Shown: in pieces, positions 1 through 64,000 of the stretch
How positions within the stretch are numbered: position 1 is the first letter of the stretch
How the letters are laid out: each line of letters starts with the position of its first letter
Source of the DNA: Ignavibacteriota bacterium
GTDB taxonomy: Bacteria; Bacteroidota; Ignavibacteria; UBA10030; SZUA-254
Reading direction: 5' to 3'
Assembly (NCBI GenBank): GCA_016212665.1
Contig: JACREZ010000037.1
Location: 1 to 64,000, forward strand
DNA: 64,000 bases
Notes under the pieces: model-generated
Told to the model about the DNA's origin: nothing
The model's database searches: none
The model's input: the letters and a program-made list of their open reading frames with translations, nothing else
Translations under genes and position numbers: made by a program

Positions 1-377
1 TCCCTAATTCCGCATTCTGTCTGCCTAACTCCGCATTCTGATTCCCTAATTCCGCATTCCGGTCGGCTAACTCCGCATTCCGGTCGGCTAACTCCGCATT
101 TCGATTCCCTAATTCCGCATTCCGATTCCCTAATTCCGCATTCCGGTCGACTAACTCCGCATTCCGACTCCCTAATTCCGCATTCCGATTCCCTAATTCC
201 GCATTCCGGTCGACTAACTCCGCATTCCGACTCCCTAATTCCGCATTCCGGTCGGCTAACTCCGCATTCTGATTCCCTAATTCCGCATTCCGGTCGGCTA
301 ATTCCGCATTCTGACTCCCTAATTCCGCATTCCGATTTCCTAATTCCGCATTCCGATTCCCTAATTCCGCATTCCGG
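1..377. repeat. 21-bp tandem repeat array (18 copies)
   Basis: About 18 head-to-tail 21-bp units run from the window edge, alternating between two variants (CTAATTCCGCATTCCGATTCC and CTAACTCCGCATTCCGGTCGG type). Units carry point differences but no length change, so the reading frame is kept. On the minus strand one frame stays open through the whole array and encodes heptads of the form RNAELGN / RNAELAD, with Leu every seventh residue. That frame has no ATG, GTG or TTG start before its upstream stop near 440. A truncated or relic coiled-coil gene is possible; a non-coding minisatellite is equally so. There are no spacers, so it is not CRISPR. The 3' end of the flippase gene lies about 120 bases away. 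Confidence 0.9.
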
Positions 378-496
378 GCGGATTCTTTGACATCCCGAAT
401 TCTTAAATTGTCAATGTATTTACCATGTTTACTATTCTGTCAAAGTTTGATGACTTTGCCTCAGTTAAAAGAACAGCATACAATCCATTCAAATTG

Positions 497-1822
497 TTAC
501 TTCAATAAGTTTATTATTTTCGTTTGAACAAATGCCATTACATCAGTAATGTGTGAAAAAACCTTTTGCGGCAGAATGACCACAAAACTTTTCAGGTAAA
601 GGTAAATCATGAATGTCGTGATGAACAAGGCAGTGACATAGCCAATGCTTGTCCCGAAGAATCCCAAAGTATCAGTGAGAAAATAATATAAAACGAAAGA
701 AAGAATAAGATGAACAACACTCAACATCATCGGTACTTTTAATTTATTCATACCAATCAAATAACTTGCAATGACTCCATTCCACGGAACAATCAACGTC
801 AGGAAACTAAACACACGCACCACCGGCGCGGCATCCTGATACTTTCCATGATAGAGCAATTCAAGAAGCCATTCCGGGAAAAAGAATAACAACACAAACA
901 CCGGAAGAAACAGAAGCGTGGAAAAACAGATTGCTTTCTCTGCCGTTACCTGAAGGTTATCGAGTTCTCCTTTTGCATACGCCTTGGAAGAAAACGGGAC
1001 AAGGAACATCTGCAATACCTGAGCAAGCATATCGGTAAGCCGGTTAAATATTTTCGCAACGTTGTAAATCGCCACGCCCGTCACCCCGGCAGTGGACGAA
1101 ACAAAGAAAATGTCGAGTTGGGAGAAGACCGTATAAACGGCGTTTCCCCCGAAACTGAACTTCCCGAAGTTCACCATCTTCCAAAATGCTTCCTTCTGAA
1201 AAGAGTACTTCCCTTTCAGGGAACGAAACGTGAGCGCAATCGAGAGAAGCGAGGAAAACGAAATACCGAGCAGGTTCATCTTTACAATATCCTCCGCCGT
1301 GTTGAACCGGTGAAGTTCCCGTGCGAGAAGAATAAGAACGATGGTACCGAGAAAATACGCGGCATCAATCCAAAAAATCTTCTGCACCTGATACGTCGTC
1401 TGCAACAAACTGATTGCATAACTCCGGTACAAACTTGCAACTAACAGTAGCGGCACATATTTCAACAAGGAAGAAATGTTCGCGCTCCCCGCCGGGTCGA
1501 AGATGGGAACCAGCGCCGGTTGAAAAAGAAGTATCGCCGCAGAAACGAGGAGATAAAATCCGCCGGAGAGAATGACGCTTGCAACGGCAAACGGTCCGTA
1601 GTCCTCTGTTTCCGCCGCAAACTTCGTGAACGGCTGAAAGGCAAGTGCAAAACCAAGAGCGGTAACAAACGCGAAGAGTGTCTGCACAATAACAAACGCT
1701 CCGTACTCTTGTTCCGGCAAGACACGAATGACGAGGAAGATATACGCGACTCCGTAAATCGCCGGAAGTGCTTTATCCGCAAACGCCCAGATGCCTTTCG
1801 TTATGTGTTTACCGAATTCCAC
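497..1822 (-). CDS. Wzx/MATE-like polysaccharide flippase
   Basis: This 441-residue integral membrane protein has about 12-14 hydrophobic segments and the N-terminal layout of the oligosaccharide flippase (MVF/Wzx) family, with an early amphipathic stretch followed by the YGAFVIVQTLFAF helix. It probably flips undecaprenyl-linked oligosaccharide across the inner membrane for export. The start codon is GTG at 1822. It is the last gene of a minus-strand cluster containing rmlD, rmlC and several glycosyltransferases, which supports an O-antigen or exopolysaccharide role. Substrate specificity cannot be read from the sequence. Short T/A-rich repeats lie between it and rmlD. Confidence 0.82.
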   Translation of the reverse strand: MEFGKHITKGIWAFADKALPAIYGVAYIFLVIRVLPEQEYGAFVIVQTLFAFVTALGFALAFQPFTKFAAETEDYGPFAVASVILSGGFYLLVSAAILLFQPALVPIFDPAGSANISSLLKYVPLLLVASLYRSYAISLLQTTYQVQKIFWIDAAYFLGTIVLILLARELHRFNTAEDIVKMNLLGISFSSLLSIALTFRSLKGKYSFQKEAFWKMVNFGKFSFGGNAVYTVFSQLDIFFVSSTAGVTGVAIYNVAKIFNRLTDMLAQVLQMFLVPFSSKAYAKGELDNLQVTAEKAICFSTLLFLPVFVLLFFFPEWLLELLYHGKYQDAAPVVRVFSFLTLIVPWNGVIASYLIGMNKLKVPMMLSVVHLILSFVLYYFLTDTLGFFGTSIGYVTALFITTFMIYLYLKSFVVILPQKVFSHITDVMAFVQTKIINLLK

Positions 1823-1828
1823 ACTCAG

Positions 1829-1938
1829 TTTTTTGTTTTCAGTTTACTGTTTACAGTTAATATTTTTTGAGTTATCAATTGACAATTGACCGTTCACCAT
1901 TGACAATGAGTACTGTTTACTGAGTACTGGTTACTGAT
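1829..1938. repeat. Degenerate short-repeat spacer (ATTGACA / GTTTACT family)
   Basis: The gap between the flippase and rmlD consists of degenerate short tandem words: CAGTTTACTGTTTACAG, then CAATTGACAATTGAC, CCATTGACAATGAG, then TACTGTTTACTGAGTACTGG. The same vocabulary recurs at about 2838-2885, 29582-29640 and 29850-29945 and inside some genes. It resembles the short tandemly repeated repetitive sequences known from other bacteria. The last bases overlap the rmlD stop-codon region. Confidence 0.7.
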
Positions 1939-2779
1939 TCCGAAAGTAGTGTTGAAGACTTTCCTTCCAGTGCGGCATGATATCAATCCCTAACGATAGC
2001 AACGCGTTGTTTTCCAGAACCGAATACGACGGGCGTTTTACCGGCGATGCAAACTCCTTCGATGAAACCGGGATGACATTGATTTCAATCCCCGCAATCT
2101 CGAAAATCGCTTTGGCAAACTCGTACCACGAACAGAAACCGTTGTTCGTTGCATGATAGATTCCATACGCTTTAGTCTTTACCAATTCTCTTATTTGTTC
2201 TGCAAGATGGAAAGTGTAAGTCGGTGTAATTATTTCGTCGTTCACCACACGCAGTTCATTTTTTTCTTTTGAAAGTTTAAGCATCGTCTCGACAAAATTT
2301 GTCCCTTTTGCGCGGCACGTTGCGTGTCCGTATAACCCGCAACTTCGTACAATGTAATGCCGCGGAGAATATGCCGCTACAAAATGTTCACCCGCGAGTT
2401 TTGTAATCGCATACACATTCAACGGATTCGTTGCATCTGTTTCGATATAGGGCGCTTGTTTCGTTCCGTCAAACACATAATCCGTACTGACATGGACGAA
2501 ATCAATCCCAAGAGATTCGGTAACTTTTGCAAGATTCAACGCGCCGAGTCCGTTTACCTGAAATGCTTTTTCAATCTCTTTCTCACACAACGGAACGTTA
2601 TGGAAAGCGGCAGTATTCACAACCACATCCGGTTTCAATTCCGACAAAACCGAATTCACCGAATCTATGTTTCCAATCTCAATCTGTTCGTGATTCAATG
2701 CAAACGGTTGATATTCTGCAAACACAAGCATCAGGTCTGTACCGAGTTGACCGTTCGCTCCGATGATGGCGACTTTCAT
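1931..2779 (-). CDS. rmlD: dTDP-4-dehydrorhamnose reductase RmlD
   Basis: This 282-residue protein has an N-terminal Rossmann motif (IIGANGQLG) and the extended SDR catalytic YAITK (YxxxK), with the HVSTDYVFDG segment typical of RmlD. It reduces dTDP-4-keto-L-rhamnose to dTDP-L-rhamnose using NAD(P)H, the last step of rhamnose donor synthesis, in the cytoplasm. Its length matches the family (about 280-300). It lies downstream of rmlC in the same minus-strand cluster, separated by a short-repeat spacer. rmlA and rmlB are not in the window. It starts at ATG. Confidence 0.92.
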   Translation of the reverse strand: MKVAIIGANGQLGTDLMLVFAEYQPFALNHEQIEIGNIDSVNSVLSELKPDVVVNTAAFHNVPLCEKEIEKAFQVNGLGALNLAKVTESLGIDFVHVSTDYVFDGTKQAPYIETDATNPLNVYAITKLAGEHFVAAYSPRHYIVRSCGLYGHATCRAKGTNFVETMLKLSKEKNELRVVNDEIITPTYTFHLAEQIRELVKTKAYGIYHATNNGFCSWYEFAKAIFEIAGIEINVIPVSSKEFASPVKRPSYSVLENNALLSLGIDIMPHWKESLQHYFRNQ

Positions 2780-2837
2780 TCTAATAGTTATTGGTTAAAC
2801 GTTCGTAGTTATGGTTTATCGTTTGAAGACGTTCAGC

Positions 2838-2885
2838 CATGGACGATTGACAAATGACAAATGACCATTGACTATTGACAATGGA
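2838..2885. repeat. Short tandem repeat spacer, ATTGACAA/ATGAC family
   Basis: The rmlC-rmlD gap contains near-tandem units ATTGACA, AATGACA, AATGACC, ATTGACT, ATTGACA, ATGGACC. They are about seven bases each and diverged. The preceding 50 bases also have repeated GTTATGGTTTATCG-like words. No promoter or terminator is evident. Confidence 0.7.
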
Positions 2886-2916
2886 CCATACATAATTAAC
2901 TTCGTTTTTAAAAGGG

Positions 2917-3483
2917 TTAGTATGTAAACACATCAGACATCGGTGTTTGTAACCATTGTTTGAGCGTCATCCCCCTCTTGTCCTTCTCTGAAAGAACCGG
3001 CTCACTCACTGTCCACGGAATTCCGATTTCCGGGTCGTTCCATAGAATGCTTCCCTCGCTCTTGTTATTGTAAATGCTGGTGCATTTGTATTGGATTTCT
3101 GTTTTGTCCGTCAAGGCGCAAAAGCCGTTTGCAAAACCGGGAGGCACCCAAATTTCGATTCGTGTCTCAGCGTCCACTTCTTTTGAAAAATATTTTCCCA
3201 GTGTCGGCGAGCCTTTCCGAATATCAACCATGCACAGGAACGCACGACCGGACGTGACACGAACTAACTTCCCTTGCGGCGGGTCCCACTGAAAGTGCAT
3301 TCCCCGCAACACGCCTTTGGCGGAACGCGAATGATTATCCTGAAGAAAGTTCGACGGCAACCCTAACGCGGCAAAAGAATCGGAGCGATAGATTTCCATG
3401 AAGAAGCCGCGTTCATCGCCAAACACTTCCGGCTTGACAATGAGTAAGCCCTCTAGGTGTGTTGGTTCAATTGTAAATGCCAT
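2917..3483 (-). CDS. rmlC: dTDP-4-dehydrorhamnose 3,5-epimerase RmlC
   Basis: This 188-residue protein matches the RmlC cupin family in length and motifs: DERGFFMEIYRSD near residue 25, the conserved QDNHSRSAKGVLRGMHFQ segment (which carries the catalytic His region) around 47-64, and WVPPGFANGFCAL around 110-125. It epimerises C3 and C5 of dTDP-4-keto-6-deoxyglucose. It is followed by rmlD and preceded by a GT2 gene that could use the rhamnose donor. Confidence 0.94.
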   Translation of the reverse strand: MAFTIEPTHLEGLLIVKPEVFGDERGFFMEIYRSDSFAALGLPSNFLQDNHSRSAKGVLRGMHFQWDPPQGKLVRVTSGRAFLCMVDIRKGSPTLGKYFSKEVDAETRIEIWVPPGFANGFCALTDKTEIQYKCTSIYNNKSEGSILWNDPEIGIPWTVSEPVLSEKDKRGMTLKQWLQTPMSDVFTY

Positions 3484-3498
3484 AGTCCAAGTTGTAAA

Positions 3499-4392
3499 TT
3501 ATCGGAAAAGTTTATTAAGTGCTTTCAGAAACCCTCTGAACAGCGCACCAATTATACGAAAATTTCCTGAGAGAATATGTTTGAACACGAACCACAGCGT
3601 CGCGCCGCCGATGAACCATGGAATGGTCAGCCAGTGATACCAACTCGCATACCGTTTGAAAAAGATAAGATTGTGTTCGACTTTGAGTTGCGTTTTCAAC
3701 GGCGTCATTCCGCCGCCGCTGAACGAGGAGACTTTGTGCCAGAGTTTCGCTTTCGGAACGTACATGATTTTATACCCGGCTCGGCGTGTTCGTTCTGTCC
3801 AATCAGCATCTTCAGAGTAGGCAGGAAAATAGATCGGGTCGAACGTTCCGACCCGCTCGATGACTTCCCGCTTGACTAAGAACGCACAGCCCGTAGCGTA
3901 TTCTGTTTCTTCCGTCGTGTCATACTGTCCGTTGTCCGATTCGCGTATGCCGCGATGTGCAACCATGCCTGTGAAGAAATTTACTTTTCCCCCGGCGTAC
4001 CAAAACTTGTTCGGCTCGGAGAAGAAATAAATCTTCGGGCAAAGAATTCCGATACGTGAATCGGAAACTGCAACGTTCATCATTTCCGAAAGCATGTTTT
4101 CATCAACCGCAATGTCGTTGTTCAATAAGATGAGCCACTCTGCGCCCTGTTCCACAGCGTAGTTGATACCGACATTATTCCCCTCGCCGAAGCCGAGATT
4201 CTTACCGTTTTCCAGCAAGACAAGATTCGGATACATTTCCTTCACCGCTTGCTGACTTCCATCCGTCGAACCATTATCCACAACAATAATTTCAAATCGC
4301 GGGTATGTCATCTTCAACACGGACTCAATCGTTTCAAGCAAAAGTTGCTTGCCGTTGAGATTGAGGATAATGCAATAAACGAACGGGTTCAT
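3499..4392 (-). CDS. GT2 glycosyltransferase, rhamnosyltransferase-like
   Basis: This 297-residue GT-A glycosyltransferase starts with IILNLNGKQLLLETIESV and carries IVVDNGSTDGS (nucleotide-sugar site) near residue 35-45 and LLNNDIAVD as the DXD-like motif near 90-98. A C-terminal hydrophobic stretch follows the WHKVSS and GGG region. The layout is that of WbbL-type family-2 enzymes, and the rml genes next door suggest a rhamnosyl transfer; the acceptor is unknown. Its ATG sits immediately 3' of a REP element (4396-4449) and no Shine-Dalgarno is seen, so translation may rely on coupling to the upstream wecB. Confidence 0.85.
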   Translation of the reverse strand: MNPFVYCIILNLNGKQLLLETIESVLKMTYPRFEIIVVDNGSTDGSQQAVKEMYPNLVLLENGKNLGFGEGNNVGINYAVEQGAEWLILLNNDIAVDENMLSEMMNVAVSDSRIGILCPKIYFFSEPNKFWYAGGKVNFFTGMVAHRGIRESDNGQYDTTEETEYATGCAFLVKREVIERVGTFDPIYFPAYSEDADWTERTRRAGYKIMYVPKAKLWHKVSSFSGGGMTPLKTQLKVEHNLIFFKRYASWYHWLTIPWFIGGATLWFVFKHILSGNFRIIGALFRGFLKALNKLFR

Positions 4393-4395
4393 GTT

Positions 4396-4449
4396 GTACG
4401 TCGAAATTTATTTCGACCCGGTCAATGGACGAAATAAATTTCGTCCTAC
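4396..4449. repeat. GTAG-REP-like two-hairpin element (BIME), copy 1
   Basis: The order is GTAC (4396-4399), a hairpin with 8-bp arms GTCGAAAT/ATTTCGAC (4400-4417), a 10-nt spacer, a hairpin with arms GACGAAAT/ATTTCGTC (4428-4445), then CTAC (4446-4449). This matches the inverted REP pair (BIME) organisation of GTAG-REPs. It overlaps the last codons of wecB and sits directly in front of the GT2 start codon. Confidence 0.75.
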
Positions 4450-5538
4450 AAGAATGTCCACGATTCGCTCTGCCGCTTTCCCATCGCCGTAAGGATTGGC
4501 TTTGGTTGACATTGTTTGATAGGCATTGGAATCAGTCAACAATAGATTTGCTTCTGCAATGATTTTCTCTTTATCCGTTCCAACCAACTTCGCCGTTCCG
4601 ACTTCGATTGCTTCCGGTCGTTCCGTCGTTGTGCGAAGAACAAGCACCGGTTTTCCAAGCGAAGGCGCTTCTTCCTGTATGCCGCCGGAGTCCGTCAGAA
4701 TCAAATAACATTTGTTCATCAACTGAACAAAGGAACGATACTCCAACGGCTCAATCAGATGCACACGGGTAACAGAGGAAAAAATTTCTTTCGCCGCTGA
4801 TTGTACATTCGGATTGGGATGAACGGGATAAATCAGTTCAACATCGGAATGGTATTCAACTATCTGCCGACATGCTGTGAACACTTCACGCATCGGTTTC
4901 CCGAAATTTTCCCGTCTATGAGATGTCAGGAGAATGACCTTCTTCCTATTGAAATCAATCCGATTCAATCGTTCATCATCGAACTGAAACTCCGGCGAGA
5001 CAATCATCTTCAATGCATCAATGACCGTGTTCCCCGTAACGAAAATGGTCTCGGGCTCCACTCCTTCGTTCAACAAATTGTTCTTCGCCCACTCGGTTGG
5101 CGCAAAATGGAAATCCGTCAGTCGTGAAGTAATTTGCCGATTGATTTCTTCGGGCCAGGGATTGAGTTTATTCCATGTCCGCAATCCCGCTTCAACATGT
5201 CCGACGGGAATCTTCAAATAGAAGGCGGCAAGACTCGCGGCAAACGTCGTTGTCGTATCTCCCTGCACCAACAAAACATCAGGCGATTCTTTCTCAAGCA
5301 CATGTTTGATTTCATTCAGTACGGTCGTGGTAATGTAAAACAAATCCTGACCGGGTTGCATGATGTTTAAATCGTAATCCGGTTTGATGTTGAAGATGTC
5401 GAGTTTTTGGTCGAGCAGTTCACGATGCTGTGCCGTCACGATGACAACATGCGGAATATTCCGTTTCCGTAATTCAAGAACGACGGGGGCGAGTTTGATG
5501 GCTTCCGGTCGGGTGCCGAAGACAAGTGCAACCTTCAT
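4408..5538 (-). CDS. wecB: UDP-N-acetylglucosamine 2-epimerase (non-hydrolysing)
   Basis: This is a WecB/MnaA-family enzyme converting UDP-GlcNAc to UDP-ManNAc. It begins MKVALVFGTRPEAIKLAP and carries HVEAGLRTWN, TSHRRENFG, YPVHPNPNV and LTDSGGIQEEAPSLGKPVLVLR, all hallmarks of the family. An in-frame start 48 bases upstream exists (5586) but would overlap the preceding methyltransferase. ATG at 5538 has AAGGA a few bases upstream, overlapping the previous stop, and gives a typical 376 residues. The C-terminal residues GRNLFRPLTGSK are encoded by a REP element, so the natural end of the protein has been overwritten by the repeat. Confidence 0.93.
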   Translation of the reverse strand: MKVALVFGTRPEAIKLAPVVLELRKRNIPHVVIVTAQHRELLDQKLDIFNIKPDYDLNIMQPGQDLFYITTTVLNEIKHVLEKESPDVLLVQGDTTTTFAASLAAFYLKIPVGHVEAGLRTWNKLNPWPEEINRQITSRLTDFHFAPTEWAKNNLLNEGVEPETIFVTGNTVIDALKMIVSPEFQFDDERLNRIDFNRKKVILLTSHRRENFGKPMREVFTACRQIVEYHSDVELIYPVHPNPNVQSAAKEIFSSVTRVHLIEPLEYRSFVQLMNKCYLILTDSGGIQEEAPSLGKPVLVLRTTTERPEAIEVGTAKLVGTDKEKIIAEANLLLTDSNAYQTMSTKANPYGDGKAAERIVDILVGRNLFRPLTGSK

Positions 5539-5539
5539 C

Positions 5540-6427
5540 TCAGTCCTTCGTCGCGATGAGTTCAATTCTGTCGCCGAACATACCAAGCATCTTCGTCACC
5601 GAATAATTGATGTAATGAAACCATTTCTTCCCGGCATTTTCCAACGCCGAACCGCGCTGTGAAATTTCTTTCGGAGGAATGATAGAGACATTGGTTTCAA
5701 CGACCCGAAGCCCGCACATCGTTATCAACTTTGCCATGCTGTTCGGGCGATACTCGAAGACATGATACGGCGGCATATTGACTGTCGCCCGTTTGTTCAG
5801 CATCGAGTAGAGAACAAAACCGCTCCTCGAAAACAGTGTGTTCGTTTGCGTCGGACATTCAAAAACGACAATTCCTTTCGGAGCGAGGATTCTGTACAAT
5901 TCTTTCACACTCGCAAGCGGGTCGGGAAGATGTTCAAGCACATCGCCGAGAAAGATTACATCGAACTGGTTCTCAGGAAATTTTGCTTCGTGTATATCTC
6001 CAACAACAACGTTGAGTCCGTATTTTGTTCTTGCCAACCTTGCCGCATCGCCGGAAAACTCCACTCCATAAACATCATAACCGGATTTTTTTGCCGCGTT
6101 CAAAAACGCACCGCCGGCGCAACCTACTTCTAAAAATTTCCCTGTCGGTTTAAATTTCTTCAATCGTTGCAGAAGCGAATTGTCTTCGAGCGATTCCGTC
6201 ACCGCATCATCGAAATAACTTCCTGCATGCCCGCACCGGAAATCTCCTTCGAAATATTCATGCGAATACATCTGCTTGAATTCTTCAGCGGTTGGTTGGG
6301 GGTCAAGAAAAATTATTCCGCATTCGTTGCACTCAAGAGCGCCGAACCATCTTCCGTTAAAGTTGTATCCGAATGGAATCGGTTTCAGTTGCAGAGAAGA
6401 ACATATTCTGCATTGCAAACTCTTCAC
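5540..6427 (-). CDS. SAM-dependent methyltransferase with N-terminal Cys motif
   Basis: The protein is about 295 residues. It opens with a possible zinc ribbon (CRIC near residues 6-9 and CNEC near 35), then a class I methyltransferase fold with motif I FLEVGCAGGAF and the motif containing VIFLGDVLEHLPDP, as in the Methyltransf_23 group of sugar and O-antigen methyltransferases. Two starts are possible: TTG at 6433, only 3 nt after GGAGG, or GTG at 6427, 9 nt after it; the latter has the better spacing. It overlaps or abuts the GT4 stop and is followed directly by wecB. It probably methylates a sugar of the surface glycan; the target is unknown. Confidence 0.82.
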   Translation of the reverse strand: MKSLQCRICSSLQLKPIPFGYNFNGRWFGALECNECGIIFLDPQPTAEEFKQMYSHEYFEGDFRCGHAGSYFDDAVTESLEDNSLLQRLKKFKPTGKFLEVGCAGGAFLNAAKKSGYDVYGVEFSGDAARLARTKYGLNVVVGDIHEAKFPENQFDVIFLGDVLEHLPDPLASVKELYRILAPKGIVVFECPTQTNTLFSRSGFVLYSMLNKRATVNMPPYHVFEYRPNSMAKLITMCGLRVVETNVSIIPPKEISQRGSALENAGKKWFHYINYSVTKMLGMFGDRIELIATKD

Positions 6428-6429
6428 GC

Positions 6430-7602
6430 TCAATGTCCTCCCGCCAATTCTTCAATCGTCCCGACAAAATGTTCCCACGAGTACTTTTTCTTTTCTTCCC
6501 GCACATTACGGGAAAAAACCTCCTGTTTGTCTTCTTCAAAATATTTTATGATTGCATCAGCCAACGCCCGCGGATGTTCCGGCGGAACAATGTAGCCTGT
6601 TCGTTCGTGGAGAACCGTTTCCGATAACCCGCCGACATCCGTTGCTATCACCGGCTTATCAAAATTGTAGGCAATCTGCACAATTCCGCTTTGCGTCGCC
6701 GAGCGATATGGAAGCACAACGACATCCGAAGCGGAAAAACAGTTCGCGACTTCTCCGTTCGGAACATACTCGGACACAAACCGAACTGATGATTCAAGGT
6801 TCAACTCTTTTACCTGCTGACGGTACTTTTGCTCATCGTCATAAAATTCACCAACGACAAGTAATTGGTGATTGGTGAATGGCGAGTAGTGGGTAGTAAG
6901 CAGTTTGAATGCTTCAATCAGAGTATCCAGCCCTTTGTAATGACGAACATATCCAAAAAAAAGGAGAACATGTTTTTGTTTGATGTTCAAGATTGCGCGT
7001 GCTTCTTCCTGCGGAATCAGTTTTCCGAAATTTTCATACACAGGATGCGGGACGAGACGATATGATGAATTTGGAAAATGTGTGTTCAAATCTTTTTCGA
7101 CCGATTTCGATTGCACTATAAAATAATCTGCCGCTTTGAACGCGTACTTTGTAAAAGCAACATCTCCAGGCCTTCGTTCATGCGGAATAATATTATCGCA
7201 AATGAAGAGAACTTTTGTCTTCGTTCCGCGTTTTACACGTTTTGCAATCGTTCCGAAACAGGGACCGAAAAACGGGAGCCAATATTTAAAAATCACCAAG
7301 TCGGGTTTTCGTTTTTTGATTTCAGAGGCAACGCTCAACCAGTTTAACGGATTGATGGAATCAACTAACTGCGGTGCGGGTTGAATTTCTTCAAGCCCGG
7401 TGTTTCCGCTTGATTCATCTCGACGGGTCGAGTCTTCGACCTGAGTTTTTCCGGGGAAAAGAAATTTGGGATACTGCCGTTTGAAGGTAATCGTTTCAAC
7501 TTCGTGACGTACACGAAGATGTTTGGCAAGAAGCGCGTTGAAGTGTGCGATGCCGCCTCGTAACGGATATGCTGTGCTGACAATAATGATTTTCACGTTC
7601 AA
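6430..7602 (-). CDS. GT4 glycosyltransferase
   Basis: This 390-residue GT-B enzyme starts with VSTAYPLRGGIAHFN and contains HKGLD-like (HYKGLDTLIEAF), VLPYRSATQSGIVQIAYNFDKPVIATDVGGL (the E-x7-E-like donor region) and a C-terminal helix. It probably transfers a sugar onto the polysaccharide repeat. Two in-frame starts exist, TTG at 7602 and GTG at 7596. Around residues 235-245 the segment TTHYSPFTNH is encoded by a run of degenerate GGTGATTGGTGAATGG repeats, an intragenic short-repeat insertion. The stop overlaps the following methyltransferase start region. Confidence 0.86.
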   Translation of the reverse strand: MNVKIIIVSTAYPLRGGIAHFNALLAKHLRVRHEVETITFKRQYPKFLFPGKTQVEDSTRRDESSGNTGLEEIQPAPQLVDSINPLNWLSVASEIKKRKPDLVIFKYWLPFFGPCFGTIAKRVKRGTKTKVLFICDNIIPHERRPGDVAFTKYAFKAADYFIVQSKSVEKDLNTHFPNSSYRLVPHPVYENFGKLIPQEEARAILNIKQKHVLLFFGYVRHYKGLDTLIEAFKLLTTHYSPFTNHQLLVVGEFYDDEQKYRQQVKELNLESSVRFVSEYVPNGEVANCFSASDVVVLPYRSATQSGIVQIAYNFDKPVIATDVGGLSETVLHERTGYIVPPEHPRALADAIIKYFEEDKQEVFSRNVREEKKKYSWEHFVGTIEELAGGH

Positions 7603-7617
7603 CGAACGATACTACAC

Positions 7618-9678
7618 TCAACCGCGGCTCGACAGCCGTTGAAGCAAACTGTACGCTTCAGCATTATTCGGCGCTACCTCAAGCGCTTTCTGAAACGCGG
7701 CTTGCGCCCGACTCACATCGCCGACACTTACCAATGCTTGCCCGTACAATGTCCACGCGTTCGAGAAATCAGGGTCAACCTTCACGAGCATTTCAAGATA
7801 TTGCAATGCTTTCGGCGCGTTCCCGATTTGCAACATGTACGTTCCGAGAATCCGGTTGCTTTCGATTAAGCGCGGGTCGGCGGCAATGGCTTTTTCATAA
7901 TATCTGATTGCTTCCTGTGTATTCTTCAAGGTCAGATACGTTTGAGCAATTGCTTCATACAACATTCCGAAATCTGCGGGTGCGGCGGCTTCCGATTTTT
8001 TGAAATACTCCATAGCATCGTTGGGCCATCGGGAGATTCGGTTCACACCGTCATAATAATCATTCACAAACTGGTTGCGTATCGGATGAGAATCAGTCAA
8101 CGAAGAATCAATCCAAGGTTGTTCCGCGCGTTTATAGACAATGCCGATTCCCTCCGCATCTCCGCCCGGATGAAAATAATATTGATGATACCATTGACGG
8201 AATTCTTTCTTCGTGAACAATGCCCGTTCTGCGAACGCGCTCGGTTTGAATCCCGTCGAGAATAAAATCCAATCCGGCTTGCGCGACAAAACATACGTCG
8301 AGTTATGATGACGTTCTTTCCATCCGCTTTGCAAATCTTCCAATGGTTCAGGATTGTGAGCGATGGTTTCATCCGTCAATCCCAGCATATCAATGAGCGT
8401 CATCTCGGAGTAAAAAGAAACAGCGCCAATTGTTGAAGCCGCAATGACCGCGCCCGGCTTGCTGTTTGCTTTGAACCACTTCCCCTGTTCCGTCATTTTT
8501 TCAACTAAACCGTTTTCCAAATCGCAATAGCGGCGAACATGGTCGTACGGAATCGAGTACGTGTAGTACGCCAGCACCAATGGCGAAGCGTACACAATAT
8601 ATCTCAGCATCGAACGTTTTTCTTCAAACAATTTATAGAGTTCAAACAAACTTTCCTGCACAAGTAAATACATGAGAGGAAGAATCGAAATGAAGAAACG
8701 GAAATTCGGAAGTACATCACCGCCGACGGAGACGATGTACGCGGTGTACGTAAGAATCAAAAACGAAAGATAGAGAATTTCGGAACTACGTCGTTTCCAG
8801 AGGAGAAGTGCAATCGGAAGAACGAGTAACGCTCCCCAGAATAAATCCATTTGAGCGAATTGCCAGAAGTAATCAACTCCTGCGTTGAAATATTCTTTCG
8901 AGAAACCGGCTTTCGCGTAATACGTGTTTGGGAAAAGCCATCCATAATAGAACAATCTCCATCCCATGAACAGCCCGATGGGAATTGCATAGAGCGCGCC
9001 CCACATCACTAATCGTTTGAATTCTTCTTTTCGATTTCGTTCTTTATCAAGGAACACTTCCGCTATAAAGTGCATCATCGTCAGTCCAAAAAGATACATT
9101 CCCTCCGGTCGAGTAAGCGAAAGAAGAACAAAGGCGAACGGAGCGTAAGCAAATTTCTTCTCCTGTTTTCTTTCTTTGATATATAACCAGACTGATAGCA
9201 CGGTAAGAAACATAAACATCCCCGTTTCCATTCCGCTGATTGACCAATATGCTACCGCGCTGTTGCATGCAAGAAACAAAATAGCAATCAACGAGAAACC
9301 GATTGGCCGGTTCTCGGTTGAAATTTCAAGAGAAAGGCGATACATCAGATAGAGTGTCGCCAGCCCAAACAACACACCAATGATTTGCGAAGTTGAAATC
9401 ATATCGAAGTTGAGAATTGCCGGAACGGCGAGGAGAATCGTCCAAAGAAATGTCGTATATCCTTCCACTCTCTCACCGATGTTGAAGACGAGTCCATGTC
9501 CTTCGGCAAAGTTTTTCACGTACCGGAACGTGATGAAAGAATCGTCCTGAACAAAGTTGAAATGTTTTGCGTGATAGTAAAGCAATCCAAGCAACGCAAT
9601 CAAACCGACAAATTCAATTCGTTTAAACCACGTAGCAGATAGAAAACTTTGCTGTTTTTGTTTTTTTTGTTTCGACAT
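7618..9678 (-). CDS. GT-C membrane glycosyltransferase-like protein with TPR tail
   Basis: The protein has 686 residues. The first 400 hold about ten transmembrane helices, with QDDSFITFRYVKNFAEGHGLVFN soon after the first helix; this acidic-pair loop and the following GERVEGYTTFLW are characteristic of arabinosyl/mannosyltransferase-like GT-C proteins that use polyprenyl-phosphate sugars. A periplasmic region follows, then at least three TPR units (about 575-680, with YEKAIAADPRLIESN and FQKALEVAPNNAEAY). It may glycosylate a lipid-linked glycan or protein; the TPRs could recruit a partner. It starts at ATG with the Lys/Gln-rich tail MSKQKKQKQQ. Confidence 0.78.
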   Translation of the reverse strand: MSKQKKQKQQSFLSATWFKRIEFVGLIALLGLLYYHAKHFNFVQDDSFITFRYVKNFAEGHGLVFNIGERVEGYTTFLWTILLAVPAILNFDMISTSQIIGVLFGLATLYLMYRLSLEISTENRPIGFSLIAILFLACNSAVAYWSISGMETGMFMFLTVLSVWLYIKERKQEKKFAYAPFAFVLLSLTRPEGMYLFGLTMMHFIAEVFLDKERNRKEEFKRLVMWGALYAIPIGLFMGWRLFYYGWLFPNTYYAKAGFSKEYFNAGVDYFWQFAQMDLFWGALLVLPIALLLWKRRSSEILYLSFLILTYTAYIVSVGGDVLPNFRFFISILPLMYLLVQESLFELYKLFEEKRSMLRYIVYASPLVLAYYTYSIPYDHVRRYCDLENGLVEKMTEQGKWFKANSKPGAVIAASTIGAVSFYSEMTLIDMLGLTDETIAHNPEPLEDLQSGWKERHHNSTYVLSRKPDWILFSTGFKPSAFAERALFTKKEFRQWYHQYYFHPGGDAEGIGIVYKRAEQPWIDSSLTDSHPIRNQFVNDYYDGVNRISRWPNDAMEYFKKSEAAAPADFGMLYEAIAQTYLTLKNTQEAIRYYEKAIAADPRLIESNRILGTYMLQIGNAPKALQYLEMLVKVDPDFSNAWTLYGQALVSVGDVSRAQAAFQKALEVAPNNAEAYSLLQRLSSRG

Positions 9679-9742
9679 GAACTAACATTTCTTGTGTTAC
9701 AAAACTGCTGAAGCAGTTTCGATTTCATTTTTTTATTTTCAA

Positions 9743-9862
9743 GGGGCTGTCTCAAAAGTTAGGTTCCATCGTAGGCGCAACCTTCATGGTTGCGATTCCG
9801 CATCAAGAACGCAGACATAAAGTCTGCGGCTACTCTTTTCTTAAACTTATGAGACAACCTCG
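9743..9862. repeat. REP/BIME element (copy 2) nested in GGCTGTCTC terminator-like hairpin
   Basis: Outer inverted repeat GGCTGTCTCAAAAG / CTTATGAGACAACC encloses a GTAG-hairpin-hairpin-CTAC element (9771-9833). Hairpin 1 has arms CGCAACC/GGTTGCG; hairpin 2 has arms CGCAGAC/GTCTGCG. The stems share no sequence with copy 1, yet the layout is the same. It lies between the GT-C and GT9 genes, both on the minus strand. Confidence 0.78.
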
Positions 9863-9865
9863 TTC

Positions 9866-10951
9866 TTACTTCAACAACCGTACACACGAATCGTACACTG
9901 CATCAACCGAAAGATACTGCATACAGTTATTCGGGCAGGTCGGCGAGTAGAAACAATCGCAGTCGAAATCCGGTTCGAGGATTTCCCCGCGGCCGTATAA
10001 CTCGAACTCGTGCTTGTTGAAAATATTATTGAACAGCACCATCTTCTTTTGGAATCCGATGGCAAGGTGCATTCCCATCGTTACGGCGGTGACAATCAAA
10101 TCGCATTGTTTGATTTCATCCATGAACTTCGGCATCGGGAAGTGTCCGAAGTACAATGCACCGCTCGCCTTTTGAAGCCGAAGATTTTTTTCATGTTCTT
10201 GCTCGCCGCCAAGTAGTAACGGAACATATCCTCCTTTCTTCAATCGCTTTGCAAGAGCAATCCAATTTTCTTCTGCCCAGAGGCGCGATGTCCAACGACC
10301 ACCGCAACCGGTGTTCAGTCCGACGATTTTTTTCTTCGATGGAAGTTTCCATTCATGGGCGGGAACATCCGGCATGATGTATTCTTCACCGTTGAATTTG
10401 AAGCCACAGATTTCAAAAATTTCTTCCTGATAACATTTCGTGTTCGCTTTACTTACATCATCGAATACGCCGGTGAGATATTTATGCTCTGCCGCTTCGT
10501 TGATTGGAATACACTTTCCGTTTTTGAACGTGTATCCTTTTTTCGTTTTCGCTTTGAGCAATGAGCAAAGAGCGCTTGCTTCTTTGTCTTTGTCTAAATT
10601 ATAAAGAATATCAAACGGTGTTGCTTGAAGAATGGCAAGACTCTGCGCCGTGTAGGTGAGAATAACATCAACTGATTTCGGAACCACATCGGGAGAATAT
10701 GTAAGCCACCAGATTTCTGCATCAGATTCCACCTGCTTGAGTTTATGGAGCAACGGCGTCGTTCGAATGACGTCGCCGATTGCTCCTAACTTTATGATAA
10801 GGATTCGCTTGCCGACTTTATCATAGTACGTGCACGCGTTTCCTTTTCCATCAACACAATGAACGCCATGTTGCTTGTGCGGCTTACACGGAACGTCTGC
10901 GCGAAAATGACGACAATCCCGTTTTAATTCTGAATACAGAATCTTCTTCAA
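9866..10951 (-). CDS. GT9 heptosyltransferase-family protein with Cys-rich ends
   Basis: This 361-residue protein has the GT9 opening RILIIKLGAIGDVIRTTPLL at about residue 49 and NTGCGGRWTSRLW plus a C-terminal VTAVTMGMHLAIG motif, as in ADP-heptose:LPS transferases. Before the fold sits a 48-residue extension with four cysteines (CRHF, PCKP, HCVD, ACTY). The C-terminus has another cluster, CDCFYSPTCPNNC. Such Cys clusters suggest a metal site or disulfides, but I cannot say which. It probably adds a sugar to the LPS core or a related glycan. Confidence 0.8.
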   Translation of the reverse strand: MKKILYSELKRDCRHFRADVPCKPHKQHGVHCVDGKGNACTYYDKVGKRILIIKLGAIGDVIRTTPLLHKLKQVESDAEIWWLTYSPDVVPKSVDVILTYTAQSLAILQATPFDILYNLDKDKEASALCSLLKAKTKKGYTFKNGKCIPINEAAEHKYLTGVFDDVSKANTKCYQEEIFEICGFKFNGEEYIMPDVPAHEWKLPSKKKIVGLNTGCGGRWTSRLWAEENWIALAKRLKKGGYVPLLLGGEQEHEKNLRLQKASGALYFGHFPMPKFMDEIKQCDLIVTAVTMGMHLAIGFQKKMVLFNNIFNKHEFELYGRGEILEPDFDCDCFYSPTCPNNCMQYLSVDAVYDSCVRLLK

Positions 10952-10957
10952 CTGAAG

Positions 10958-12157
10958 TTACTTCCAAAATTCACTGATGGAATATTCGTCATCACCTTCA
11001 AGCCGTGTTTTGGCAATCATCTCGCCAAGTAAACCGAGCGAGATAAACTGCACACCGACAATTATCATCATCACGCCGGCAAGAAAGAGGGGGCGATTAC
11101 TCAACGCCGTCCGACCTGCAAACCATTCAAATACCAAATACATGCAAACCAGAAAACCTGAAAGCGAAGAAACCGAACCCCAGAATCCGAACAAATGGAG
11201 CGGACGTTGAATGTACCGGGTTGTAAATAACACGGTCAGTAAATCGAGAAATCCTTTCCAGAATCTTCCGATACCAAACTTTGTCTTTCCGTATTTTCGT
11301 GGTGAATGTTTTACCTGAATCTCACCGACCTTGAATCCTTGCCAATGTGCAAGGACGGGAATATACCGGTGAAGTTCACCATACACTTTCACCGACTTCA
11401 CAACTTCTTTCCGGTATGCTTTCAATCCGCAATTGAAATCGTGCAGTTTAATATTGGTCATCACCGACGTAACGAAGTTGAAAAACTTCGAAGGAATCGT
11501 TTTCGAAATCGGGTCTTTCCGTTTTCTCTTCCATCCGGAAACCAAATCAAATCCCTTTTTCAATTCATTGATGAGATTCGGAATTTCTGCCGGGTCATCC
11601 TGCAAATCAGCATCCATCGTTACGATGTAATTTCCTTTTGCATGTTTGAATCCGGCGGCAAGCGCGGCTGACTTTCCGAAATTTCTTCTGAAACGAATAA
11701 TCTTGACACGACGGTCTCTGGCTCTCAATTCGTGAAGAACACGAAGCGAACCATCGGTGCTTCCGTCATCAATAAAAATTATTTCGTACCCGCCTCTCGA
11801 AAGTGCATCGCGTAACTTTCCGTAAAGTTCACGAAGAGATTGTTCCTCATTCAATAGAGGAATAATGACACTCAATTCCGTTTGCCCGCCCTGTTGTCTT
11901 TCATCTTGTCGTCGTTCATCCTGACGTTCTTCCCGTTGCCTCTCATCTCTCGGTTCCCGCTCAACCGATGGTCGTCCGTTTCTTCCCTGTCTTCGATTAT
12001 CTCTCCCTCGTTCACGTTCGCCTCTCTCCGGTCGCTCTCCTCGTTCTCTCCGGTCTCTGAATCTGCGGTCTTGACTTTGTGGTCGTTGTTCCCGCTGTTC
12101 CCCTTCGGATTGAGAATTATTGTTATTTTGTTGTACTTCTTGATTTTGTTCAGTCAT
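10958..12157 (-). CDS. Polyprenyl-phosphate GT2 (DPM1/GtrB-like) with disordered Arg/Glu N-terminus
   Basis: The 399-residue protein starts with about 90 residues almost wholly made of R, E, Q, D, G and N (for example ERGERERGRDNRRQGRN), followed by a standard GT2 domain: LSVIIPLLNEEQSLREL, FIDDGSTDGS, TMDADLQDDPAE. Two C-terminal transmembrane helices (FGFWGSVSSLSGFLV and FLAGVMMIIVGVQFISLG) place it with undecaprenyl-phosphate glucosyl/mannosyl transferases that make lipid-linked sugars for GT-C enzymes such as the neighbour at 7618. The charged tail is not part of the family and its role is unknown. It starts the cluster at ATG 12157. Confidence 0.85.
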   Translation of the reverse strand: MTEQNQEVQQNNNNSQSEGEQREQRPQSQDRRFRDRRERGERPERGERERGRDNRRQGRNGRPSVEREPRDERQREERQDERRQDERQQGGQTELSVIIPLLNEEQSLRELYGKLRDALSRGGYEIIFIDDGSTDGSLRVLHELRARDRRVKIIRFRRNFGKSAALAAGFKHAKGNYIVTMDADLQDDPAEIPNLINELKKGFDLVSGWKRKRKDPISKTIPSKFFNFVTSVMTNIKLHDFNCGLKAYRKEVVKSVKVYGELHRYIPVLAHWQGFKVGEIQVKHSPRKYGKTKFGIGRFWKGFLDLLTVLFTTRYIQRPLHLFGFWGSVSSLSGFLVCMYLVFEWFAGRTALSNRPLFLAGVMMIIVGVQFISLGLLGEMIAKTRLEGDDEYSISEFWK

Positions 12158-12313
12158 TGAACTCCTAATTTATTACATGTGAGTCCAATAATACGATAAA
12201 TTTCGCTTAGAATCAAAGTACCTTTGATAGCAAGATTTGACATATTCCAAATGATTTCTTAGTTTCAAGTAATTCAAATACTTTACTCATCATTTTACTA
12301 TTAGGAATTGTCC

Positions 12314-15300
12314 ATGAGAGTCTTTCGATTCATTACTTCGCTCATCATTTTTAGCCTGCTCGTTCTTCCCTCCATAGTTCTTGCTCAGAAAAGTTGGCTT
12401 GAACAATTCTCAATAGAAAAAGCAAATCAATGGCAGAAAGACCGACTCGTTGCTGAATCAATAGCAACGAAATTGAAAATGCCTGTTCGGGCAGAACGCA
12501 AAGATGGTTCAACCTTCGAACTCCAACGCTTTGAAAACGGCAGACCCGTTATTTTTAAGACAGATAATATCAACGCGGCAAAAACAATTTCAACTAATAA
12601 AGTTCAACCCGGTGGCAGTTCGGGTTACAACTTAACCGGTGCAACAGATACATTAGGTGAATGGGATGCAGGTGGCATCAAGACAACGCATCAGGAATTC
12701 ACCGGCAGAGTAATTCAATCGCAAGGAGGTCTGCATCAACACTCCACTCACGTAGCGGGAACCATGATTGCGGCAGGCGTAACAGCCAATGCAAAAGGAA
12801 TGGCATATCAGGCAAAATTAAAAGCGTATGATTGGAACAGTGATGATGCGGAAATGGCTACAGCCGCATCCGCAGGGATGAAAGTCTCTAACCATTCGTA
12901 TGGAACAATTACCGGATGGGATTTCGATTATTTCGGGGACGGGCAATATGCCTGGTTCGGTGATACACTGATTAGTAAAACGGAAGATTATTCTTTCGGG
13001 TATTATGATAACGATGCAAAAACATGGGATGATATTGCGTACAATGCACCAAACTATTTAATTGTTGTTTCCGCAGGGAATGACAGAGGTGAAGGTCCTT
13101 ATTATGCGCTCAGCCACTGGATATTTGCAAGTGGTCAATGGCGTTGGGTCTATGGACAACGGGATGAAGATGGTGGCTCCACAGGTTACGATTGTATTTC
13201 CGGCACAAGTCTTTCAAAAAATGTTCTCTCTGTCGGGTCTGTAAAAGATTTGACGAGTGGTTATACGAACGCTTCCGCAGTGTTGGCAGAATCCTACACG
13301 GCATGGGGACCAACAGATGATGGACGTATCAAACCCGATGTCGTTGCGAATGGACAATCGTTGTATTCAACCCTTGAAACATCAACCACTGCTTATGGTT
13401 CTTTGTCCGGTACTTCGATGGCTTCACCATCAGTTGCCGGTTCTGTCGGCTTATTGCTTGAACAACAAAAACGGATGCAGGGAACAATTCCGCTTCGTTC
13501 ATCAACAATGAAAGCGATTCTCATTCAAACTGCTGATGAAGCAGGAAGCGCAACCGGTCCTGATTATTCATTTGGATGGGGATTAGTCAATACAAACAAG
13601 GCAGTTCAATTGATGAAGCAAGATTCGATTGACGGTTACGGCTCGCATATTCAGGAACAGCAACTCACGCAAGGTGGAACGTATGAAATTCAACTTTCTT
13701 CAAGCGGAACACAAGCGTTACGCGCGACACTCTGCTGGACAGACCCTTCAGGGACAATTCGTCCCATTGCTCTCGATGATACCACAAGAATGTTAGTGAA
13801 CGACCTTGATTTGAGAATCATCAAAAATGCAACCGGCACAACATACTCTCCCTGGGTGTTGGATGTATTCAATCCCGCGAACGCCGCAACAACCGGAGAT
13901 AATAATCGTGATAACGTCGAGCAAGTGTATGTCGCTTCTCCTTCAAAAGGAACTTATACTCTCCGTGTGACGCACAAAGGAACGCTCACGGGCGGCGCAC
14001 AAAACTTCTCACTCGTCATTAGCGGCAACATATTCAACATCGGACAGTTGGCGCATTTCCAAACAGACACAGTAAAGATTTCACTCCTGCCGAACGATGC
14101 GACAACCAAAACATTTCGCCTGTTCAATAACGGAGACGACACACTGACGTACAGCACAAGTTACACACCACCGATGTGGATGACCATTTCGAACGATGCC
14201 GGTGAGATTGTCGAATATGATTCATCCTTGCTCCAATTAAACATCAACACACAGGATTTAAGTATGTGGACGACGTACAACAGTTCATTTACTCTTACCA
14301 CGAACGATCCGGCTCAAACGACAAAGACAATTTATGTCGTGTTGAACACGCTCGGACCGCTCATCTCGGCTCCTCCATCTTCCGTTGTGATTGAAACAGA
14401 ATTAGCACAAATCAAATATGATACAATAGCGCTTTCAAACGATGGATATTCCGCACTGAATTATCTCATCACTTCAAGTTCTTCCATGATGGCTTCCGGC
14501 GGTTCTGTATTTCCATCATGGTTAACCGTTAGTTCTGATAACGGAACACTGGCTCCGGATGAATCGCTTGACATCGTTCTCACTTTTGACCCTACATCCG
14601 TTCCTGTCGGAGATTATTCAACAACACTCTACTTCTTCAGCAATGATTCGTTGTCAGGAACATTAGAGACAACTCTTGATTTTCATGTTGCTTCACGCAG
14701 GGTTATTTCGGTTGATGTCACTTCAAGATGGAATATTGTGTCTGTTCCAATCAAAGCATTTTCATTTGCTAAGACGGCGCTTTTCCCGAGTGCAATTTCT
14801 GATGCGTTCAAGTACGCCGACGGATACTTCAGTCAAGCAACACTTGAAACCGGAAATGGATATTGGATGAAATTCAATTCTGTCGAAACAATACCGGTTG
14901 ATGGCTACTTGCTTCTCAATGATTCAATAGATGTTGTAAACGGTTGGAATATTATCGGCTCACTTTCTTATCCTGTTGATGTCGCAACAATCACCAGTGA
15001 ACCGGCAGGACTTGTCACAAGTGAATTTGTTGGATTTGAGAACGGATATTTTTCCTCCGATTCAATCATGCCGGGAAAAGCATATTGGGTGAAAGTTTCC
15101 GGCAACGGAAAATTATTGCTTTCAACCAATCCGCTCCTGAATGCCTCAAACAGAATTCACATTATTCCAACGACTGAGTTACCGCCCCCACCGCCTGAAG
15201 GCGATGGCAATGACAATCATCCGGTAAAACCAAGTGAATTTGCTCTCGAACAGAATTACCCCAATCCGTTTAACCCGACGACAAATTTCGGATTGCGAAT

Positions 15301-15526
15301 TGCGGATTTCTCAGCCAACGGCGGCTCCGCTTCTGGCGGAGGATTTGTGACATTGAAAGTATTTAATGTCATAGGAGTGGAAGTTGCCACCGTTCTCAAT
15401 GAAGCAATGGAACCGGGAGTGTATAACATTCAGTGGAATGCAAGTGCATTGCCAAGCGGATTATATTTCTACAAACTCACCGCCGGTTCGTTTACGGATG
15501 TGAAGAAATTAATTTTGATGAAGTGA
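12314..15526 (+). CDS. T9SS-exported S8 subtilisin-like serine protease
   Basis: The protein is about 1070 residues, starting at ATG 12314 with AGGA 8 nt upstream; an in-frame TTG two codons earlier is less likely. A signal peptide (to ...SIVLAQ) is followed by an S8 domain with the catalytic triad recognisable as GEWDAG, HSTHVAGT and GTSMASPSVAG. C-terminal of this lie a P/jelly-roll-like domain (about 440-570), choice-of-anchor-like beta domains, a paired domain beginning SRWNIVSVPI with GYWMKF, also present in the 48813 protein, and a T9SS sorting domain ([15 protein letters not shown] to end). It is exported through the outer membrane. The sorting domain contains an unusual Gly/Ser insert encoded in part by short repeats. 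Confidence 0.88.
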   Translation: MRVFRFITSLIIFSLLVLPSIVLAQKSWLEQFSIEKANQWQKDRLVAESIATKLKMPVRAERKDGSTFELQRFENGRPVIFKTDNINAAKTISTNKVQPGGSSGYNLTGATDTLGEWDAGGIKTTHQEFTGRVIQSQGGLHQHSTHVAGTMIAAGVTANAKGMAYQAKLKAYDWNSDDAEMATAASAGMKVSNHSYGTITGWDFDYFGDGQYAWFGDTLISKTEDYSFGYYDNDAKTWDDIAYNAPNYLIVVSAGNDRGEGPYYALSHWIFASGQWRWVYGQRDEDGGSTGYDCISGTSLSKNVLSVGSVKDLTSGYTNASAVLAESYTAWGPTDDGRIKPDVVANGQSLYSTLETSTTAYGSLSGTSMASPSVAGSVGLLLEQQKRMQGTIPLRSSTMKAILIQTADEAGSATGPDYSFGWGLVNTNKAVQLMKQDSIDGYGSHIQEQQLTQGGTYEIQLSSSGTQALRATLCWTDPSGTIRPIALDDTTRMLVNDLDLRIIKNATGTTYSPWVLDVFNPANAATTGDNNRDNVEQVYVASPSKGTYTLRVTHKGTLTGGAQNFSLVISGNIFNIGQLAHFQTDTVKISLLPNDATTKTFRLFNNGDDTLTYSTSYTPPMWMTISNDAGEIVEYDSSLLQLNINTQDLSMWTTYNSSFTLTTNDPAQTTKTIYVVLNTLGPLISAPPSSVVIETELAQIKYDTIALSNDGYSALNYLITSSSSMMASGGSVFPSWLTVSSDNGTLAPDESLDIVLTFDPTSVPVGDYSTTLYFFSNDSLSGTLETTLDFHVASRRVISVDVTSRWNIVSVPIKAFSFAKTALFPSAISDAFKYADGYFSQATLETGNGYWMKFNSVETIPVDGYLLLNDSIDVVNGWNIIGSLSYPVDVATITSEPAGLVTSEFVGFENGYFSSDSIMPGKAYWVKVSGNGKLLLSTNPLLNASNRIHIIPTTELPPPPPEGDGNDNHPVKPSEFALEQNYPNPFNPTTNFGLRIADFSANGGSASGGGFVTLKVFNVIGVEVATVLNEAMEPGVYNIQWNASALPSGLYFYKLTAGSFTDVKKLILMK

Positions 15527-15551
15527 GTCAAGAAATAGATATAATCCGAAT

Positions 15552-15582
15552 TTTGAATTATTTGATTCTCTTTGTATTATTG
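15552..15582 (+). promoter_or_regulatory. Possible Bacteroidota-type promoter for the his operon
   Basis: TTTG (15552-15555) and TATTATTG (15575-15582) are separated by 19 nt and resemble the TTTG / TAnnTTTG (-33/-7) promoter of Bacteroidota, with one mismatch in the -7 box. It would start transcription just before the leader peptide. The evidence is weak because the region is AT-rich. Confidence 0.3.
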
Positions 15583-15592
15583 AACCAATAAA

Positions 15593-15649
15593 ATGAAATA
15601 TTTTCAACAACACCTTCATGCTTTACATTCTTGCACTCAGACGAGTTAG
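15593..15649 (+). CDS. hisL: Histidine operon leader peptide (18 codons)
   Basis: This short frame from ATG 15593 to TAG 15649 encodes MKYFQQHLHALHSCTQTS, with three His codons (CAC 15611, CAT 15617, CAT 15626) within six codons. It lies 30 nt upstream of a perfect intrinsic terminator, which itself precedes hisG. No Shine-Dalgarno is visible, but the preceding bases are A-rich, as in Bacteroidota and as for the his genes themselves. Its stop codon overlaps the arm of a potential antiterminator. These properties match a ribosome-stalling leader for amino-acid attenuation; I infer the function from position and His density. Confidence 0.65.
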   Translation: MKYFQQHLHALHSCTQTS

Positions 15650-15710
15650 GAATGATATGTAATTTTTAAGATTCTTCTAAACCCGTCTAAGTATTCAGAC
15701 GGGTTTTTTT
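15639..15710 (+). terminator. his attenuator: antiterminator arm plus intrinsic terminator
   Basis: The terminator stem AAACCCGTCT/AGACGGGTTT (15679-15688 and 15697-15706) is 10 bp, with an 8-nt loop, and its T-tract runs through 15710. The 5' arm can alternatively pair with AGACGAGTT (15639-15647) at the end of the leader peptide: AGACG with CGTCT plus GTT with AAC, one mismatch between. A ribosome stalled at the His codons would leave 15639-15647 free to form the antiterminator; one that reaches the stop at 15649 would cover it and allow termination. Confidence 0.68.
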
Positions 15711-15753
15711 ATTTTTACACACCTTCAGTTTGTCTATATTATTATTGAAAAAA

Positions 15754-16611
15754 ATGAATAAAATAAAAATTGCAATTCAAAAAAGTGGCCGTTTAAGTGA
15801 AAAATCACTCGAACTGCTAAAAAATTGTGGCATTAAATTATCTAACGGTGATAGAAAGCTAAAAACAGAAGCACAAAATTTTCCGATAGAAGTGCTGTTT
15901 CTTCGAGATAATGATATTCCACAATACATAGAGCAAGGCGTCGCCGATATCGGCATCTTGGGCGAGAATGAGGTTTGGGAAACCGATAAAAATATAAACA
16001 TTTTAGAAAAACTTGGTTTTGCTGTATGTAAATTATCGTTAGCGATTCCGAAAGAAGAAAACTATACGGGGCTGTCGTATTTCAATAATAAAAAAGTAGC
16101 AACTAGTTATCCAAAAATCATTAGTAAGTTTTTTGAAGAACACAATATTGCCGTTGAGATTGAAGAGATTGGAGGAAGTGTAGAAATTGCCCCAAGTATC
16201 GGATTGGCAGATGGAATTTTTGATATCGTAAGTTCGGGCAGTACTCTTTTAATGAATGGGTTAAAAGAAGTTGAAATTGTATTGAAAAGTGAGGCGGTAC
16301 TTATCAGTAACAAAAACTTAAATGAGGAAAAAAAACTCATTCTTGATAAGTTATTATTTAGAATTAATGCTGTTCGTAAATCATCTGAAAATAAATACAT
16401 TTTGCTTAACGCTCCCAACGAAGCTATATCAAAAATTTCAAGCATACTTCCCGGTATGAAAAGCCCAACTATTTTACCTCTTGCTGCAAAAGGTTGGAGT
16501 AGTATCCACTCGGTGGTAAAAGAAGATGAGTTTTGGGATATTATAGACCAATTAAAAAGTCTTGGCGCCGAAGGAATATTGGTTGTACCTATTGAAAAAA
16601 TGATTGTGTAA
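15754..16611 (+). CDS. hisG: ATP phosphoribosyltransferase HisG (long form)
   Basis: The first enzyme of histidine synthesis, it couples ATP and PRPP. The protein is 285 residues from ATG 15754 (MNKIKIAIQKSGRL), the long HisG form with a C-terminal ACT-like regulatory domain (GMKSPTILPLAAKGW region), so histidine feedback without HisZ is expected. IGGSVEIAPSIGLADGIFDIVSSGSTL is the PRPP-binding region. A TTG further upstream (15730) is in frame but not needed. No Shine-Dalgarno is present; the leader is A-rich. It is followed with zero spacing by hisD. The gene is markedly more AT-rich than the flanking genes. Confidence 0.95.
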   Translation: MNKIKIAIQKSGRLSEKSLELLKNCGIKLSNGDRKLKTEAQNFPIEVLFLRDNDIPQYIEQGVADIGILGENEVWETDKNINILEKLGFAVCKLSLAIPKEENYTGLSYFNNKKVATSYPKIISKFFEEHNIAVEIEEIGGSVEIAPSIGLADGIFDIVSSGSTLLMNGLKEVEIVLKSEAVLISNKNLNEEKKLILDKLLFRINAVRKSSENKYILLNAPNEAISKISSILPGMKSPTILPLAAKGWSSIHSVVKEDEFWDIIDQLKSLGAEGILVVPIEKMIV

Positions 16612-17892
16612 ATGAAAAAAATAGTTAATCCCGAAAAACAACACTGGGTTGAATTATCAAAAAGACCAATTAAATCATCTCAGGATTTAGAAAAAATAGT
16701 TTACAGTATTTTCGAAAACATACGAGAAAATGGAGACAAAGCGCTTCTTGAGTACACTTCACTTTTTGATAATGTGACTCTGAATTCCATCGTTGTCGAA
16801 TATCAAAAAATCGAAGACGCATTGAATACAGTTTCACTAGAACTCAAAGAGGCAATTGCCTTAGCCAAAGGAAATATTGAAAAATTTCATGCCTCTCAGA
16901 TTCAAGAAAAAAAAATTATCGAAACTACAAAAGGGGTGAAATGCTGGAGAGAGAACAGGCCCATCGAGAAGATAGGAATCTATATTCCGGGTGGTTCGGC
17001 TCCTCTTTTTTCCACCGTTTTGATGTTGGGGATACCAGCAATACTAGCAGGTTGTAAGGAAATCGTACTTTGTACACCACCCGGTAGCAATGGTGAAATA
17101 GATCCGGCTATTTTATTTACAGCCAACTTAATAGGTATTAAATCAATATTTCGCGTTGGCGGCATTCAAGCAATCGGGGCTTTAACTTTTGGTACCGAAA
17201 GCATTTCTAAAGTAGATAAAATATTTGGACCCGGAAATCAATATGTAACTGCGGCAAAACAAATTGCTCAAAGATATGGTGTGGCTATTGACTTGCCAGC
17301 GGGCCCGAGTGAAGTATTAGTCATCGCTGATAAATATTGCAATCCTGAATTTGTAGCAGCCGATTTATTATCACAAGCCGAACATGGTGCTGATAGTCAA
17401 GTAATTCTTTTGTCAGACAACGAACAAGTTATTTTAGATACTATTGCATGTTTGGAAGAGCAGTTGGATACATTGCCCAGAAAAGATATCATAGAAGCGG
17501 CAATGAAAAATAGCAAAGCAATTCTGTTAAAAAATCTACACGATTGCATTGAGTTCAGTAATGTATTTGCACCCGAACATTTACTCTTATCTATAGAATA
17601 TCCCGAGTCGTTGATTGATAAAATCAACAATGCCGGTTCAGTTTTTTTAGGGAATTACAGTTGCGAAAGCGCAGGTGATTATGCCAGCGGAACAAATCAC
17701 ACGTTACCCACTAATGGTTATGCCCGTAATTATAGTGGCGTTTCAATAGATAGCTTCGTAAAAAAAATCACCTTTCAAGAACTTAGTAAAGAAGGACTTC
17801 ATAACATTGGATCTGTTATTGAAATTATGGCGGAAGCCGAACAATTGATAGCCCATAAAAATGCTGTTACAATTCGATTAAAGACTTTATAA
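16612..17892 (+). CDS. hisD: Histidinol dehydrogenase HisD
   Basis: This 426-residue protein has the signature segments IYIPGGSAPLFSTVLMLGIPA, FGPGNQYVTAAKQ, LPAGPSEVLVIAD and the zinc-ligand region LSQAEHGADSQ. It catalyses the last two oxidations from histidinol to histidine. ATG directly follows the hisG stop. The length is standard for HisD. It is transcribed with the seven other his genes. Confidence 0.96.
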   Translation: MKKIVNPEKQHWVELSKRPIKSSQDLEKIVYSIFENIRENGDKALLEYTSLFDNVTLNSIVVEYQKIEDALNTVSLELKEAIALAKGNIEKFHASQIQEKKIIETTKGVKCWRENRPIEKIGIYIPGGSAPLFSTVLMLGIPAILAGCKEIVLCTPPGSNGEIDPAILFTANLIGIKSIFRVGGIQAIGALTFGTESISKVDKIFGPGNQYVTAAKQIAQRYGVAIDLPAGPSEVLVIADKYCNPEFVAADLLSQAEHGADSQVILLSDNEQVILDTIACLEEQLDTLPRKDIIEAAMKNSKAILLKNLHDCIEFSNVFAPEHLLLSIEYPESLIDKINNAGSVFLGNYSCESAGDYASGTNHTLPTNGYARNYSGVSIDSFVKKITFQELSKEGLHNIGSVIEIMAEAEQLIAHKNAVTIRLKTL

Positions 17893-17893
17893 G

Positions 17894-18925
17894 ATGTTCG
17901 ATTTAAATAAAATCATCCGCCCTAACATTCACACACTCAAACCTTACTCAAGCGCCAGAGATGAATTTTCCGGTAAAGAAGGCGTTTTTTTAGATGCTAA
18001 CGAAAATCCTTTTGGAGAATTAAATCGCTATCCCGATCCGCATCAAAATGAACTGAAAAAGAAACTTGCCCAATTAAAAGGAACGACTACGGAAAATATT
18101 TTTATCGGCAATGGAAGCGATGAAGTTATTGATTTGGCTTTTAAACTATTTTGCAATCCAGGGATTGATAAAGCCCTGATTTTCTCACCGACTTACGGAA
18201 TGTATGAAGTATCAGCAAATATCAACAATATTGAATTGATTAAACTACCCCTGAATAATGAATTTCAAATAAATATAGCAGCCGTAACAAACTATCTTTT
18301 TGATGAACAGGTGAAATTAATTTTTATCTGCTCACCCAATAATCCAACAGGTAATTGCATCAATACTAAAGATATTGAATTTATCTTGGTGAATTTTCAA
18401 GGTGTAGTGATGATTGATGAGGCGTATATTGATTTTAGTGAAAAAACTTCTTGGCTTGAACAATTGAACCAGTATTCTAATTTGATTGTAATTCAAACAT
18501 TTAGCAAAGCATGGGGCTTAGCGGCTGCAAGAGTTGGAATAGCGTATTCTACTATGGCAATCATTCAATTCTTTACTAAAGTAAAACCTCCTTATAATGT
18601 TAGCCTGCTCAATCAACAAGCGGCAATCGATGCCCTGTCTAAAAAAGAGGAGTTTGAAAAAAATAAAAAAATCATTTTAACGGAAAAGAGAATGCTGGAA
18701 GCCGCACTTCGTGATAGTAGCCTCATAAAACGAATATATCCCTCTGATGCTAATTTTCTCTTGGTTGAAGTCATTGATGCTAACCAAATTTACAGTGATT
18801 TAGTGCGTAGAAAAATCATTACCCGAAATAGACATAGTGTAATCTATAATTGTATCAGGATAACAGTGGGAAGCCCGGAAGAAAATCAAGCATTAATAAA
18901 CGCTTTAAGAGAAATGTCAAAATGA
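17894..18925 (+). CDS. hisC: Histidinol-phosphate aminotransferase HisC
   Basis: This 343-residue fold-type I PLP aminotransferase has SPNNPTGN, the acidic [11 protein letters not shown] and the catalytic lysine in [13 protein letters not shown]. It converts imidazole-acetol phosphate to histidinol phosphate. The stop TGA overlaps the ATG of hisB (ATGA). Confidence 0.95.
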
Positions 18926-20013
18926 AAAAAGTACTTTTTATAGATAGAGATGGAACGCTTGTTATTGAACCTCCTATTGATTCCCAGTTGGACAGATTGG
19001 AAAAATTGGAATTTTATCCTTGCGTTTTCCAATACCTATCTCGAATTGCAAAAGAATTAGATTACGATTTAGTCATGGTAACCAACCAGGACGGTTTGGG
19101 CACAGCATCATTCCCCGAAGACACTTTTTGGCCAAGTCAGAATAAAATTATTCAGGCTTTTCAAAATGAAGGTGTCGTATTTTCTGAAATCCTTATTGAC
19201 AAAAGTCTTCCGGCAGATAACTCACCTACTCGTAAACCGGGAACTGCAATGCTTACCCATTATATGAACGGGAAGTATGATTTAGATAATTCATACGTTA
19301 TTGGGGACAGACTTACAGATGTACAATTGGCGAAAAATTTACAGTGTCAATCTATATTTTTAGGTAAAGAAAAAAATACGGGAGCTACTTTAACAACTTC
19401 AAGTTGGGAACATATTTATCAGTATCTAAAAGAAAAACCCAGAACTGCCAAAACAGTAAGAAAAACTTCGGAAACAGAAATTAGCGTCGTACTAAACTTT
19501 GATGGTTCCGGGAACAGTATTATTTCAACCGGAATAAGATTTTTCGATCACATGTTAGAACAAATTTCAAAACATGGAAATATAGATTTGGAAATTAGTG
19601 TTATTGGAGATTTAGACATTGACGAACACCATACTATTGAAGATGTAGCCATCACCTTAGGAACCACATTCATACAAGCGCTTGGAGACAAAAAAGGAAT
19701 ACAACGCTTTGGCTTTTTACTTCCTATGGATGATTGTTTGGCACAAGTGGCTATTGATTTTGGCGGTCGTCCTTATTTAGTGTGGGATGCAAAATTCACG
19801 CGAGAAAAAATTGGTGAAATGCCTACTGAAATGTTCATGCATTTTTTTAAATCATTCAGCGACAATGCTAAATGCAACCTTCATATAAAAGCAGAAGGTG
19901 GAAATGAACACCACAAAATTGAGTCTATCTTTAAGGCTTTTGCAATGGCGATTAAAATGGCTGTTAGTAAAACAAATAATTTTTCTATTCCTAGCACTAA
20001 GGGGAGTTTATGA
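18922..20013 (+). CDS. hisB: Bifunctional HisB: histidinol phosphatase / IGP dehydratase
   Basis: The start is ATG 18922 in the ATGA overlap with hisC; an earlier in-frame ATG at 18850 lies inside hisC. The N-terminal domain is HAD-type phosphatase ([35 protein letters not shown]). The C-terminal domain (from about residue 170) is imidazoleglycerol-phosphate dehydratase with [13 protein letters not shown] and [11 protein letters not shown], both metal-binding, then [14 protein letters not shown]. The fused form is found in enterobacteria and many Bacteroidota. Length 363 residues. Confidence 0.95.
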
Positions 20014-20588
20014 TAGCAATCATACAATACAACGCGGGGAATGTTACATCAGTAAAAAATGCGATAACAAGACTCGGTCACGAGTGCATTATTACCGACA
20101 ATAAAGAAGAGATACTTAATGCTAAAAAAGTGATCTTTCCCGGTGTGGGTGAAGCAAGTTCGGCTATGAAGTATTTAAGAGAACGGGAACTCGACAAAAC
20201 AATTCTGTCTTTAGAACAACCTTCGTTAGGCATTTGTTTGGGCTTACAATTGATGTGTTCATTTTCTGAAGAAGCAAATACAGAATGTCTTGGTATATTT
20301 GATTCCAGGGTAAGAAAATTTCCATCCAAAGAGAAAGTGCCGCATATGGGCTGGAATGATTTTACTTTTACAAAAGGTGAGCTATTTAATGGAATTGAAA
20401 AGACAGATAATGTCTATTATGTGCATAGTTATTATGCTGATATTTGTCCGCAAACTATAGCCGAGTGTAATTATAGCGTATCCTTTAGCGCGGCTATTCA
20501 GAAAAACAATTTTTATGCTACCCAGTTTCACCCTGAAAAATCTGCCGCCGTTGGCGAAAGAATCCTTAAAAACTTTTTAGCATTATGA
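20010..20588 (+). CDS. hisH: Imidazole glycerol phosphate synthase subunit HisH
   Basis: This 192-residue class I glutamine amidotransferase carries [10 protein letters not shown], the nucleophile motif [10 protein letters not shown] and the catalytic His/Glu in TQFHPEKSA. It supplies ammonia to HisF. It overlaps hisB and hisA by four bases on each side. Confidence 0.95.
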
Positions 20589-21298
20589 GAATCATTCCGG
20601 CAATAGACATCATTGAAGGAAAATGTGTTCGCTTAACCAAGGGTGATTATGAGACCAAAATCATTTACAACGAAAATCCTTTGGAGGTTGCCATTGAATT
20701 TGAAGACAATGGAATGAATTTTCTTCATCTGGTAGATTTAGATGGAGCAAAATCAAAGCACATTGTGAATCATAAAATCTTGGAACAAATCGCCTCTCGT
20801 ACAAACTTAAAAATAGATTTCGGCGGTGGGCTAAGGAGTAATGAAGATATAGCAATAGCTTTTAACAGTGGCGCTTCTCAAATCACGGGAGGAAGTATTG
20901 CTGTACATGATAAAACATTGTTTCTCTCGTGGTTATCTCGGTATGGCTCCGATAAAATAGTATTGGGTGCCGATTGTAATGAATGGAAAATTTCAACTAA
21001 CGGCTGGTTAAATCAATCAACAATTAACATAATTGATTTTATCAAAGGCTACGAGCAAAGTGGAATTCAATATGTTATTAGCACCGATATTTCAAAAGAT
21101 GGAATGTTGCAAGGAACTTCCAATGACTTATATGCTGATATACTGAAAGCAACAAATGTAAAATTGATTGCAAGCGGTGGAGTATCATCAATTCAAGATT
21201 TGAATGATTTGAAAATAATTGGTTGCGAAGGCGTTATTATCGGTAAAGCCATTTATGAAGGGAAAATCACCTTAAAAGAACTTACGGGATTATGTTAA
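20585..21298 (+). CDS. hisA: ProFAR isomerase HisA
   Basis: This 237-residue (beta-alpha)8 barrel has the catalytic Asp in [14 protein letters not shown], the phosphate loops DFGGGLRS and ASGGVSS, and the second catalytic Asp in STDISKDGM. It isomerises ProFAR to PRFAR. The start overlaps the hisH stop. Confidence 0.95.
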
Positions 21299-22044
21299 AA
21301 AAAAGAATTATAGCATGTCTTGACATTCAAGATGGGAGAACCGTAAAAGGAGTCAATTTCATTAACATCATAGATGCCGGCGACCCGGTTGAATTAGCAA
21401 AAAGATATGTACAAGAAGGCGCTGATGAATTAGTTTTTTTAGACATCACGGCGACTATTGAAAAAAGAAAAAACTTGTCCTCATTAGTTACAAAAATTGC
21501 CGCTGAAATCAATATTCCATTTACCGTTGGTGGTGGAATCAATTCGCTGGAAGATGTGGCAATCATCATTCAATCTGGTGCGGATAAAATTAGTCTTAAT
21601 TCTTCGGCAGTAAAACGACCTGAACTAATAACTGAAATAGCAGAACAATATGGAAATCAATGTGTAGTTGTAGCCATTGACACTAAATTCCTGAATAACG
21701 AATGGATTGTTTTCATTCATGGCGGAAAAACACCTACACGCCTAAAAACTATTGATTGGGCAAAACAGGCAGAGGCATCAGGCGCTGGAGAAATATTGCT
21801 GACCTCTATGAATAACGATGGAACCAAAGATGGTTTTGCCATTGACATAACAAATCAAGTAAGCAAAATTGTAACTATTCCTGTCATCGCTTCCGGTGGT
21901 GCGGGTTTAAAAGTACATTTCAAAAACGTGTTTGAACAAACCCAAGCAAGCGGAGCTTTAGCCGCAAGTGTATTTCACTTTGGAGAAATCTCCATTCCAG
22001 AACTTAAAATTTATTTAAAAAAACAAAATATTGAAGTACGATGA
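21292..22044 (+). CDS. hisF: Imidazole glycerol phosphate synthase subunit HisF
   Basis: This 250-residue barrel cyclase has [23 protein letters not shown], the catalytic Asp in [12 protein letters not shown], and ASGGAG. It pairs with HisH. The start ATG lies 7 bases before the hisA stop ends. Confidence 0.95.
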
Positions 22045-22676
22045 ATATAGATTTTCATAAACACGATGGTTTAGTACCGGTAATCATTCAAAACAACAAT
22101 ACGTTACAAGTATTGATGTTGGGCTACATGAACAAAGAAGCATTGGAGAAAACTCAAGCTACCAATACTGTAACATTCTTTAGCCGTAGTAAAAACAGAT
22201 TGTGGACAAAAGGAGAAACTTCCGGCAATTTTTTAATCGTAAAAGACATTCATATTGACTGCGATAACGACGCGATTCTCATTAAAGTTGAACCTCAAGG
22301 ACCCACTTGTCATACGGGCAGTACCTCATGTTTTAAGACAGAAACTCCAAAAGGATTTCTTTATGGATTAGAACAAACCATTGCTCAAAGAATTGAAAAC
22401 AACGAGGAAAAATCATACACAAACCAGCTTTACAAAAGAGGCATTAAGAAAGTAGCTCAAAAAGTCGGAGAAGAATCTGTAGAATTGGTGATTGAAGCCA
22501 TAGATAATAATACTGAATTGTTCAAAAACGAAGCTGCAGATTTGCTCTATCATTTTTTAATACTTCTCAAAGCAAAACAAGTGACATTAGTTGATATTGA
22601 AGAGGTGCTTTATTCAAGGACAAAAAAAAATAGTATGCAACAGCATTACCCAAAAGACGATAATTCGAGTTCTTGA
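22041..22676 (+). CDS. hisI: Bifunctional HisIE
   Basis: This 211-residue fusion has an N-terminal PRA-cyclohydrolase (His[48 protein letters not shown]) followed from about residue 120 by PRA-pyrophosphohydrolase (His[28 protein letters not shown]). It closes the operon with an ATGA overlap. The 205 bases downstream hold a T9 run at about 22689 but no convincing terminator stem. Confidence 0.95.
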
Positions 22677-22881
22677 TTGAGAGATACTTTTTTTTTCAAT
22701 GAAAAAGTCAACGTCGGCATTATCTCCCATACGATCTCGTGAGAATAGAGAGTTCAGAGGCTTATTAAGTTCGGGGATGCATTTGTTGTTTGCAAAATAC
22801 AGACGCTCTCCAACTACAAATTAAATGTTCATAACCAATATTCAAGGAAGTTCTACTTCCAACCCCATGATGAATCAGACT

Positions 22882-24099
22882 CTATTTTTTCTCCACTTCC
22901 CTCATCACCCTTAAAAAATTCTCTCCCAGAATTTTCTTAACATCTGATTCTTTGTATCCGCGGTTTAACAATTCTCGGGTGATGTTTGGAAAACAGGAAA
23001 CATCATCCATTTCACCCGGCACAGCGGTAATGCCATCGAAATCGGAGCCGACACCGACATGGTCAACGCCCACGAGTTTGACAACATAATCAAAATGGTC
23101 AATCAACATGCTTAACGGCGGACGAATTTTCAGGTATTCCTTAAATAACATTTCCCACACTAAAAAATCTTCGAGCCATTCAGGTCCTTTGTGCGCTTTC
23201 TTTAGTGAGTCTATCTGATGTTTGTACTCTTCGTGAAGCACATCTTCCTTCGCACTGAATGTGCTATCAATAAACCATGGAGCAAAGTTGATGAACACTA
23301 CTCCACCGCTTTTTGCAATCGCTTTGATTTGGTCATCTTTCAGATTGCGGCGGTGTTGTCGTAGCGCCCACACATCCGAGTGCGAGGCAATCACCGGTTT
23401 TTTTGTTACGCTCATAACATCCCAAAACGTTTGCTCGCCGACATGGGAAACGTCCACCATCATTCCGAGTTCGTTCATTTTCTGCACAACTTTTTTTCCG
23501 AATTCTGTCAGACCTTTATGCTTCAGATGCAAGGTCGTGTCTGTTTCGTCTTTCGCGGATGTAGCCCAATCGGTGCTGTTGTTCCATGTCAGCGTCATAT
23601 ACCGGACGCCACGTTTGTAGAAGTGTTCTAATTTTTTCAAATCATTACCAATCGGATGTCCGCCCTCCATTCCGAGCATCGCGGCAAGTTTCTCCTTCAA
23701 CGCAATGGAAACCGCCTCGTTTGCAGTCCGCGCAAATCCGGTTTGCTCAGGATTTCGTTTGACAAAACTCATGATGGAATCAATCTGCTCGTTTGCCTGC
23801 GCGTAATACGACTGCTTTTTCTTTTCGGGCGGAACCCAAATCGAAAACATTTGAACATCAACACCCCCTTCGATAAAGCGGGGCAAATCCGAATGTCCGT
23901 GCAACGTTCTGAAGGAAATATCTTCGCCGCCGAGAACGCGTTGAACAACATCATTATGCGTATCAACGAGAAGTGCGTTGTAATGAATCGCCCGGTAATT
24001 CGCTCCGAATTGAAATCCGAAGACAAAACATGCAGAGACGACAATCAATAATAAAAAGTACGTTGCTTTGTGGGAGACGAAATGATTGGAGAAGTTCAT
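22882..24099 (-). CDS. Membrane-anchored dipeptidase, peptidase M19 family
   Basis: This 405-residue protein has one N-terminal membrane anchor (FLLLIVVSACFVFGFQFG), then a renal-dipeptidase-like barrel: LLVDTHNDV (HxD zinc ligands), MLGMEGGHPIG, TWNNS, VDVSHVGEQTF, ASHSDVWAL and GVGSDFDGI. It probably hydrolyses dipeptides in the periplasm. The gene is separated from the convergent his operon by about 200 bases. Confidence 0.9.
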   Translation of the reverse strand: MNFSNHFVSHKATYFLLLIVVSACFVFGFQFGANYRAIHYNALLVDTHNDVVQRVLGGEDISFRTLHGHSDLPRFIEGGVDVQMFSIWVPPEKKKQSYYAQANEQIDSIMSFVKRNPEQTGFARTANEAVSIALKEKLAAMLGMEGGHPIGNDLKKLEHFYKRGVRYMTLTWNNSTDWATSAKDETDTTLHLKHKGLTEFGKKVVQKMNELGMMVDVSHVGEQTFWDVMSVTKKPVIASHSDVWALRQHRRNLKDDQIKAIAKSGGVVFINFAPWFIDSTFSAKEDVLHEEYKHQIDSLKKAHKGPEWLEDFLVWEMLFKEYLKIRPPLSMLIDHFDYVVKLVGVDHVGVGSDFDGITAVPGEMDDVSCFPNITRELLNRGYKESDVKKILGENFLRVMREVEKK

Positions 24100-24171
24100 A
24101 GGAACCGAGGAGTTGATGAGTAAAGTGAATACACCGCTTTCTTCATCTCTACGATTGTTGGAGAGAAGACA

Positions 24172-24224
24172 TATTGGTCGAATTTCATTTCGACCTATTG
24201 GAGACGAATTGAAATTCGTCTTAC
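24172..24224. repeat. REP/BIME-like two-hairpin element, copy 3
   Basis: Hairpin 1 (24176-24195) has arms GGTCGAA/TTTCGACC; hairpin 2 (24203-24220) has arms GACGAATT/AAATTCGTC. The flanking tetranucleotides are degenerate (ATTG-like and TTAC). It is related in sequence to copy 1 and sits between the dipeptidase and the H1-like gene. Confidence 0.62.
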
Positions 24225-24234
24225 ATTCGTTTTA

Positions 24235-24264
24235 GACTCCTGCCCGCCAAAGCGGGCAGGAGTC
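24235..24264. terminator. Perfect 13-bp GC-rich hairpin downstream of H1-like gene
   Basis: The arms GACTCCTGCCCGC and GCGGGCAGGAGTC flank a CAAA loop. It lies just downstream of the minus-strand H1-like gene. The T-tract is poor in either direction, so it may be a weak terminator, an mRNA 3'-end stabiliser or another dispersed repeat. Confidence 0.5.
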
Positions 24265-24278
24265 CAATTTTCAAACGA

Positions 24279-24482
24279 TTATTGCGCCGCGGGTTCTTCT
24301 GAACCTTTGGAAACTGCTTTCATTGACTGAACTTCCATTCGGATTTCCTGTGCTTTGCGCTTCAGGTCGTTCATGTGTTTCCGAACGCGTGTTCCTGCTG
24401 ACTTATTTCCCTTCTCGTAAAACTTGACAAAGTCTTTCTCGAAGCTGTTAAGTAATTCATGCAGTTCTGTGTATCTGCCCAT
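24279..24482 (-). CDS. Histone H1-like nucleoid protein (Hc1 family)
   Basis: This 67-residue basic helical protein has FEKDFVKFYEKGNKSAGTRV and RKHMNDLKRKAQEIR, closely similar to the short histone H1-like proteins common in Bacteroidota, in which a KGNKxAGTRxRK core is conserved. It is expected to bind DNA without sequence specificity. A small acidic/Ala tail (EEPAAQ) ends it. It is monocistronic between the dipeptidase and the DHS-family gene. Confidence 0.75.
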   Translation of the reverse strand: MGRYTELHELLNSFEKDFVKFYEKGNKSAGTRVRKHMNDLKRKAQEIRMEVQSMKAVSKGSEEPAAQ

Positions 24483-24569
24483 GGTGACTCCTTGAGTTAA
24501 TTAGTGTGGATGACCCTGCAATGTCTTTCGACGTTACAGTACTGAATTATATTTTTAAACAATCTAATT

Positions 24570-25712
24570 TTATTTCTTTTTCTTTTTTGATTTTGCTTTG
24601 TTGTACTCGCTTGTCAACAACGCCATAAATTCTTCACGCCGTTTGTACAATTTCTTCAACGGTCTCGGCTTGATTTTTTTCAAGGCGTACGATGTCATAA
24701 TCGGAAGAGCAACTGTTGAATCGAGATACGAGACAACTGCATCGCCGAGTGAGTTGGGGTCAACTTTTCCCCACGTGACTGCTTCGCCCGGAGTTGCGCC
24801 GGAAAGTCCGCCGGTATCGGGTCGCGCATCGGTGATTTGTAAAAAGTAATCGTGCCCTTTTTCATTGATGCCGAGAACTTCCTGAATTTGTGGTTCGGTC
24901 TGCAACACAAAATTTTTCGGTGAGCCGCCGCCAATCAAAACAACACTACTCTTTCCACCGCTTCGTTTTGCCGCGAGGACAATCGCTGCGGTTTCATTTA
25001 CGTCAAGCAAAACATCTATACTAATTTTGCTTCCTGTAAGTTTTGTTGCCGCTATGTTCATTCCAATCGAACTGTCGCCCGGCGATGAAGTATAAATCGG
25101 AACACCATAACGATACGCCGCCGCAAGCATACTGCTGTGTTTGATTCTGAGAACTCGTTCACGTTCTGCAACGTATTTACCCATTCGATAATGAAACTCG
25201 GCAGTTCCCATTTCTTTTTGAAATTCTTCAAGCCGAAGAACTTTCCTGAAAAACGCATCTGTCGTCAGCAGAACATCATAATCAAATAAAATATCATAAA
25301 TGCGAATCACTCCTGCTTTGCGAAGCGCCTTATCGTTCACGTTCGGCGAGCCGCGATGCAACGAATGCCCGATTGAAAAATGTGTATCGTGATAGAGATT
25401 CGCACCGGTACTGACAATCCAATCAACAAAGCCCGCTTTCATCAGCGGAACAATGCATGTTCCACCTAATCCTGCCGGAGTTAAAGCGCCTGTTAAACTC
25501 AATCCTACAGTTGATTCAGGCACAAGCATTTTTTGTGTGAATAACTGACATGCTTCTCTCAACCGTGCGGCGTTGTAAGCATTAAAATAATTTTCAACCA
25601 AATTCACAACGCTCGTATTCGGTGCAATCGGTTTTCGTTCGATTGCTTTTCCGGAAAGAAATTTTGTGTGATGTTTTTTCATTTGGTCAATATCGTTTTC
25701 AAAATCGCTCAA
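24570..25712 (-). CDS. Deoxyhypusine synthase-family protein
   Basis: This 380-residue protein matches the deoxyhypusine synthase fold: [13 protein letters not shown] near the NAD site, [24 protein letters not shown], and [11 protein letters not shown], which contains the lysine equivalent to the catalytic residue, then [22 protein letters not shown]. Bacteria lack eIF5A, so these homologues are thought to act in polyamine metabolism (homospermidine-type chemistry); I infer an aminobutyl-transfer role. A Lys-rich tail (KAKSKKKKK) ends the protein. Confidence 0.85.
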
Positions 25713-25779
25713 ATATACAAAATTTCAACAACTTGTCAAGCAAAATCTTAAAAAAAATGATTCTTTGACTGATTTTATT

Positions 25780-26544
25780 TTATCCGCATAATACGCTACC
25801 ACCGTTCACATTCAGCACTTCCCCGATTATGTGGTTTGATAAATCCGATGCGAGAAACAAAATCGGTCCGGCAATTTCCTCCGGCGAAGCAATTCTTCCC
25901 CTTGGAATCGAATCGAAAATTCCCTCTTTTTGATTTGAATTCTTGAAAACATGAGAAACCATATCGGTATCAACCCAACCCGGGGCTACACAATTCACCC
26001 AAATTCCATTCCGAATTAACTCAACTGCTATGGATTTTGTAAACGCAATCATTCCTCCCTTTGAGGCTGCGTAATGAGAATAGTTTGCTTCACCTCTCTG
26101 CCCCGCCGTGCTTGAAACATTAATTATTTTGCCATACTTTTGTTTTTTCATTATTGGAACGACGAGATTACATAGGTTAAATGTACCCGTAAGATTGACA
26201 TCAATCGTTCGTTTCCATTGTTCGGGGGACATCGCTCCAATCTTCCCCATTTCCCAAATTCCTGCTGAATTAACAAGCACATCAATCCGCTTGAATTTCT
26301 CAAGTGTTTGCTGAACGATTCGTTCACAATCTGAATACAGTTCAATTTTTCCTTTCAACAAAAGACATTTCCTGCCGAGATTTTTCACAGTGCGTTCTAC
26401 TTCTTCTGCCGCCATCTTATTAGTTTGATACGTTATCGCTATGTTTGCTCCTGCTTGTGCAAACAGCATTGCCGTTGCGGCGCCAATTCCCCTTGAACCG
26501 CCCGTAATCAATACTATCTGATTTGATACATCAATCATGTTCAT
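25780..26544 (-). CDS. SDR-family NAD(P)-dependent oxidoreductase (FabG-like)
   Basis: This 254-residue short-chain dehydrogenase carries TGGSRGIGAAT, NSAGIW, and the catalytic Ser/YxxxK in NVSSTAG...YSHYAASKGG, then APGWVDTDM. This is classical 3-oxoacyl-ACP reductase type, but no fatty-acid neighbours are present, so the substrate is unknown. The start is ATG 26544 or the second Met. Confidence 0.85.
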   Translation of the reverse strand: MNMIDVSNQIVLITGGSRGIGAATAMLFAQAGANIAITYQTNKMAAEEVERTVKNLGRKCLLLKGKIELYSDCERIVQQTLEKFKRIDVLVNSAGIWEMGKIGAMSPEQWKRTIDVNLTGTFNLCNLVVPIMKKQKYGKIINVSSTAGQRGEANYSHYAASKGGMIAFTKSIAVELIRNGIWVNCVAPGWVDTDMVSHVFKNSNQKEGIFDSIPRGRIASPEEIAGPILFLASDLSNHIIGEVLNVNGGSVLCG

Positions 26545-26705
26545 TTTCTTTCATTTGATAAATTATTTGAATTTTTCTCTCCGCGAATGTACTCTTTCTC
26601 GGCAATTTCTCCAACATATAATTCTTCGAAACAGATGAAAACAAAACGAATCAGCCAAATTTCAATACGACAATGACTCCATCGTCAACGACCCAATCAG
26701 ATGTT

Positions 26706-26734
26706 TTGTTTCTTGCACGATGTTTGTTTATATT
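26706..26734 (+). promoter_or_regulatory. Predicted sigma70-like promoter of fur-feoAB
   Basis: TTGTTT (26706-26711), a 17-nt spacer and TATATT (26729-26734) precede the regulator gene. Transcription would begin near 26741, inside the palindromic operator, giving a leader of about 23 nt before the TTG start codon. Confidence 0.55.
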
Positions 26735-26749
26735 TAGACTAAGTCTAAA
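26733..26749. promoter_or_regulatory. Fur-family operator palindrome
   Basis: TTTAGACT-A-AGTCTAAA is a perfect inverted repeat that extends to 10-1-10 at 26731-26751. The 7-1-7 core architecture matches Fur-family boxes, although the sequence differs from the E. coli consensus. It overlaps the predicted -10 box and start site and ends 14 nt before the regulator's start codon, so metal-dependent autorepression of the whole feo operon is likely. Confidence 0.75.
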
Positions 26750-26763
26750 TAAGAATAAGATTT

Positions 26764-27201
26764 TTGGATAATTTAACCGCAATCGAAACTTTTACTCAGT
26801 TTCTTCAAACAAAGCAACTCCGTGTTACTCAGGAACGGCTCTCCTTGGTTGAAGAAATTATGAATACCGATGGTCACTTTGATGCCGACCAACTCTATTC
26901 AATTCTGAGGACAAAAGGAACAAAGGCATCGCGGGCGACGGTCTACAACACGCTCGACCTTCTCGTTCAGTGCGGATTGATTTCCAAGTATCGCTTCGGC
27001 GACAACTCATCACGCTACGAAAAAGCATTCGGCAGACCGCGCCACGACCATCTCATTTGTCTCACGTGCGGCGACATCATCGAGTTCGTCAACACAGAGT
27101 TAGACCGGCTTCAAACCGAAGTATGTGAGGAACACAAGTTTCGGTTTGAAAATTCTTCGCTTCAAATTTTTGGAACATGTTCTAAGTGTCAGAAAAAATA
27201 A
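26764..27201 (+). CDS. Fur-family metal-responsive regulator
   Basis: This 145-residue Fur-type regulator has a winged-helix domain (LRVTQERLSLVEEI, SRATVYNTLDLLV), the metal site RHDHLICLTCGDIIEF and a C-terminal CSKC pair. The start must be TTG 26764, because an in-frame TAA lies 18 bases upstream and no other usable start codon lies between. It heads the feoA-feoB operon with a 1-nt gap to feoA. Given the neighbours it probably senses Fe2+; a PerR or Mur role cannot be excluded from sequence alone. Confidence 0.88.
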   Translation: MDNLTAIETFTQFLQTKQLRVTQERLSLVEEIMNTDGHFDADQLYSILRTKGTKASRATVYNTLDLLVQCGLISKYRFGDNSSRYEKAFGRPRHDHLICLTCGDIIEFVNTELDRLQTEVCEEHKFRFENSSLQIFGTCSKCQKK

Positions 27202-27202
27202 T

Positions 27203-27433
27203 ATGAGTGCAACTACATTAACACAAGCCCCCGTCGGACAATTTTGCAGAATCTACGACATCCAATCCACGCCGGAAATTTGTCATCGCCTGCGCGAACT
27301 TGGTTTCTACGAAAACGCAATCATCCGATGCACGATTAACCACGATAGCCATCTCGTCTGCGAAGTGTGCAACACTCGCATCGGGTTGAATGAACAAATC
27401 GCAAAGGAAATTCTCGTCGTTCCTTTCGGTTAA
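27203..27433 (+). CDS. feoA: FeoA ferrous iron transport accessory protein
   Basis: The protein is 76 residues from ATG 27203 (MSATTLTQAPVGQF); an upstream in-frame ATG at 27125 is inside the regulator gene. SH3-like FeoA motifs are IYDIQSTPEICHRLRELGFYENAII and a C-terminal ILVVPFG. It carries three extra cysteines (CTIN, CEVC). It supports FeoB in ferrous uptake. Confidence 0.87.
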   Translation: MSATTLTQAPVGQFCRIYDIQSTPEICHRLRELGFYENAIIRCTINHDSHLVCEVCNTRIGLNEQIAKEILVVPFG

Positions 27434-27454
27434 TTCCGTTCAGGATTCTGAACC

Positions 27455-29581
27455 ATGTCACTCACTGCTCAACAAGTTGAGTCAACTCAGTACATCGCTC
27501 TCCGCAACATCGCCATCATCGGCAATCCGAATGCAGGCAAGACAACGCTCTTCAATGCACTCACCGGCTTGCGACAAAAAGTCGCGAACTATCCCGGCGT
27601 AACAGTCGAAAAAAAGTCAGGCACGCTTTCTCTCCCCGATGAAACCGAAGCCGTTCTGCTTGACCTTCCCGGGACGTACAGTCTCACTGCAAATTCTCCC
27701 GATGAAAAAATTGCCACTGATGTTCTCCTTCAAAAAATTGAAGGTATCGTTTCTCCCTCGCTTATCATTTGTGTAGTAGATGCAAGCAACGTCGAACGAA
27801 ATCTCTACCTTGTTACTCAGATTATTGACTACGGTTTCCCAATCGTCATCGCGTTGAATATGATGGATGTTGCCGAAAAACAGGGAATTTCAATTGATGT
27901 GAACAAACTTTCGAGCGCACTCGGCGTTCCCGTCATTCCGACCGTCGCAAGCAAAGGCATCGGCTTGAATGAATTGAAAAATGTCGTCATTAGGAAAATT
28001 GAAGTCTCGCTAAAAGTTCGGCAATGGAAACTTCCTCAAGTCGTTCGGGAAGAATGTGATGAACTCAAAGAGTTGCTTCAACAGAAACACCATTTTCATG
28101 ACGCGCTTGCATTTCATGAAGCGATTACGCTCCTCACTTCACCCGAAGCATTGCATGAACATGAAGACCGGTTCGACCCGGAAATCATTGAGCATGTAAA
28201 AGGCGATTACAAAAAACTCGGAGGACTTGGATTTGATACGCAGTTAGTGTTTGTCGAGTCGCGGTACGAGTTGATTCAACGAATCTGCAACGAAGCGGTC
28301 AAGAGAAATGCGCAAACTCCACAACGACTCAGCGATAAGATTGATAAAATTCTCACACACAATGTTTGGGGATTTTTGTTCTTTCTTCTTGTGATGCTGC
28401 TGATGTTCCAGACAATTTTCTCGTGGGCAAGTTATCCGATGGATTGGATTTCGAGCGGAGTTGATGGAATTGGAGCGATGATTACCAACATCATTCCACC
28501 CGGAGATTTACAGGATTTACTTGTGAACGGCGCGGTTGCAGGTGTTGGCGCAGTTGTAACGTTTCTTCCGCAAATTGCACTGCTCTTTCTCTTCATCGGA
28601 TTTCTTGAAGACACGGGGTACATGGCACGCGCCGCATTCGTTATGGATAGAATGATGGGCAAAGTTGGACTGCATGGGAAATCATTCATTCCGTTACTCA
28701 GTTCGTTTGCGTGTGCGATTCCGGGAATCATGGCGACGCGAACAATCGAAAACAAGAATGATAGACTTGCAACCATGCTCGTCGCTCCACTCATGAGTTG
28801 TAGCGCACGGCTTCCTGTCTATACGTTGTTGATCGCCGCGTTCATCCCAAAACAAACGGTACTCGGAATATTTTCGCTCCCGGGTTTGACGCTTGTTTCA
28901 ATGTATCTCCTCGGAGTAGTGATGGCACTTTCAGTTGCTTGGTTGTTCAAGAAAACGTTGTTAAAAGGAAAGTCCTCTCCGTTCATCATGGAGTTGCCAC
29001 CGTACAAAGTTCCATCACTGAAAAATATTTTGATTCAAATGTGGGAACGAGCGTGGCACTTTCTCCAACGAGCCGGAACAATTATTCTCGGCGTGTCTAT
29101 CATTTTGTGGTTTCTTGCAACGTATCCAAAAACTGAATATGGAACTCCGACAGAACGGCTCGAAAAAAGTTTTGCAGGTCAAGCCGGACATTTGATTGAG
29201 CCGCTCATCAAACCGCTTGGCTTTGATTGGAAAATCGGAGTTGGAATTGTTACCTCGCTGTTACAACGTGAAGTCTTCGTAAGCACGATGGGAACGCTAT
29301 ACAACGTGAATACATCGGATGATTCGGAAACTGTTTCGCTTCAAACACGAATGCAGAACGATACGAATCCCGAAACAGGTCTGCCGACGTTCACAGCACT
29401 TACTGCGATTTGCGTGATGGTGTATTACGTTCTTGCGATGCAATGTTTCTCAACCATCGCCGTCGTCCGCCGTGAATCAGGCAGTTGGAAATGGGCAACG
29501 CTCCAGTTCGGATACATGACCGCACTCGCTTACGTTGTTACTTTTATAGTTTACAGAATTGGGTTATTAATCAATGGATAA
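27455..29581 (+). CDS. feoB: FeoB ferrous iron transporter
   Basis: This 708-residue protein has an N-terminal G domain with GNPNAGKTTLFN (G1), VANYPGVTVE (G2), LDLPGTYSL (G3) and ALNMMDVAE (G4), a helical GDI-like region, and a membrane domain with two Gate motifs (FLEDTGYMARAAFVMDR; SCSARLPVYTLL) including the conserved Cys near 449. It takes up Fe2+ across the inner membrane. It is third in the fur-feoA-feoB operon. A short-repeat spacer begins at its stop codon. Confidence 0.96.
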   Translation: MSLTAQQVESTQYIALRNIAIIGNPNAGKTTLFNALTGLRQKVANYPGVTVEKKSGTLSLPDETEAVLLDLPGTYSLTANSPDEKIATDVLLQKIEGIVSPSLIICVVDASNVERNLYLVTQIIDYGFPIVIALNMMDVAEKQGISIDVNKLSSALGVPVIPTVASKGIGLNELKNVVIRKIEVSLKVRQWKLPQVVREECDELKELLQQKHHFHDALAFHEAITLLTSPEALHEHEDRFDPEIIEHVKGDYKKLGGLGFDTQLVFVESRYELIQRICNEAVKRNAQTPQRLSDKIDKILTHNVWGFLFFLLVMLLMFQTIFSWASYPMDWISSGVDGIGAMITNIIPPGDLQDLLVNGAVAGVGAVVTFLPQIALLFLFIGFLEDTGYMARAAFVMDRMMGKVGLHGKSFIPLLSSFACAIPGIMATRTIENKNDRLATMLVAPLMSCSARLPVYTLLIAAFIPKQTVLGIFSLPGLTLVSMYLLGVVMALSVAWLFKKTLLKGKSSPFIMELPPYKVPSLKNILIQMWERAWHFLQRAGTIILGVSIILWFLATYPKTEYGTPTERLEKSFAGQAGHLIEPLIKPLGFDWKIGVGIVTSLLQREVFVSTMGTLYNVNTSDDSETVSLQTRMQNDTNPETGLPTFTALTAICVMVYYVLAMQCFSTIAVVRRESGSWKWATLQFGYMTALAYVVTFIVYRIGLLING

Positions 29582-29640
29582 TTGTCAATGGTGAATGGCC
29601 AACGGCCAACGGTCAATTGTCAACTATCGCTCATTGTACA
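29582..29640. repeat. Short-repeat spacer after feoB
   Basis: This is a run of degenerate units such as AATTGTCAATGGTGAATGG, CCAACGGCCAACGG and TCAATTGTCAAC. It uses the same ATTGTCA/ATTGACA vocabulary as the spacers in the polysaccharide cluster. It separates feoB from the Cys-rich peptide gene. Confidence 0.65.
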
Positions 29641-29683
29641 GAACATTTTTTTACTTTTGCATTTTTCATTTTTGAATTGATTT

Positions 29684-29848
29684 ATGGATTGGCAGCAACT
29701 ACTATCGTTACTAATTGTCGGCGTGAGCGCAGTGCTTCTCGTTCGGCATGAACTTCGTCGCCGCAAGCGAGCGAAGTTGAGCGCGTGCGGCCATGATTGC
29801 GGTTGTTCTGTTACAATCAAACAAAAGCAAACGACATTCGAAGTTTAG
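29684..29848 (+). CDS. FeoB-associated Cys-rich membrane peptide
   Basis: This 54-residue protein starts MDWQQLLSLLIVGVSAVLLV (one membrane helix), continues with a very basic RHELRRRKRAKL stretch and then a CGHDCGC cysteine cluster. This matches the FeoB-associated Cys-rich membrane protein group that follows feoB in many genomes. It may help assemble or gate FeoB or hold an iron centre. It lies 102 nt after feoB. Confidence 0.78.
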   Translation: MDWQQLLSLLIVGVSAVLLVRHELRRRKRAKLSACGHDCGCSVTIKQKQTTFEV

Positions 29849-29849
29849 A

Positions 29850-29945
29850 ATAGTGAGTAGTGAATTGTGAATCGTGATTTGTCAACCTGAACATCAATGG
29901 ATGATTAACCATTAACCATTCACTATTCACTATTCACCAATCACC
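29850..29945. repeat. Short-repeat spacer (GTGAATA / ATTCACTA family)
   Basis: GAATAGTGAGTAGTGAATTG and then ATTAACCATTAACC, ATTCACTATTCACTATTCACC form degenerate heptameric units, the second part being the complement of the first type. It follows the Cys-rich peptide gene, before the porin operon. Confidence 0.68.
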
Positions 29946-30076
29946 ATAAATAAAAAAGAGTACTTCACTTCTTGCGCTAACTTGAAGGTGAAGTACTCAA
30001 TCAAAGAGAGTGATGAGCGATGCTGCCCATCAGTCACGGCACCAATATACTGAAGTGTTTGGTGGATTTCAAGCAT
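29930..30076 (-). CDS. Possible 48-residue small protein (uncertain)
   Basis: On the minus strand an open frame begins at ATG 30076, 9 nt after AAGGAG, and encodes MLEIHQTLQYIGAVTDG... ending inside the short-repeat spacer. The same stretch forms a perfect hairpin (29958-29998), so it could instead be a non-coding RNA. I recognise no family. It is divergent from the porin operon. Confidence 0.28.
   Translation of the reverse strand: MLEIHQTLQYIGAVTDGQHRSSLSLIEYFTFKLAQEVKYSFLFMVIGE
29952..29998 (-). terminator. Minus-strand intrinsic-terminator-like hairpin
   Basis: The arms GAGTACTTCAC and GTGAAGTACTC (29958-29968, 29988-29998) form a perfect 11-bp stem, with an extra TTC/GAA inside. On the minus strand the hairpin is followed by a T6 tract (A6 at 29952-29957 on plus). 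No annotated minus-strand gene lies to its right, which implies an unannotated minus-strand transcript. Confidence 0.6.
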
Positions 30077-30141
30077 CAATCATCACTCCTTAATTAACTA
30101 AATCAATAACTAAATCAATAACTAACTTAAGGAGAACAACA

Positions 30142-31251
30142 ATGCGTTCTTTATTATCACTTATTACTATCACGCTGCTGTTGAGTGTTTCAATTTTCAA
30201 CAGCAGACTTTTCTCACAAACCGAAGAAGCCACAACCGTCGGCGGTTATGGCGAGTTACACTACAACGAGCCCGATGGCGACAAAGCCGGACAACTTGAT
30301 TTCCATCGCTTCGTGTTGTATATCGGACATTCCTTCAACGAACAACTTTCGTTCAAGTCCGAACTTGAACTTGAGCATACGAAAGTCGAAGGAACAAAAT
30401 CAGGCAGTGAAATTGCACTTGAGCAGGCATACCTCGATTGGCATTTCAATCAATCCATCGGATTGCGAGCAGGTATTTTGCTTCCACCTGTTGGAATCAT
30501 CAACCAATTTCATGAACCGCCAACATTTCACGGAGTTGAACGACCGAATGTTGACCGCACGATAATTCCTTCAACATGGAGAGAATCGGGTGTGGGAATT
30601 TATGGCTCGGTTGCTGAAGGAATGAACTACCAACTCTATGTCATGGCTGGATTAAAAGCAAGCGGCTTTGATAGCACAAGTGGAATTCGCGGCGGACGCC
30701 AAAGCAGTTTTTACAGTTCACCGATTAATCCAACATTCACAGGAAGAGTTGATTACACTGCCTCAACTGATTTGAAACTCGGCGGTTCTTTCTTTCTTGG
30801 AAATACGACTGAGGCAAACGATTCGTTAGGCGGCGGATTTTTGAGCGTACTTTCTGCCGATGCACAATATTCGTACGATAATCTCGCAGTTCGGGCTGTT
30901 GCTGTGTTGGAAAATCTTGGAGATGCAGAACTTATCAACAAAAAATATAAGAAAGGTGTTGGCGACCAAATGATTGGTTACTATATCGAAGCGGCGTACA
31001 ATGTTCTTCCTCATATGTGCGAAGATACAGAACAAGCGCTGTATGCTTTTGGCAGATATGAAAAGTACAATACACAATCGAAGGTCACGAACATTACTGC
31101 CAATCCTCTGCTCGACCGGAATGAAATCACACTCGGTGTTTCTTACAAACCGACATACAACACTGTCTTCAAATTTGATTATCAGTTCTTCAACAACGCG
31201 GCGGAGAAAAATACAAAGCAGTTAAACCTTGGAATTGGTTACAATTTCTAA
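30142..31251 (+). CDS. Outer-membrane porin-like beta-barrel protein
   Basis: This 369-residue protein has a signal peptide (to NSRLFSQ) and a barrel of alternating strands. GYGELHYNEPDGDKAGQLDFHRFVLYIGH is reminiscent of Porin O/P-type (phosphate-selective porin-like) proteins, and the sequence ends in the aromatic NLGIGYNF typical of outer-membrane barrels. A strong SD (TAAGGAGA) precedes ATG. It heads a four-gene operon with an FMN-binding protein, a membrane protein and ApbE; the substrate is unknown but iron or flavin-linked transport is suggested by context. Confidence 0.75.
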   Translation: MRSLLSLITITLLLSVSIFNSRLFSQTEEATTVGGYGELHYNEPDGDKAGQLDFHRFVLYIGHSFNEQLSFKSELELEHTKVEGTKSGSEIALEQAYLDWHFNQSIGLRAGILLPPVGIINQFHEPPTFHGVERPNVDRTIIPSTWRESGVGIYGSVAEGMNYQLYVMAGLKASGFDSTSGIRGGRQSSFYSSPINPTFTGRVDYTASTDLKLGGSFFLGNTTEANDSLGGGFLSVLSADAQYSYDNLAVRAVAVLENLGDAELINKKYKKGVGDQMIGYYIEAAYNVLPHMCEDTEQALYAFGRYEKYNTQSKVTNITANPLLDRNEITLGVSYKPTYNTVFKFDYQFFNNAAEKNTKQLNLGIGYNF

Positions 31252-31255
31252 GAGA

Positions 31256-31837
31256 ATGTTTTTGCTCTCTGCTCAACACTCACCGCTCCTCGCTCATTGT
31301 ACTTTGTACTTTGTACTTTGTACTTTGTTTTTTCTTGATGCAAGCGCACAACCATTACTGCAATCGAAGGCTACTGAGTCACTGAAAAAGATGTTCGGTG
31401 ATTCAGTCGCCGTTACTTTGTCGAAGGTTGTTCTCGGTGCAGACGAGAAGAAGAAAATTTTTGAGCAAAGCAAGTCGCAGTGGTTATCTGATACGGTGAA
31501 GGTGTATTCTTGTAAGAATAAAAACGAAGTTGTCGGCTTCGGTTTTGTTGATGATGTGAAGGGAAAAGTACAACTCATCACATATCTCGTTTCATTGAAA
31601 CCGAGCGGAGAAGTTGTTGATGTGGACGTTCTTGCGTACCGTGAGGCGTATGGAGGGGAAATCACCTATGAATCGTTCCGGAAACAATTTCGCGGCAAGG
31701 GTTTTAATGATAAACTTCTTTCGGGCAAAGATATCAAGAACATCAGCGGAGCGACGCTGTCCGTCCGGGCTATCACACTTGGGGTGAAAAGAGTTCTTAC
31801 AACGTACGAACTTATCAAAGAACGGTTGGAAAAATAA
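31256..31837 (+). CDS. Exported FMN-binding (covalently flavinylated) protein
   Basis: The protein is 193 residues from ATG 31256, 4 nt after the porin stop. A signal peptide is followed by an FMN-binding domain ending in NISGATLSVRAI; the SGAT motif carries the Thr to which ApbE attaches FMN through a phosphoester, as in NqrC/RnfG. The signal-peptide hydrophobic core (LYFVLCTLFF) is encoded by tandem TTGTACT heptamers. The protein should act in the periplasm as an electron carrier. The gene ends in a 1-nt overlap with the next membrane protein gene. Confidence 0.83.
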   Translation: MFLLSAQHSPLLAHCTLYFVLCTLFFLDASAQPLLQSKATESLKKMFGDSVAVTLSKVVLGADEKKKIFEQSKSQWLSDTVKVYSCKNKNEVVGFGFVDDVKGKVQLITYLVSLKPSGEVVDVDVLAYREAYGGEITYESFRKQFRGKGFNDKLLSGKDIKNISGATLSVRAITLGVKRVLTTYELIKERLEK

Positions 31838-32328
31838 TGACACAGTGGCGATTAAAAGATGCCGACACAACGTTGCGGCTATTTCTTACAGCGTTCTTGC
31901 TTGTACTTACTATCGGTTATTCCATCGGCTTGTTTTTTGTCGAACATAAATCGAGCGGTTCACCCTCCGGTTTGGTGGAAGAATATCGAGGCACGCCGGA
32001 AGGAATTGAATCGGCTGAACTGAAATACGAGAAGAGCGCTGATGAAATGTACATCTTTCTTCACAATCATATTCTTTCGTTATCATTTGTCTTCTTTGCA
32101 CTTGGTGGATTGTTTTATTTCTCTTCGATAAAAGAATCATGGAAAACATTGCTGATGGTTGAACCGCTCATCGCCATCATCACAACGTTCGGGGGAATTT
32201 GGGCGATGCGGTTTGTCTCCGAACATTTCGTCTGGCTCGTCCTTATCTCCGGCACTTCGATGGTCGGTTGTTATTTTGTTATGGTTGGATTGATGCTGAA
32301 AGAATTATGGTTCAGAAAAACGAATTGA
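31837..32328 (+). CDS. Four-TM membrane protein linked to FMN-binding protein
   Basis: This 163-residue protein has four predicted membrane helices: about 14-34, 72-92, 100-120 and 128-150. An acidic loop separates helices 1 and 2, and helix 2 starts with FLHNHILSLSFVFFALGG. The His pair at its membrane edge and others (EHFVW) could bind heme or metal, but this is inference. It sits between the flavoprotein and ApbE genes with overlaps on both sides, so it is probably the membrane electron donor or anchor of a flavin-based redox system. I cannot name the family. Confidence 0.72.
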   Translation: MTQWRLKDADTTLRLFLTAFLLVLTIGYSIGLFFVEHKSSGSPSGLVEEYRGTPEGIESAELKYEKSADEMYIFLHNHILSLSFVFFALGGLFYFSSIKESWKTLLMVEPLIAIITTFGGIWAMRFVSEHFVWLVLISGTSMVGCYFVMVGLMLKELWFRKTN

Positions 32329-33401
32329 TTCATTCGTTCACGCGGAGAAAGTTTCTCCGGCTTTCTTCCCTGTTAACAGTTGGAGCGTCACTAATTCCGT
32401 TGAAGATTTTCTCAAAAGAAATTCTTCAGTTGAAGGAAATCAACCGAGCGGCGTTCACCATGGGAAGCATCGTTACGTTCACAGCATATCACGAAGACGA
32501 ACGACTGTGCAACAATGCAATTGATGAAGCAATCAAGGAGATGAAGACGATTGACAAACTGATGAGTGTGTATGATGTCAATAGTCATTTGTCATTGGTC
32601 AATTGTCATTCGATTAAACAAGAAATTGCTGTTGATTTCAGAATCATCGAGGTACTTGAACACGCGAGGAAATTTCATCAACTCACAGGCGGCGCTTTCG
32701 ATGTAACCATCGAGCCATTGATGGAACTCTATGGTTTCCGTGATGACAAATCTCTCCATCACTTCCCGACCGATAAACAAATCGCCCAAGTTCTCGATGG
32801 AGTGGGTTTCCACAATGTCTCATTCAGTTCAAACTTCGAAAGGACAACCACAAATCCCAAAACTCAAAACTCGAAACACTTGATTAGCAACAGGAAACCG
32901 GAAACCGAAAACAGCAAACTTGGAGTCGTCAACTTACTACACGAAAATACACGTCTTGATTTCGGCGGCATAGCCGTCGGCTACGCGCTCGACCGGGCAG
33001 TGAACATTCTCAAGCGACACGGAATCGAATCTGCGCTTATCAATCATAGCGGAGATATTTTTTCACTTGGTACTCCTCCCTATGAGGATGCATGGGAAGT
33101 CGGAATTGTTGACCCGCAGAACACGGAAGAAATTATGACAACAGTCAAAATAAAAAATCAGGCGCTTTCAACTTCCGGCAACTACCAAAACTTTATCGAA
33201 CTGAATGGTAAACGAATCGGGCATTTGCTTGACCCGCGCACAGGACGAAGTGCTTCATCAATTCTCAGCGGAACTGTAATAGCAAACACTGCGATTGAGG
33301 CTGATGCTTTTTCTACGGGGATGTTTGTGATGGGAAAAAAGGAAGCAACTCAATTTTTGTCACAACAAAAGATGCATTTTATTGTAATAGACTCTGATTA
33401 G
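32307..33401 (+). CDS. apbE: ApbE flavin transferase, Tat-exported
   Basis: The start is ATG 32307 (MVQKNELIHSF), overlapping the previous gene by 22 nt; an in-frame ATG upstream is inside that gene. A Tat signal (FTRRKFLRLSSLLTVGASL) is followed by ApbE motifs: FTMGSIVTF, GGAFDVTIEPL, DFGGIAVGYALDRAV, INHSGDIFSLG, HLLDPRTGRSA and ADAFSTGMFVMG. It attaches FMN covalently to the neighbouring SGAT protein in the periplasm. Two insertions (about residues 92-103 and 181-207) are encoded by degenerate short repeats and probably lie in surface loops. Confidence 0.9.
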   Translation: MVQKNELIHSFTRRKFLRLSSLLTVGASLIPLKIFSKEILQLKEINRAAFTMGSIVTFTAYHEDERLCNNAIDEAIKEMKTIDKLMSVYDVNSHLSLVNCHSIKQEIAVDFRIIEVLEHARKFHQLTGGAFDVTIEPLMELYGFRDDKSLHHFPTDKQIAQVLDGVGFHNVSFSSNFERTTTNPKTQNSKHLISNRKPETENSKLGVVNLLHENTRLDFGGIAVGYALDRAVNILKRHGIESALINHSGDIFSLGTPPYEDAWEVGIVDPQNTEEIMTTVKIKNQALSTSGNYQNFIELNGKRIGHLLDPRTGRSASSILSGTVIANTAIEADAFSTGMFVMGKKEATQFLSQQKMHFIVIDSD

Positions 33402-33496
33402 TGTAAAAAAAAAGTAAAATAATTACAAGACATAAATCTTCAAAATAATTTGAAGTTCCTACCAACCATTTCATGCTTTTAAGAGATGGTCTATTG

Positions 33497-33580
33497 TGCC
33501 CGGAACAGGAGTTGAACCTGCACGACCTTTCAGCCACTAGAACCTGAATCTAGCGCGTCTGCCAATTCCGCCATCCGGGC
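33497..33580 (-). tRNA. tRNA-Leu (CAG)
   Basis: The minus-strand sequence begins GCCCGGATGGCGGAATTGG and ends TTCCGGGC plus discriminator A. A 7-bp acceptor stem, a CTAGA/TCTAG anticodon stem around TTCAGGT (anticodon CAG), a long class II variable arm and GGTTCAACTCC in the T arm identify tRNA-Leu. The 84 nt do not include an encoded CCA. Confidence 0.95.
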
Positions 33581-33708
33581 TTTTCTTGCGCTCCAATATA
33601 AGAATTTCAGTTTCTACTTCCAATGGGTGACTTTAGTCAACCAATCATTAAAAAAATGAATGTATCTTGTCACAGAATATAATTCACAATCTCAACAACA
33701 ACTACCCA

Positions 33709-33843
33709 ATGATGAAATTTTTAAAGTGGGTCGGTGTTGCGGCATTGGTGTCGCTCCCGATTTTCCTGATTGTCAGAAAACTTCGGACGGACGAAGCCGA
33801 TGTTGCAATCGAAGATGATTTCGATATTTACGCGGAAGAATAA
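33709..33843 (+). CDS. Small single-TM membrane protein
   Basis: This 44-residue protein from ATG 33709 has one hydrophobic helix (WVGVAALVSLPIFLIV), basic residues (RKLRTDE) and an acidic C-terminus (DDFDIYAEE). The second Met is an alternative start. It lies alone between tRNA-Leu and the convergent pbp1A gene. The family is not recognised; composition suggests an inner-membrane peptide. Confidence 0.5.
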   Translation: MMKFLKWVGVAALVSLPIFLIVRKLRTDEADVAIEDDFDIYAEE

Positions 33844-33870
33844 TCGTCGGCTGTGTGGAGCCAAACGGTA

Positions 33871-36087
33871 TTAGTTGATAGGGCTTTTCGCTTCCTCTTC
33901 CTCTTTCCATCGCCATGAAGTATGTTTCGGGCAGGCTTCCGGTCGGTATTTTCGATTGAAGAGTTCTTCTATTTTGTTCGGACAATATTCTGTCGCGAGT
34001 TTTTTCGTTTCGGCACAAATCGTATCACGGACGACGCCTTCGGGTTGATTAAAATATCCGAGCGGCATTCCAATTGTCCCGTCTTCGTATGTGTATTTCA
34101 TAAATTTTCCCCAAATCGGTGCGGCGGCACGTCCACCCTGTCCATCTGCGCTTGTGAAATGCACAGTTTTATTGTCGAATCCGACCCAAACTCCGGCGGT
34201 AATGTGTGGTGTGTAGCCAATAAACCAAGCATCGGCATATTCCTGTGTCGTTCCGGTTTTACCTGCCGCTGGTAAATGAAACATTGAACGGATACGCGCT
34301 GCGCTTCCGCTGTTCACCACATCTTCCATCATGTCAGTGATGATGTACGCAGTCTCAGGATTTAATACCTCGCGTCTCGACGGAAAGTTTTCTTCGATGA
34401 TGCTTCCGTTTTTATCAATGATTTTCAAAATCGAAATCGGTTCCACATGCACTCCTTCATTAGCATATACACCAAACGCTGAAACAATATCCAAGGGAAC
34501 AACCTCACCGGTTCCAATTGCTAACGATTCGTATGGAGGAAGGTCGGACTTGATTCCCATCCTGTGAGCATACTCTATCACTTGCTGAACCGGTGCAATT
34601 TCCATCATCGTACGAATGGCGACTAAATTAATGGAGTATGTAAATCCTTCGCGTATAGTAAGTTTTCCTCCGAACGTTCCATCAAAATTTTGTGGAGTCC
34701 ATCGTTTTCCTCCGGGCAACATCACGGTGACCGGCTGATTTAAAATTTCATACGATGGCGCATACCCATTATCAATCGCCACAGTAAATACAAACGGCTT
34801 GAATGTTGAACCGGGTTGACGTTTCGTTTGCGTAACGTGATTCAATCCATACTTAAATACTTTGAACTGCGAACCTCCAACCATCGCAAGGATATTTCCG
34901 GTTCGATGGTCGAGTGCAACAAAACCGACTTCGATTTGTTTAGTCGCACGTTTGACGGAATCAACAAACTCCGGATTGTTCTTCAATGCTTTTGCAATGC
35001 TGTCTTTCAATTCCTCCGGCGCATCCCTATAGACGTCAAGAGTTCTGATGGTGTGAGAAATAACCTTCTTCAAATCGTGCGGATGGTATTTCCAGTTCCA
35101 TGATTTATCGAACATTTTTTGATATTCCGTGAGATGTTCATCAACAGCGCGGTTTGCATGTTGTTGCATTCTACTATCGAGCGTTGTGTACACCGATAGT
35201 CCATCACGGTAAATATCAAATCCGTAGGTCTCTGCCTTTTGAATAAGTTGTTGCCGGATGTATTCGACGAAATGCGGCGCCAGACCTGTTCGTTGTTCTT
35301 CAAGCGGATGGAGAATTATCGGCTCGATGCGCGCACGTTGTTCCTCCGCCTCGGTGATGTAGTTGTATTTTATCATTTGACCGAGAACCGTATTTCTTCT
35401 CCCGATAGCTCGCTCGAATTTTTTGTACGGGTCATACGTTCCAGGTCCTTTCAACATACCGATAAGGAGAGCGCTTTCAGTCAAACTTAAATCAATCGGC
35501 TTTTTATCAAAATATATTTCTGACGCGGAGGCTATGCCGTACGCGCTTCGACCGAAGTATGCAACGCTCAGGTACATTTCGATGATTTCTTGCTTCGTGT
35601 AGTTACGTTCAATCTGCACGGCAGTGATAAACTCCCTGATTTTCCTCGTTGCTTTGGAAAAAACATTTTCGCTCTCTCCTTTGAACCCATAGAGATTGCG
35701 AGCAAGTTGTTGGGTAATTGTACTTGCACCTTCACGAAGCCGGAGCGTGAACACATTCTTCACCATCGCGGTGACGAAGCGGCGCAAGTCAACTCCCCAG
35801 TGTTCATAAAAATTTTTGTCTTCCGTTGCAATGAGTGCATCAACAAGGTGCGGCGGCAAATCACTGAGAGATACCTGCGTTCGGTTTTTAATATAGAATT
35901 GGTCAAGCACTTCTCCGTCAATGGAATAGATTTTCGTTGCAAGTTCCGGTCGCGGGTTTTCCAATTGCTCAAGTGAGGGCAAGCCGGACAAAACAAAAAT
36001 GCCATACGCAATTACAAGCAGCGAGGCAAATACGCTCGCCCAAATAAGTTTTTTCTTCTGTTCAGGTTTTAACAGTTTCTTTGTCAT
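33871..36087 (-). CDS. Penicillin-binding protein 1A (bifunctional)
   Basis: This 738-residue protein has one N-terminal membrane anchor (LIWASVFASLLVIAYG), a GT51 peptidoglycan glycosyltransferase domain (ATEDKNFYEHWGVD; EGASTITQQLARNL) and a penicillin-binding transpeptidase domain with SxxK in QPGSTFKPF, SxN in YSINLVAI and KTGTT. It polymerises and crosslinks peptidoglycan. It is last in the run nusB-MFS-dsbD-like-lpxH-pbp1A. Confidence 0.94.
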   Translation of the reverse strand: MTKKLLKPEQKKKLIWASVFASLLVIAYGIFVLSGLPSLEQLENPRPELATKIYSIDGEVLDQFYIKNRTQVSLSDLPPHLVDALIATEDKNFYEHWGVDLRRFVTAMVKNVFTLRLREGASTITQQLARNLYGFKGESENVFSKATRKIREFITAVQIERNYTKQEIIEMYLSVAYFGRSAYGIASASEIYFDKKPIDLSLTESALLIGMLKGPGTYDPYKKFERAIGRRNTVLGQMIKYNYITEAEEQRARIEPIILHPLEEQRTGLAPHFVEYIRQQLIQKAETYGFDIYRDGLSVYTTLDSRMQQHANRAVDEHLTEYQKMFDKSWNWKYHPHDLKKVISHTIRTLDVYRDAPEELKDSIAKALKNNPEFVDSVKRATKQIEVGFVALDHRTGNILAMVGGSQFKVFKYGLNHVTQTKRQPGSTFKPFVFTVAIDNGYAPSYEILNQPVTVMLPGGKRWTPQNFDGTFGGKLTIREGFTYSINLVAIRTMMEIAPVQQVIEYAHRMGIKSDLPPYESLAIGTGEVVPLDIVSAFGVYANEGVHVEPISILKIIDKNGSIIEENFPSRREVLNPETAYIITDMMEDVVNSGSAARIRSMFHLPAAGKTGTTQEYADAWFIGYTPHITAGVWVGFDNKTVHFTSADGQGGRAAAPIWGKFMKYTYEDGTIGMPLGYFNQPEGVVRDTICAETKKLATEYCPNKIEELFNRKYRPEACPKHTSWRWKEEEEAKSPIN

Positions 36088-36092
36088 TCAGT

Positions 36093-36818
36093 TCAATCGT
36101 TCCAGCGTTTCAATTCAAAAATTCCGTTTTCCAGTACAGCATAGGAAAAATACGTAATCCAATCACCAAGATTAATATAGATTCCATTTCCGAATTGTTT
36201 GAAGTTCGGTACGTGACGATGTCCCATAATCACGGCATCACATCCTTGTTTAATTTTTTCTTGTGCGAATTGCATCATACCGTCTTCTTCGCCATAATGT
36301 TTTGCGGAAGTGTAACTCCGGCTTTTCTTTGAAGATGATTTCGCAAGCGAAAGCCCGAGGTCGGGATGAAGAAGTTTATACAGTTTAATATTGATGGGAT
36401 TACGAAGAATCTTTTTCAATATTCGATAGCCATTGTCGTTATGTGCAAGTCCATCGCCGTGATGAAGAAAAATTCGTTTCCCGTCAATTGTCGTTTCAAA
36501 TTCTTCATGATAAACATTGATGCCGAGTTCCCGGAATGAATCTCCCATCCAGTAATCATGGTTGCCGGCAAGATAGTGAACAGTAATTTGATTACGCGCA
36601 ACGTCTTCTAACTTTGTTAGCGTACGATGAAATCCCTTCGGAACGACCGTTTTATATTCAAACCACGCATCGAATAAATCGCCGAGGATAAAGAGTTGAC
36701 TTGCATCGTTCATCACAAAATCAAAAAAAGAAAGAAGGCGTTGCTCTTTTTCCCGCTCAACATCCGGCGCACTCAACCCGAGATGAGCATCAGACATGAA
36801 ATATGTCTTCGACATCAA
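36093..36818 (-). CDS. UDP-2,3-diacylglucosamine hydrolase-like (LpxH family)
   Basis: This 241-residue calcineurin-like phosphoesterase has MSDAHLGL, LGDLFDAWFEY, LAGNHDYWMG, FLHHGDGLAHND and MGHRHVP. This is the LpxH set of metal ligands, and the enzyme probably makes lipid X in lipid A synthesis. It lies 5 nt upstream of pbp1A. Confidence 0.85.
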   Translation of the reverse strand: MMSKTYFMSDAHLGLSAPDVEREKEQRLLSFFDFVMNDASQLFILGDLFDAWFEYKTVVPKGFHRTLTKLEDVARNQITVHYLAGNHDYWMGDSFRELGINVYHEEFETTIDGKRIFLHHGDGLAHNDNGYRILKKILRNPINIKLYKLLHPDLGLSLAKSSSKKSRSYTSAKHYGEEDGMMQFAQEKIKQGCDAVIMGHRHVPNFKQFGNGIYINLGDWITYFSYAVLENGIFELKRWND

Positions 36819-36820
36819 AT

Positions 36821-37267
36821 CTACTTAGTAATAGTGAGAGCAAGTTCTATCGGTTGCTTGAACCGGTTGCACCATCCCTCTGCATCGGAACAATAAAAAT
36901 AAGTGAATGTGCCTTTCAGTTTGATGGTACCGGGTTTTGCGTTTTTTGTTATAGTGAATTTTGCAGTCACCGGTTTGGTTGCATCAAGATAATCGTGCTT
37001 TTTATCTTTCGTCGTCTCTAATTTTTCTATTTTAGAAATTACATCTGATTTATCAAGATTCAAACTCATCGGCGGGTCAAGATTGACGTGGATTCCTTTT
37101 GTCGGTTTGAAAGAAATTTGTACAGTTCCGGTCGAACCGGCTTTGAGCGATTGTTCAACCAATTTGATTTCACATTGCACAAATTTATTAACGCTCGGCT
37201 TGGATTTATCGCCGGACGAAACAAGCATCATTACAATAACAAAGAGTGAGAAAAGTATGTTCATCAA
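36821..37267 (-). CDS. DsbD-alpha-like periplasmic domain protein
   Basis: This 148-residue protein has a signal peptide and a beta-sandwich like the N-terminal domain of DsbD: LKAGSTGTVQISFKPTKGIH near the start and FTYFYCSDAEGWCNRF near the end with two cysteines. It is probably a thiol-disulfide partner or a thioredoxin-linked lipoprotein-like factor. It lies 2 nt from the LpxH-like gene, which suggests co-transcription. Confidence 0.7.
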   Translation of the reverse strand: MMNILFSLFVIVMMLVSSGDKSKPSVNKFVQCEIKLVEQSLKAGSTGTVQISFKPTKGIHVNLDPPMSLNLDKSDVISKIEKLETTKDKKHDYLDATKPVTAKFTITKNAKPGTIKLKGTFTYFYCSDAEGWCNRFKQPIELALTITK

Positions 37268-37316
37268 TTACCTGTAATATATCTGTGGACGGATATCAAA
37301 CACAAACAGAACGGAT

Positions 37317-38612
37317 TTATGAAAGCGAGAGTTCCTTCGCATACGGTTCTTCTTGAACTCGTTGGAGAAGTAGAAAACCGATAATGAGAAGCACTCCGAT
37401 AGCAACAAGTGCGGCGCGTTGATTCATAACGGAAGAAATATAACCAAAAAGCGCGGGACCCAAAATTGCCGATGCTTTCCCAAAAAACGAATAAAACCCG
37501 AAAAATTCCGTTCTCTTTTCCGGCGGGATAATAACGGACATGAGACTTCGGCTCGTTGATTGCGAGGAACCGAGCGCAACTCCCGCCGCCGCTCCCACTC
37601 CGAAGAACATCATTTTCTCTTCCGTGAAAAACGCGGCTACCAACACGAACAACCAAAGAAGCAACGTGAAGTTAAGCCCGCGTTTCTGCCCGATTCGGTC
37701 GGCGAGAATTCCGAAAGAATAGGAACCGATGATTGCTGAAGTTTGAACTAACGAAAAGAAAATCACTATTTCACTCAAATCCATGTGCAATGATTGTCTT
37801 GCAAAAATTGAGGAAAAAATAATTATCGTATTGATAGCATCGAAATAAATAAAATACGAAAGTAAAAACCGCCCGACATTTTTGTAACGGGAAATTTCCT
37901 TCAACGTTTGTCCGACTTGTCTGAAACCGAGCGAGACAAATCCGAAATGAAACCGTTCACGCCCCGACTTCTCTCGAACAAAAACAAAAAGCGGAATTGC
38001 AAACAAAAAAAACATCCCTGCCGCAAGAAGGAAACTGCTTCGCACGTTCATCAGATTTGAAGCGACAAACCCGCCGCTCAGCAATGGGAAGGAAACGATA
38101 AGCGTCACTAACGAACCGACATATCCCATCGCAAATCCATAGCCGGAAATTTTTCCGAGTTCATGCGGTCGGGAAAGTTCCGGGAGAAACGCATCATAAA
38201 AAACCAAACCTGCCTCAAAACCGATGTTTGCAAGAACGAGCAGGAACATTCCAAGGGCAATTGCTCCTGCATCAACAAAAAAAAGGAACGACGTTGAAAC
38301 GATACACAATGCAGTGAAAAGGAAAAGAAATGTTTTCTTGGAAACACCTCGGTCTGCCGCCGCGCCAAGTATGGGAGAAATGAACGCGACAATTGCCATT
38401 GAAATACTGAATGTCAATCCCCAGAGAAAGTCTGCGTACTGAGACTCCCGAACAACAACCTCTTTGAAATAGAGTGGATAACTGATGACAAGAATGAGAA
38501 CGTAAAACGCCGTGTTGGCAAAATCAAAAAGAGACCATGCGAACACTTGCATTCCGCGACGTGCTTCGACATTCGGAAGCGAGCGCACTACGTCCGGATT
38601 CGTCTCCGTCAT
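37317..38612 (-). CDS. MFS transporter, UMF1 type
   Basis: This 431-residue, 12-helix transporter has FAWSLFDFANTAFYVLI at the start, as in the UMF1/Atg22-like branch, and the loop motif GAAADRGVSKK between helices 2 and 3. The substrate is unknown. It overlaps nusB by 4 nt. Confidence 0.8.
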   Translation of the reverse strand: MTETNPDVVRSLPNVEARRGMQVFAWSLFDFANTAFYVLILVISYPLYFKEVVVRESQYADFLWGLTFSISMAIVAFISPILGAAADRGVSKKTFLFLFTALCIVSTSFLFFVDAGAIALGMFLLVLANIGFEAGLVFYDAFLPELSRPHELGKISGYGFAMGYVGSLVTLIVSFPLLSGGFVASNLMNVRSSFLLAAGMFFLFAIPLFVFVREKSGRERFHFGFVSLGFRQVGQTLKEISRYKNVGRFLLSYFIYFDAINTIIIFSSIFARQSLHMDLSEIVIFFSLVQTSAIIGSYSFGILADRIGQKRGLNFTLLLWLFVLVAAFFTEEKMMFFGVGAAAGVALGSSQSTSRSLMSVIIPPEKRTEFFGFYSFFGKASAILGPALFGYISSVMNQRAALVAIGVLLIIGFLLLQRVQEEPYAKELSLS

Positions 38613-39112
38613 GCATCTCCGATTGGTTGTTGCTCTTCTTCCTCGTGAGTGTGAAGCGTCTGCTCGACAAGTCCTCTTCCTGATTTCAAGATAGTGCCCG
38701 AATCAATCAACTCATGATGAATCGCATCCAGCACTCCGTTGATGAATGTTCCGCTATTCGGTGTGCTATACACTTTCGCAAGTTCAATTGCTTCATTGAG
38801 AGAAACTTTCGGAGGAATATCAGGAAAGTAGAGTAACTCACCGAGCGCCATCCGCATGACGATGCGGTCAAGAAGTGCGAGCCGGTCGAACTCCCAATGT
38901 TGAACTTTTGATTTGATAAGTTGGTCAAGTTCCATTTCGTGTTGCACGACTGCCTGACACAATTCTTTGATAAATTTTATTTCATTCGGTTTTGGATGAA
39001 TGTCTGTGAGTTGTTGGTCTAAAATAAGCGAAAGCGGTTCTTTCGAAATTTCAGATGCATACAACACCTGCATTACTTTTTCCCTGAGGATTCTTCTTCT
39101 GATTGCTGCCAT
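38609..39112 (-). CDS. nusB: Transcription antitermination factor NusB
   Basis: This 167-residue protein begins RRILREKVMQVLYASEIS and has the NusB core ALLDRIVMRMALGELLYFPDIPPKVSLNEAIELAKVYSTPNSGTFINGVLD. It binds boxA RNA with NusE in rRNA antitermination. The C-terminal tail is Glu/Gln-rich. ATG 39112. Confidence 0.93.
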   Translation of the reverse strand: MAAIRRRILREKVMQVLYASEISKEPLSLILDQQLTDIHPKPNEIKFIKELCQAVVQHEMELDQLIKSKVQHWEFDRLALLDRIVMRMALGELLYFPDIPPKVSLNEAIELAKVYSTPNSGTFINGVLDAIHHELIDSGTILKSGRGLVEQTLHTHEEEEQQPIGDA

Positions 39113-39142
39113 TGTCTTCTTTCTTTGTCAATGAATATTTCG

Positions 39143-40246
39143 TTACGCAATATGCGCAACTACATTATTTCCTGAGTATGTCAATTTCCCTTTTGCTCTG
39201 TTTCGTCCCTGTGCAAGTCGTTCTTCTGCCAAATGATTTGCAGCCTGAAATGTCGGCAGTTGCTTCTCGTGTGATATTCTGAAGATGTTCCGAAGTGTTT
39301 CGTAGATCCCTTCGATTTGTTTCTTTGCCTGCTCGTACGTGTTGCCGTCGAGTTGGTTCGCAACGCTGATAAGTCCCCCCGCATTGATGACGTAATCAGG
39401 AGCGTAGAGAATTCCTCGTTCGAGCAGTTTCATTCCGTGCGTTTGTTCATCGGCAAGTTGATTGTTGGCGGCGCCCGCGACAATTTTTGCTTTCAACTGA
39501 GTGATAGAATGGTCGTTGAGAATCGCTCCGAGCGCACAGGGACAAAACACATCCGCATCCATCTCAATAATTTCATCCGGCTTGACAAGCGTCGCATTCG
39601 TTCTCGCCACGATGGACTGCGCTTTGTGTTCATAAATGTCTGTGATAAAAATCTTCGCCCCTTCTTTTGCAAGAAATTCACACAGTGCGTTTGCAACATT
39701 TCCCGCACCTTGAACGGCAACGGTCTTCCCCGAAAGCGAATCGTTCCCGGTCGTTTCTTTCATGCACGCTTTAATTCCGTAATAGACACCAAGCGCGGTC
39801 AACGGCGAAGGGTCTCCGCTATCTTTGAATGCCTGATCAATTCCGGTGACATGGTTCGTTTCCTGATGCACAATTTCCATGTCATGCACATTCGTCCCGA
39901 CATCTTCTGCTGTGATGTATTTTCCATTGAGCGAATCAACAAACTTTCCGTAAGCACGGAACAGTTGCGTTGTTTTATCCGTGTTCGGATTGCCGATTAT
40001 GACCGCCTTGCCGCCTCCTAAATTCAAACCGGAGACTGCGGCTTTGTACGTCATCCCGCGTGAAAGCCGGAGCGCGTCGGTGAGTGCGTGTTCATCGGTT
40101 GCATAGTTCCACATGCGCGTTCCGCCAAGCGATGGACCAAGCGTCGTGTTATGAATGGCAATAATCGCTTTCAATCCCGCTTTTGTATCAGAACAAAAAA
40201 CGACTTGCTCGTGACCGTATTGAGTGATTTCAGAAAAGACCGACAT
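39143..40246 (-). CDS. Leucine dehydrogenase (Glu/Leu/Phe/Val dehydrogenase family)
   Basis: This 367-residue protein has TLGPSLGGTRMW, LNLGGGKAVIIG with the catalytic Lys, ITAEDVGTN, and the NAD-binding VAVQGAGNVANALCEFLA. Length and motifs match leucine/branched-chain amino-acid dehydrogenase. It converts leucine to 2-oxoisocaproate, consistent with use of branched 2-oxoacids. Monocistronic, about 30 nt upstream of nusB. Confidence 0.9.
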   Translation of the reverse strand: MSVFSEITQYGHEQVVFCSDTKAGLKAIIAIHNTTLGPSLGGTRMWNYATDEHALTDALRLSRGMTYKAAVSGLNLGGGKAVIIGNPNTDKTTQLFRAYGKFVDSLNGKYITAEDVGTNVHDMEIVHQETNHVTGIDQAFKDSGDPSPLTALGVYYGIKACMKETTGNDSLSGKTVAVQGAGNVANALCEFLAKEGAKIFITDIYEHKAQSIVARTNATLVKPDEIIEMDADVFCPCALGAILNDHSITQLKAKIVAGAANNQLADEQTHGMKLLERGILYAPDYVINAGGLISVANQLDGNTYEQAKKQIEGIYETLRNIFRISHEKQLPTFQAANHLAEERLAQGRNRAKGKLTYSGNNVVAHIA

Positions 40247-40424
40247 GAGTAATGTAGTTGATTCGCGTAAAAAGTTGTGCTAATGTACCGAAAAAATGAG
40301 AGGAAGACAAAAGATGTTTTGTTTTGAATTTCAAAGAAAAGTTGTGTACCTTCTCGACAAAGAATAAACGTCAGGCAGGTTCGGCGTTTAATATCCAAAA
40401 CTATTTACAATCTTGAGGTCAAAA

Positions 40425-42044
40425 ATGAAAATGGGTTTATTCATAATTCTCTTGCTTCTCCCACTGCAAACGATGGGACAGTATTACAACATCGTGAGCA
40501 GTGAACAATACTTACGTTCAGGAATTATTCTTGGATCTGAACGGGAAACGTATCAATCGTATCGTGTATATACGTTAGGGAGTGATTTTGCAAACTTCAT
40601 CGAAGATGACGTGTCAGATTTATATCGTAACCCTGCAAACTTCAATACGATGAAGCAAGCAATAGTGTTTGGTGAGTACGAAGGAAACTTCCAGAGAACA
40701 ACCCCGTCGCTTTCAAAATACTTCAACGGGTCGGATTATTATCCTTATTATGTTTCGGAAAAAGCAAAGGGTGTACGAGTCGGATACGCAGATTCATGGG
40801 GAGTAATGCTTCGATTGAAACATGCGAGTTCTGACAAGGACAATAATTCTACTCGCAGTGACAATATCACTAATATCATTCCGTTGTATATGAACATCGA
40901 ACAAAACGATTGGAAAAAAAACATCAGTGATGTTCAGTTATCCTATGCTTTTCCATTACAAGAGAACACTTCATTGGGGTTTAGCTACTCATTTGTGTTT
41001 GATGAAACGCCTACTGAGCATAATCAATACAGATTGCTACAAGATGATAATATCAACTCAACTTATGTTGATACATCATACGAAGAACGCACAGGGAACA
41101 GTGCATCGTCATATAAAAACTCCTCCCATATTTTTCGAAGCGGATTACAATGGAAAAAAGAACGTGCAATTTTCGATGTCACTGGAACAATAGAACGTAT
41201 GTCGCTTCGGGCTACTGGATACAGTCATGATATAAACAACTCTTGGCGTATTTATCATTATACCGAAGGTAGTAGAAATGGGTTCAATCAAAACGAGTAC
41301 GATATTATTGGGTCAGGGCTGAGTAATACCGATGCTACTATTATAAAATTAAATTTTCGATACAAAAATATCATTAATGAACGAAATTCCATTATTGCAA
41401 GTTTTGATGGAGGTCTGAGTTCATTCAATGCGGAAGAACAGAAAGGCAGTAGTTACAAGTCAATCGGTATCGCGGAATTGAGTACCGATACAAGTTATTC
41501 TTATAATAAAAATATCCTTAATCGGATTAGTTCCGAAACTCTCTCCCCGGATGGAACGGGATATTTTCTCAATGGAGGATTGGTATATCAACTGTCTGTT
41601 ACTAATGCTCACTTTTTAATCGGGGTCATTTGTAATTTTGCCAAATTCAGTTATGATTATCCGTCGTACTATAGTTATATAGATACCTCGATTCGTATTA
41701 AACCGGATACAACAATCATTACAAGGCAGCAAGCAACAATTGTCAATAATTCGTATCAAAGAAAATTTGGAATTTTCCGAGTTTCAATTCCTGTCGGGAT
41801 TGAATATAAAGTAGTGGAAGATTTAACACTTCGTGGCGGTTGGTATATTGAGTATTTTTTTGAAACTGACCAAAATTATTCTGAGTATAAAGCAGCACGG
41901 AATTCTACAAACGACATGTATTCTTCAATTCCGACCATTGGTTTCGGATGGGAGATAATCGAAGGATTGCAAGCCGACTTTATAAACACAGGAAGCATTA
42001 CCGAATCGCGGGATTGGGTGATGGCTTTACAGTACAAGTTCTAA
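40425..42044 (+). CDS. Beta-rich outer-membrane-type hypothetical protein
   Basis: The protein is 539 residues from ATG 40425 with GAGG 7 nt upstream; a TTG at 40413 is in frame. A signal peptide (MKMGLFIILLLLPLQTMGQ) precedes a long series of alternating polar/hydrophobic strands rich in Tyr, Ser and Asn, ending with VMALQYKF, an outer-membrane barrel signature. I recognise no family. The strong hairpin terminator after the stop shows a single-gene transcript. Confidence 0.65.
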   Translation: MKMGLFIILLLLPLQTMGQYYNIVSSEQYLRSGIILGSERETYQSYRVYTLGSDFANFIEDDVSDLYRNPANFNTMKQAIVFGEYEGNFQRTTPSLSKYFNGSDYYPYYVSEKAKGVRVGYADSWGVMLRLKHASSDKDNNSTRSDNITNIIPLYMNIEQNDWKKNISDVQLSYAFPLQENTSLGFSYSFVFDETPTEHNQYRLLQDDNINSTYVDTSYEERTGNSASSYKNSSHIFRSGLQWKKERAIFDVTGTIERMSLRATGYSHDINNSWRIYHYTEGSRNGFNQNEYDIIGSGLSNTDATIIKLNFRYKNIINERNSIIASFDGGLSSFNAEEQKGSSYKSIGIAELSTDTSYSYNKNILNRISSETLSPDGTGYFLNGGLVYQLSVTNAHFLIGVICNFAKFSYDYPSYYSYIDTSIRIKPDTTIITRQQATIVNNSYQRKFGIFRVSIPVGIEYKVVEDLTLRGGWYIEYFFETDQNYSEYKAARNSTNDMYSSIPTIGFGWEIIEGLQADFINTGSITESRDWVMALQYKF

Positions 42045-42051
42045 AAAAAAC

Positions 42052-42090
42052 GGGCTGTCTCAATAACCAAAAGAGACAGCCCATTTTTTT
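42052..42090 (+). terminator. Intrinsic terminator, GGGCTGTCTC family
   Basis: A perfect 10-bp stem GGGCTGTCTC/GAGACAGCCC (42052-42061, 42073-42082) with an 11-nt loop is followed by a T7 tract. Its arms match the outer arms of the elements at 9743 and 43402, which carry a REP pair inside the loop. Confidence 0.9.
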
Positions 42091-42110
42091 GCTGGTTTCT
42101 AAATGGTACC

Positions 42111-43373
42111 TTACTTCACCAACACTACCTTCCTCGTCTCAGTAAAATTATTCACCCGCAACGTAGCAAAGTACATTCCGCCGGCAAGCGATTGTGCATC
42201 CCATGTTACATGATAATTTCCGGGATGCATCGTTTCATTCACTAACTCAGCAACTTCCCTTCCGAAAACATCATACACCTTCAACATCACCAATCCGAAA
42301 TTGGCAATCCGAAATTCGAAATTCGTGCTCGGGTTGAAGGGATTCGGATAATTCTGTTTGAGCGCAAACGTCGTCGGAATTCCGGGCATTTCTTTCACAT
42401 CATTGAAATCAACCATGAAGAAAAAGAACGTATCGGAAGCGGCAACCGTTTCAATGCCATCCGATGCAAACACGCTCCATCCGTACGCCATCCATTGTTG
42501 GAATTGCGTCATTGCAACGGTCTTGAATGTGTCGGTCGTTGAAAACCGCAACGTATCAAAGTTCAAATTCACAATGACAACTTCGTAACCGACAATATCG
42601 CCTACATCAGAATCGTGAGCGCGACTCCAGGAGAAATGAACATTATCAGACGGATGATATTCAAGCGTATCAAACATCGTTGGTGTCAGAAGGTGGAATG
42701 CAGACGGTGCATGGTTCGTCGCAAGTACATACAGCGTGTATGTCATCTGATTCATACCGCGATAATAGCCGTCGTTTACTTCAACAGTAATTTGGTGCGA
42801 ACCGACATCTGACGCTCCGGGAGTTCCATGAATGAAACCGGTTTCTTCATCAATAGAAAGCCACGATGGCGCACCGACAAGAGAAAATGTTACTGCATCG
42901 TTGTCCAAATCGTGTGCTACGATTTGACGTTGATACGGGAAATCTTCCAATGTCGTATCGCTGACAAATTCAGTGAAATACGGTCGGCGATTGATAGTGA
43001 GATTTACTTCTCGTGGTTCAGGCGGTTGTGGCGAAGGCGTTCCGATAAAGATTGCCGCTTCACCGCTCGTTCTTGCAATCAGCGTATCACAGTTGTACAA
43101 AATTCTGAATTGCACAACATCGCTGTCATTGAATCCATCCCAAGAGAATGCACTCACACCATACATTTGCGTTTCCGGACTGAACGATGCCGTACGACTC
43201 GAATCGCCGTCGTGAATAAGCAATTGAATGACCGGCGGTTCAGTTGAGCAGGGATTGGGAAATATTTCAGGGTGAATCGTCACGCTCCCCTGAAATATAC
43301 ATTGCGATGTTTGCGGAAAGACCTGAGTCATTGCAACCATCAACAAGAAAATAATTCCTAAGTATCTTTTCAT
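42111..43373 (-). CDS. T9SS-exported cadherin-like repeat protein
   Basis: The protein is 420 residues from ATG 43373 (AAAGGATG upstream); an upstream in-frame start at 43430 would lie inside a repeat element. A signal peptide (to TQVFPQ) is followed by a dystroglycan-type cadherin-like domain at about 130-225 (LDNDAVTFSLVGAPSWLSID, GTPGASDVGSHQITVEV) and a fibronectin-like domain (HAPSAFHLLTP). The T9SS sorting domain ([15 protein letters not shown]) ends it. The sorting domain contains FEFRIANFGL, encoded by short repeats. Confidence 0.82.
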   Translation of the reverse strand: MKRYLGIIFLLMVAMTQVFPQTSQCIFQGSVTIHPEIFPNPCSTEPPVIQLLIHDGDSSRTASFSPETQMYGVSAFSWDGFNDSDVVQFRILYNCDTLIARTSGEAAIFIGTPSPQPPEPREVNLTINRRPYFTEFVSDTTLEDFPYQRQIVAHDLDNDAVTFSLVGAPSWLSIDEETGFIHGTPGASDVGSHQITVEVNDGYYRGMNQMTYTLYVLATNHAPSAFHLLTPTMFDTLEYHPSDNVHFSWSRAHDSDVGDIVGYEVVIVNLNFDTLRFSTTDTFKTVAMTQFQQWMAYGWSVFASDGIETVAASDTFFFFMVDFNDVKEMPGIPTTFALKQNYPNPFNPSTNFEFRIANFGLVMLKVYDVFGREVAELVNETMHPGNYHVTWDAQSLAGGMYFATLRVNNFTETRKVVLVK

Positions 43374-43401
43374 AACTACATCCTTTTCTTGATAACAGTA
43401 A

Positions 43402-43509
43402 GGTTGTCTCAAACATATTGTAGTGTCCATTTCGCAAATGGACTGTGTTTTTCCAAACGTTCTCGTCCGATTACGAATCGGACTCTACAATTCGAGTTTC
43501 GAGACAACC
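43402..43509. repeat. REP/BIME element (copy 4) nested in GGTTGTCTC hairpin
   Basis: Outer arms GGTTGTCTC/GAGACAACC enclose GTAG (43420-43423), hairpin 1 with arms GTCCATTT/AAATGGAC (43425-43443), a 21-nt spacer, hairpin 2 with arms GTCCGATT/AATCGGAC (43465-43483) and CTAC (43485-43488). It has the same layout as copies 1 and 2 with different stem sequences. It lies between two minus-strand T9SS genes. Confidence 0.85.
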
Positions 43510-43522
43510 TCACTTCATCACA

Positions 43523-45658
43523 TTACTTCATCAATATCATTTTGTACGACTGAACGAAATTATCTTTTCCGTCATTCGCTGTCAGACGGTACGTGTAGAT
43601 TCCGCTGGAGACCGACTGACCGGAATTGTTCGTTCCGTCCCATGTCACTTCAAAGAATCCAACATCCTGTTGGGCATCTACTAACGTGCGAACTTCCTGA
43701 CCGAGCATATCATAAATTTTCAATGATACTGACGCAGCATTGGGAAGTTCATACTTGATGGATGTTACCGGGTTGAACGGATTCGGATAGTTTTGATGCA
43801 ACACGAATTGTTGTGGAACGGTGTTCGCATCTCCGGCAGCGAGAACTTCGAGATTACCGCTCAACTCCGGCGTATCGCCGAACTTCGTCCACTTCACGCG
43901 CTGAGAAACAAGTTGGTTTCCGATATAGACTTTCACCAACTCATCTTTCGATGCGCCTTCGTCCTGTGCGGTCGAAGGATTATCGGCAAGAATCGGCAAT
44001 GCGAAAATCCCGTCTGCAAGGAACTTCGCGGTTCCGCATACAACACCATCATTGTCAAGCGCTTTCACTTCGGTTCCCTTCGGAATTATTGTTCCATTCA
44101 TCTGAACATTCTTCCCATAGGCGAACACTGCTTCAGGCATTCCGGAAGATGATAAAGTTTTCCGTTGCGTTGCGCTGGAACCTTCCTTCCGCTTCGCCGA
44201 GAAACCGATACTATCCTCGAAATCAGGATAGACGAAATAACTCGGATAGAAGACGTTCAGGAAATATCCTTTTCCTTCGTTCATGTATTCAAATCCACCG
44301 TTGGGATAGAAGTCAAAGTATTGATAGCCGTCGTCATTCACCCAATCGAGAGCAACATTTAGGTTTTCACCGAGCGATGAGAGTATCGACGAAACATGAT
44401 GTGTTTGGTTTGGTAAATACGATACAAAATTATATCCCGGAAATAACGTAAGAGGAATCGAGGCACAGACCGGTTGACCCCAAACCTGCATACCTTCTAC
44501 ATCATCCCACATGTTAACAAAATATCCTTTTCGGAAATCTGTCGTCTGTAACGGATTATACTCGCCCAACGCCGGAATGTAGAAATCAAATCTCGGCTGG
44601 GTTGAACCATCGTTCACATAATCGAGTATGATTTTGACATTACGAGAATAGAGCGCGTTACCGAACACACCCATGATACTCTGGTCGTGCGGGAGAACAT
44701 TCCAAGAAACGGCATTGTATCCTTCACGCAGAGAAATATTCACCGACTTGAAATCAACACCGATGATGTCATGCCATGTGTAACCGCCTTCGGGAGGGAA
44801 CCCGGGCTGGAAGATTGTTGCACCACAAATTCGCTCGAACTGTAAATCGCAACCGTAACTTATGCCGAAGAGAATTGTGTCGCCTGCTTCAATTCCTGCC
44901 TGACCTTCCTGAATGGAAAGTGCGTAATTCATTCCTTCGAGAACGCTATCGGGCGAAAGTTGTATAAGCGATGCTTTGATGAGTTGATAACTTGTTGTCA
45001 GCGCGACGACGACTGCATGCCTGGGTGCTACCATGTTGTGCATCGTTGCCAAGCCTGCAAAGATTTGTTGACCGGCGCCCGTCGTCTCAAGTTCACCCTG
45101 ACCGGCAAGGAATAATGTATCGGTAGTTTCCCCTGCCATAACGAACAATGATGCAAGATAATCTCCCGGATATGCCGGCGAGAAATCAATATCTACAGTA
45201 ATAGATTCACCGGGATTAATAACCGAACTTCCGTTATTTACAACATTGAATGCACCATCTGTCGTTACAAAAGTGACTTCTACAGCAGATGCTGATTCAT
45301 TGGTGAGTGTTAACGGCAGTGCGAGCGATTCACTCGGTCGGACTGTCGGGAACGTGATACATTTTCTATCGAAGGTAATTCCACCGATAGTTGAATGATT
45401 TCCGAAATCAATATACCAACGGTTACTGATACTGTCTGTCAACTCGATTTCATAACACCCGTCATCTTCATCCGGGAAGGTTTGCACCCAACCTTCTTGC
45501 GGCATTTCACACACCGTGTATTGACCTAAGGGAAGATTCGTAAAGTGGTACTCACCGTTTTCATCCGTTAACGCTCGTGCCGTCACCGGACCTTCAATAA
45601 CAATTGCCCATTCAGGAATTCCCGGTTCATTTTCATCTCTACTTCCGTTTCCGTTCAT
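43523..45658 (-). CDS. C-terminal part of split SdrD-like T9SS protein
   Basis: The 711-residue frame lacks any signal peptide and begins in the middle of an SdrD-B domain (MNGNGSRDENEPGIPEWAIVIEG; the codons before it in the same frame read ISGTKFND). Further on are anchor-like beta domains, two WN-type domains and a T9SS sorting domain ([20 protein letters not shown]) at the end. Together with the 45655-48618 gene it would form one protein of about 1700 residues, joined by a -1 frameshift near 45680. I annotate both pieces as real coding sequence of one gene. Confidence 0.72.
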   Translation of the reverse strand: MNGNGSRDENEPGIPEWAIVIEGPVTARALTDENGEYHFTNLPLGQYTVCEMPQEGWVQTFPDEDDGCYEIELTDSISNRWYIDFGNHSTIGGITFDRKCITFPTVRPSESLALPLTLTNESASAVEVTFVTTDGAFNVVNNGSSVINPGESITVDIDFSPAYPGDYLASLFVMAGETTDTLFLAGQGELETTGAGQQIFAGLATMHNMVAPRHAVVVALTTSYQLIKASLIQLSPDSVLEGMNYALSIQEGQAGIEAGDTILFGISYGCDLQFERICGATIFQPGFPPEGGYTWHDIIGVDFKSVNISLREGYNAVSWNVLPHDQSIMGVFGNALYSRNVKIILDYVNDGSTQPRFDFYIPALGEYNPLQTTDFRKGYFVNMWDDVEGMQVWGQPVCASIPLTLFPGYNFVSYLPNQTHHVSSILSSLGENLNVALDWVNDDGYQYFDFYPNGGFEYMNEGKGYFLNVFYPSYFVYPDFEDSIGFSAKRKEGSSATQRKTLSSSGMPEAVFAYGKNVQMNGTIIPKGTEVKALDNDGVVCGTAKFLADGIFALPILADNPSTAQDEGASKDELVKVYIGNQLVSQRVKWTKFGDTPELSGNLEVLAAGDANTVPQQFVLHQNYPNPFNPVTSIKYELPNAASVSLKIYDMLGQEVRTLVDAQQDVGFFEVTWDGTNNSGQSVSSGIYTYRLTANDGKDNFVQSYKMILMK

Positions 45659-48618
45659 GTCATTGAACTTCGTCCCGGAAATGAGCCGTACAACGGAGCG
45701 GCTGTCACTTCACAATAGACAGTCAAACCAAACAATGTGTACGTACTTGTCCCTGTATTGAAATGTGTTAACACATTTCCTGTTTCAATATCGAACTTGT
45801 AAATCTCCGAGGTTGCAAAATCGCCGCTCCAGAACGAACGACCATCGGGGTCAAGATTCAAAGCAAACCATTGATTCTGACCTTCGGCATCGTATGTCTG
45901 GACGACGTTTCCGAGATTATCCAAGCGATAAATATTTCCTGTTGCGGCGACTAACGCACCACCGCCCGGAAGTAATCGCAACGCATATGCCGGTCGTTCG
46001 GGAAGCGTTCCAAAATCAGGTAACTGCGTGTTCGTCCCGACATCATACCGTTTTACTAAATATCCTTCAGATGTGTAGAACATGGTTGCTTGGTCACCTC
46101 CAATGTCAATCCAGTCTGTTCCTCTATCTTCAATTTCAACCGTAAAATCTGCTATCGAATTTCCTGTTGCATCAAATTTTTTGATGATGGTAGAACCAGC
46201 CTGACCGACGTATGCATTTCCATACTTATCAAATAAGATGGATTCAGGATATCCATTATATCCGCTTCCGAATGTTCCAAGGTTCGTTCCATTCGTATCA
46301 AACTTACTCACAGAATTTGCCGAGAAGTTTGTAACGTAAAGATTTCCCGTAGAGTCGAATGCCATGCCTGTGGTGAAACCACCCAAACCGGTATTCAATA
46401 CCTGAATCAATGTTCCATCCTGACTGAAACGATACACCAAACCATTGTTCACCGAGGCATACACATCACCGCACACAAACGGCGGCGGCGGTGGAATTTC
46501 ATGATTTCCGAAATCAATATTTTCTACGTCAATTCCTGAATTGACTTGAATTTGCCAAGAACTTGTGGATGGATACGTTTGTTGCCAACCTTCCTGAGGT
46601 TCTTCAACAGCATAATAATAACCCGGATAAATATCCGTGAACGAATACTTTCCAAGTGAATCCGTTGTTGCTACCCAACCGCCTCCACCTGTCGTTTTGA
46701 AGTAGGGAATTCGTTCCGGCATTGTTTCTAATTTCTTCCCTTCAGCCAACGGACTCTTTTCCATCAACTTCATTGCAACATCAGAAGCATAAAGATGAAT
46801 AACCCAATTGGCAAGTCCCGGTTCGCCTTCATCTTTGACTCCGTCATTATTCAAGTCATTAAACTTCATTCCCGAAATTGTTACCGGCGTAACCTGCATG
46901 TTGCCGAAGTTCATTTCTGTGTATGTTTCTCCCGGTTCATCAATATTAAAATAATAGTAATACGAGAATGGATATTTCTGTTGCCAACCGGGTTTCGTCT
47001 GTTCATAAATATAGTGGTAACCATTTGTCAAATTCGCGAATATATAATACCCAGTAGAATCTGTCACCGTTGAATCAAAACGATATCCGTTCAGGTCGTA
47101 ATATTCATGGTAAATTACCCATCCCACGATTCCCGATTCGTCAATGTCCCACTCATAATTTCCGTTTGCATCTTCCCACTTATATCCCGAAATGGAACTT
47201 GGCGGAGGATAATTTCCAAAATATAATTTATCCACCACTGCGCCGCTATCAAGCGTAACGGAATATGAACTCTCCGGTGCTGTCTGTGTCCATTGCTCTC
47301 TGTTTATTTCAGAGATTGTATATGTTCCGGGGAGAAGATTTCGGAATGTGTAATTTCCGTACGGGTCAGTCTCGGTAGTCTCTGCATCGGCACCGCTTAA
47401 AACTATCTGCCAACCTTCGATTCCATGTTCTCCTTCATCCCATAGTCCGTTATTGTTAGCATCGAGAAACTTCGCGCCGGAAATTTTTCCTGTTCCGAAT
47501 TCTGTGGGCGCGGAACCGGCAGGTAATGAAACGACAGCGACAACTAACGCGAGGCAATCATTATTCATACCTGTGTATAAATAGACATCATTCACACCGG
47601 GAACGAGTGACGTGGTAATATCAAACTCTTTAATATCCCACATACTACCATTTGTATTATTCGCACTCACGGTGTCGTACGGAACGCTTTTCCCTTCGAA
47701 TATTTGGTCTGTATTCGTAATCGCAACCGTATTCAAATATAAATTGTCATCAACCCAAATTTGTCCATCGGAAACGTGCAGTATCATCGAAGCATTACCT
47801 GATGAATAGTTGATGCCGTTGAGCATGACATTCCAACCGTTCACATCATACGCGTTATCTTCATTTGAATCGTTCCCGTCAAACACAACATAATCGCGGT
47901 TGTTGGTGGAATCGCCATCATCATAAAAAACGATAAGAGAAACTCCATTGATATTTACATTACCACTTTCTTTCAAAAATCCGTTTAGCGAGTACGGTCC
48001 TGCATTTGCGCTGACAATATCGGTAACGTCGGCACGATACGCATGACTGTTCTCAAATCCCCAACAGTTATCATCGGAGAAACCGATATTATCACCGAAG
48101 ATTGTTGTGCCGTTAAATTGAACTTCTGAATTCGCGTCCGGTACGGATGAATTGGTCGGACCATTCCAATAGAGAAATGCTTTCAAAACCGTCCCTGTAT
48201 ATGGCTGTGTTGAAATTGTTCCGACACCGGAATTGCGCATTCCACCATATCCACCGCTTGCCATATCAACGTTCCGCATGATGAGGAAGTTGGAAATATC
48301 GCTCATCGGTGAATGTTGTTCTCCGCCGCGGGAAGAAGTTTCCCTCGCACCGCCGACACGGCGACCGTCCCGTTCATTCACCACAGGTTTCTGCTGTTGT
48401 ATTTGCGAACGGTGTTCTTGAATTTGTTTTTTAATTTCAGCAACTGAGACGTTTGCAGGCAATCCCGTACCGGCATGGTTACTCAGTGAGAAAATCACTT
48501 GAGAAGATTCTTGTTGTTCCTTTGAAACATGTTTGCCACCCGCGATTCCCACGGCAACAAGAAATGATAAACAAAGAACCGAAACGCTGATTATTCGAAA
48601 TGTAGTAGAGAGCTTCAT
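45655..48618 (-). CDS. N-terminal part of split SdrD-like T9SS protein
   Basis: The protein is about 987 residues from ATG 48618 (MKLSTTFRIISVSVLC signal peptide). After a DUF-like N-terminal region (DGRRVGG to about residue 370) there are three SdrD-B repeats, each starting with the I/SGxKxxDxNxNGxxDxxExG signature, then an NHL-type beta-propeller (FSQDGTLIQV, TGNLYVTNFSANSVSKFDTNG). It lacks a C-terminal sorting domain, unlike all the neighbours. The last codons (GSFPGRSSMT) are out-of-frame translation of the next SdrD-B domain. Confidence 0.74.
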   Translation of the reverse strand: MKLSTTFRIISVSVLCLSFLVAVGIAGGKHVSKEQQESSQVIFSLSNHAGTGLPANVSVAEIKKQIQEHRSQIQQQKPVVNERDGRRVGGARETSSRGGEQHSPMSDISNFLIMRNVDMASGGYGGMRNSGVGTISTQPYTGTVLKAFLYWNGPTNSSVPDANSEVQFNGTTIFGDNIGFSDDNCWGFENSHAYRADVTDIVSANAGPYSLNGFLKESGNVNINGVSLIVFYDDGDSTNNRDYVVFDGNDSNEDNAYDVNGWNVMLNGINYSSGNASMILHVSDGQIWVDDNLYLNTVAITNTDQIFEGKSVPYDTVSANNTNGSMWDIKEFDITTSLVPGVNDVYLYTGMNNDCLALVVAVVSLPAGSAPTEFGTGKISGAKFLDANNNGLWDEGEHGIEGWQIVLSGADAETTETDPYGNYTFRNLLPGTYTISEINREQWTQTAPESSYSVTLDSGAVVDKLYFGNYPPPSSISGYKWEDANGNYEWDIDESGIVGWVIYHEYYDLNGYRFDSTVTDSTGYYIFANLTNGYHYIYEQTKPGWQQKYPFSYYYYFNIDEPGETYTEMNFGNMQVTPVTISGMKFNDLNNDGVKDEGEPGLANWVIHLYASDVAMKLMEKSPLAEGKKLETMPERIPYFKTTGGGGWVATTDSLGKYSFTDIYPGYYYAVEEPQEGWQQTYPSTSSWQIQVNSGIDVENIDFGNHEIPPPPPFVCGDVYASVNNGLVYRFSQDGTLIQVLNTGLGGFTTGMAFDSTGNLYVTNFSANSVSKFDTNGTNLGTFGSGYNGYPESILFDKYGNAYVGQAGSTIIKKFDATGNSIADFTVEIEDRGTDWIDIGGDQATMFYTSEGYLVKRYDVGTNTQLPDFGTLPERPAYALRLLPGGGALVAATGNIYRLDNLGNVVQTYDAEGQNQWFALNLDPDGRSFWSGDFATSEIYKFDIETGNVLTHFNTGTSTYTLFGLTVYCEVTAAPLYGSFPGRSSMT

Positions 48619-48770
48619 ACGCACCCCATAATTATTAGTGAATAGATAGTTATTTTGTAAAATGTAATTGTAAAAAAACTTTGCCACGTTGTTAGTGGTT
48701 CATTGGAGCGATGGAGTTTCGGAGAGAAATTTCACCGCTCCAAAACTCCAACAATCCATTACTCCGTTTC

Positions 48771-48803
48771 AAGGTAATTGCCATTCTGAATGGTATTTAC
48801 CTT
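48771..48803. other. Imperfect hairpin between two T9SS genes
   Basis: The arms AAGGTAA/TTACCTT and CCATT/AATGG form an interrupted stem downstream of the 48813 stop on the minus strand. There is no T-tract. The preceding 100 bases contain CATTGGAGCGATGGAG-like repeated words. A terminator role is possible but weak. Confidence 0.35.
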
Positions 48804-48812
48804 AGTTGAGAT

Positions 48813-51800
48813 TTACTTCATGAGCACCATCTTCTGAATGCTCTGGAATCTCGCTTTGCCGCTTGAAGCATCAAGCGGCTCTGCCGTTAATTGATAGAAA
48901 TAGACACCGCTTGCAAGCGCCGAAGCATTGAACGAAATATCATACGCGCCTGCTTCCTGTTCCTGTTCTACGAGCGATGCAACTTCTTTCCCCAACACAT
49001 CAAACACCCGCAAACTGACAGAACTATAAACGGGTAACTCATAACGAATGACGGTCGAAGGATTGAACGGGTTCGGATAGTTTTGATTCAATGCAAATTC
49101 CGCCGGGAGTACATTTTCACTGACGCGTAACCGAACGTTCGTTGTTGCACTTGAAATCGAAATGCTTCCGTTCCCTTTCATTGTTACGGAACGATTGTTC
49201 TGTCCGTCATCATCTGATGTTTCAATTGAATACCGAACATTTATATTCTCATCAATATTCCAGCAGAGCGTTACAGGATACGCGCTTGCTTCAATCTGTA
49301 CCGGGAATGTTTCCGAAGAGACATTCGATGAGTGCAGTGCAATCATGCTGTTCGTTCCAAACCGCGCATCAAATGTTCCGCTTGGCGGAGGAGGCGGCAT
49401 TTCGTATCGGTCCGTGTTGATTCCGTTTTCACGCTGACCAAAATACAGCGATTGTGAATGATTCGCCTTGTCCTTAATCACCAACTCATTCAGATTCTTC
49501 AACACATCAACATCGTTGTGATGCACAATATTCTTTGACGCCGTTGTGTAATTCAAAATCATCTCGCCTGCTTCATCGGTCTTCACCCAGTATGCTTTGC
49601 CCGGGTCAATTGTCGTTTTCACCTGATAGCCGCTATCGGGATTGTACCACGTGAACGAAGAAAGAATATCCACCGGAGGAACCGGGAATACCGCGCTCGT
49701 TGGAATTGATTGCGACACCGAACCAATCATATTCCACTTTGCGCGTACAGCAATCGTGTCATCGCCGCGATATGTTCCTTTTAAGAGATGAAACTTCGAT
49801 GCATTGAACTTTACCCAATACCCTGTTCCGTTTTCCAGCGTGGTGTTACTTATATATCTCCCGTCGAACGAGAAAGCATTCGAGGAGTGAGTCGGGAAGA
49901 CAGAGTCAATCAAGGCATTGGCAACCGTAACCGGTACCGACAACATATTCCATGATGGGCGGAGACTAAATGTTGTCAAATCGAATGACGTACCGTTTGC
50001 AAATGCTAATGACTGCAAATTTGTCCGCCCGGTCGAGCCAAGTTCCGTACCTGCGCCGGTTTGCTTATCAATTAAAATTAATCTGTTTGTCTGTGCTGAG
50101 TAACCGGTAATGCCATACAGATTTCCGTTTCCATCAAAAATAATATCCTGCGTTTGCTGATTGAAACCGGTTGTTCCGACTAATGTTTTTGTCCCGGATG
50201 GCATATTGATTTTATAAATCTGGTCGGGACCGGAAAACGCGCGGACTGAAGCCCACAGTTGTCCATCTACCGGATTGATGGCAAGACCGGCAATAACGAT
50301 TCCAGTATTTGCAATCTCCGTCGCAATTCCGGTATAGAAATTTACACTATAAATTTTTCCATTGATTCTTCCAACATACAACGTTGAATCATTGATAAAT
50401 TCCATTCCTTTCAATGTCGGAAGATTGATTGTAGAAATCGGGTGAGCATCACCGGCTTCGCTATTTACTCGTACAAGCAGATGTGTTGTGCCGACCGGTA
50501 CCAAGCCAATCAATTCGTTCGTCGTCGGGTGAACACGTAAGCTGACAACTTGCTGGTAATCAGAATTACCAATTAACGTTGTCATTCCGTTGCTTTCATC
50601 AATTGTAAACAACCGTCCGCCATCCGAACTGCCGGAGGTTGTGTACATCGTTCCACTTGCCACCGGAATAATTCTGAATCCGACCCCGGATAATTCCACC
50701 TGCAACGGAGAACGCTCGGCATCATTGCTAACAATCTCCAAGGTTGTTGAGAGAACACCTGTATCCTGTGGTACAAACGCAATGTTTAAAGCGAAGGAAT
50801 CACCGGAAGCAATTGAGTATGGATACGATGGTTCATTGAGCAATGTGTAGTGCGGGCTTGATAAAACAATATCCGAAAGTTCAACCGGGTCCACTCCGAA
50901 ATTTCGTAACATGACTGTTTTCCCTGCACCTTGTGTACCGATTTCTCCTTCATCAAAATCTATTGTTGAAGGCGTTCCATAAATATATTTTCCTTCAACC
51001 GGCGATAATTTTATTTTACCTACCCACGTTGCCCAGTTGTTATTGCTCAGTGAATATTCACCATTCACCCAGATTGCCGTTGTATCAACAGGGTCTAATC
51101 CTGCGCCGCTGTAATCGCCCCAACGATTTCTTCCGCCGCCAACTAATTGGTAATGTCCTTCTCCGGCTTTCACCACCACACTTGGCGCCAGTCCGGGCGG
51201 GTCAGTATCTTTTCTTCCAGAAACATACATCCCGGGGTAATCAAACACACTCGAACGTGTGTAGGTAATCACGACACTTTTGTTCGCATCAACCATGAGC
51301 GAAGGATAATAATGCCAATAACTCGGCATCCCCATCGCAACATCTTCCAGGCTTGTTGATGTAAATGGATTCAACCGGACATAACGCAACGATGAATAGG
51401 AACTTCCCGAATCGTAGGCAATCGAGTGTGCCATCCATAAGGAACTGTCGCGATACACAGTCTTGTGCCTTATCGCACTGCCGCCTGCTTCTAATAATGT
51501 GCTCGACCCTCCGAGTTGGTTTGCATTTCCTGCCGAATAATATTCAACAACGGGAACATTCACAGCAGTTAAAGATGGAAATGTTGTCGGATTGGAAATT
51601 GTCCAGACAGTAAAAAATGTTCCCGGTGTATAAGGCGAAGTATTCACCATGAAATGAACATTCGGTTGACCAAACTGAATTGAAGGACGAAGTGAAGTGA
51701 GCGGAACACTTCTGTGGTCGGGCTCACGGAAATCCCAAAAGTCAAACCAACTAACACTTCCCGCAGTACCATTATAGAGTTGAGATTTTTCTATGATTCT

Positions 51801-53000
51801 TACTCTGCTGTATTTTAATGTCGGGTTAAATTCATTGGAAGTAATGTACACCGCATCAGCATCGAATCCGACTTGAGGATAATCGGGTAAGTTTCCTGTA
51901 GCCGAGTCGCCAAGTCCCGCAGGTAACGACCAGTTATACCACGTTCCGTTCGGGTCATCATCATCCGAAACAGAGAGAAGCAGGGAATATGGTTCTGCAA
52001 ATCCACCGCCCGCCATCACCCAACGATTAGCAAAGTGGTCATAAAACACTTGCGGGTCGCTGAAGCCTACTGGATTTCTGACATTTGAAAACCATGAATC
52101 AAGTTCTATTTGGTGAAGCATCGTTCCGTTTTTATCAAAAATCCTGAATCGTGAGTTCACCATCGTAATAACATGGTTCGGACCAACGGCACAAATCGGG
52201 TCGGGAGGAATTGCACCGGAGGGAGTCATTCCCTGAAAATTATTTAACACAACAGGTTGAGAAACGGAATTCGTATTCATCGTTTCTCCTTTTTGAAGAT
52301 TTGAACCGACTTTTCCTGTCGGACGAACTGTCCCTTTCTGCGCTTCAATTAAAGAAGGATAGACAGGATTCTTTATTATTTTTTGTTCTTCATTTTCATT
52401 CGGTTTGATGTTCATAAACAAACCCGTGTTTGTCGTCGCACCGCTTGCAACGGAACCCGTTTTAGGTCCTTGATATAATGGTTTCTGAAAATCCGGAAAA
52501 ACTTCAAACACTAAATCACCACCTGTTGGTACTCCACCATTAGGTCCTCCACCTTTCCACTCTGCTACATGGACAATGTACGTAACGCCCGAGTCTAAAA
52601 AAACTGTCAACTCAGATTGACGAGGATTACCGGGAATAATATCGTCGTTACATTCTACCAAATTAAGACTGTTGCATATACCTGTAAAAAGACCTAACGC
52701 AACATCATAGGCGCCATCCGGACCCGCCGGTGTACTGTACCGCGTTGTAATCGTGAAAAATCTTGTAGTGTCTGGTGTAAACGTGAACCAGACTGTTTTT
52801 CCCCCGCCACCTTCAGCACACGGTAGATATGGGTCAAGAACATTTGATGTTGCCACTCGTGTATTCTGGCTGTAAATATATGGCAATGTATCAACAGCAA
52901 AGGCGCCAATACACTCATCGTTCGCAGGCGCCTGAGCAAAAAGAAATGTCGGCAGTACAAATACCATGACCGCCAGAAAAATAGAAACAGAAAATTTCAT
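48813..53000 (-). CDS. Giant T9SS-exported multidomain protein
   Basis: This 1395-residue protein has a signal peptide (to LFAQ), an N-terminal beta domain with ECIGAFAVD, a region of about 250-650 with [20 protein letters not shown] and propeller-like strands, a choice-of-anchor-D domain (about 680-790), a second propeller ([16 protein letters not shown]), a paired WN domain ([26 protein letters not shown]) shared with the 12314 protease, and a T9SS sorting domain ([20 protein letters not shown]). It is probably a cell-surface adhesin or matrix protein; no catalytic motif is seen. Confidence 0.8.
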
Positions 53001-53210
53001 ACGTTATCCTTTTTGAAAATTTTGGTTGATGATTCTTAAACTTCAATGTAATGAAACATGCAGTGAACTACGGTGTGAATAAACTACGTGTTTCATTGTA
53101 GTAGTTGAAAAACGGGCTTTTTAGCAGTCGAATTGTAACTAAACTCCATGATAAAAACAAGGAGTTTTTAGAAAAATATTCAAGTATGGGGTGTTATTTC
53201 AACATGTCGA

Positions 53211-53645
53211 ATGAAAGTAGAACAACCTCTATGCAATCGAGATCGGGAACCCATGAAGCGAATACTGGAATCCGTAGAGCAGTTGAGGAAGTCCGCAACG
53301 CAATTACGGGAGTCCGTGACGCAAGTACGGGAGTCCGTGGCATGGCTACGGGAGTCCGTGGCGCGGCTACGGGAGTCCGTGGCACAGGTACGGGAGTCCG
53401 TGGCGCGGCTACGGGAGTCCGTGGCGCGGCTACGGGAGTCCGTGGCACAAACACGGGAGTCCGTGGCACAAGCACGGGAGTCCGTGGCACAAGTACGGGA
53501 GTCCGTGGCACAAGTACGGGAGTCCGTGGCACGGCTACGGGAGTCCGTGGCGCGGCTACGGGAGTCCGTGGCTCGGCTACGGGAGTCCGCGGCGGAGTTA
53601 CGGACGTCCGGAATTCAATTACGGACGGAAAACAATCGAAATTAG
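53211..53645 (+). CDS. Heptad-repeat coiled-coil protein encoded by a 21-bp array
   Basis: The 144-residue frame from ATG 53211 reads LRESVAR / LRESVAQ / VRESVAQ heptads about 14 times, flanked by diverged but in-register heptads (RILESVEQLRKSATQ at the start, RESAAELRTSGIQ at the end). Val falls at position a and Leu at d, the pattern of a long parallel coiled coil of about 100 residues. Two other plus frames and one minus frame are also open because 21 is a multiple of three. I favour this frame because unit-to-unit changes are mostly synonymous here (GCG/GCA/GCT; CAA/CAG) or R/Q swaps. No strong Shine-Dalgarno is visible, so expression is uncertain. Confidence 0.5.
   Translation: MKVEQPLCNRDREPMKRILESVEQLRKSATQLRESVTQVRESVAWLRESVARLRESVAQVRESVARLRESVARLRESVAQTRESVAQARESVAQVRESVAQVRESVARLRESVARLRESVARLRESAAELRTSGIQLRTENNRN
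53268..53628. repeat. 21-bp tandem array, about 17 copies
   Basis: Units of the form CGGGAGTCCGTGGCGCGGCTA repeat with substitutions confined mainly to the last nine bases. The ends decay gradually. There are no spacers between units, so it is not a CRISPR array. Confidence 0.92.
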
Positions 53646-53703
53646 AACGTTTTCACACAATGAAGGATAATAACCTTGCTGCCTCATACCCAAAAGATGC
53701 TGT

Positions 53704-53759
53704 GGGATTGCTTCATCCTGCTCTACGAGCCATTGGCTGAAGCGGGATGAAGCAATCCC
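53704..53759. repeat. Long imperfect hairpin GGGATTGCTTCATCC
   Basis: The arms GGGATTGCTTCATCC and GGATGAAGCAATCCC pair over about 18 bp with one mismatch around a 17-nt loop. Flanking TGTGGG/CCCACA-like bases extend the dyad. It lies between the coiled-coil array and a convergent minus-strand gene. The sequence resembles widely dispersed intergenic palindromes. There is no T-tract. Confidence 0.6.
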
Positions 53760-53802
53760 TACCCCACAACGACTATTCGGCGACATGCTCCTGATATACA
53801 AA

Positions 53803-53832
53803 ACAAAAAGTGGCAGGAGTTCGTCCTGCCAC
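53803..53832 (-). terminator. Intrinsic terminator of the 53859 gene
   Basis: The stem GTGGCAGGA/TCCTGCCAC with a 5-nt loop (53810-53832) is followed on the minus strand by TTTTTGTTTTG. It lies 27 nt beyond the stop codon of the minus-strand gene. Confidence 0.85.
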
Positions 53833-53858
53833 ATGATTGAGGAGTTCGTATGCTGAGG

Positions 53859-54485
53859 TTAAATCAGCACTGTCACACGCACTTCGTCAGACCAGTTGCC
53901 TACGGGTTCGCCGTTCTTGAGATAGATTGCCCGATAGGTTCGAACTTCCGGAACTCCCGCAACAAGATTTGCATCTTTGTCATTGCAGGGAGAGCGGTCA
54001 TCCTTATCGAAAAACGTAAACGTGGTTTCGTTGCCCCGTTTCCGTTCGAAGAGGATTGCGTCGAACAGTCCTTTCACCCACTCGAGCCCTACCATTGTTG
54101 CGAGCGCTATTGCCTGAAACTCAGGCTTCGCATTTGCAATAATTGAGGATTCATCCGGAGCGGAAGAACCGAAGACATTCAGGTCTTCTCCGATTGCCTG
54201 CGTGAAGTTCGGGTGGAGTTTGAGCGTTGCTACAAGATTCCGGATGAAGGTTTCCGCTTCTTCGAGTACTTGTATTTTCGCGGCGACAAGAGACCTGAGC
54301 GTGCTTTTCGCCGCTTCGACTTCTGCAAGTTTTTGCTTGATAGCATCGAAGTGCGTCTGCACCTGAGTCAATTGTCCGCCCGAAAGACCGAGTGTTGCCG
54401 CATGGTTGGTTAACTTCGTATTGAGGTTTTCCCACCATCGCATCACGTTCATATCTGCGCCCGGGTAAAAATCACGCGCTGCCAT
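53859..54485 (-). CDS. Hypothetical helical protein with beta-rich C-terminus
   Basis: This 208-residue protein starts MAARDFYPGADMNVMRWWENL and is helical for the first 110 residues (coiled-coil-like around AIKQKLAEVEAAKSTLRSLVAAK). The C-terminus (TYRAIYLKNGEPVGNWSDEVRVTVL) has the last strands of a fibronectin-type fold. There is no signal peptide. A very strong ribosome site (AAAGGAGGTGA) and a near-consensus promoter (TTGACA-17-TATATT) precede it, so it should be highly expressed unless repressed. The function is unknown. Confidence 0.72.
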   Translation of the reverse strand: MAARDFYPGADMNVMRWWENLNTKLTNHAATLGLSGGQLTQVQTHFDAIKQKLAEVEAAKSTLRSLVAAKIQVLEEAETFIRNLVATLKLHPNFTQAIGEDLNVFGSSAPDESSIIANAKPEFQAIALATMVGLEWVKGLFDAILFERKRGNETTFTFFDKDDRSPCNDKDANLVAGVPEVRTYRAIYLKNGEPVGNWSDEVRVTVLI

Positions 54486-54633
54486 ATTTTTTCACCTCCT
54501 TTCAAGGCTTGTTGATTGATGAATATAAATTGGGGATTGAAAATATCTGTCTGCCGGAGATGCCTTCCGAAAGAGAACTCATCTTTGCCGAAAACGTTGT
54601 TGATATTTTTTCCTTCTGAAAAATCACGGGAGT

Positions 54634-54662
54634 AATATACATCAGGAATGAAGGCGTGTCAA
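54634..54662 (-). promoter_or_regulatory. Near-consensus sigma70 promoter of the 53859 gene
   Basis: On the minus strand TTGACA (54657-54662) and TATATT (54634-54639) are separated by exactly 17 nt. The -35 matches 6 of 6 and the -10 5 of 6. Transcription would start near 54627, leaving a leader of about 140 nt. Confidence 0.72.
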
Positions 54663-54716
54663 TCAGGAAATTCCTGATGCTTGTATCAGGAATTTCCTGA
54701 TAGTTTCCTGATACAA
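54641..54716. promoter_or_regulatory. Clustered ATCAGGAA-n-TTCCTGAT operators
   Basis: Two perfect 8-1-8 palindromes with arms ATCAGGAA/TTCCTGAT occur at 54662-54678 and 54685-54701. Half sites lie at 54641-54648 (within the promoter spacer) and about 54704-54712. The first palindrome overlaps the -35 box of the minus-strand promoter. The cluster lies between divergent genes, 53859 and the HTH-methyltransferase at 54933; the regulator is not identified. Confidence 0.72.
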
Positions 54717-54932
54717 AATGTATATTTGTGGCAAGATGTTGGTCAAAGAACAGACTAATGATGTATTATATAAAGCGGAATTATCTGATTGATTAAACTG
54801 TCGGTTTATGATAGAAATCAAGTCATTTACAAATGGTAACTTGCTAGGTAAATAGAAAAGAATATTTGTATTCAATGAAAAAAACATCAATATTATCTGA
54901 TACTAATTGATACTTTAAAAAAACGACTTAGA

Positions 54933-56078
54933 ATGCCGAGACAAAAGAAAACAAAGAATGAAAGTGAAATATTGCTCACTATAAAAGAGGCTGCGGGATT
55001 ACTTAAAGTTTCCGAGGTTTCCGTAAAGCGATATATTTCTAAAGAAATAATACCATCTGTAAAAATTGGTGGTGCAAGACGTATAGTCAAGAATGATGTT
55101 TGGGATAATTTTGTTGAAAAGAATCGTCAAGAACTCAAATTAAAATCGAATAAAGTTTCTGAAGCTGACCCCCCTTACACAGTAAAGCGGGAAATAGAGA
55201 AAGAATTAAAAAAAACTAAACTAGGTTTTAACAATCTCACACCGACAGAATGGGCTCTGCTCTCGAAAAACGTCATTGATGAAAAAGAGATTCTCAATCC
55301 AGTCTGGAATGATCTTTCTTCTCCAAGAAACAAATATCAATTAGAACATGGAGCTGTTTATCCGGTAAAACTTGCTGAACGACTAATAAAAATGTATTCA
55401 GCGGAAGGTGACACAGTGTTTGACCCTTTCCTTGGAATTGGTTCAACAATAATTGCGGCACATGGACTTAACAGGCATGGAGCAGGCATTGAACTCAATC
55501 CTAAATTTTCCAACATCGCACAGCAATGGTTAAATGATGTGCAGGGACTTTTTGCAAACGACAAACATTACAAAGTCATTAATGATGATTGTCGAAATAT
55601 GCTAATGCATATCCGAAAAGATAAAATTCAACTTACAGTTACCTCGCCGCCGTATGCTGATTTTATTCAAAGATCATTAAAGGACAGAGCAACTGTTCAT
55701 AAGACATCAATCATCACACACGAAAACAACAGCACGGTAAAACAATATAGCGACCATGAACATGACTTTGGTAATTTGCCTTACAAAGATTTTTTGAAAG
55801 GAATTAAACATATCTTGAAGGATAATTTGGAGGTCACAAAGCCGGGAGGTTATTCATGTTGGGTGGTGAAAGATTATAGAAACACGAAAAATAAGATTCC
55901 GTATGTACCTTTCCATTCTGACTTAGCAGCAGTTGGACAGGAAGTTGGATGGTTATATCAGGATTTAATTATTTGGGACCAAACTGGACAAAGAAGATTA
56001 GTGTTACTTGGATATCCAAGCGTATTTTATGTTAATCAAAATTGTTCATTTATTGTTGTATTTAGAAAACCGAAGTAA
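54933..56078 (+). CDS. DNA methyltransferase with N-terminal HTH domain (M1)
   Basis: This 381-residue protein has an excisionase/MerR-type helix-turn-helix at residues 10-60 (LLTIKEAAGLLKVSEVSVKRYI, KIGGARRIVKNDVWDNF), then an N4/N6-type DNA methylase with motif I DPFLGIGSTIIAAHGL near 165 and motif IV TSPPYADF at 237. The HTH fused to the N-terminus suggests the enzyme could also repress its own operon. The stop overlaps the start of the second methyltransferase by 1 nt. The region is AT-rich relative to the flanks, consistent with acquisition. Confidence 0.85.
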   Translation: MPRQKKTKNESEILLTIKEAAGLLKVSEVSVKRYISKEIIPSVKIGGARRIVKNDVWDNFVEKNRQELKLKSNKVSEADPPYTVKREIEKELKKTKLGFNNLTPTEWALLSKNVIDEKEILNPVWNDLSSPRNKYQLEHGAVYPVKLAERLIKMYSAEGDTVFDPFLGIGSTIIAAHGLNRHGAGIELNPKFSNIAQQWLNDVQGLFANDKHYKVINDDCRNMLMHIRKDKIQLTVTSPPYADFIQRSLKDRATVHKTSIITHENNSTVKQYSDHEHDFGNLPYKDFLKGIKHILKDNLEVTKPGGYSCWVVKDYRNTKNKIPYVPFHSDLAAVGQEVGWLYQDLIIWDQTGQRRLVLLGYPSVFYVNQNCSFIVVFRKPK

Positions 56079-57214
56079 TGGTAAAAACTAATAGAGAGAT
56101 GGAGTTTGATTTTAACGGTGAGGATACGTCTTATCTCAATCACTCTCTACATCCGTATCCTGCAAAGTTTCCACCACAGCTACCAAAAAAAATTTTGGAA
56201 GATTATGCAGTCAAAGGACAAACTGTTCTTGATCCTTTTTGCGGTTCAGGAACTACCCTTGTTGAAGCAAGGATTTATGGATTGAATGCAGTGGGAGTTG
56301 ATGTAAACGGGCTTTCTGTTTTACTTTCTCAGGTGAAAGCAACACCACTTTCAGAAAAGCAGTTTTCAATAATTGAAAACTTCATCATAGAAATTGAAGA
56401 AGATATTTTTCAATGGAAATTTTCTGGTAGGCCAAAGATTAAAGTAAAAGAAATTGAAGGACAAGACCATTGGTTTCAAAATAATGTTTCAGAAGAAATT
56501 ACATTTCTATTGAATGAAATCAGCAAACAAAATGATGAGGGTGTACAAAATTTTCTAAAAATTGTTTTGTCCTCAATTATTGTAAGAGTCTCAAACCAAG
56601 ATAGTGATACAAGATTTGCTGCAATAGAGAAAAACGTTTTGGACTGTTACACTCTTGAACAGTTTTGCAAGAAGGCAAAAGAATATAACACGCGAATGTC
56701 AGAGTTTTCAAAACTTATTTGCCACGAAACAGACTTAAGGATTTTTAATGCTGACAGTAGGAACTTAGATTTCATCTCGGATAATTCAATAGACATCATC
56801 ATTACTTCGCCACCATACGCAAATACATATGACTATTATTTGTATCATAAATTCCGCAAACGCTGGCTTGACCTTGATGTGAAATTCGCCCAATACAATG
56901 AGATCGGTTCAAGACGAGAGTATTCAAGTTTGAAAGAAAAAAAAGAAAAGTGGAACGAAGATTTGATCAGATGTTTTGCTGAAATGCAGCGAGTATTAAA
57001 ACCCAAACATTTTGCATTCATTGTAATTGGCGACAGCGTAATAAAAAAGGAATTGATAAAAATTGAGAAAGAAATTTCCGACTTTGCTCCAAGCATAGGT
57101 TTCAAGGTGAATGAAATATTATCTTCTGATTTATCCAGCCATTCAAAAATTTTCAATCCTTCCTATGCACAGAAAGGTAAGAAGGAACATTTAATCATTT
57201 TAGAAAAAGTATAA
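56078..57214 (+). CDS. DNA methyltransferase M2 (N4/N6 type)
   Basis: This 378-residue protein has motif I VLDPFCGSGTTLVEA near residue 50 and catalytic TSPPYANTYDYY at 243, about 190 residues apart, so a target-recognition region probably lies between them. HPYPAKFPPQLP near the start is typical of this family. It is distinct in layout from M1, so the pair probably modifies the two strands of an asymmetric site. The stop overlaps the next start by 1 nt. Confidence 0.86.
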   Translation: MVKTNREMEFDFNGEDTSYLNHSLHPYPAKFPPQLPKKILEDYAVKGQTVLDPFCGSGTTLVEARIYGLNAVGVDVNGLSVLLSQVKATPLSEKQFSIIENFIIEIEEDIFQWKFSGRPKIKVKEIEGQDHWFQNNVSEEITFLLNEISKQNDEGVQNFLKIVLSSIIVRVSNQDSDTRFAAIEKNVLDCYTLEQFCKKAKEYNTRMSEFSKLICHETDLRIFNADSRNLDFISDNSIDIIITSPPYANTYDYYLYHKFRKRWLDLDVKFAQYNEIGSRREYSSLKEKKEKWNEDLIRCFAEMQRVLKPKHFAFIVIGDSVIKKELIKIEKEISDFAPSIGFKVNEILSSDLSSHSKIFNPSYAQKGKKEHLIILEKV

Positions 57215-59049
57215 TGCAAGAAATTCGTCTTTACTATGAATGTTTAGAACAGGGCAACGATTATTTGTTGCCAATGATTAGCGAGGTAGTTTCAAAGGAA
57301 ACCTCAGTCAAACTTATCAAACGACCCAAGAAAGCAACTCAACTTTCCAATGGTGCTCTATCATCAATCTTATCGTTCACTACACCCGATGCCTTAATTA
57401 CTGCAGTAAAAAATGATGTTGAATATCCATTAGCTTTAATTGAATTTACAGAAGCGGTAAAAACTGAAGACCACGAACTTCAGCGCACCTACGGTGCAGT
57501 TGCTGCGTATTTTTCAGAAATGTATTACATCAAAATTTCTGGACACAAGAAAAGTGAAAAAGAATTCGGTGGTGCTGAATATAATCCCTACTCAACTCCT
57601 AAAATATTGATTGATACTTTCAAATATGAAGGTTACATCATTGCTGACTGGGGAACAGACAAAAACAATAAATTCAATTTGCAACGACATACTGAGTTTC
57701 CTGCTTGTCCGCCTGTAATTCAAATTTTGAAAGATACAATTCAAGCAAGTATAAAAGTATTTGAACAATCGGAGAAAAATTGGTTCGTTAATTCTATAAA
57801 ATCTTTAAAGGAAACAAAATCATACAAGATATTTCGCGAAGAGGTTGATGCTGCAACAGGAACAAATGAATTATTGCAAGAGTGGAAAGCGAGAGAAGAT
57901 AGAAACGGAAACATGAACAAGTTGAGATACTTTGTTCGTAAGGACTGGGTTGCAGCAAAGATAAATCGTTTCAGTCATGCAATGGACCCTGACAGAGGAA
58001 TTTTGACATTCATTTCATTTGTCTTTTCTCACACCCACAAAGTTTTTGGCATTTATGCATTGGTAAGACCGAGAGGGAATGAGATAATGAAAAAGGATTT
58101 GAATAGTTTGACTACGCTTCGGAGCAAACTAAAAGAAGCGATTGAAAAAGATAGTGGTGGAGTTCCATCTTGGTTTACAGCAGAATTAATAAAAGTTGCA
58201 AGAGAAGCGAAGGAACAAAACTCAACAATAAATTTTCAACCTGTTTGGGAGAAACATCAAGCAAAAATTTCTGAAAATAAAGTTGTGGCAACGATAGCTT
58301 ATTTCCTTGACGGAATGTTTCTCAATCACAACGGAATTAAACTTGTGTGGGATAGACGAAAACTATTAGGAAACAGTAAAGGAGAAATTCTTTCACTCAT
58401 GAAAAAATATTTTTCATCCACAACGTTTACAACTGCATCGCCGACAACTGCAGAGACAATTGAAGTTGATGAAGATGAAGTTACTTACGCAATTGTACAC
58501 AGGGTTTTAATTCCAAACAAGTTCAGGATTGTTTCTATCTCTTATCCTGGCTCACAGGGTGGCGGAGCAATTCTTCCCGACCCCGATTTAGGAAAAGCAC
58601 AACCCCGTGAATATCCCGACATCATTGCTTTACCACCGACAAAAAACGCTAAGATTGATGTTGTTCTAAGTGAAAGTAAAGGAATGTTCCAACAATCAGA
58701 AATTGAAAAAGACACAGCAAAGATCCTGCGTTACAAGAACGACAGGAAATTACAGGTAGCTTTGAAAGAAACTTTAGTTGTTGCACAGGTCATTGATAAA
58801 AACGATACGGTTAGAAATATTTTAATTGGTGTTGCCTTTGGTGTTAAATCAAACACTCCGACAACTTGGAAACCAGATGAGGTTGATTTTATATTTAGAA
58901 TTACAAACCGCAATAAGTGGGCAATCGGAATTTTCAATCAAGCATTAAAAGAACTTATTCCGAAAATTGAAGGAACAACAGATTTTCCTGAAGTATATAA
59001 GATTGTAGGAAATCCCAAAAATAGAACACAAGAAGAATTTGAGTTTTAG
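57214..59049 (+). CDS. Putative restriction endonuclease of the two-methylase system
   Basis: This 611-residue protein is coupled by a 1-nt overlap to M2. Two PD-(D/E)xK-like motifs are visible: PD (D59) with E77-F-T79, and PD (D469) with E487-S-K489; in both the Asp to Glu distance is 18 residues. Only the second has the canonical lysine. The rest has no recognised domain. The three-gene layout M1-M2-R is typical of Type II systems with asymmetric recognition sites (Type IIS-like). Specificity cannot be read. There is no terminator hairpin directly after it. Confidence 0.7.
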   Translation: MQEIRLYYECLEQGNDYLLPMISEVVSKETSVKLIKRPKKATQLSNGALSSILSFTTPDALITAVKNDVEYPLALIEFTEAVKTEDHELQRTYGAVAAYFSEMYYIKISGHKKSEKEFGGAEYNPYSTPKILIDTFKYEGYIIADWGTDKNNKFNLQRHTEFPACPPVIQILKDTIQASIKVFEQSEKNWFVNSIKSLKETKSYKIFREEVDAATGTNELLQEWKAREDRNGNMNKLRYFVRKDWVAAKINRFSHAMDPDRGILTFISFVFSHTHKVFGIYALVRPRGNEIMKKDLNSLTTLRSKLKEAIEKDSGGVPSWFTAELIKVAREAKEQNSTINFQPVWEKHQAKISENKVVATIAYFLDGMFLNHNGIKLVWDRRKLLGNSKGEILSLMKKYFSSTTFTTASPTTAETIEVDEDEVTYAIVHRVLIPNKFRIVSISYPGSQGGGAILPDPDLGKAQPREYPDIIALPPTKNAKIDVVLSESKGMFQQSEIEKDTAKILRYKNDRKLQVALKETLVVAQVIDKNDTVRNILIGVAFGVKSNTPTTWKPDEVDFIFRITNRNKWAIGIFNQALKELIPKIEGTTDFPEVYKIVGNPKNRTQEEFEF

Positions 59050-59467
59050 TTATTAGCAAAGGAGTGGGTTCAAACTTCCGACCAAACAAGGATATCAAAC
59101 TCTAACCTCCAATCAGTATTATGAAAAATCTCCTCACATCGCACCTCAAAAATCCAACAAACGCTCGGATAAATGTTTGATTGTGCATTAGTAAGAAATT
59201 CCCGACAAGGCTTTCAATAAATACTTGTCATTCAGCCAGAACATTGGTAATTTTTTAACCCGCAATTGAGATCAGTAATTTAATAACCTTGAGAAGGTTC
59301 AACTTCTCAATTGCTTCATACGTTTCTTTGTTCTGCACCTTATTACCACTAAAACCTTCGCAAAGTTAATGTCTGTCGCCTCAAACTGTCGTCGCAAACA
59401 ATATTCATTTGTTTCTCTTATTTTCGCTTTGTACATTGGACTCAGAAAGAAAATAAACGAGCGCCGT
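59050..59467. other. Non-coding gap after the R-M system
   Basis: No gene of convincing length is seen here. The stretch contains an inverted repeat with arms GCAATTGAGA (59262-59271) and TCTCAATTGC (59305-59314) enclosing a smaller dyad AACCTT/AAGGTT, with no T-tract. It may be a remnant of an accessory boundary. Confidence 0.5.
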
Positions 59468-59659
59468 ATGACAGAAATAATTCAAGAACTGGAAAAAATC
59501 GAATCTCAAATCCACGATTTGAAAACAAAACTAAAGCATCAATCAAAACCTGTTGAACTTGAAGGAATTTGGAAAGGTATTGATGTAACGGAAGAAGATA
59601 TTGCGGACGCAAAAAAATCGCTTTTTAAACCCTTGTATGAATTCGATAAGGAACAATGA
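59468..59659 (+). CDS. VapB-like antitoxin
   Basis: This 63-residue protein from ATG 59468 is helical and charged (IQELEKIESQIHDLKTKLK), followed by GIDVTEEDIADAKKSLFKPLYEF, a C-terminal tail typical of small antitoxins that wrap around a PIN toxin. Its TGA overlaps the ATG of the downstream PIN gene (ATGA). An in-frame ATG at 59369 is upstream but the extension looks non-conserved. Confidence 0.7.
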   Translation: MTEIIQELEKIESQIHDLKTKLKHQSKPVELEGIWKGIDVTEEDIADAKKSLFKPLYEFDKEQ

Positions 59660-60047
59660 AACGTTATACGGTTGATACCCATGCCTGATTTGGTACTTCG
59701 CCGAATTGACTTTCATTTCCCGCAGGGCTGAATCTTGTATGATGGAAGCAGATGCAGGGCTTACACAAATTATCGTTCCCACTATTGTTCTTTCCGAAGT
59801 CTTAATGATTGGTGAGAAGAAGAGAATTACTTTTGACTACGGAGAATTTTTATCGAATCTTGTGACAAGTGAAAATTACACAATCCATCCATTTGATTTT
59901 GACATTCTCTTGCAGATGAGAAGGTTAGAAGCGATTCCGGAACTTCATGACAGAATAATTGTAGCAACGGCGCTTATAACTGAAAGCGCTCTTATAACAA
60001 AGGACCGGGAAATTATCTCGTCCGGAATAGTTCAAACTTTTTGGTAA
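59656..60047 (+). pseudogene. VapC-like PIN-domain toxin with a frameshift
   Basis: The PIN toxin starts MKRYTVDTHA at 59656, overlapping the antitoxin, but the frame hits TGA at 59686. One base inserted near 59684 restores HALIWYFAEL and the rest: TFISRRAESCMMEADAG, VLSEVLMIGEKKR, ELHDRIIVATAL and ITKDREI. The conserved acidic residues (D7, E of LSEV, D of HDR, D of TKD) are all present once the frame is joined. It is either a 1-nt deletion that inactivates the toxin, or a sequencing error. The downstream open frame (59706-60047) is intact. Confidence 0.78.
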
Positions 60048-60072
60048 ACTATGGTGAAGTAACCATACGTTT

Positions 60073-60125
60073 GTAGGTCGAAATTACTTTCGACTATTTC
60101 CTACCAGAATCGAAATAATATTTCC
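60073..60125. repeat. REP/BIME-like element, copy 5 (degenerate)
   Basis: GTAG (60073-60076) is followed by hairpin arms GTCGAAA/TTTCGAC (60077-60094). A second, weaker dyad (TCGAAAT...ATTTCCGA) follows, with CTAC inside. It is related to copy 1 by sequence but eroded in the second half. Confidence 0.5.
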
Positions 60126-60200
60126 GAAAACCTAGTTCTAAGACACTCTCATCGTCCATGACATCCGAGGAAATATTGGAATGCTCTAACAACTAATCCT

Positions 60201-61460
60201 TCACTTTTGTTTTTCTGAAGTTAATAATCTATCGAGAAGATATTGAGCGTTATAGTACAGAAATTTCCAACCTTCAAGCGTTATTGTTTTGTTATCTTCA
60301 TCTAATGAATCGCGATACTCTTCATCTACTTTTTCTTGAAAGAGTTTGATTTGACGGTAACAGTTGTTGGAATCTCCCTGCGAGAGATAACCAAGAGCGT
60401 TGGAAAGGAAGCTATCAAGTTCAATTACAAAATTCGAATCGGAGAGCCAGTTGTATCCTGCTATCTGATGCTTATATGAAATGAGTGTGTCTAATAATCC
60501 AACAATCGTTATAGAATCAATTGGCTTTATTGGTGCAAATGCATCTAAAAATGATTTAATTTCAGATCGCACCAAATTAGACTGCTCAACTTGAATTTGT
60601 CTTAACATAAAATTGATAAAAAATGGTTCGTAGTAACGCTTCGCCCATAAATTACCTTCTATAAAGCCGACGCCGGGATAGTACTCTGATCTCAAGTATG
60701 GATCCGGTTCATTAGGTCCAGCCCAAATAGAACGTTCAGGTTGACCTTCCGGATCTATCTTTTTCAAACCGTGAAATAAGTTGCTTCTGTAGATTCCACT
60801 ATTTGTATAGAATAAATCTTCTAGAATTGACCTTGCAGATTGCTTATCAAACTTTGCCAGTACAGTAGCACTTACCATAAAGGCAACATAATCAGTCGAA
60901 TCTCGGATTTCATTTTCAAGTATTAATTTAATTTGCGTCGAATAATTTTGATTTTTCCCATATTCTCCCATTACAACTCTTGCAGTTTGTTTAATAATTC
61001 CATCTTTTTTATAAGCATTCAGTACAGTATCAAAATATGAAAATATTCCCGCCTCAGTCAGAAAATATATTGCATTTAACTTTATTGAAGTTGAAATAAA
61101 ACCATTATACCTTATCAAGGTATCAAACCCCTGTATTGCCCCCTCATCTCCGAAATATCCTCTTACACGTTGGTAGTTAAAATAATGAAAAGTATTGAAT
61201 GGCAATGTATCAGCATAAGCCCAACTTCTCAAACTGTCAAGAATAAACAACTGATCCTGTTCTCCATGATAATATGCCAGAAGCAATGCCGCATTAACAG
61301 ATTTCTCATCCTTCATGAGTTTCCTAAGATTCTGCCGAGAAGTATCGTTAGCCACTCCAGTATAATTCTCACTCACTAAATGTAAATCCCACAAATGCTG
61401 GGAAAATCCAGACGAGGTGACAACAAAAAGTAAAAAAAGGAGAATAAAAAATATTTTCAT
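60201..61460 (-). CDS. Secreted hypothetical protein, HEAT-like helical
   Basis: The protein is 419 residues from ATG 61460 with a signal peptide (MKIFFILLFLLFVVTSSGFSQ); an upstream in-frame ATG at 61583 adds a Cys-rich stretch before the signal peptide and is less likely. The body is alpha-helical, with repeated segments of about 35 residues resembling HEAT repeats (ALLLAYYHGEQDQLFILDSLRSWA), but lacking a clear family. It has no sorting domain, so it is probably periplasmic. It is flanked by the REP copy 5 and by the oxidoreductase genes. Confidence 0.65.
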   Translation of the reverse strand: MKIFFILLFLLFVVTSSGFSQHLWDLHLVSENYTGVANDTSRQNLRKLMKDEKSVNAALLLAYYHGEQDQLFILDSLRSWAYADTLPFNTFHYFNYQRVRGYFGDEGAIQGFDTLIRYNGFISTSIKLNAIYFLTEAGIFSYFDTVLNAYKKDGIIKQTARVVMGEYGKNQNYSTQIKLILENEIRDSTDYVAFMVSATVLAKFDKQSARSILEDLFYTNSGIYRSNLFHGLKKIDPEGQPERSIWAGPNEPDPYLRSEYYPGVGFIEGNLWAKRYYEPFFINFMLRQIQVEQSNLVRSEIKSFLDAFAPIKPIDSITIVGLLDTLISYKHQIAGYNWLSDSNFVIELDSFLSNALGYLSQGDSNNCYRQIKLFQEKVDEEYRDSLDEDNKTITLEGWKFLYYNAQYLLDRLLTSEKQK

Positions 61461-61730
61461 GAAACTCTCTGACATATCCTTATTTGCTTGGGTGTCACGT
61501 TCCACACAGCAACACGGCGGTTGTACCATGAAATCGTCCCTTACACCGGAGGAGGATTCCTTGGTGTTCACGTTGTTATTCATGGTTCACCTTCCTTAGT
61601 ATTTGTCGCAGTAACATCAGAAACAGACTTCGTTTTTTTCATGGTTACACTATCCGAAGTAAATATACAGTTGCTTACCTCAATAATCAACTCTCCTCCC
61701 TATGAATGGTTAGATGTCAGAGTTCAGGCT

Positions 61731-63011
61731 TCAGGACGTTTGAAATGCTTCTACCGGAAACAGACCCGATTGTTGCACATACAACTCAATTGCTTTCAAT
61801 GCCGCTTTCGCTCCGCCGTATTCTTTCCTGAACGGATACTCGATGATGTTCGCGTCGGTGTGCGGCTTCGGCAAACTTGAATCTATGAGAAGCATCGTCG
61901 TTGGTTTCAAACGGTCAAACACATGCTTCTCGTACAACTCGTTCAATCCGTCTTCCGAGACAACGATGACGGCGTCCGGCGTTTCGATTCCCGTGTAAAA
62001 AATATCGTGCGGAGAGAGAATCACTTCTGCAAGCGAGAAACCCGAACCTTGTGTAACAGGATTATCGTTCTTCTGCGTGCAGTGTAACCTGCTCATCACG
62101 GCGGCTTCGCACAATTTCTTCGCCGCCGATTGGACACGTTCCCCTGCGCTTCCGGCAATAACAATTCCCACCTGATGTTTCAGTTTGCTTTCAAACTGCG
62201 GAATCAATCCATCATCTTTCTGTGAGGCAGAGAAGGCCTGATCACGCGGGTTTTTATCCGCGTACAGCACTCCGAACTCTGCACGGTTTTTTTCATTCGT
62301 CAGAATTCCGAACTCCTGTCCCTGCTCTTCAATGACTGAACGAATTGCATTTCCGGTTAACTCGTTTTTCGTGGTTGCATGTTCAGTGCAAAGTTCAACG
62401 ATTTCAACAAGCGAAAATCCGGGATGTTGAATTGCTTCGGCAAGAACATCTCCCAAATCTTTATCGGTGGCAAGTTTCCGTGCGACAAATTCAGCCCGTG
62501 CATCGAGCATGACACGGCACATATCTATCGGCGGAATAATGTTTCCGTCGGGAGTGGTCGGCGTAATAAATTCCATCGGGGAAAATGCCGAGTGCTGTCC
62601 GCCTGTCATCCCGAATAAAAAATTATTACAGAGCAACACGGTCACATCAACATTGAGCAACGCGGCATTGACGAGATGAAGCAATCCAATCATTGCTCCG
62701 CCATCGCCGATGAGAACAACTGTTTTTAATTTTGAATCGGACAACACAGAATCGGCAAGTTCGATGCCTGTGGCAAACGCTGTCGAGCGTCCATGTGTTG
62801 TGTGCACTGTATGAGGAGTTTCAAACAGCGCATCCGCCAACCCGATGCATCCGATGTCGGTAACCAAATTCACTTTCGATGGCGGAATCTGAAGTTTCAT
62901 CAGCGCATCGTTCAGTTTTCGTAACACGTGCGTGTGTCCGCATCCTTTGCAGAATGGCATCGCACAGTTTTCAGTGATGAATGTTGTCGGCGTGGGTATT
63001 GTCCCGGTCAT
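61731..63011 (-). CDS. 2-oxoacid:acceptor oxidoreductase, beta-gamma fusion
   Basis: This 426-residue protein has an N-terminal TPP-binding beta domain with CKGCGHTHVL, DIGCIGLAD, HTTHGRSTAFATG and GDGGAMIGLLHLVNAALLNVDVTVLLCNNFLFGMTGGQ, and from about residue 275 a gamma (POR) domain with VGIVIAGSAGERVQSAAKKL. It is normally two polypeptides; here they are fused. The Cys in CKGCG is consistent with the beta subunit. With the alpha subunit it decarboxylates 2-oxoacids (2-oxoglutarate or branched/aryl type) using ferredoxin. The start overlaps the alpha stop. Confidence 0.85.
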   Translation of the reverse strand: MTGTIPTPTTFITENCAMPFCKGCGHTHVLRKLNDALMKLQIPPSKVNLVTDIGCIGLADALFETPHTVHTTHGRSTAFATGIELADSVLSDSKLKTVVLIGDGGAMIGLLHLVNAALLNVDVTVLLCNNFLFGMTGGQHSAFSPMEFITPTTPDGNIIPPIDMCRVMLDARAEFVARKLATDKDLGDVLAEAIQHPGFSLVEIVELCTEHATTKNELTGNAIRSVIEEQGQEFGILTNEKNRAEFGVLYADKNPRDQAFSASQKDDGLIPQFESKLKHQVGIVIAGSAGERVQSAAKKLCEAAVMSRLHCTQKNDNPVTQGSGFSLAEVILSPHDIFYTGIETPDAVIVVSEDGLNELYEKHVFDRLKPTTMLLIDSSLPKPHTDANIIEYPFRKEYGGAKAALKAIELYVQQSGLFPVEAFQTS

Positions 63012-64000
63012 AGAACCTCCTTCAGAATTTCTTGCGGCGTAATCATCGAACCGATTTTGTTGACTCCGATGACTTCCTGTGTTTTCATAAGATGAGAAAT
63101 GACGCTTCGGTATTGTCCCGAAAGATTTTCCTCCGCAATCACCACCCGCTTCACCTTTCCGAGCGAATTGAGAATTTGTTTTTCGGGAACGGGGAACAGC
63201 GTCAGTAAATGTAAGCCGGAAACTTTCTTTCCCTGCTTTCGTGCAATGTGAATTGCTTCTTCCGTTGCCCGTGCGGTAATTCCGTAACTGATGAGAAGCG
63301 TTTCGGCTTCGGGGTCAACGTCTCGCTTCACAATTGCAAGTCCGTCCTTTCTCAGCCTGATTTTTTCTTCGAGATGATGAAGCACTTCGAGCGTTTCCGC
63401 ATCGTTCTTTTTCAACTCTCCCGATTTGTTATGCGCCGAACCGGTTGCCGTAACTTTTATCAACCCTCCGACCGGAGCGAACTTGGGAATATCACTCAGC
63501 CGGGTAAACTCATACGTCTTTGCCTTGCCATGTCCGTTCGTCGGCTTTTGAAGATGAGAAATTCTATCGGCGGCGTGAAGTAATTGCAGTTGTTCGTAGT
63601 TGACGCTTTCGGTTGTCATGCCGACTTCTTTATCGGTGAGAATCACCACCGGTGTGCGAAGAAGTTCTGCCCACGAAAATGCAAGCACGGTCAGTTCATA
63701 ACATTCAAGCGGAGTGCTTGGACACAAGACGGGAATTGTGTAGCCGCCGCTTGTGCAAAATTCCGTCAGCAAGACATCGCCTTGCGCGCCTTGCGTTGCG
63801 CCGCCGGTGCTGGGACCGAGACGTTGCACCATGGCAATTACAAGCGGCGTTTCCGTCATCAACGCGTATTGCACGGTTTCAATCATCAATGCCCAACCGG
63901 GACCGGAAGTTGCGGTCATCGCTTTGTAGCCGCGTAACGAAGCGCCGACGCAATATGCGAGTGCGGAAATTTCGTCCGGTGAACTGATGGCAAGGTCTCC
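63008..64000 (-). CDS. 2-oxoacid:acceptor oxidoreductase alpha subunit (partial)
   Basis: The gene runs off the window edge at 64000 on its 5' side. The visible 330 residues read through without stop from the edge and include GYKAMTATSGPGWALMIETV, QRLGPSTGGATQGAQGD, LTDKEVG and a C-terminal pyrimidine-like domain with LISYGITARATEEAI, HLLTLFPVPEKQI and VVIAEENLSGQ. It matches the alpha subunit of KorAB-type oxidoreductases. It overlaps the beta-gamma gene by 4 nt. Confidence 0.88.
   Translation of the reverse strand, partial: GDLAISSPDEISALAYCVGASLRGYKAMTATSGPGWALMIETVQYALMTETPLVIAMVQRLGPSTGGATQGAQGDVLLTEFCTSGGYTIPVLCPSTPLECYELTVLAFSWAELLRTPVVILTDKEVGMTTESVNYEQLQLLHAADRISHLQKPTNGHGKAKTYEFTRLSDIPKFAPVGGLIKVTATGSAHNKSGELKKNDAETLEVLHHLEEKIRLRKDGLAIVKRDVDPEAETLLISYGITARATEEAIHIARKQGKKVSGLHLLTLFPVPEKQILNSLGKVKRVVIAEENLSGQYRSVISHLMKTQEVIGVNKIGSMITPQEILKEVL

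What the first reader, a model, noticed from the sequence alone, without database searches (positions are those of the whole stretch)
15593..15710. Ribosome-mediated attenuator with a His-rich leader peptide ahead of a Bacteroidota-type his operon
An 18-codon frame (MKYFQQHLHALHSCTQTS) with three His codons in six positions precedes a perfect 10-bp terminator with a T7 tract. The terminator's left arm can instead pair with AGACGAGTT, which lies at the end of the leader peptide. Ribosome stalling at His codons leaves that arm free, while completion of translation covers it. This is the logic of classical enterobacterial his attenuation, but with no Shine-Dalgarno and only three spaced His codons, in an Ignavibacteria-like genome.
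Basis: partly seen in the sequence, partly recalled or inferred. Interest (0 to 1): 0.78.

Follow-up and report, generated by a model that had tools for sequence, protein, structure and literature searches.

The report
Imported histidine attenuator before his operon
A short RNA switch that should turn on the histidine-making genes when histidine runs out sits in front of a histidine operon that this bacterium acquired, switch included, from another lineage; it works like the textbook enterobacterial switch but belongs to a separate, hardly described family found across Bacteroidota.

Summary
The 18-codon frame (15593-15649), the 10-bp terminator (15679-15706) and the competing pairing are all present. 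A profile built from Bacteroidota hisG leaders with the window left out finds the site at E=3e-18. Across Bacteroidota, hisG is preceded by a leader of type M...QLHHHHFHTCSQAR followed by the same terminator. Terminator, antiterminator and a pause hairpin are conserved in 44 aligned leaders; compensatory changes are clear in the terminator, few in the antiterminator. The window copy is derived: it keeps 3 of about 5 His codons.

The HisG tree places the window inside Bacteroidia. Two genomes of its own family have a different hisG beside a TrpR-family (HisR-like) repressor gene; this genome has none. So the operon arrived by transfer with its attenuator. Other class members have separate His-leader attenuators, mostly with the same architecture but unrelated arm sequences.

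New lead, absent from the window: most Bacteroidota leaders carry a 12-nt element before hisG that can pair with the terminator left arm and loop or with the hisG start codon, suggesting a linked translational lock.

No expression data exist here. Known kind, not in Rfam; a Flavobacterium study had flagged the hisG leader.

The parts
15567..15574 (+). weak Bacteroidota-type -7 box TCTCTTTG (consensus TAnnTTTG, 5 of 6 fixed positions), 18 nt before the leader ATG; proposal only
   Evidence: Read from the sequence printed. In 50 of 57 relatives a full TAnnTTTG lies upstream of the leader ATG at a median of 19 nt; the window has only imperfect matches.
15593..15649 (+). leader peptide ORF MKYFQQHLHALHSCTQTS, His codons at 15611-15613, 15617-15619, 15626-15628
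   Evidence: homologous frame in Bacteroidota leaders; leave-one-out HMM E=3.1e-18
15626..15654 (+). pause (1:2) hairpin CATTCTTG / TAGGAATG with inner ACTC/GAGT; encloses arm A
   Evidence: -11.4 kcal/mol, z -3.7; family-wide pause hairpin 80% of cells paired versus 32-58% for slid controls
15635..15647 (+). arm A (antiterminator 5' arm) ACTCAGACGAGTT at the end of the leader ORF
   Evidence: A:B duplex -10.5 kcal/mol, P=0.016 against shuffles; family-wide 88.6% of cells paired versus at most 48% in slid controls
15679..15692 (+). arm B: terminator left arm plus start of loop, alternative partner of A
15679..15706 (+). intrinsic terminator hairpin (B:C)
   Evidence: 10 perfect pairs; 95.5% of cells paired across 44 leaders, 4 pairs changed on both sides
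15707..15716 (+). T tract of the terminator
15717..15753 (+). spacer to hisG; the D element of Bacteroidota relatives is not detectable here
   Evidence: pairing with loop and with start no better than shuffled or swapped
15754..16611 (+). hisG, ATP phosphoribosyltransferase, first gene of the controlled operon
   Evidence: TIGR00070 and TIGR03455; 82% identical to Bacteroidota homologue L031
16612..22676 (+). rest of the his operon (hisD, hisC, bifunctional hisB, hisH, hisA, hisF, hisIE)
   Evidence: ORFs; HisD, HisB and HisIE families confirmed; hisC, H, A, F named from their sequence and operon position only

Best explanation
This is a ribosome-mediated transcription attenuator for the his operon. 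RNA polymerase starts just upstream of the leader ORF and a ribosome follows it. With enough His-tRNA the ribosome reaches the stop codon at 15647, covers arm A, and arm B pairs with C to form the terminator, so transcription stops before hisG. When charged His-tRNA is short the ribosome stalls at the His codons, which opens the pause hairpin but leaves A free; A pairs with B, the terminator cannot form, and hisG-hisIE are transcribed. With no translation the pause hairpin traps A and termination is the default. Shown here: the parts, their conservation and the mutually exclusive pairings. Inferred: stalling, termination and response to histidine. By ribosome footprint (general knowledge) the second His codon should be the most effective stall site, because the third lies so close to A that a stalled ribosome would cover part of it. 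The whole unit was inherited with an operon of Bacteroidota origin.
For: Homology of the whole leader to Bacteroidota hisG leaders with the window held out. The 44 aligned leaders keep terminator (95.5% of cells), antiterminator (88.6%) and pause hairpin (80.2%), against at most 58% when partners are slid by 1-3 columns. Compensatory changes are clear for the terminator (4 pairs, 19 cells); for A:B they are few, for example G-C to A-U at columns 60/126 in 3 leaders. In five class relatives the leader has 5-6 His codons but entirely different arm sequences; A:B complementarity beyond shuffles is retained in four of them (L118, L130, L004, L002). HisG tree nests the window in Bacteroidia.
Against: No expression, ribosome profiling or termination data. 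The window copy has only three non-adjacent His codons and a weak promoter match, so its response may be weaker than in relatives. The A:B helix has two mismatches. In class relative L138 the A:B pairing is not better than shuffles. The number of A:B pairs changed on both sides does not exceed column shuffles.
Confidence: 0.88

Rival explanations
1. The hairpin is only the 3' terminator of the upstream secreted protease gene (stop at 15526), and hisG has its own promoter after it; the small ORF is chance.
For: The terminator is 150 nt downstream of the protease stop and lies in the same direction; a sigma-70-like match exists at 15714-15742.
Against: Leader, pause hairpin and terminator are conserved upstream of hisG in many families of Bacteroidota. 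The leave-one-out profile covers the entire leader, not just the terminator. The promoter scan finds fewer sites than shuffles. The hairpin may still end protease transcripts in addition.
Confidence: 0.05
2. A decaying remnant of a transferred attenuator: the parts are recognisable but no longer regulate, and the terminator merely lowers basal expression.
For: Two of about five His codons lost, lower pause stem changed, D element lost, -7 box imperfect.
Against: The terminator is perfect; arm A differs from consensus (CAGGCGAG to CAGACGAG) in a way that keeps pairing with B (G-U to A-U at columns 61/125); a 12-bp pause hairpin is still formed; the reading frame is intact.
Confidence: 0.1
3. 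A T-box, riboswitch or protein-dependent terminator controls hisG here, and the leader ORF is not sensed.
For: Terminator-based control of his genes by T-boxes is known in Firmicutes (PMC9413887).
Against: No Rfam family reaches its threshold in this region and T-box is not among even the weak matches. His codons are among the most conserved columns of the leader. No TrpR-family (HisR) gene in this genome.
Confidence: 0.03

Closest known systems
Enterobacterial his operon leader (Rfam RF00514 His_leader; HisL)
   Same: His-codon leader peptide, pause hairpin, antiterminator and terminator as mutually exclusive stems upstream of hisG; same regulatory logic
   Different: No sequence relationship detectable; RF00514 does not match even at E up to 5. 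Three His codons here and mostly 4-5 in relatives rather than seven in a row (the latter from general knowledge), no Shine-Dalgarno, Bacteroidota-type promoter in relatives
Structured hisG 5' element of Flavobacterium psychrophilum (PMC9723704)
   Same: Same position, same phylum; that study reports a structured 5' region upstream of hisG, conserved in Flavobacteriaceae and without Rfam match, and leader-peptide attenuation clues for amino-acid operons. Probably the same family
   Different: The main text passages read here do not give leader sequence or mechanism for hisG; this work extends the family across Bacteroidota and to transferred operons outside Bacteroidia
His attenuators of some Firmicutes groups (PMC9413887)
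   Same: Leader peptides with three to five His codons and alternative hairpins
   Different: Different phylum and gene context; PMC9413887 does not mention Bacteroidota
HisR (TrpR-family) repressor control of his operons (PMC9413887)
   Same: A TrpR-family gene lies next to hisG in two genomes of the same family (L173, L174), with a HisR-box-like palindrome before hisG in related genomes
   Different: Repressor-based; no such gene in this genome

Membership tests
Ribosome-mediated (classical) amino-acid attenuators | Short leader ORF enriched in codons of the regulated amino acid | tested here: met
   3 His of 18 codons in the window, 4-5 His in most relatives, frame conserved
Ribosome-mediated (classical) amino-acid attenuators | Intrinsic terminator between leader ORF and first structural gene | tested here: met
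   15679-15716, conserved with compensatory changes
Ribosome-mediated (classical) amino-acid attenuators | Mutually exclusive antiterminator using the terminator left arm, placed so that a ribosome at the stop codon covers it | tested here: met
   A 15635-15647 reaches the stop codon; pairing conserved
Ribosome-mediated (classical) amino-acid attenuators | Pause/protector hairpin that traps the antiterminator arm when there is no translation | tested here: met
   15626-15654, z -3.7; conserved
Ribosome-mediated (classical) amino-acid attenuators | Read-through depends on charged tRNA level | not testable with these tools
   needs a growth and expression experiment
Rfam RF00514 His_leader | Covariance-model match at gathering score | tested here: not met
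   no match at gathering or at E<=5
Bacteroidota hisG leader family (profile built here) | Match to a profile made without the window | tested here: met
   HMM E=3.1e-18; covariance model including the window 90 bits
Bacteroidota hisG leader family (profile built here) | D element before hisG that pairs with terminator arm/loop and start codon (present in most, not all, relatives) | tested here: not met
   window pairing at shuffled or swapped level
T-box leaders | T-box covariance-model match | tested here: not met

The most novel reading that the evidence does not exclude
In Bacteroidota the his attenuator is a two-stage switch. A 12-nt element D, usually about 15 nt before the hisG ATG, can pair either with the terminator left arm plus loop or with the hisG start codon region, which the terminator loop mimics. 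If the terminator hairpin forms and polymerase leaks through, D folds onto the start codon and blocks translation; if the antiterminator path is taken, D latches onto B and the loop, and the start codon is free. So one RNA decision controls both transcription and translation. The window copy has lost this second stage.
Probability: 0.45. Interest if true: 0.75.

Novelty: new member of a known kind. Interest (0 to 1): 0.52.

Why it matters
It shows that a phylum with unusual promoters and no Shine-Dalgarno sites has its own widespread His-leader attenuator, absent from Rfam, and that such a switch can move between lineages together with its operon, into a family whose other members either lack this gene or keep it next to a repressor gene. 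Leaders with unrelated sequence but the same architecture in one class point to repeated evolution or very fast turnover of the same logic. The D element of relatives makes a directly testable case of attenuation coupled to translation control.

Tried and rejected
Rfam scan at gathering and permissive thresholds: only a tRNA and chance-level hits. Weak R1 hits at 35-50 bits in class genomes were not counted as members; three of them (L118, L130, L138) lie upstream of hisG and were examined separately. First attempts with hisG coordinates off frame failed. Paper searches for Bacteroidetes his leaders gave nothing beyond PMC9723704. BMS3Abin03 has no useful taxonomy record or paper. The sigma-70 promoter scan is uninformative. 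The idea that the terminator is merely the end of the protease gene was rejected by the hisG-linked conservation.

Full report
OBSERVATION. The window holds, on the + strand, a leader ORF at 15593-15649 (MKYFQQHLHALHSCTQTS), a perfect 10-bp terminator at 15679-15706 with a T tract, and hisG from 15754. In addition a pause hairpin (15626-15654, -11.4 kcal/mol, z -3.7) encloses that arm. The three structures exclude one another.

HOMOLOGY. HisG relatives were collected from public genomes. Upstream of hisG about 65 of 80 loci, labelled Flavobacteriales, Chitinophagales, Bacteroidales and others, carry a leader of the form M...QLHHHHFHTCSQAR followed by CCCGTCTGAGTAAA...CAGACGGG and a T tract. 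A profile made from 43 of these, without the window, finds 15590-15709 at E=3.1e-18. Against the consensus the window keeps His at positions 7, 9 and 12 and has lost those at 8 and 10.

CONSERVATION OF THE COMPETING STEMS. In the 44-sequence alignment the terminator forms in 95.5% of cells with four pairs changed on both sides; the antiterminator in 88.6%, against 17-48% when partners are slid; the pause hairpin in 80.2%, against 32-58%. The His codons themselves are the 5' arm of the lower pause stem in most relatives. For the antiterminator, pairs changed on both sides are few, so covariation alone is modest there; the stronger argument is the next paragraph.

INDEPENDENT LEADERS IN THE SAME CLASS. 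Native hisG genes in other genomes of the class (about 48% identity to the window HisG; L118, L130, L138, L004) and a divergent one (L002, 58%) have their own leaders with 5-6 His codons, for example MKIRTHLHHHHIYSLR and MKQFLHIHHHHILPDGKRDDAM, followed by terminators of unrelated sequence. In four of the five, the leader end pairs with the terminator left arm beyond shuffles (P 0.000-0.014); in L138 it does not. The architecture is thus largely conserved where the sequence is not. The arms were picked by eye before the calculation, which favours a positive result somewhat.

ORIGIN. A HisG tree of 142 rows puts the window, bacterium BMS3Abin03 (L070; its leader region reads the same as L115 from G336 of the class) and G214 (L116) among Bacteroidia, at separate places, while nearly all other class members form a separate, strongly supported group (L002 is also outside it, on a long branch). 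Only these three of 391 class genomes have a Bacteroidota-type leader of 90 bits or more. Within the window's family most genomes show no hisG match, including two incomplete genomes of its genus; G010 and G012 have a native hisG next to a TrpR-family gene, and the window's genome has no such gene. Upstream of hisG in related genomes lies CACTTTA-N6-TAAAG, which fits the published HisR consensus cacTTTAnnnnnnTAAAgtg (PMC9413887). PMC8305728 already proposed transfer of his operons into Ignavibacterium album and Melioribacter roseus from Bacteroidota or Balneolota.

MECHANISM. Best supported is classical ribosome-mediated attenuation, as set out in the explanation section. Using the usual ribosome footprint (general knowledge), stalling at His9 should open the pause hairpin while leaving arm A free, stalling at His7 should hardly touch the hairpin, and stalling at His12 should cover part of A. 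A ribosome at the stop codon covers A. These are inferences.

A FURTHER ELEMENT IN RELATIVES. In most Bacteroidota leaders a 12-nt element D sits about 15 nt before the hisG ATG. It pairs with the terminator left arm plus loop in 33 of 48 cluster representatives with at least 10 of 12 pairs, and pair types vary together (C-G or U-A at one position; U-A, C-G or A-U at another). It also pairs with the hisG start region. For both partners the own pairing is better than with partners swapped between species (0 of 2000 permutations at cluster thresholds 0.75 and 0.65; at most 1 of 2000 at 0.55), while three control segments show no significant effect. Relatedness is only partly controlled by this clustering. 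Folding suggests two states: terminator hairpin plus D on the start codon, or D on the terminator arm and loop with the start free; in L116 and L070 the calculation does not show the release, and some leaders with D, such as L058, lack the start pairing. The window has no D.

NOVELTY. The kind is known. RF00514 does not match. PMC9723704 reported a conserved structured element upstream of hisG in Flavobacteriaceae without Rfam match and leader-peptide clues for amino-acid operons, so the family is not wholly new. A 2010 survey cited in PMC4833913 may also have included this phylum; it could not be read.

Noticed in passing
Bacteroidota loci, for example L031:2474-2485 (D) and 2501-2512 (hisG start); also L103, L109, L165: 12-nt element D before the hisG ATG, complementary both to the terminator left arm plus loop and to the hisG start region; possible translational latch. 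Not present in the window.
   Followed up: partly
L118, L130, L138, L004, L002 (class relatives): Native hisG genes with their own His-rich leaders and terminators of unrelated sequence but the same architecture.
   Followed up: partly
L005-L012, L173, L174: Relatives whose hisG is preceded by a TrpR-family (HisR/YerC-like) gene and a palindrome matching the published HisR box; the HisR survey PMC9413887 does not mention Bacteroidota.
   Followed up: partly
L039, L041, L044, within about 150 nt upstream of hisG: Three Bacteroidota hisG loci without the attenuator share another conserved upstream stretch ending ...ACGTTTACCC..GGGTGTTATT.ATTA (or similar).
   Followed up: no
L056 and L083: Contigs labelled Kuenenia and Alphaproteobacteria carry Bacteroidota-like hisG loci; probably mis-binned.
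   Followed up: no
window 12308-15526: Upstream gene is a subtilisin-like protease with a T9SS type A sorting domain (TIGR04183); the same hairpin may also end its transcripts.
   Followed up: no

Follow-up and report, generated by a model that had tools for sequence, protein, structure and literature searches.

The repeat unit at positions 43400-43511 of the window, the 64,000-nucleotide stretch of Ignavibacteriota DNA analysed here, is probably a MITE-like element: its ends would be terminal inverted repeats (TIRs) of an insertion sequence, its interior would consist wholly of a captured GTAG-REP doublet, and its cores would be exchangeable. The window (G000:C37:1-64000) belongs to a genome of 3.91 Mb in 45 contigs, which is 99.65% complete and is referred to below as the source genome.

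Between 43402 and 43509, the limits given in an earlier note on this DNA and defined by the outer inverted repeat, the unit contains, in this order, GGTTGTCTC, a linker, GTAG, a hairpin, a spacer, a second hairpin, CTAC, a linker and GAGACAACC. The left TIR (43400-43415, plus strand) is a diverged copy of GGGGYTGTCTCAAAAG, and the right TIR occupies 43496-43511 on the minus strand. Both REPs are of a type that we call family I. REP 1 (43420-43443, plus strand) consists of GTAG followed by hairpin 1, GTCCATTT-CGC-AAATGGAC, and REP 2 (43465-43488, minus strand), arranged head-to-head with it, of GTAGA followed by hairpin 2, GTCCGATT-CGT-AATCGGAC. The hairpin pair 43420-43488 is a true GTAG-REP doublet. 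The site is an intergenic gap of 149 nt between two minus-strand genes, with the end of the first at 43523 and the start of the other near 43373. When 43400-43511 is folded as a single strand, the outer arms pair, GTAG pairs with CTAC and both hairpins are formed; the fold of the whole element has a z of -7.15 and was not equalled by any of 200 shuffles.

A second element of the same design is located at 9743-9861. Its left TIR (9743-9758, plus strand) is an exact GGGGCTGTCTCAAAAG and its right TIR lies at 9846-9861 on the minus strand, the outer pair GGCTGTCTC/GAGACAACC having one mismatch. The complete doublet inside belongs to family II and comprises GTAGGCGCAACC-TTCAT-GGTTGCG (REP 1, 9771-9794, plus strand) and GTAGCCGCAGAC-TTTAT-GTCTGCG (REP 2, 9810-9833, minus strand). 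The fold of this element gave a z of -6.30. Thus the doublets of both elements are enclosed by inverted repeats of about 16 bp related to GGGGYTGTCTCAAAAG.

The earlier note had listed five sites in the window with the order GTAG, hairpin, hairpin, CTAC. This order is complete at 9771 and 43420, but the sites at 4396 and 60073 have one tag each and that at 24172 has none. The site at 4394-4450 is a degenerate family III doublet with GTAC on the left and a CTAC tag on the right only; another degenerate doublet of this family, at 24172-24222, has two hairpins, neither of them with a GTAG tag; and at 60073-60094 (plus strand) there is a family III half-element with GTAG and one hairpin, the partner of which has decayed. 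No outer repeat was seen around these three sites, and in the window such a repeat surrounds families I and II only. A single family comprising all five sites was rejected: as the note had itself observed, the stems are unrelated between some copies, and three families or more can be distinguished among them (I, GTAGNGTCC; II, GTAGNCGCANNC; III, GTAGGTCGA-like). As a separate observation, positions 1-377 and 53305-53593 of the window contain two 21-bp (63-bp) tandem repeat arrays with 18 and 14 copies.

The REPs themselves exceed chance in the source genome. In a sample of 464 kb (the window and 20 stretches of 20 kb), no plain tetramer was more strongly enriched next to perfect hairpins than GTAG (28 per 1484 GTAG, compared with a median of 3.2 per 1000). 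With strict patterns, 11 half-elements of family I and 36 of family II were found, compared with 1 and 0, respectively, in the reversed-pattern controls. The hundreds of intergenic copies envisaged at the outset are not there; each family amounts to tens. Family I was present in 28 of the 60 genomes searched, the source genome included. The compensatory nature of its stems was confirmed in an alignment of 24 distinct half-elements of fixed length, in which the outer four pairs are fixed by the selecting pattern: 97.4% of the cells were paired, all four variable pairs were altered on both sides, and 31 cells were changed on both sides compared with 9.7 after shuffling, a number reached in none of 500 shuffles. 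A search against Rfam returned just a tRNA.

A RAYT transposase was a further prediction of the earlier note. Seven matches to Y1_Tnp were obtained in the source genome, three of them of RAYT type according to NCBIfam NF047646, with L007 (102.6 bits) above the cut-off of 80 and L006 (79.3) and L005 (75.9) just below it; the remaining four look like IS200-type genes, judging from their sequences. RAYT-type genes are therefore present, but none of the seven is flanked by REPs of family I or II and none is of the family II RAYT type. The RAYT encoded on contig C25 was considered as the cognate of family I, since the protein is 55% identical to a family I RAYT and falls into the same clade, and is considered improbable in this role because its flanking REPs are of a different kind (GTAGTAGC, with the stem GTAGTAGCGGGTC/GCCGTTC).

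Cognates were found in relatives. RAYT genes are flanked there by family I REPs (L079, L081, L085, L086), by family II REPs (L064, L070, L098) and by REPs of a further kind, family VI (L072, L088), the REPs around them being identical or nearly so. The NF047646 cut-off was passed by L079 (88.0 bits), L098 (82.4 bits), L070 (86.3 bits) and L072. Among 18 loci returned from GTDB contigs, the nine close relatives of the family I-type RAYT were all flanked by GTAG hairpins (GTAGAGTCC, GTAGCATCC or GTAGTAGC kinds), and the nine closest named matches to this clade came from Ignavibacteriae, Ignavibacteria and Bacteroidetes MAGs. Since cognate RAYTs are flanked by families I and II in relatives and none such exists in the source genome, both families are in kind RAYT-linked GTAG-REPs, but orphans here. 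Together with the stem covariation and the occurrence of family I in 28 genomes, the RAYT flanks mean that the assignment to a GTAG-REP/BIME family, with tagged doublets set head-to-head, holds in kind; the two complete sites are nevertheless not free doublets but the cores of a miniature element bounded by TIRs.

Several observations on RAYT genes and REPs stand apart from this question. In three genomes of the genus, RAYT genes (L006:1444-2079 on G000:C25, L084 and L091) carry a doublet of their own REP kind (GTAGTAGC...) in frame within the coding sequence. This was dismissed as a novelty, as the passages of PMC6006769 on RAYT subclass 2.4 in Bacteroidetes describe REP insertions inside the gene as predominant. 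Another GTAG doublet (L027:13282-13332, G000:C34) has been inserted, with the reading frame kept, into the sorting domain (YPNPFNP type) at the C-terminus of a protein predicted to be secreted. Beside a Y1 transposase gene, L002:1969-2776 (G000:C6) contains a block of about 344 bp in repeated copies, every copy with the hairpins CCCCACGATTTATCGTGGGG and ACCCCATGCTGAAGCATGGGGT. The best candidate cognate of the family III of the window is a RAYT flanked by GTAGAGCGAAATTCATTTCGCT-like REPs (L090:838-1681, G006:C43).

The outer arms proved to be repeats in their own right. The arm GGNTGTCTCRAA had 30 matches in the source genome, compared with 5 in the control. One of these is a chance match. Five others are no more than about 140 bases away from the end of a contig and run on there into a single repeated element, the two ends of which differ. 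The other 24 represent 20 places, and each of the 20 encloses a REP doublet, some of them decayed. Assigned by eye, as were those of the sister genome G001, the cores belong to family II (8 places), family VI (6), the CGTC/GTCAT kind (4) and family I (2); family VI is a third GTAG kind (GTAGGNCAGNCATTC), and the CGTC-kind palindromes are GTCATTCC. In G001 (83% complete, 5% contamination) the longer arm GGGNTGTCTCAAAAG gave 40 matches in 34 places, all of which were read. A tagged REP core is present at 32 of them (15 of family II, 7 of family I, 8 of GTCAT kind and 2 of CGTCACCCTGAG) and absent at two (C95, C698). This longer arm occurs in 8 of 60 genomes. When a tag and a perfect hairpin of 6 bp or more were strictly required, 41 of the 52 collected units passed and 11 failed, compared with 8 passes among 1040 shuffled interiors.

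Arms and doublet behave as one unit. A BLAST search with window positions 9400-10300 retrieved the full TIR-doublet-TIR unit of 119 bp in G001 and G002 (about 80% identical), and the 63-bp doublet or part of it alone in G005, G006 and G012; the repeat in this genus is the 119-bp unit, and in other genera it is the bare doublet. In the source genome, the 36 family II places collapse to 33 distinct half-elements, 23 of which are accompanied, 10-12 nt outside the tag, by a TIR with no more than 4 mismatches in 16 positions; three more show 5-6 mismatches at the same spacing. As so many of them lie within IS-type ends, REP counts in a genome do not measure RAYT activity. Furthermore, units with the same type of core have conserved linkers between their arms and the doublet, and from one type to another these linkers are mostly different. 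These linkers, the fixed distance of the arms and the 119-bp units in two further genomes show that the multiplying entity in this genus is the TIR-bounded unit, at least for family II.

The element behind the arms is IS-like. Its five copies all break at contig ends, where the same 15-16-mer caps them, and the TIRs of the window match those ends; three copies of the left end show no difference over 139-147 bases. No transposase gene was recovered from them beyond a putative N-terminal fragment of 31 residues. This fragment matched no NCBIfam or Pfam family and had no counterpart in plasmids. The IS end gave no match in viral contigs, and BLAST against 98 genomes from the order found it in two, with one match in the source genome itself and one weak match. 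A search with NF033551 led to a different IS with other ends. The N-terminal fragment (...MPTAIFKPYSPNQLQLL) may resemble IS1182 enzymes. A lead to an IS1182/IS1272-like family comes from this motif together with the repeat length of 16 bp and the dyad symmetry of the targets.

The dyad character of the targets emerged from the flanks of 52 units, to which 59 collected units had been reduced by the quality of their ends. We counted 86 palindromic matches over 4 nt where 63.1 +/- 6.5 were expected, a value reached in none of 2000 permutations. There was no excess of direct repeats in these flanks and hence no sign of target duplication. IS1272, of the IS1182 family, replaces target stem-loops without duplicating the target, and its terminal repeats may be 16 bp, as the relevant part of PMC5678879 describes. 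At the site in G002 orthologous to 43402-43509 an unrelated palindrome of about 41 bp stands in place of the unit, and a clean insertion was not seen; such a palindrome would fit the unoccupied target that we would expect under stem-loop replacement of IS1272 type. The orthologous site in G001 has the same outer arms with a GTCAT-type core. At this one site, the sequences would fit both a swapped core and a repeated insertion at the same target. A comparison around 9743 met a contig break in G002 and elsewhere diverged flanks only.

That different cores occupy the same arms at this orthologous site, and that the same arms surround several unrelated cores, could also mean that the outer palindrome is the target, RAYTs having placed REP doublets in the loops of palindromes, such as terminators, that were already there. 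The same may be said of the short palindrome at 42053-42081 of the window (GGCTGTCTC-11 nt-GAGACAGCC), a terminator-like structure with the same outer arms and no REP between two convergent ORF ends: it is possibly an empty or collapsed form of the TIR element, and it could be an empty target instead of a collapsed element. In addition, this is the explanation given for the REP dimers of A. variabilis and H. neapolitanus, and PMC3733652 describes for two species REP dimers within long palindromes, with no palindromes that are empty. We nevertheless regard this explanation as unlikely, because one arm sequence recurs at 54 places (20 in the source genome and 34 in G001) in unrelated surroundings and also ends a multi-copy element at contig breaks. 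The conserved linkers, the repetition of the full-length 119-bp unit in three species and the absence of cognate RAYTs from the source genome speak against it as well.

Still harder to sustain is the idea that both layers belong to Y1 enzymes, the outer arms being the recognition ends of another tyrosine transposase of the TIRtron/TIRYT kind defined in PMC3733652. The source genome does have a RAYT relative flanked by TIRs, since long inverted repeats, GTGCGACTCACTT...AAGTGAGTCGCAC, enclose the RAYT-like gene at L005:1300-2200 (G000:C23), which is TIRtron-like. However, none of the seven Y1 places coincides with any of the 30 arm-match places, the TIR is unlike the published GGGGWSAS motif, and dyad targets without duplication suit an element of IS1272 type better, leaving this a very improbable account. 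The reading of the earlier note, a GTAG-REP/BIME family of the usual free-standing kind, would make the outer hairpin an accident. It agrees with the family I copies that lack the outer repeat on C19, C34, C43 and C45 of the source genome and still holds for 4396, 24172 and 60073, but for the window elements at 9743 and 43400 it is contradicted by the same outer repeat around unrelated doublets (at 20 of 20 and 32 of 34 places in the two genomes) and is very improbable there.

Under the preferred interpretation as a MITE-like element with a REP core, doublets of this class most likely first spread by means of cognate RAYTs; the association is observed, and mobilisation is what we infer from it. 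Several unrelated doublets (GTAG families I, II and VI and the CGTC/GTCAT palindromes) would then have come between the same two TIRs in this genus. Thereafter, the complete unit of TIR, doublet and TIR would have been duplicated, presumably through the action of the IS transposase in trans. It would have been inserted at palindromes, many of them resembling terminators, with no duplication of the target; here the dyad is observed, and the mode of insertion would correspond to IS1272 by analogy. The cores would be exchangeable while the outer palindrome stays, as the one orthologous site suggests. A self-folding doublet would join both TIRs in one compact hairpin, which may explain why REP doublets serve as cargo. 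Tentatively, and with somewhat less than an even chance of being right, we propose a nested system of two transposases, in which an IS1272-like DDE transposase that targets structures moves the MITEs, and HUH-type REP doublets are the cargo that the MITEs carry and can exchange. REPs, those of CGTC kind included, might in this way persist and spread without a cognate RAYT, and the doublet might be selected since its folding closes the TIR hairpin that is recognised.

Bacterial MITEs are short units bounded by TIRs, without coding capacity and with the same ends as a larger element. The units described here share the short, non-coding, TIR-bounded form and the ends of a larger element, but what lies inside them is itself a mobile repeat, of an unrelated class and exchangeable. 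With the GTAG-REPs, REPINs and BIMEs of RAYTs (TnpA_REP) they share the GTAG tag, the short perfect stem, head-to-head doublets, compensatory stems and, in relatives, cognate RAYTs flanked by REPs. In contrast to GTAG-REPs mobilised by RAYTs, families I and II lack a cognate RAYT in the source genome, number tens of copies and, in the case of family II, lie mostly within IS-type TIRs. As a REP family they are ordinary, and the novelty is their nesting inside IS-type ends. A search of the open-access literature, which provides a weak indication, yielded no paper in which REP doublets are described as lying between the ends of an IS. The nesting suggests how REPs can spread in genomes without a RAYT of their own, namely as cargo between the ends of another jumping element.

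The resemblance to IS1272, as far as its description in PMC5678879 extends, comprises terminal repeats of about 16 bp, palindromic targets and the absence of target duplication. Unlike IS1272, the unit here is non-autonomous, about 102-196 bp long and has a REP doublet inside. The closest parallel on the REP side is provided by A. variabilis GTAG-15 and H. neapolitanus CGTC-1, for which the pertinent sections of PMC3733652 describe REP dimers within long palindromes. An outer palindrome around the dimer and, according to the same sections, almost no empty palindromes are common to those species and to our genomes, but here four or more unrelated REP kinds occupy one outer repeat, which is itself the end of a multi-copy IS-like element. 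These sections leave open how CGTC repeats spread, which have no dedicated transposase, and why REP dimers lie inside long palindromes in some species. As the palindrome here is the end pair of an IS-like element carrying GTAG and CGTC doublets alike, the notion of REPs as MITE cargo becomes directly testable.
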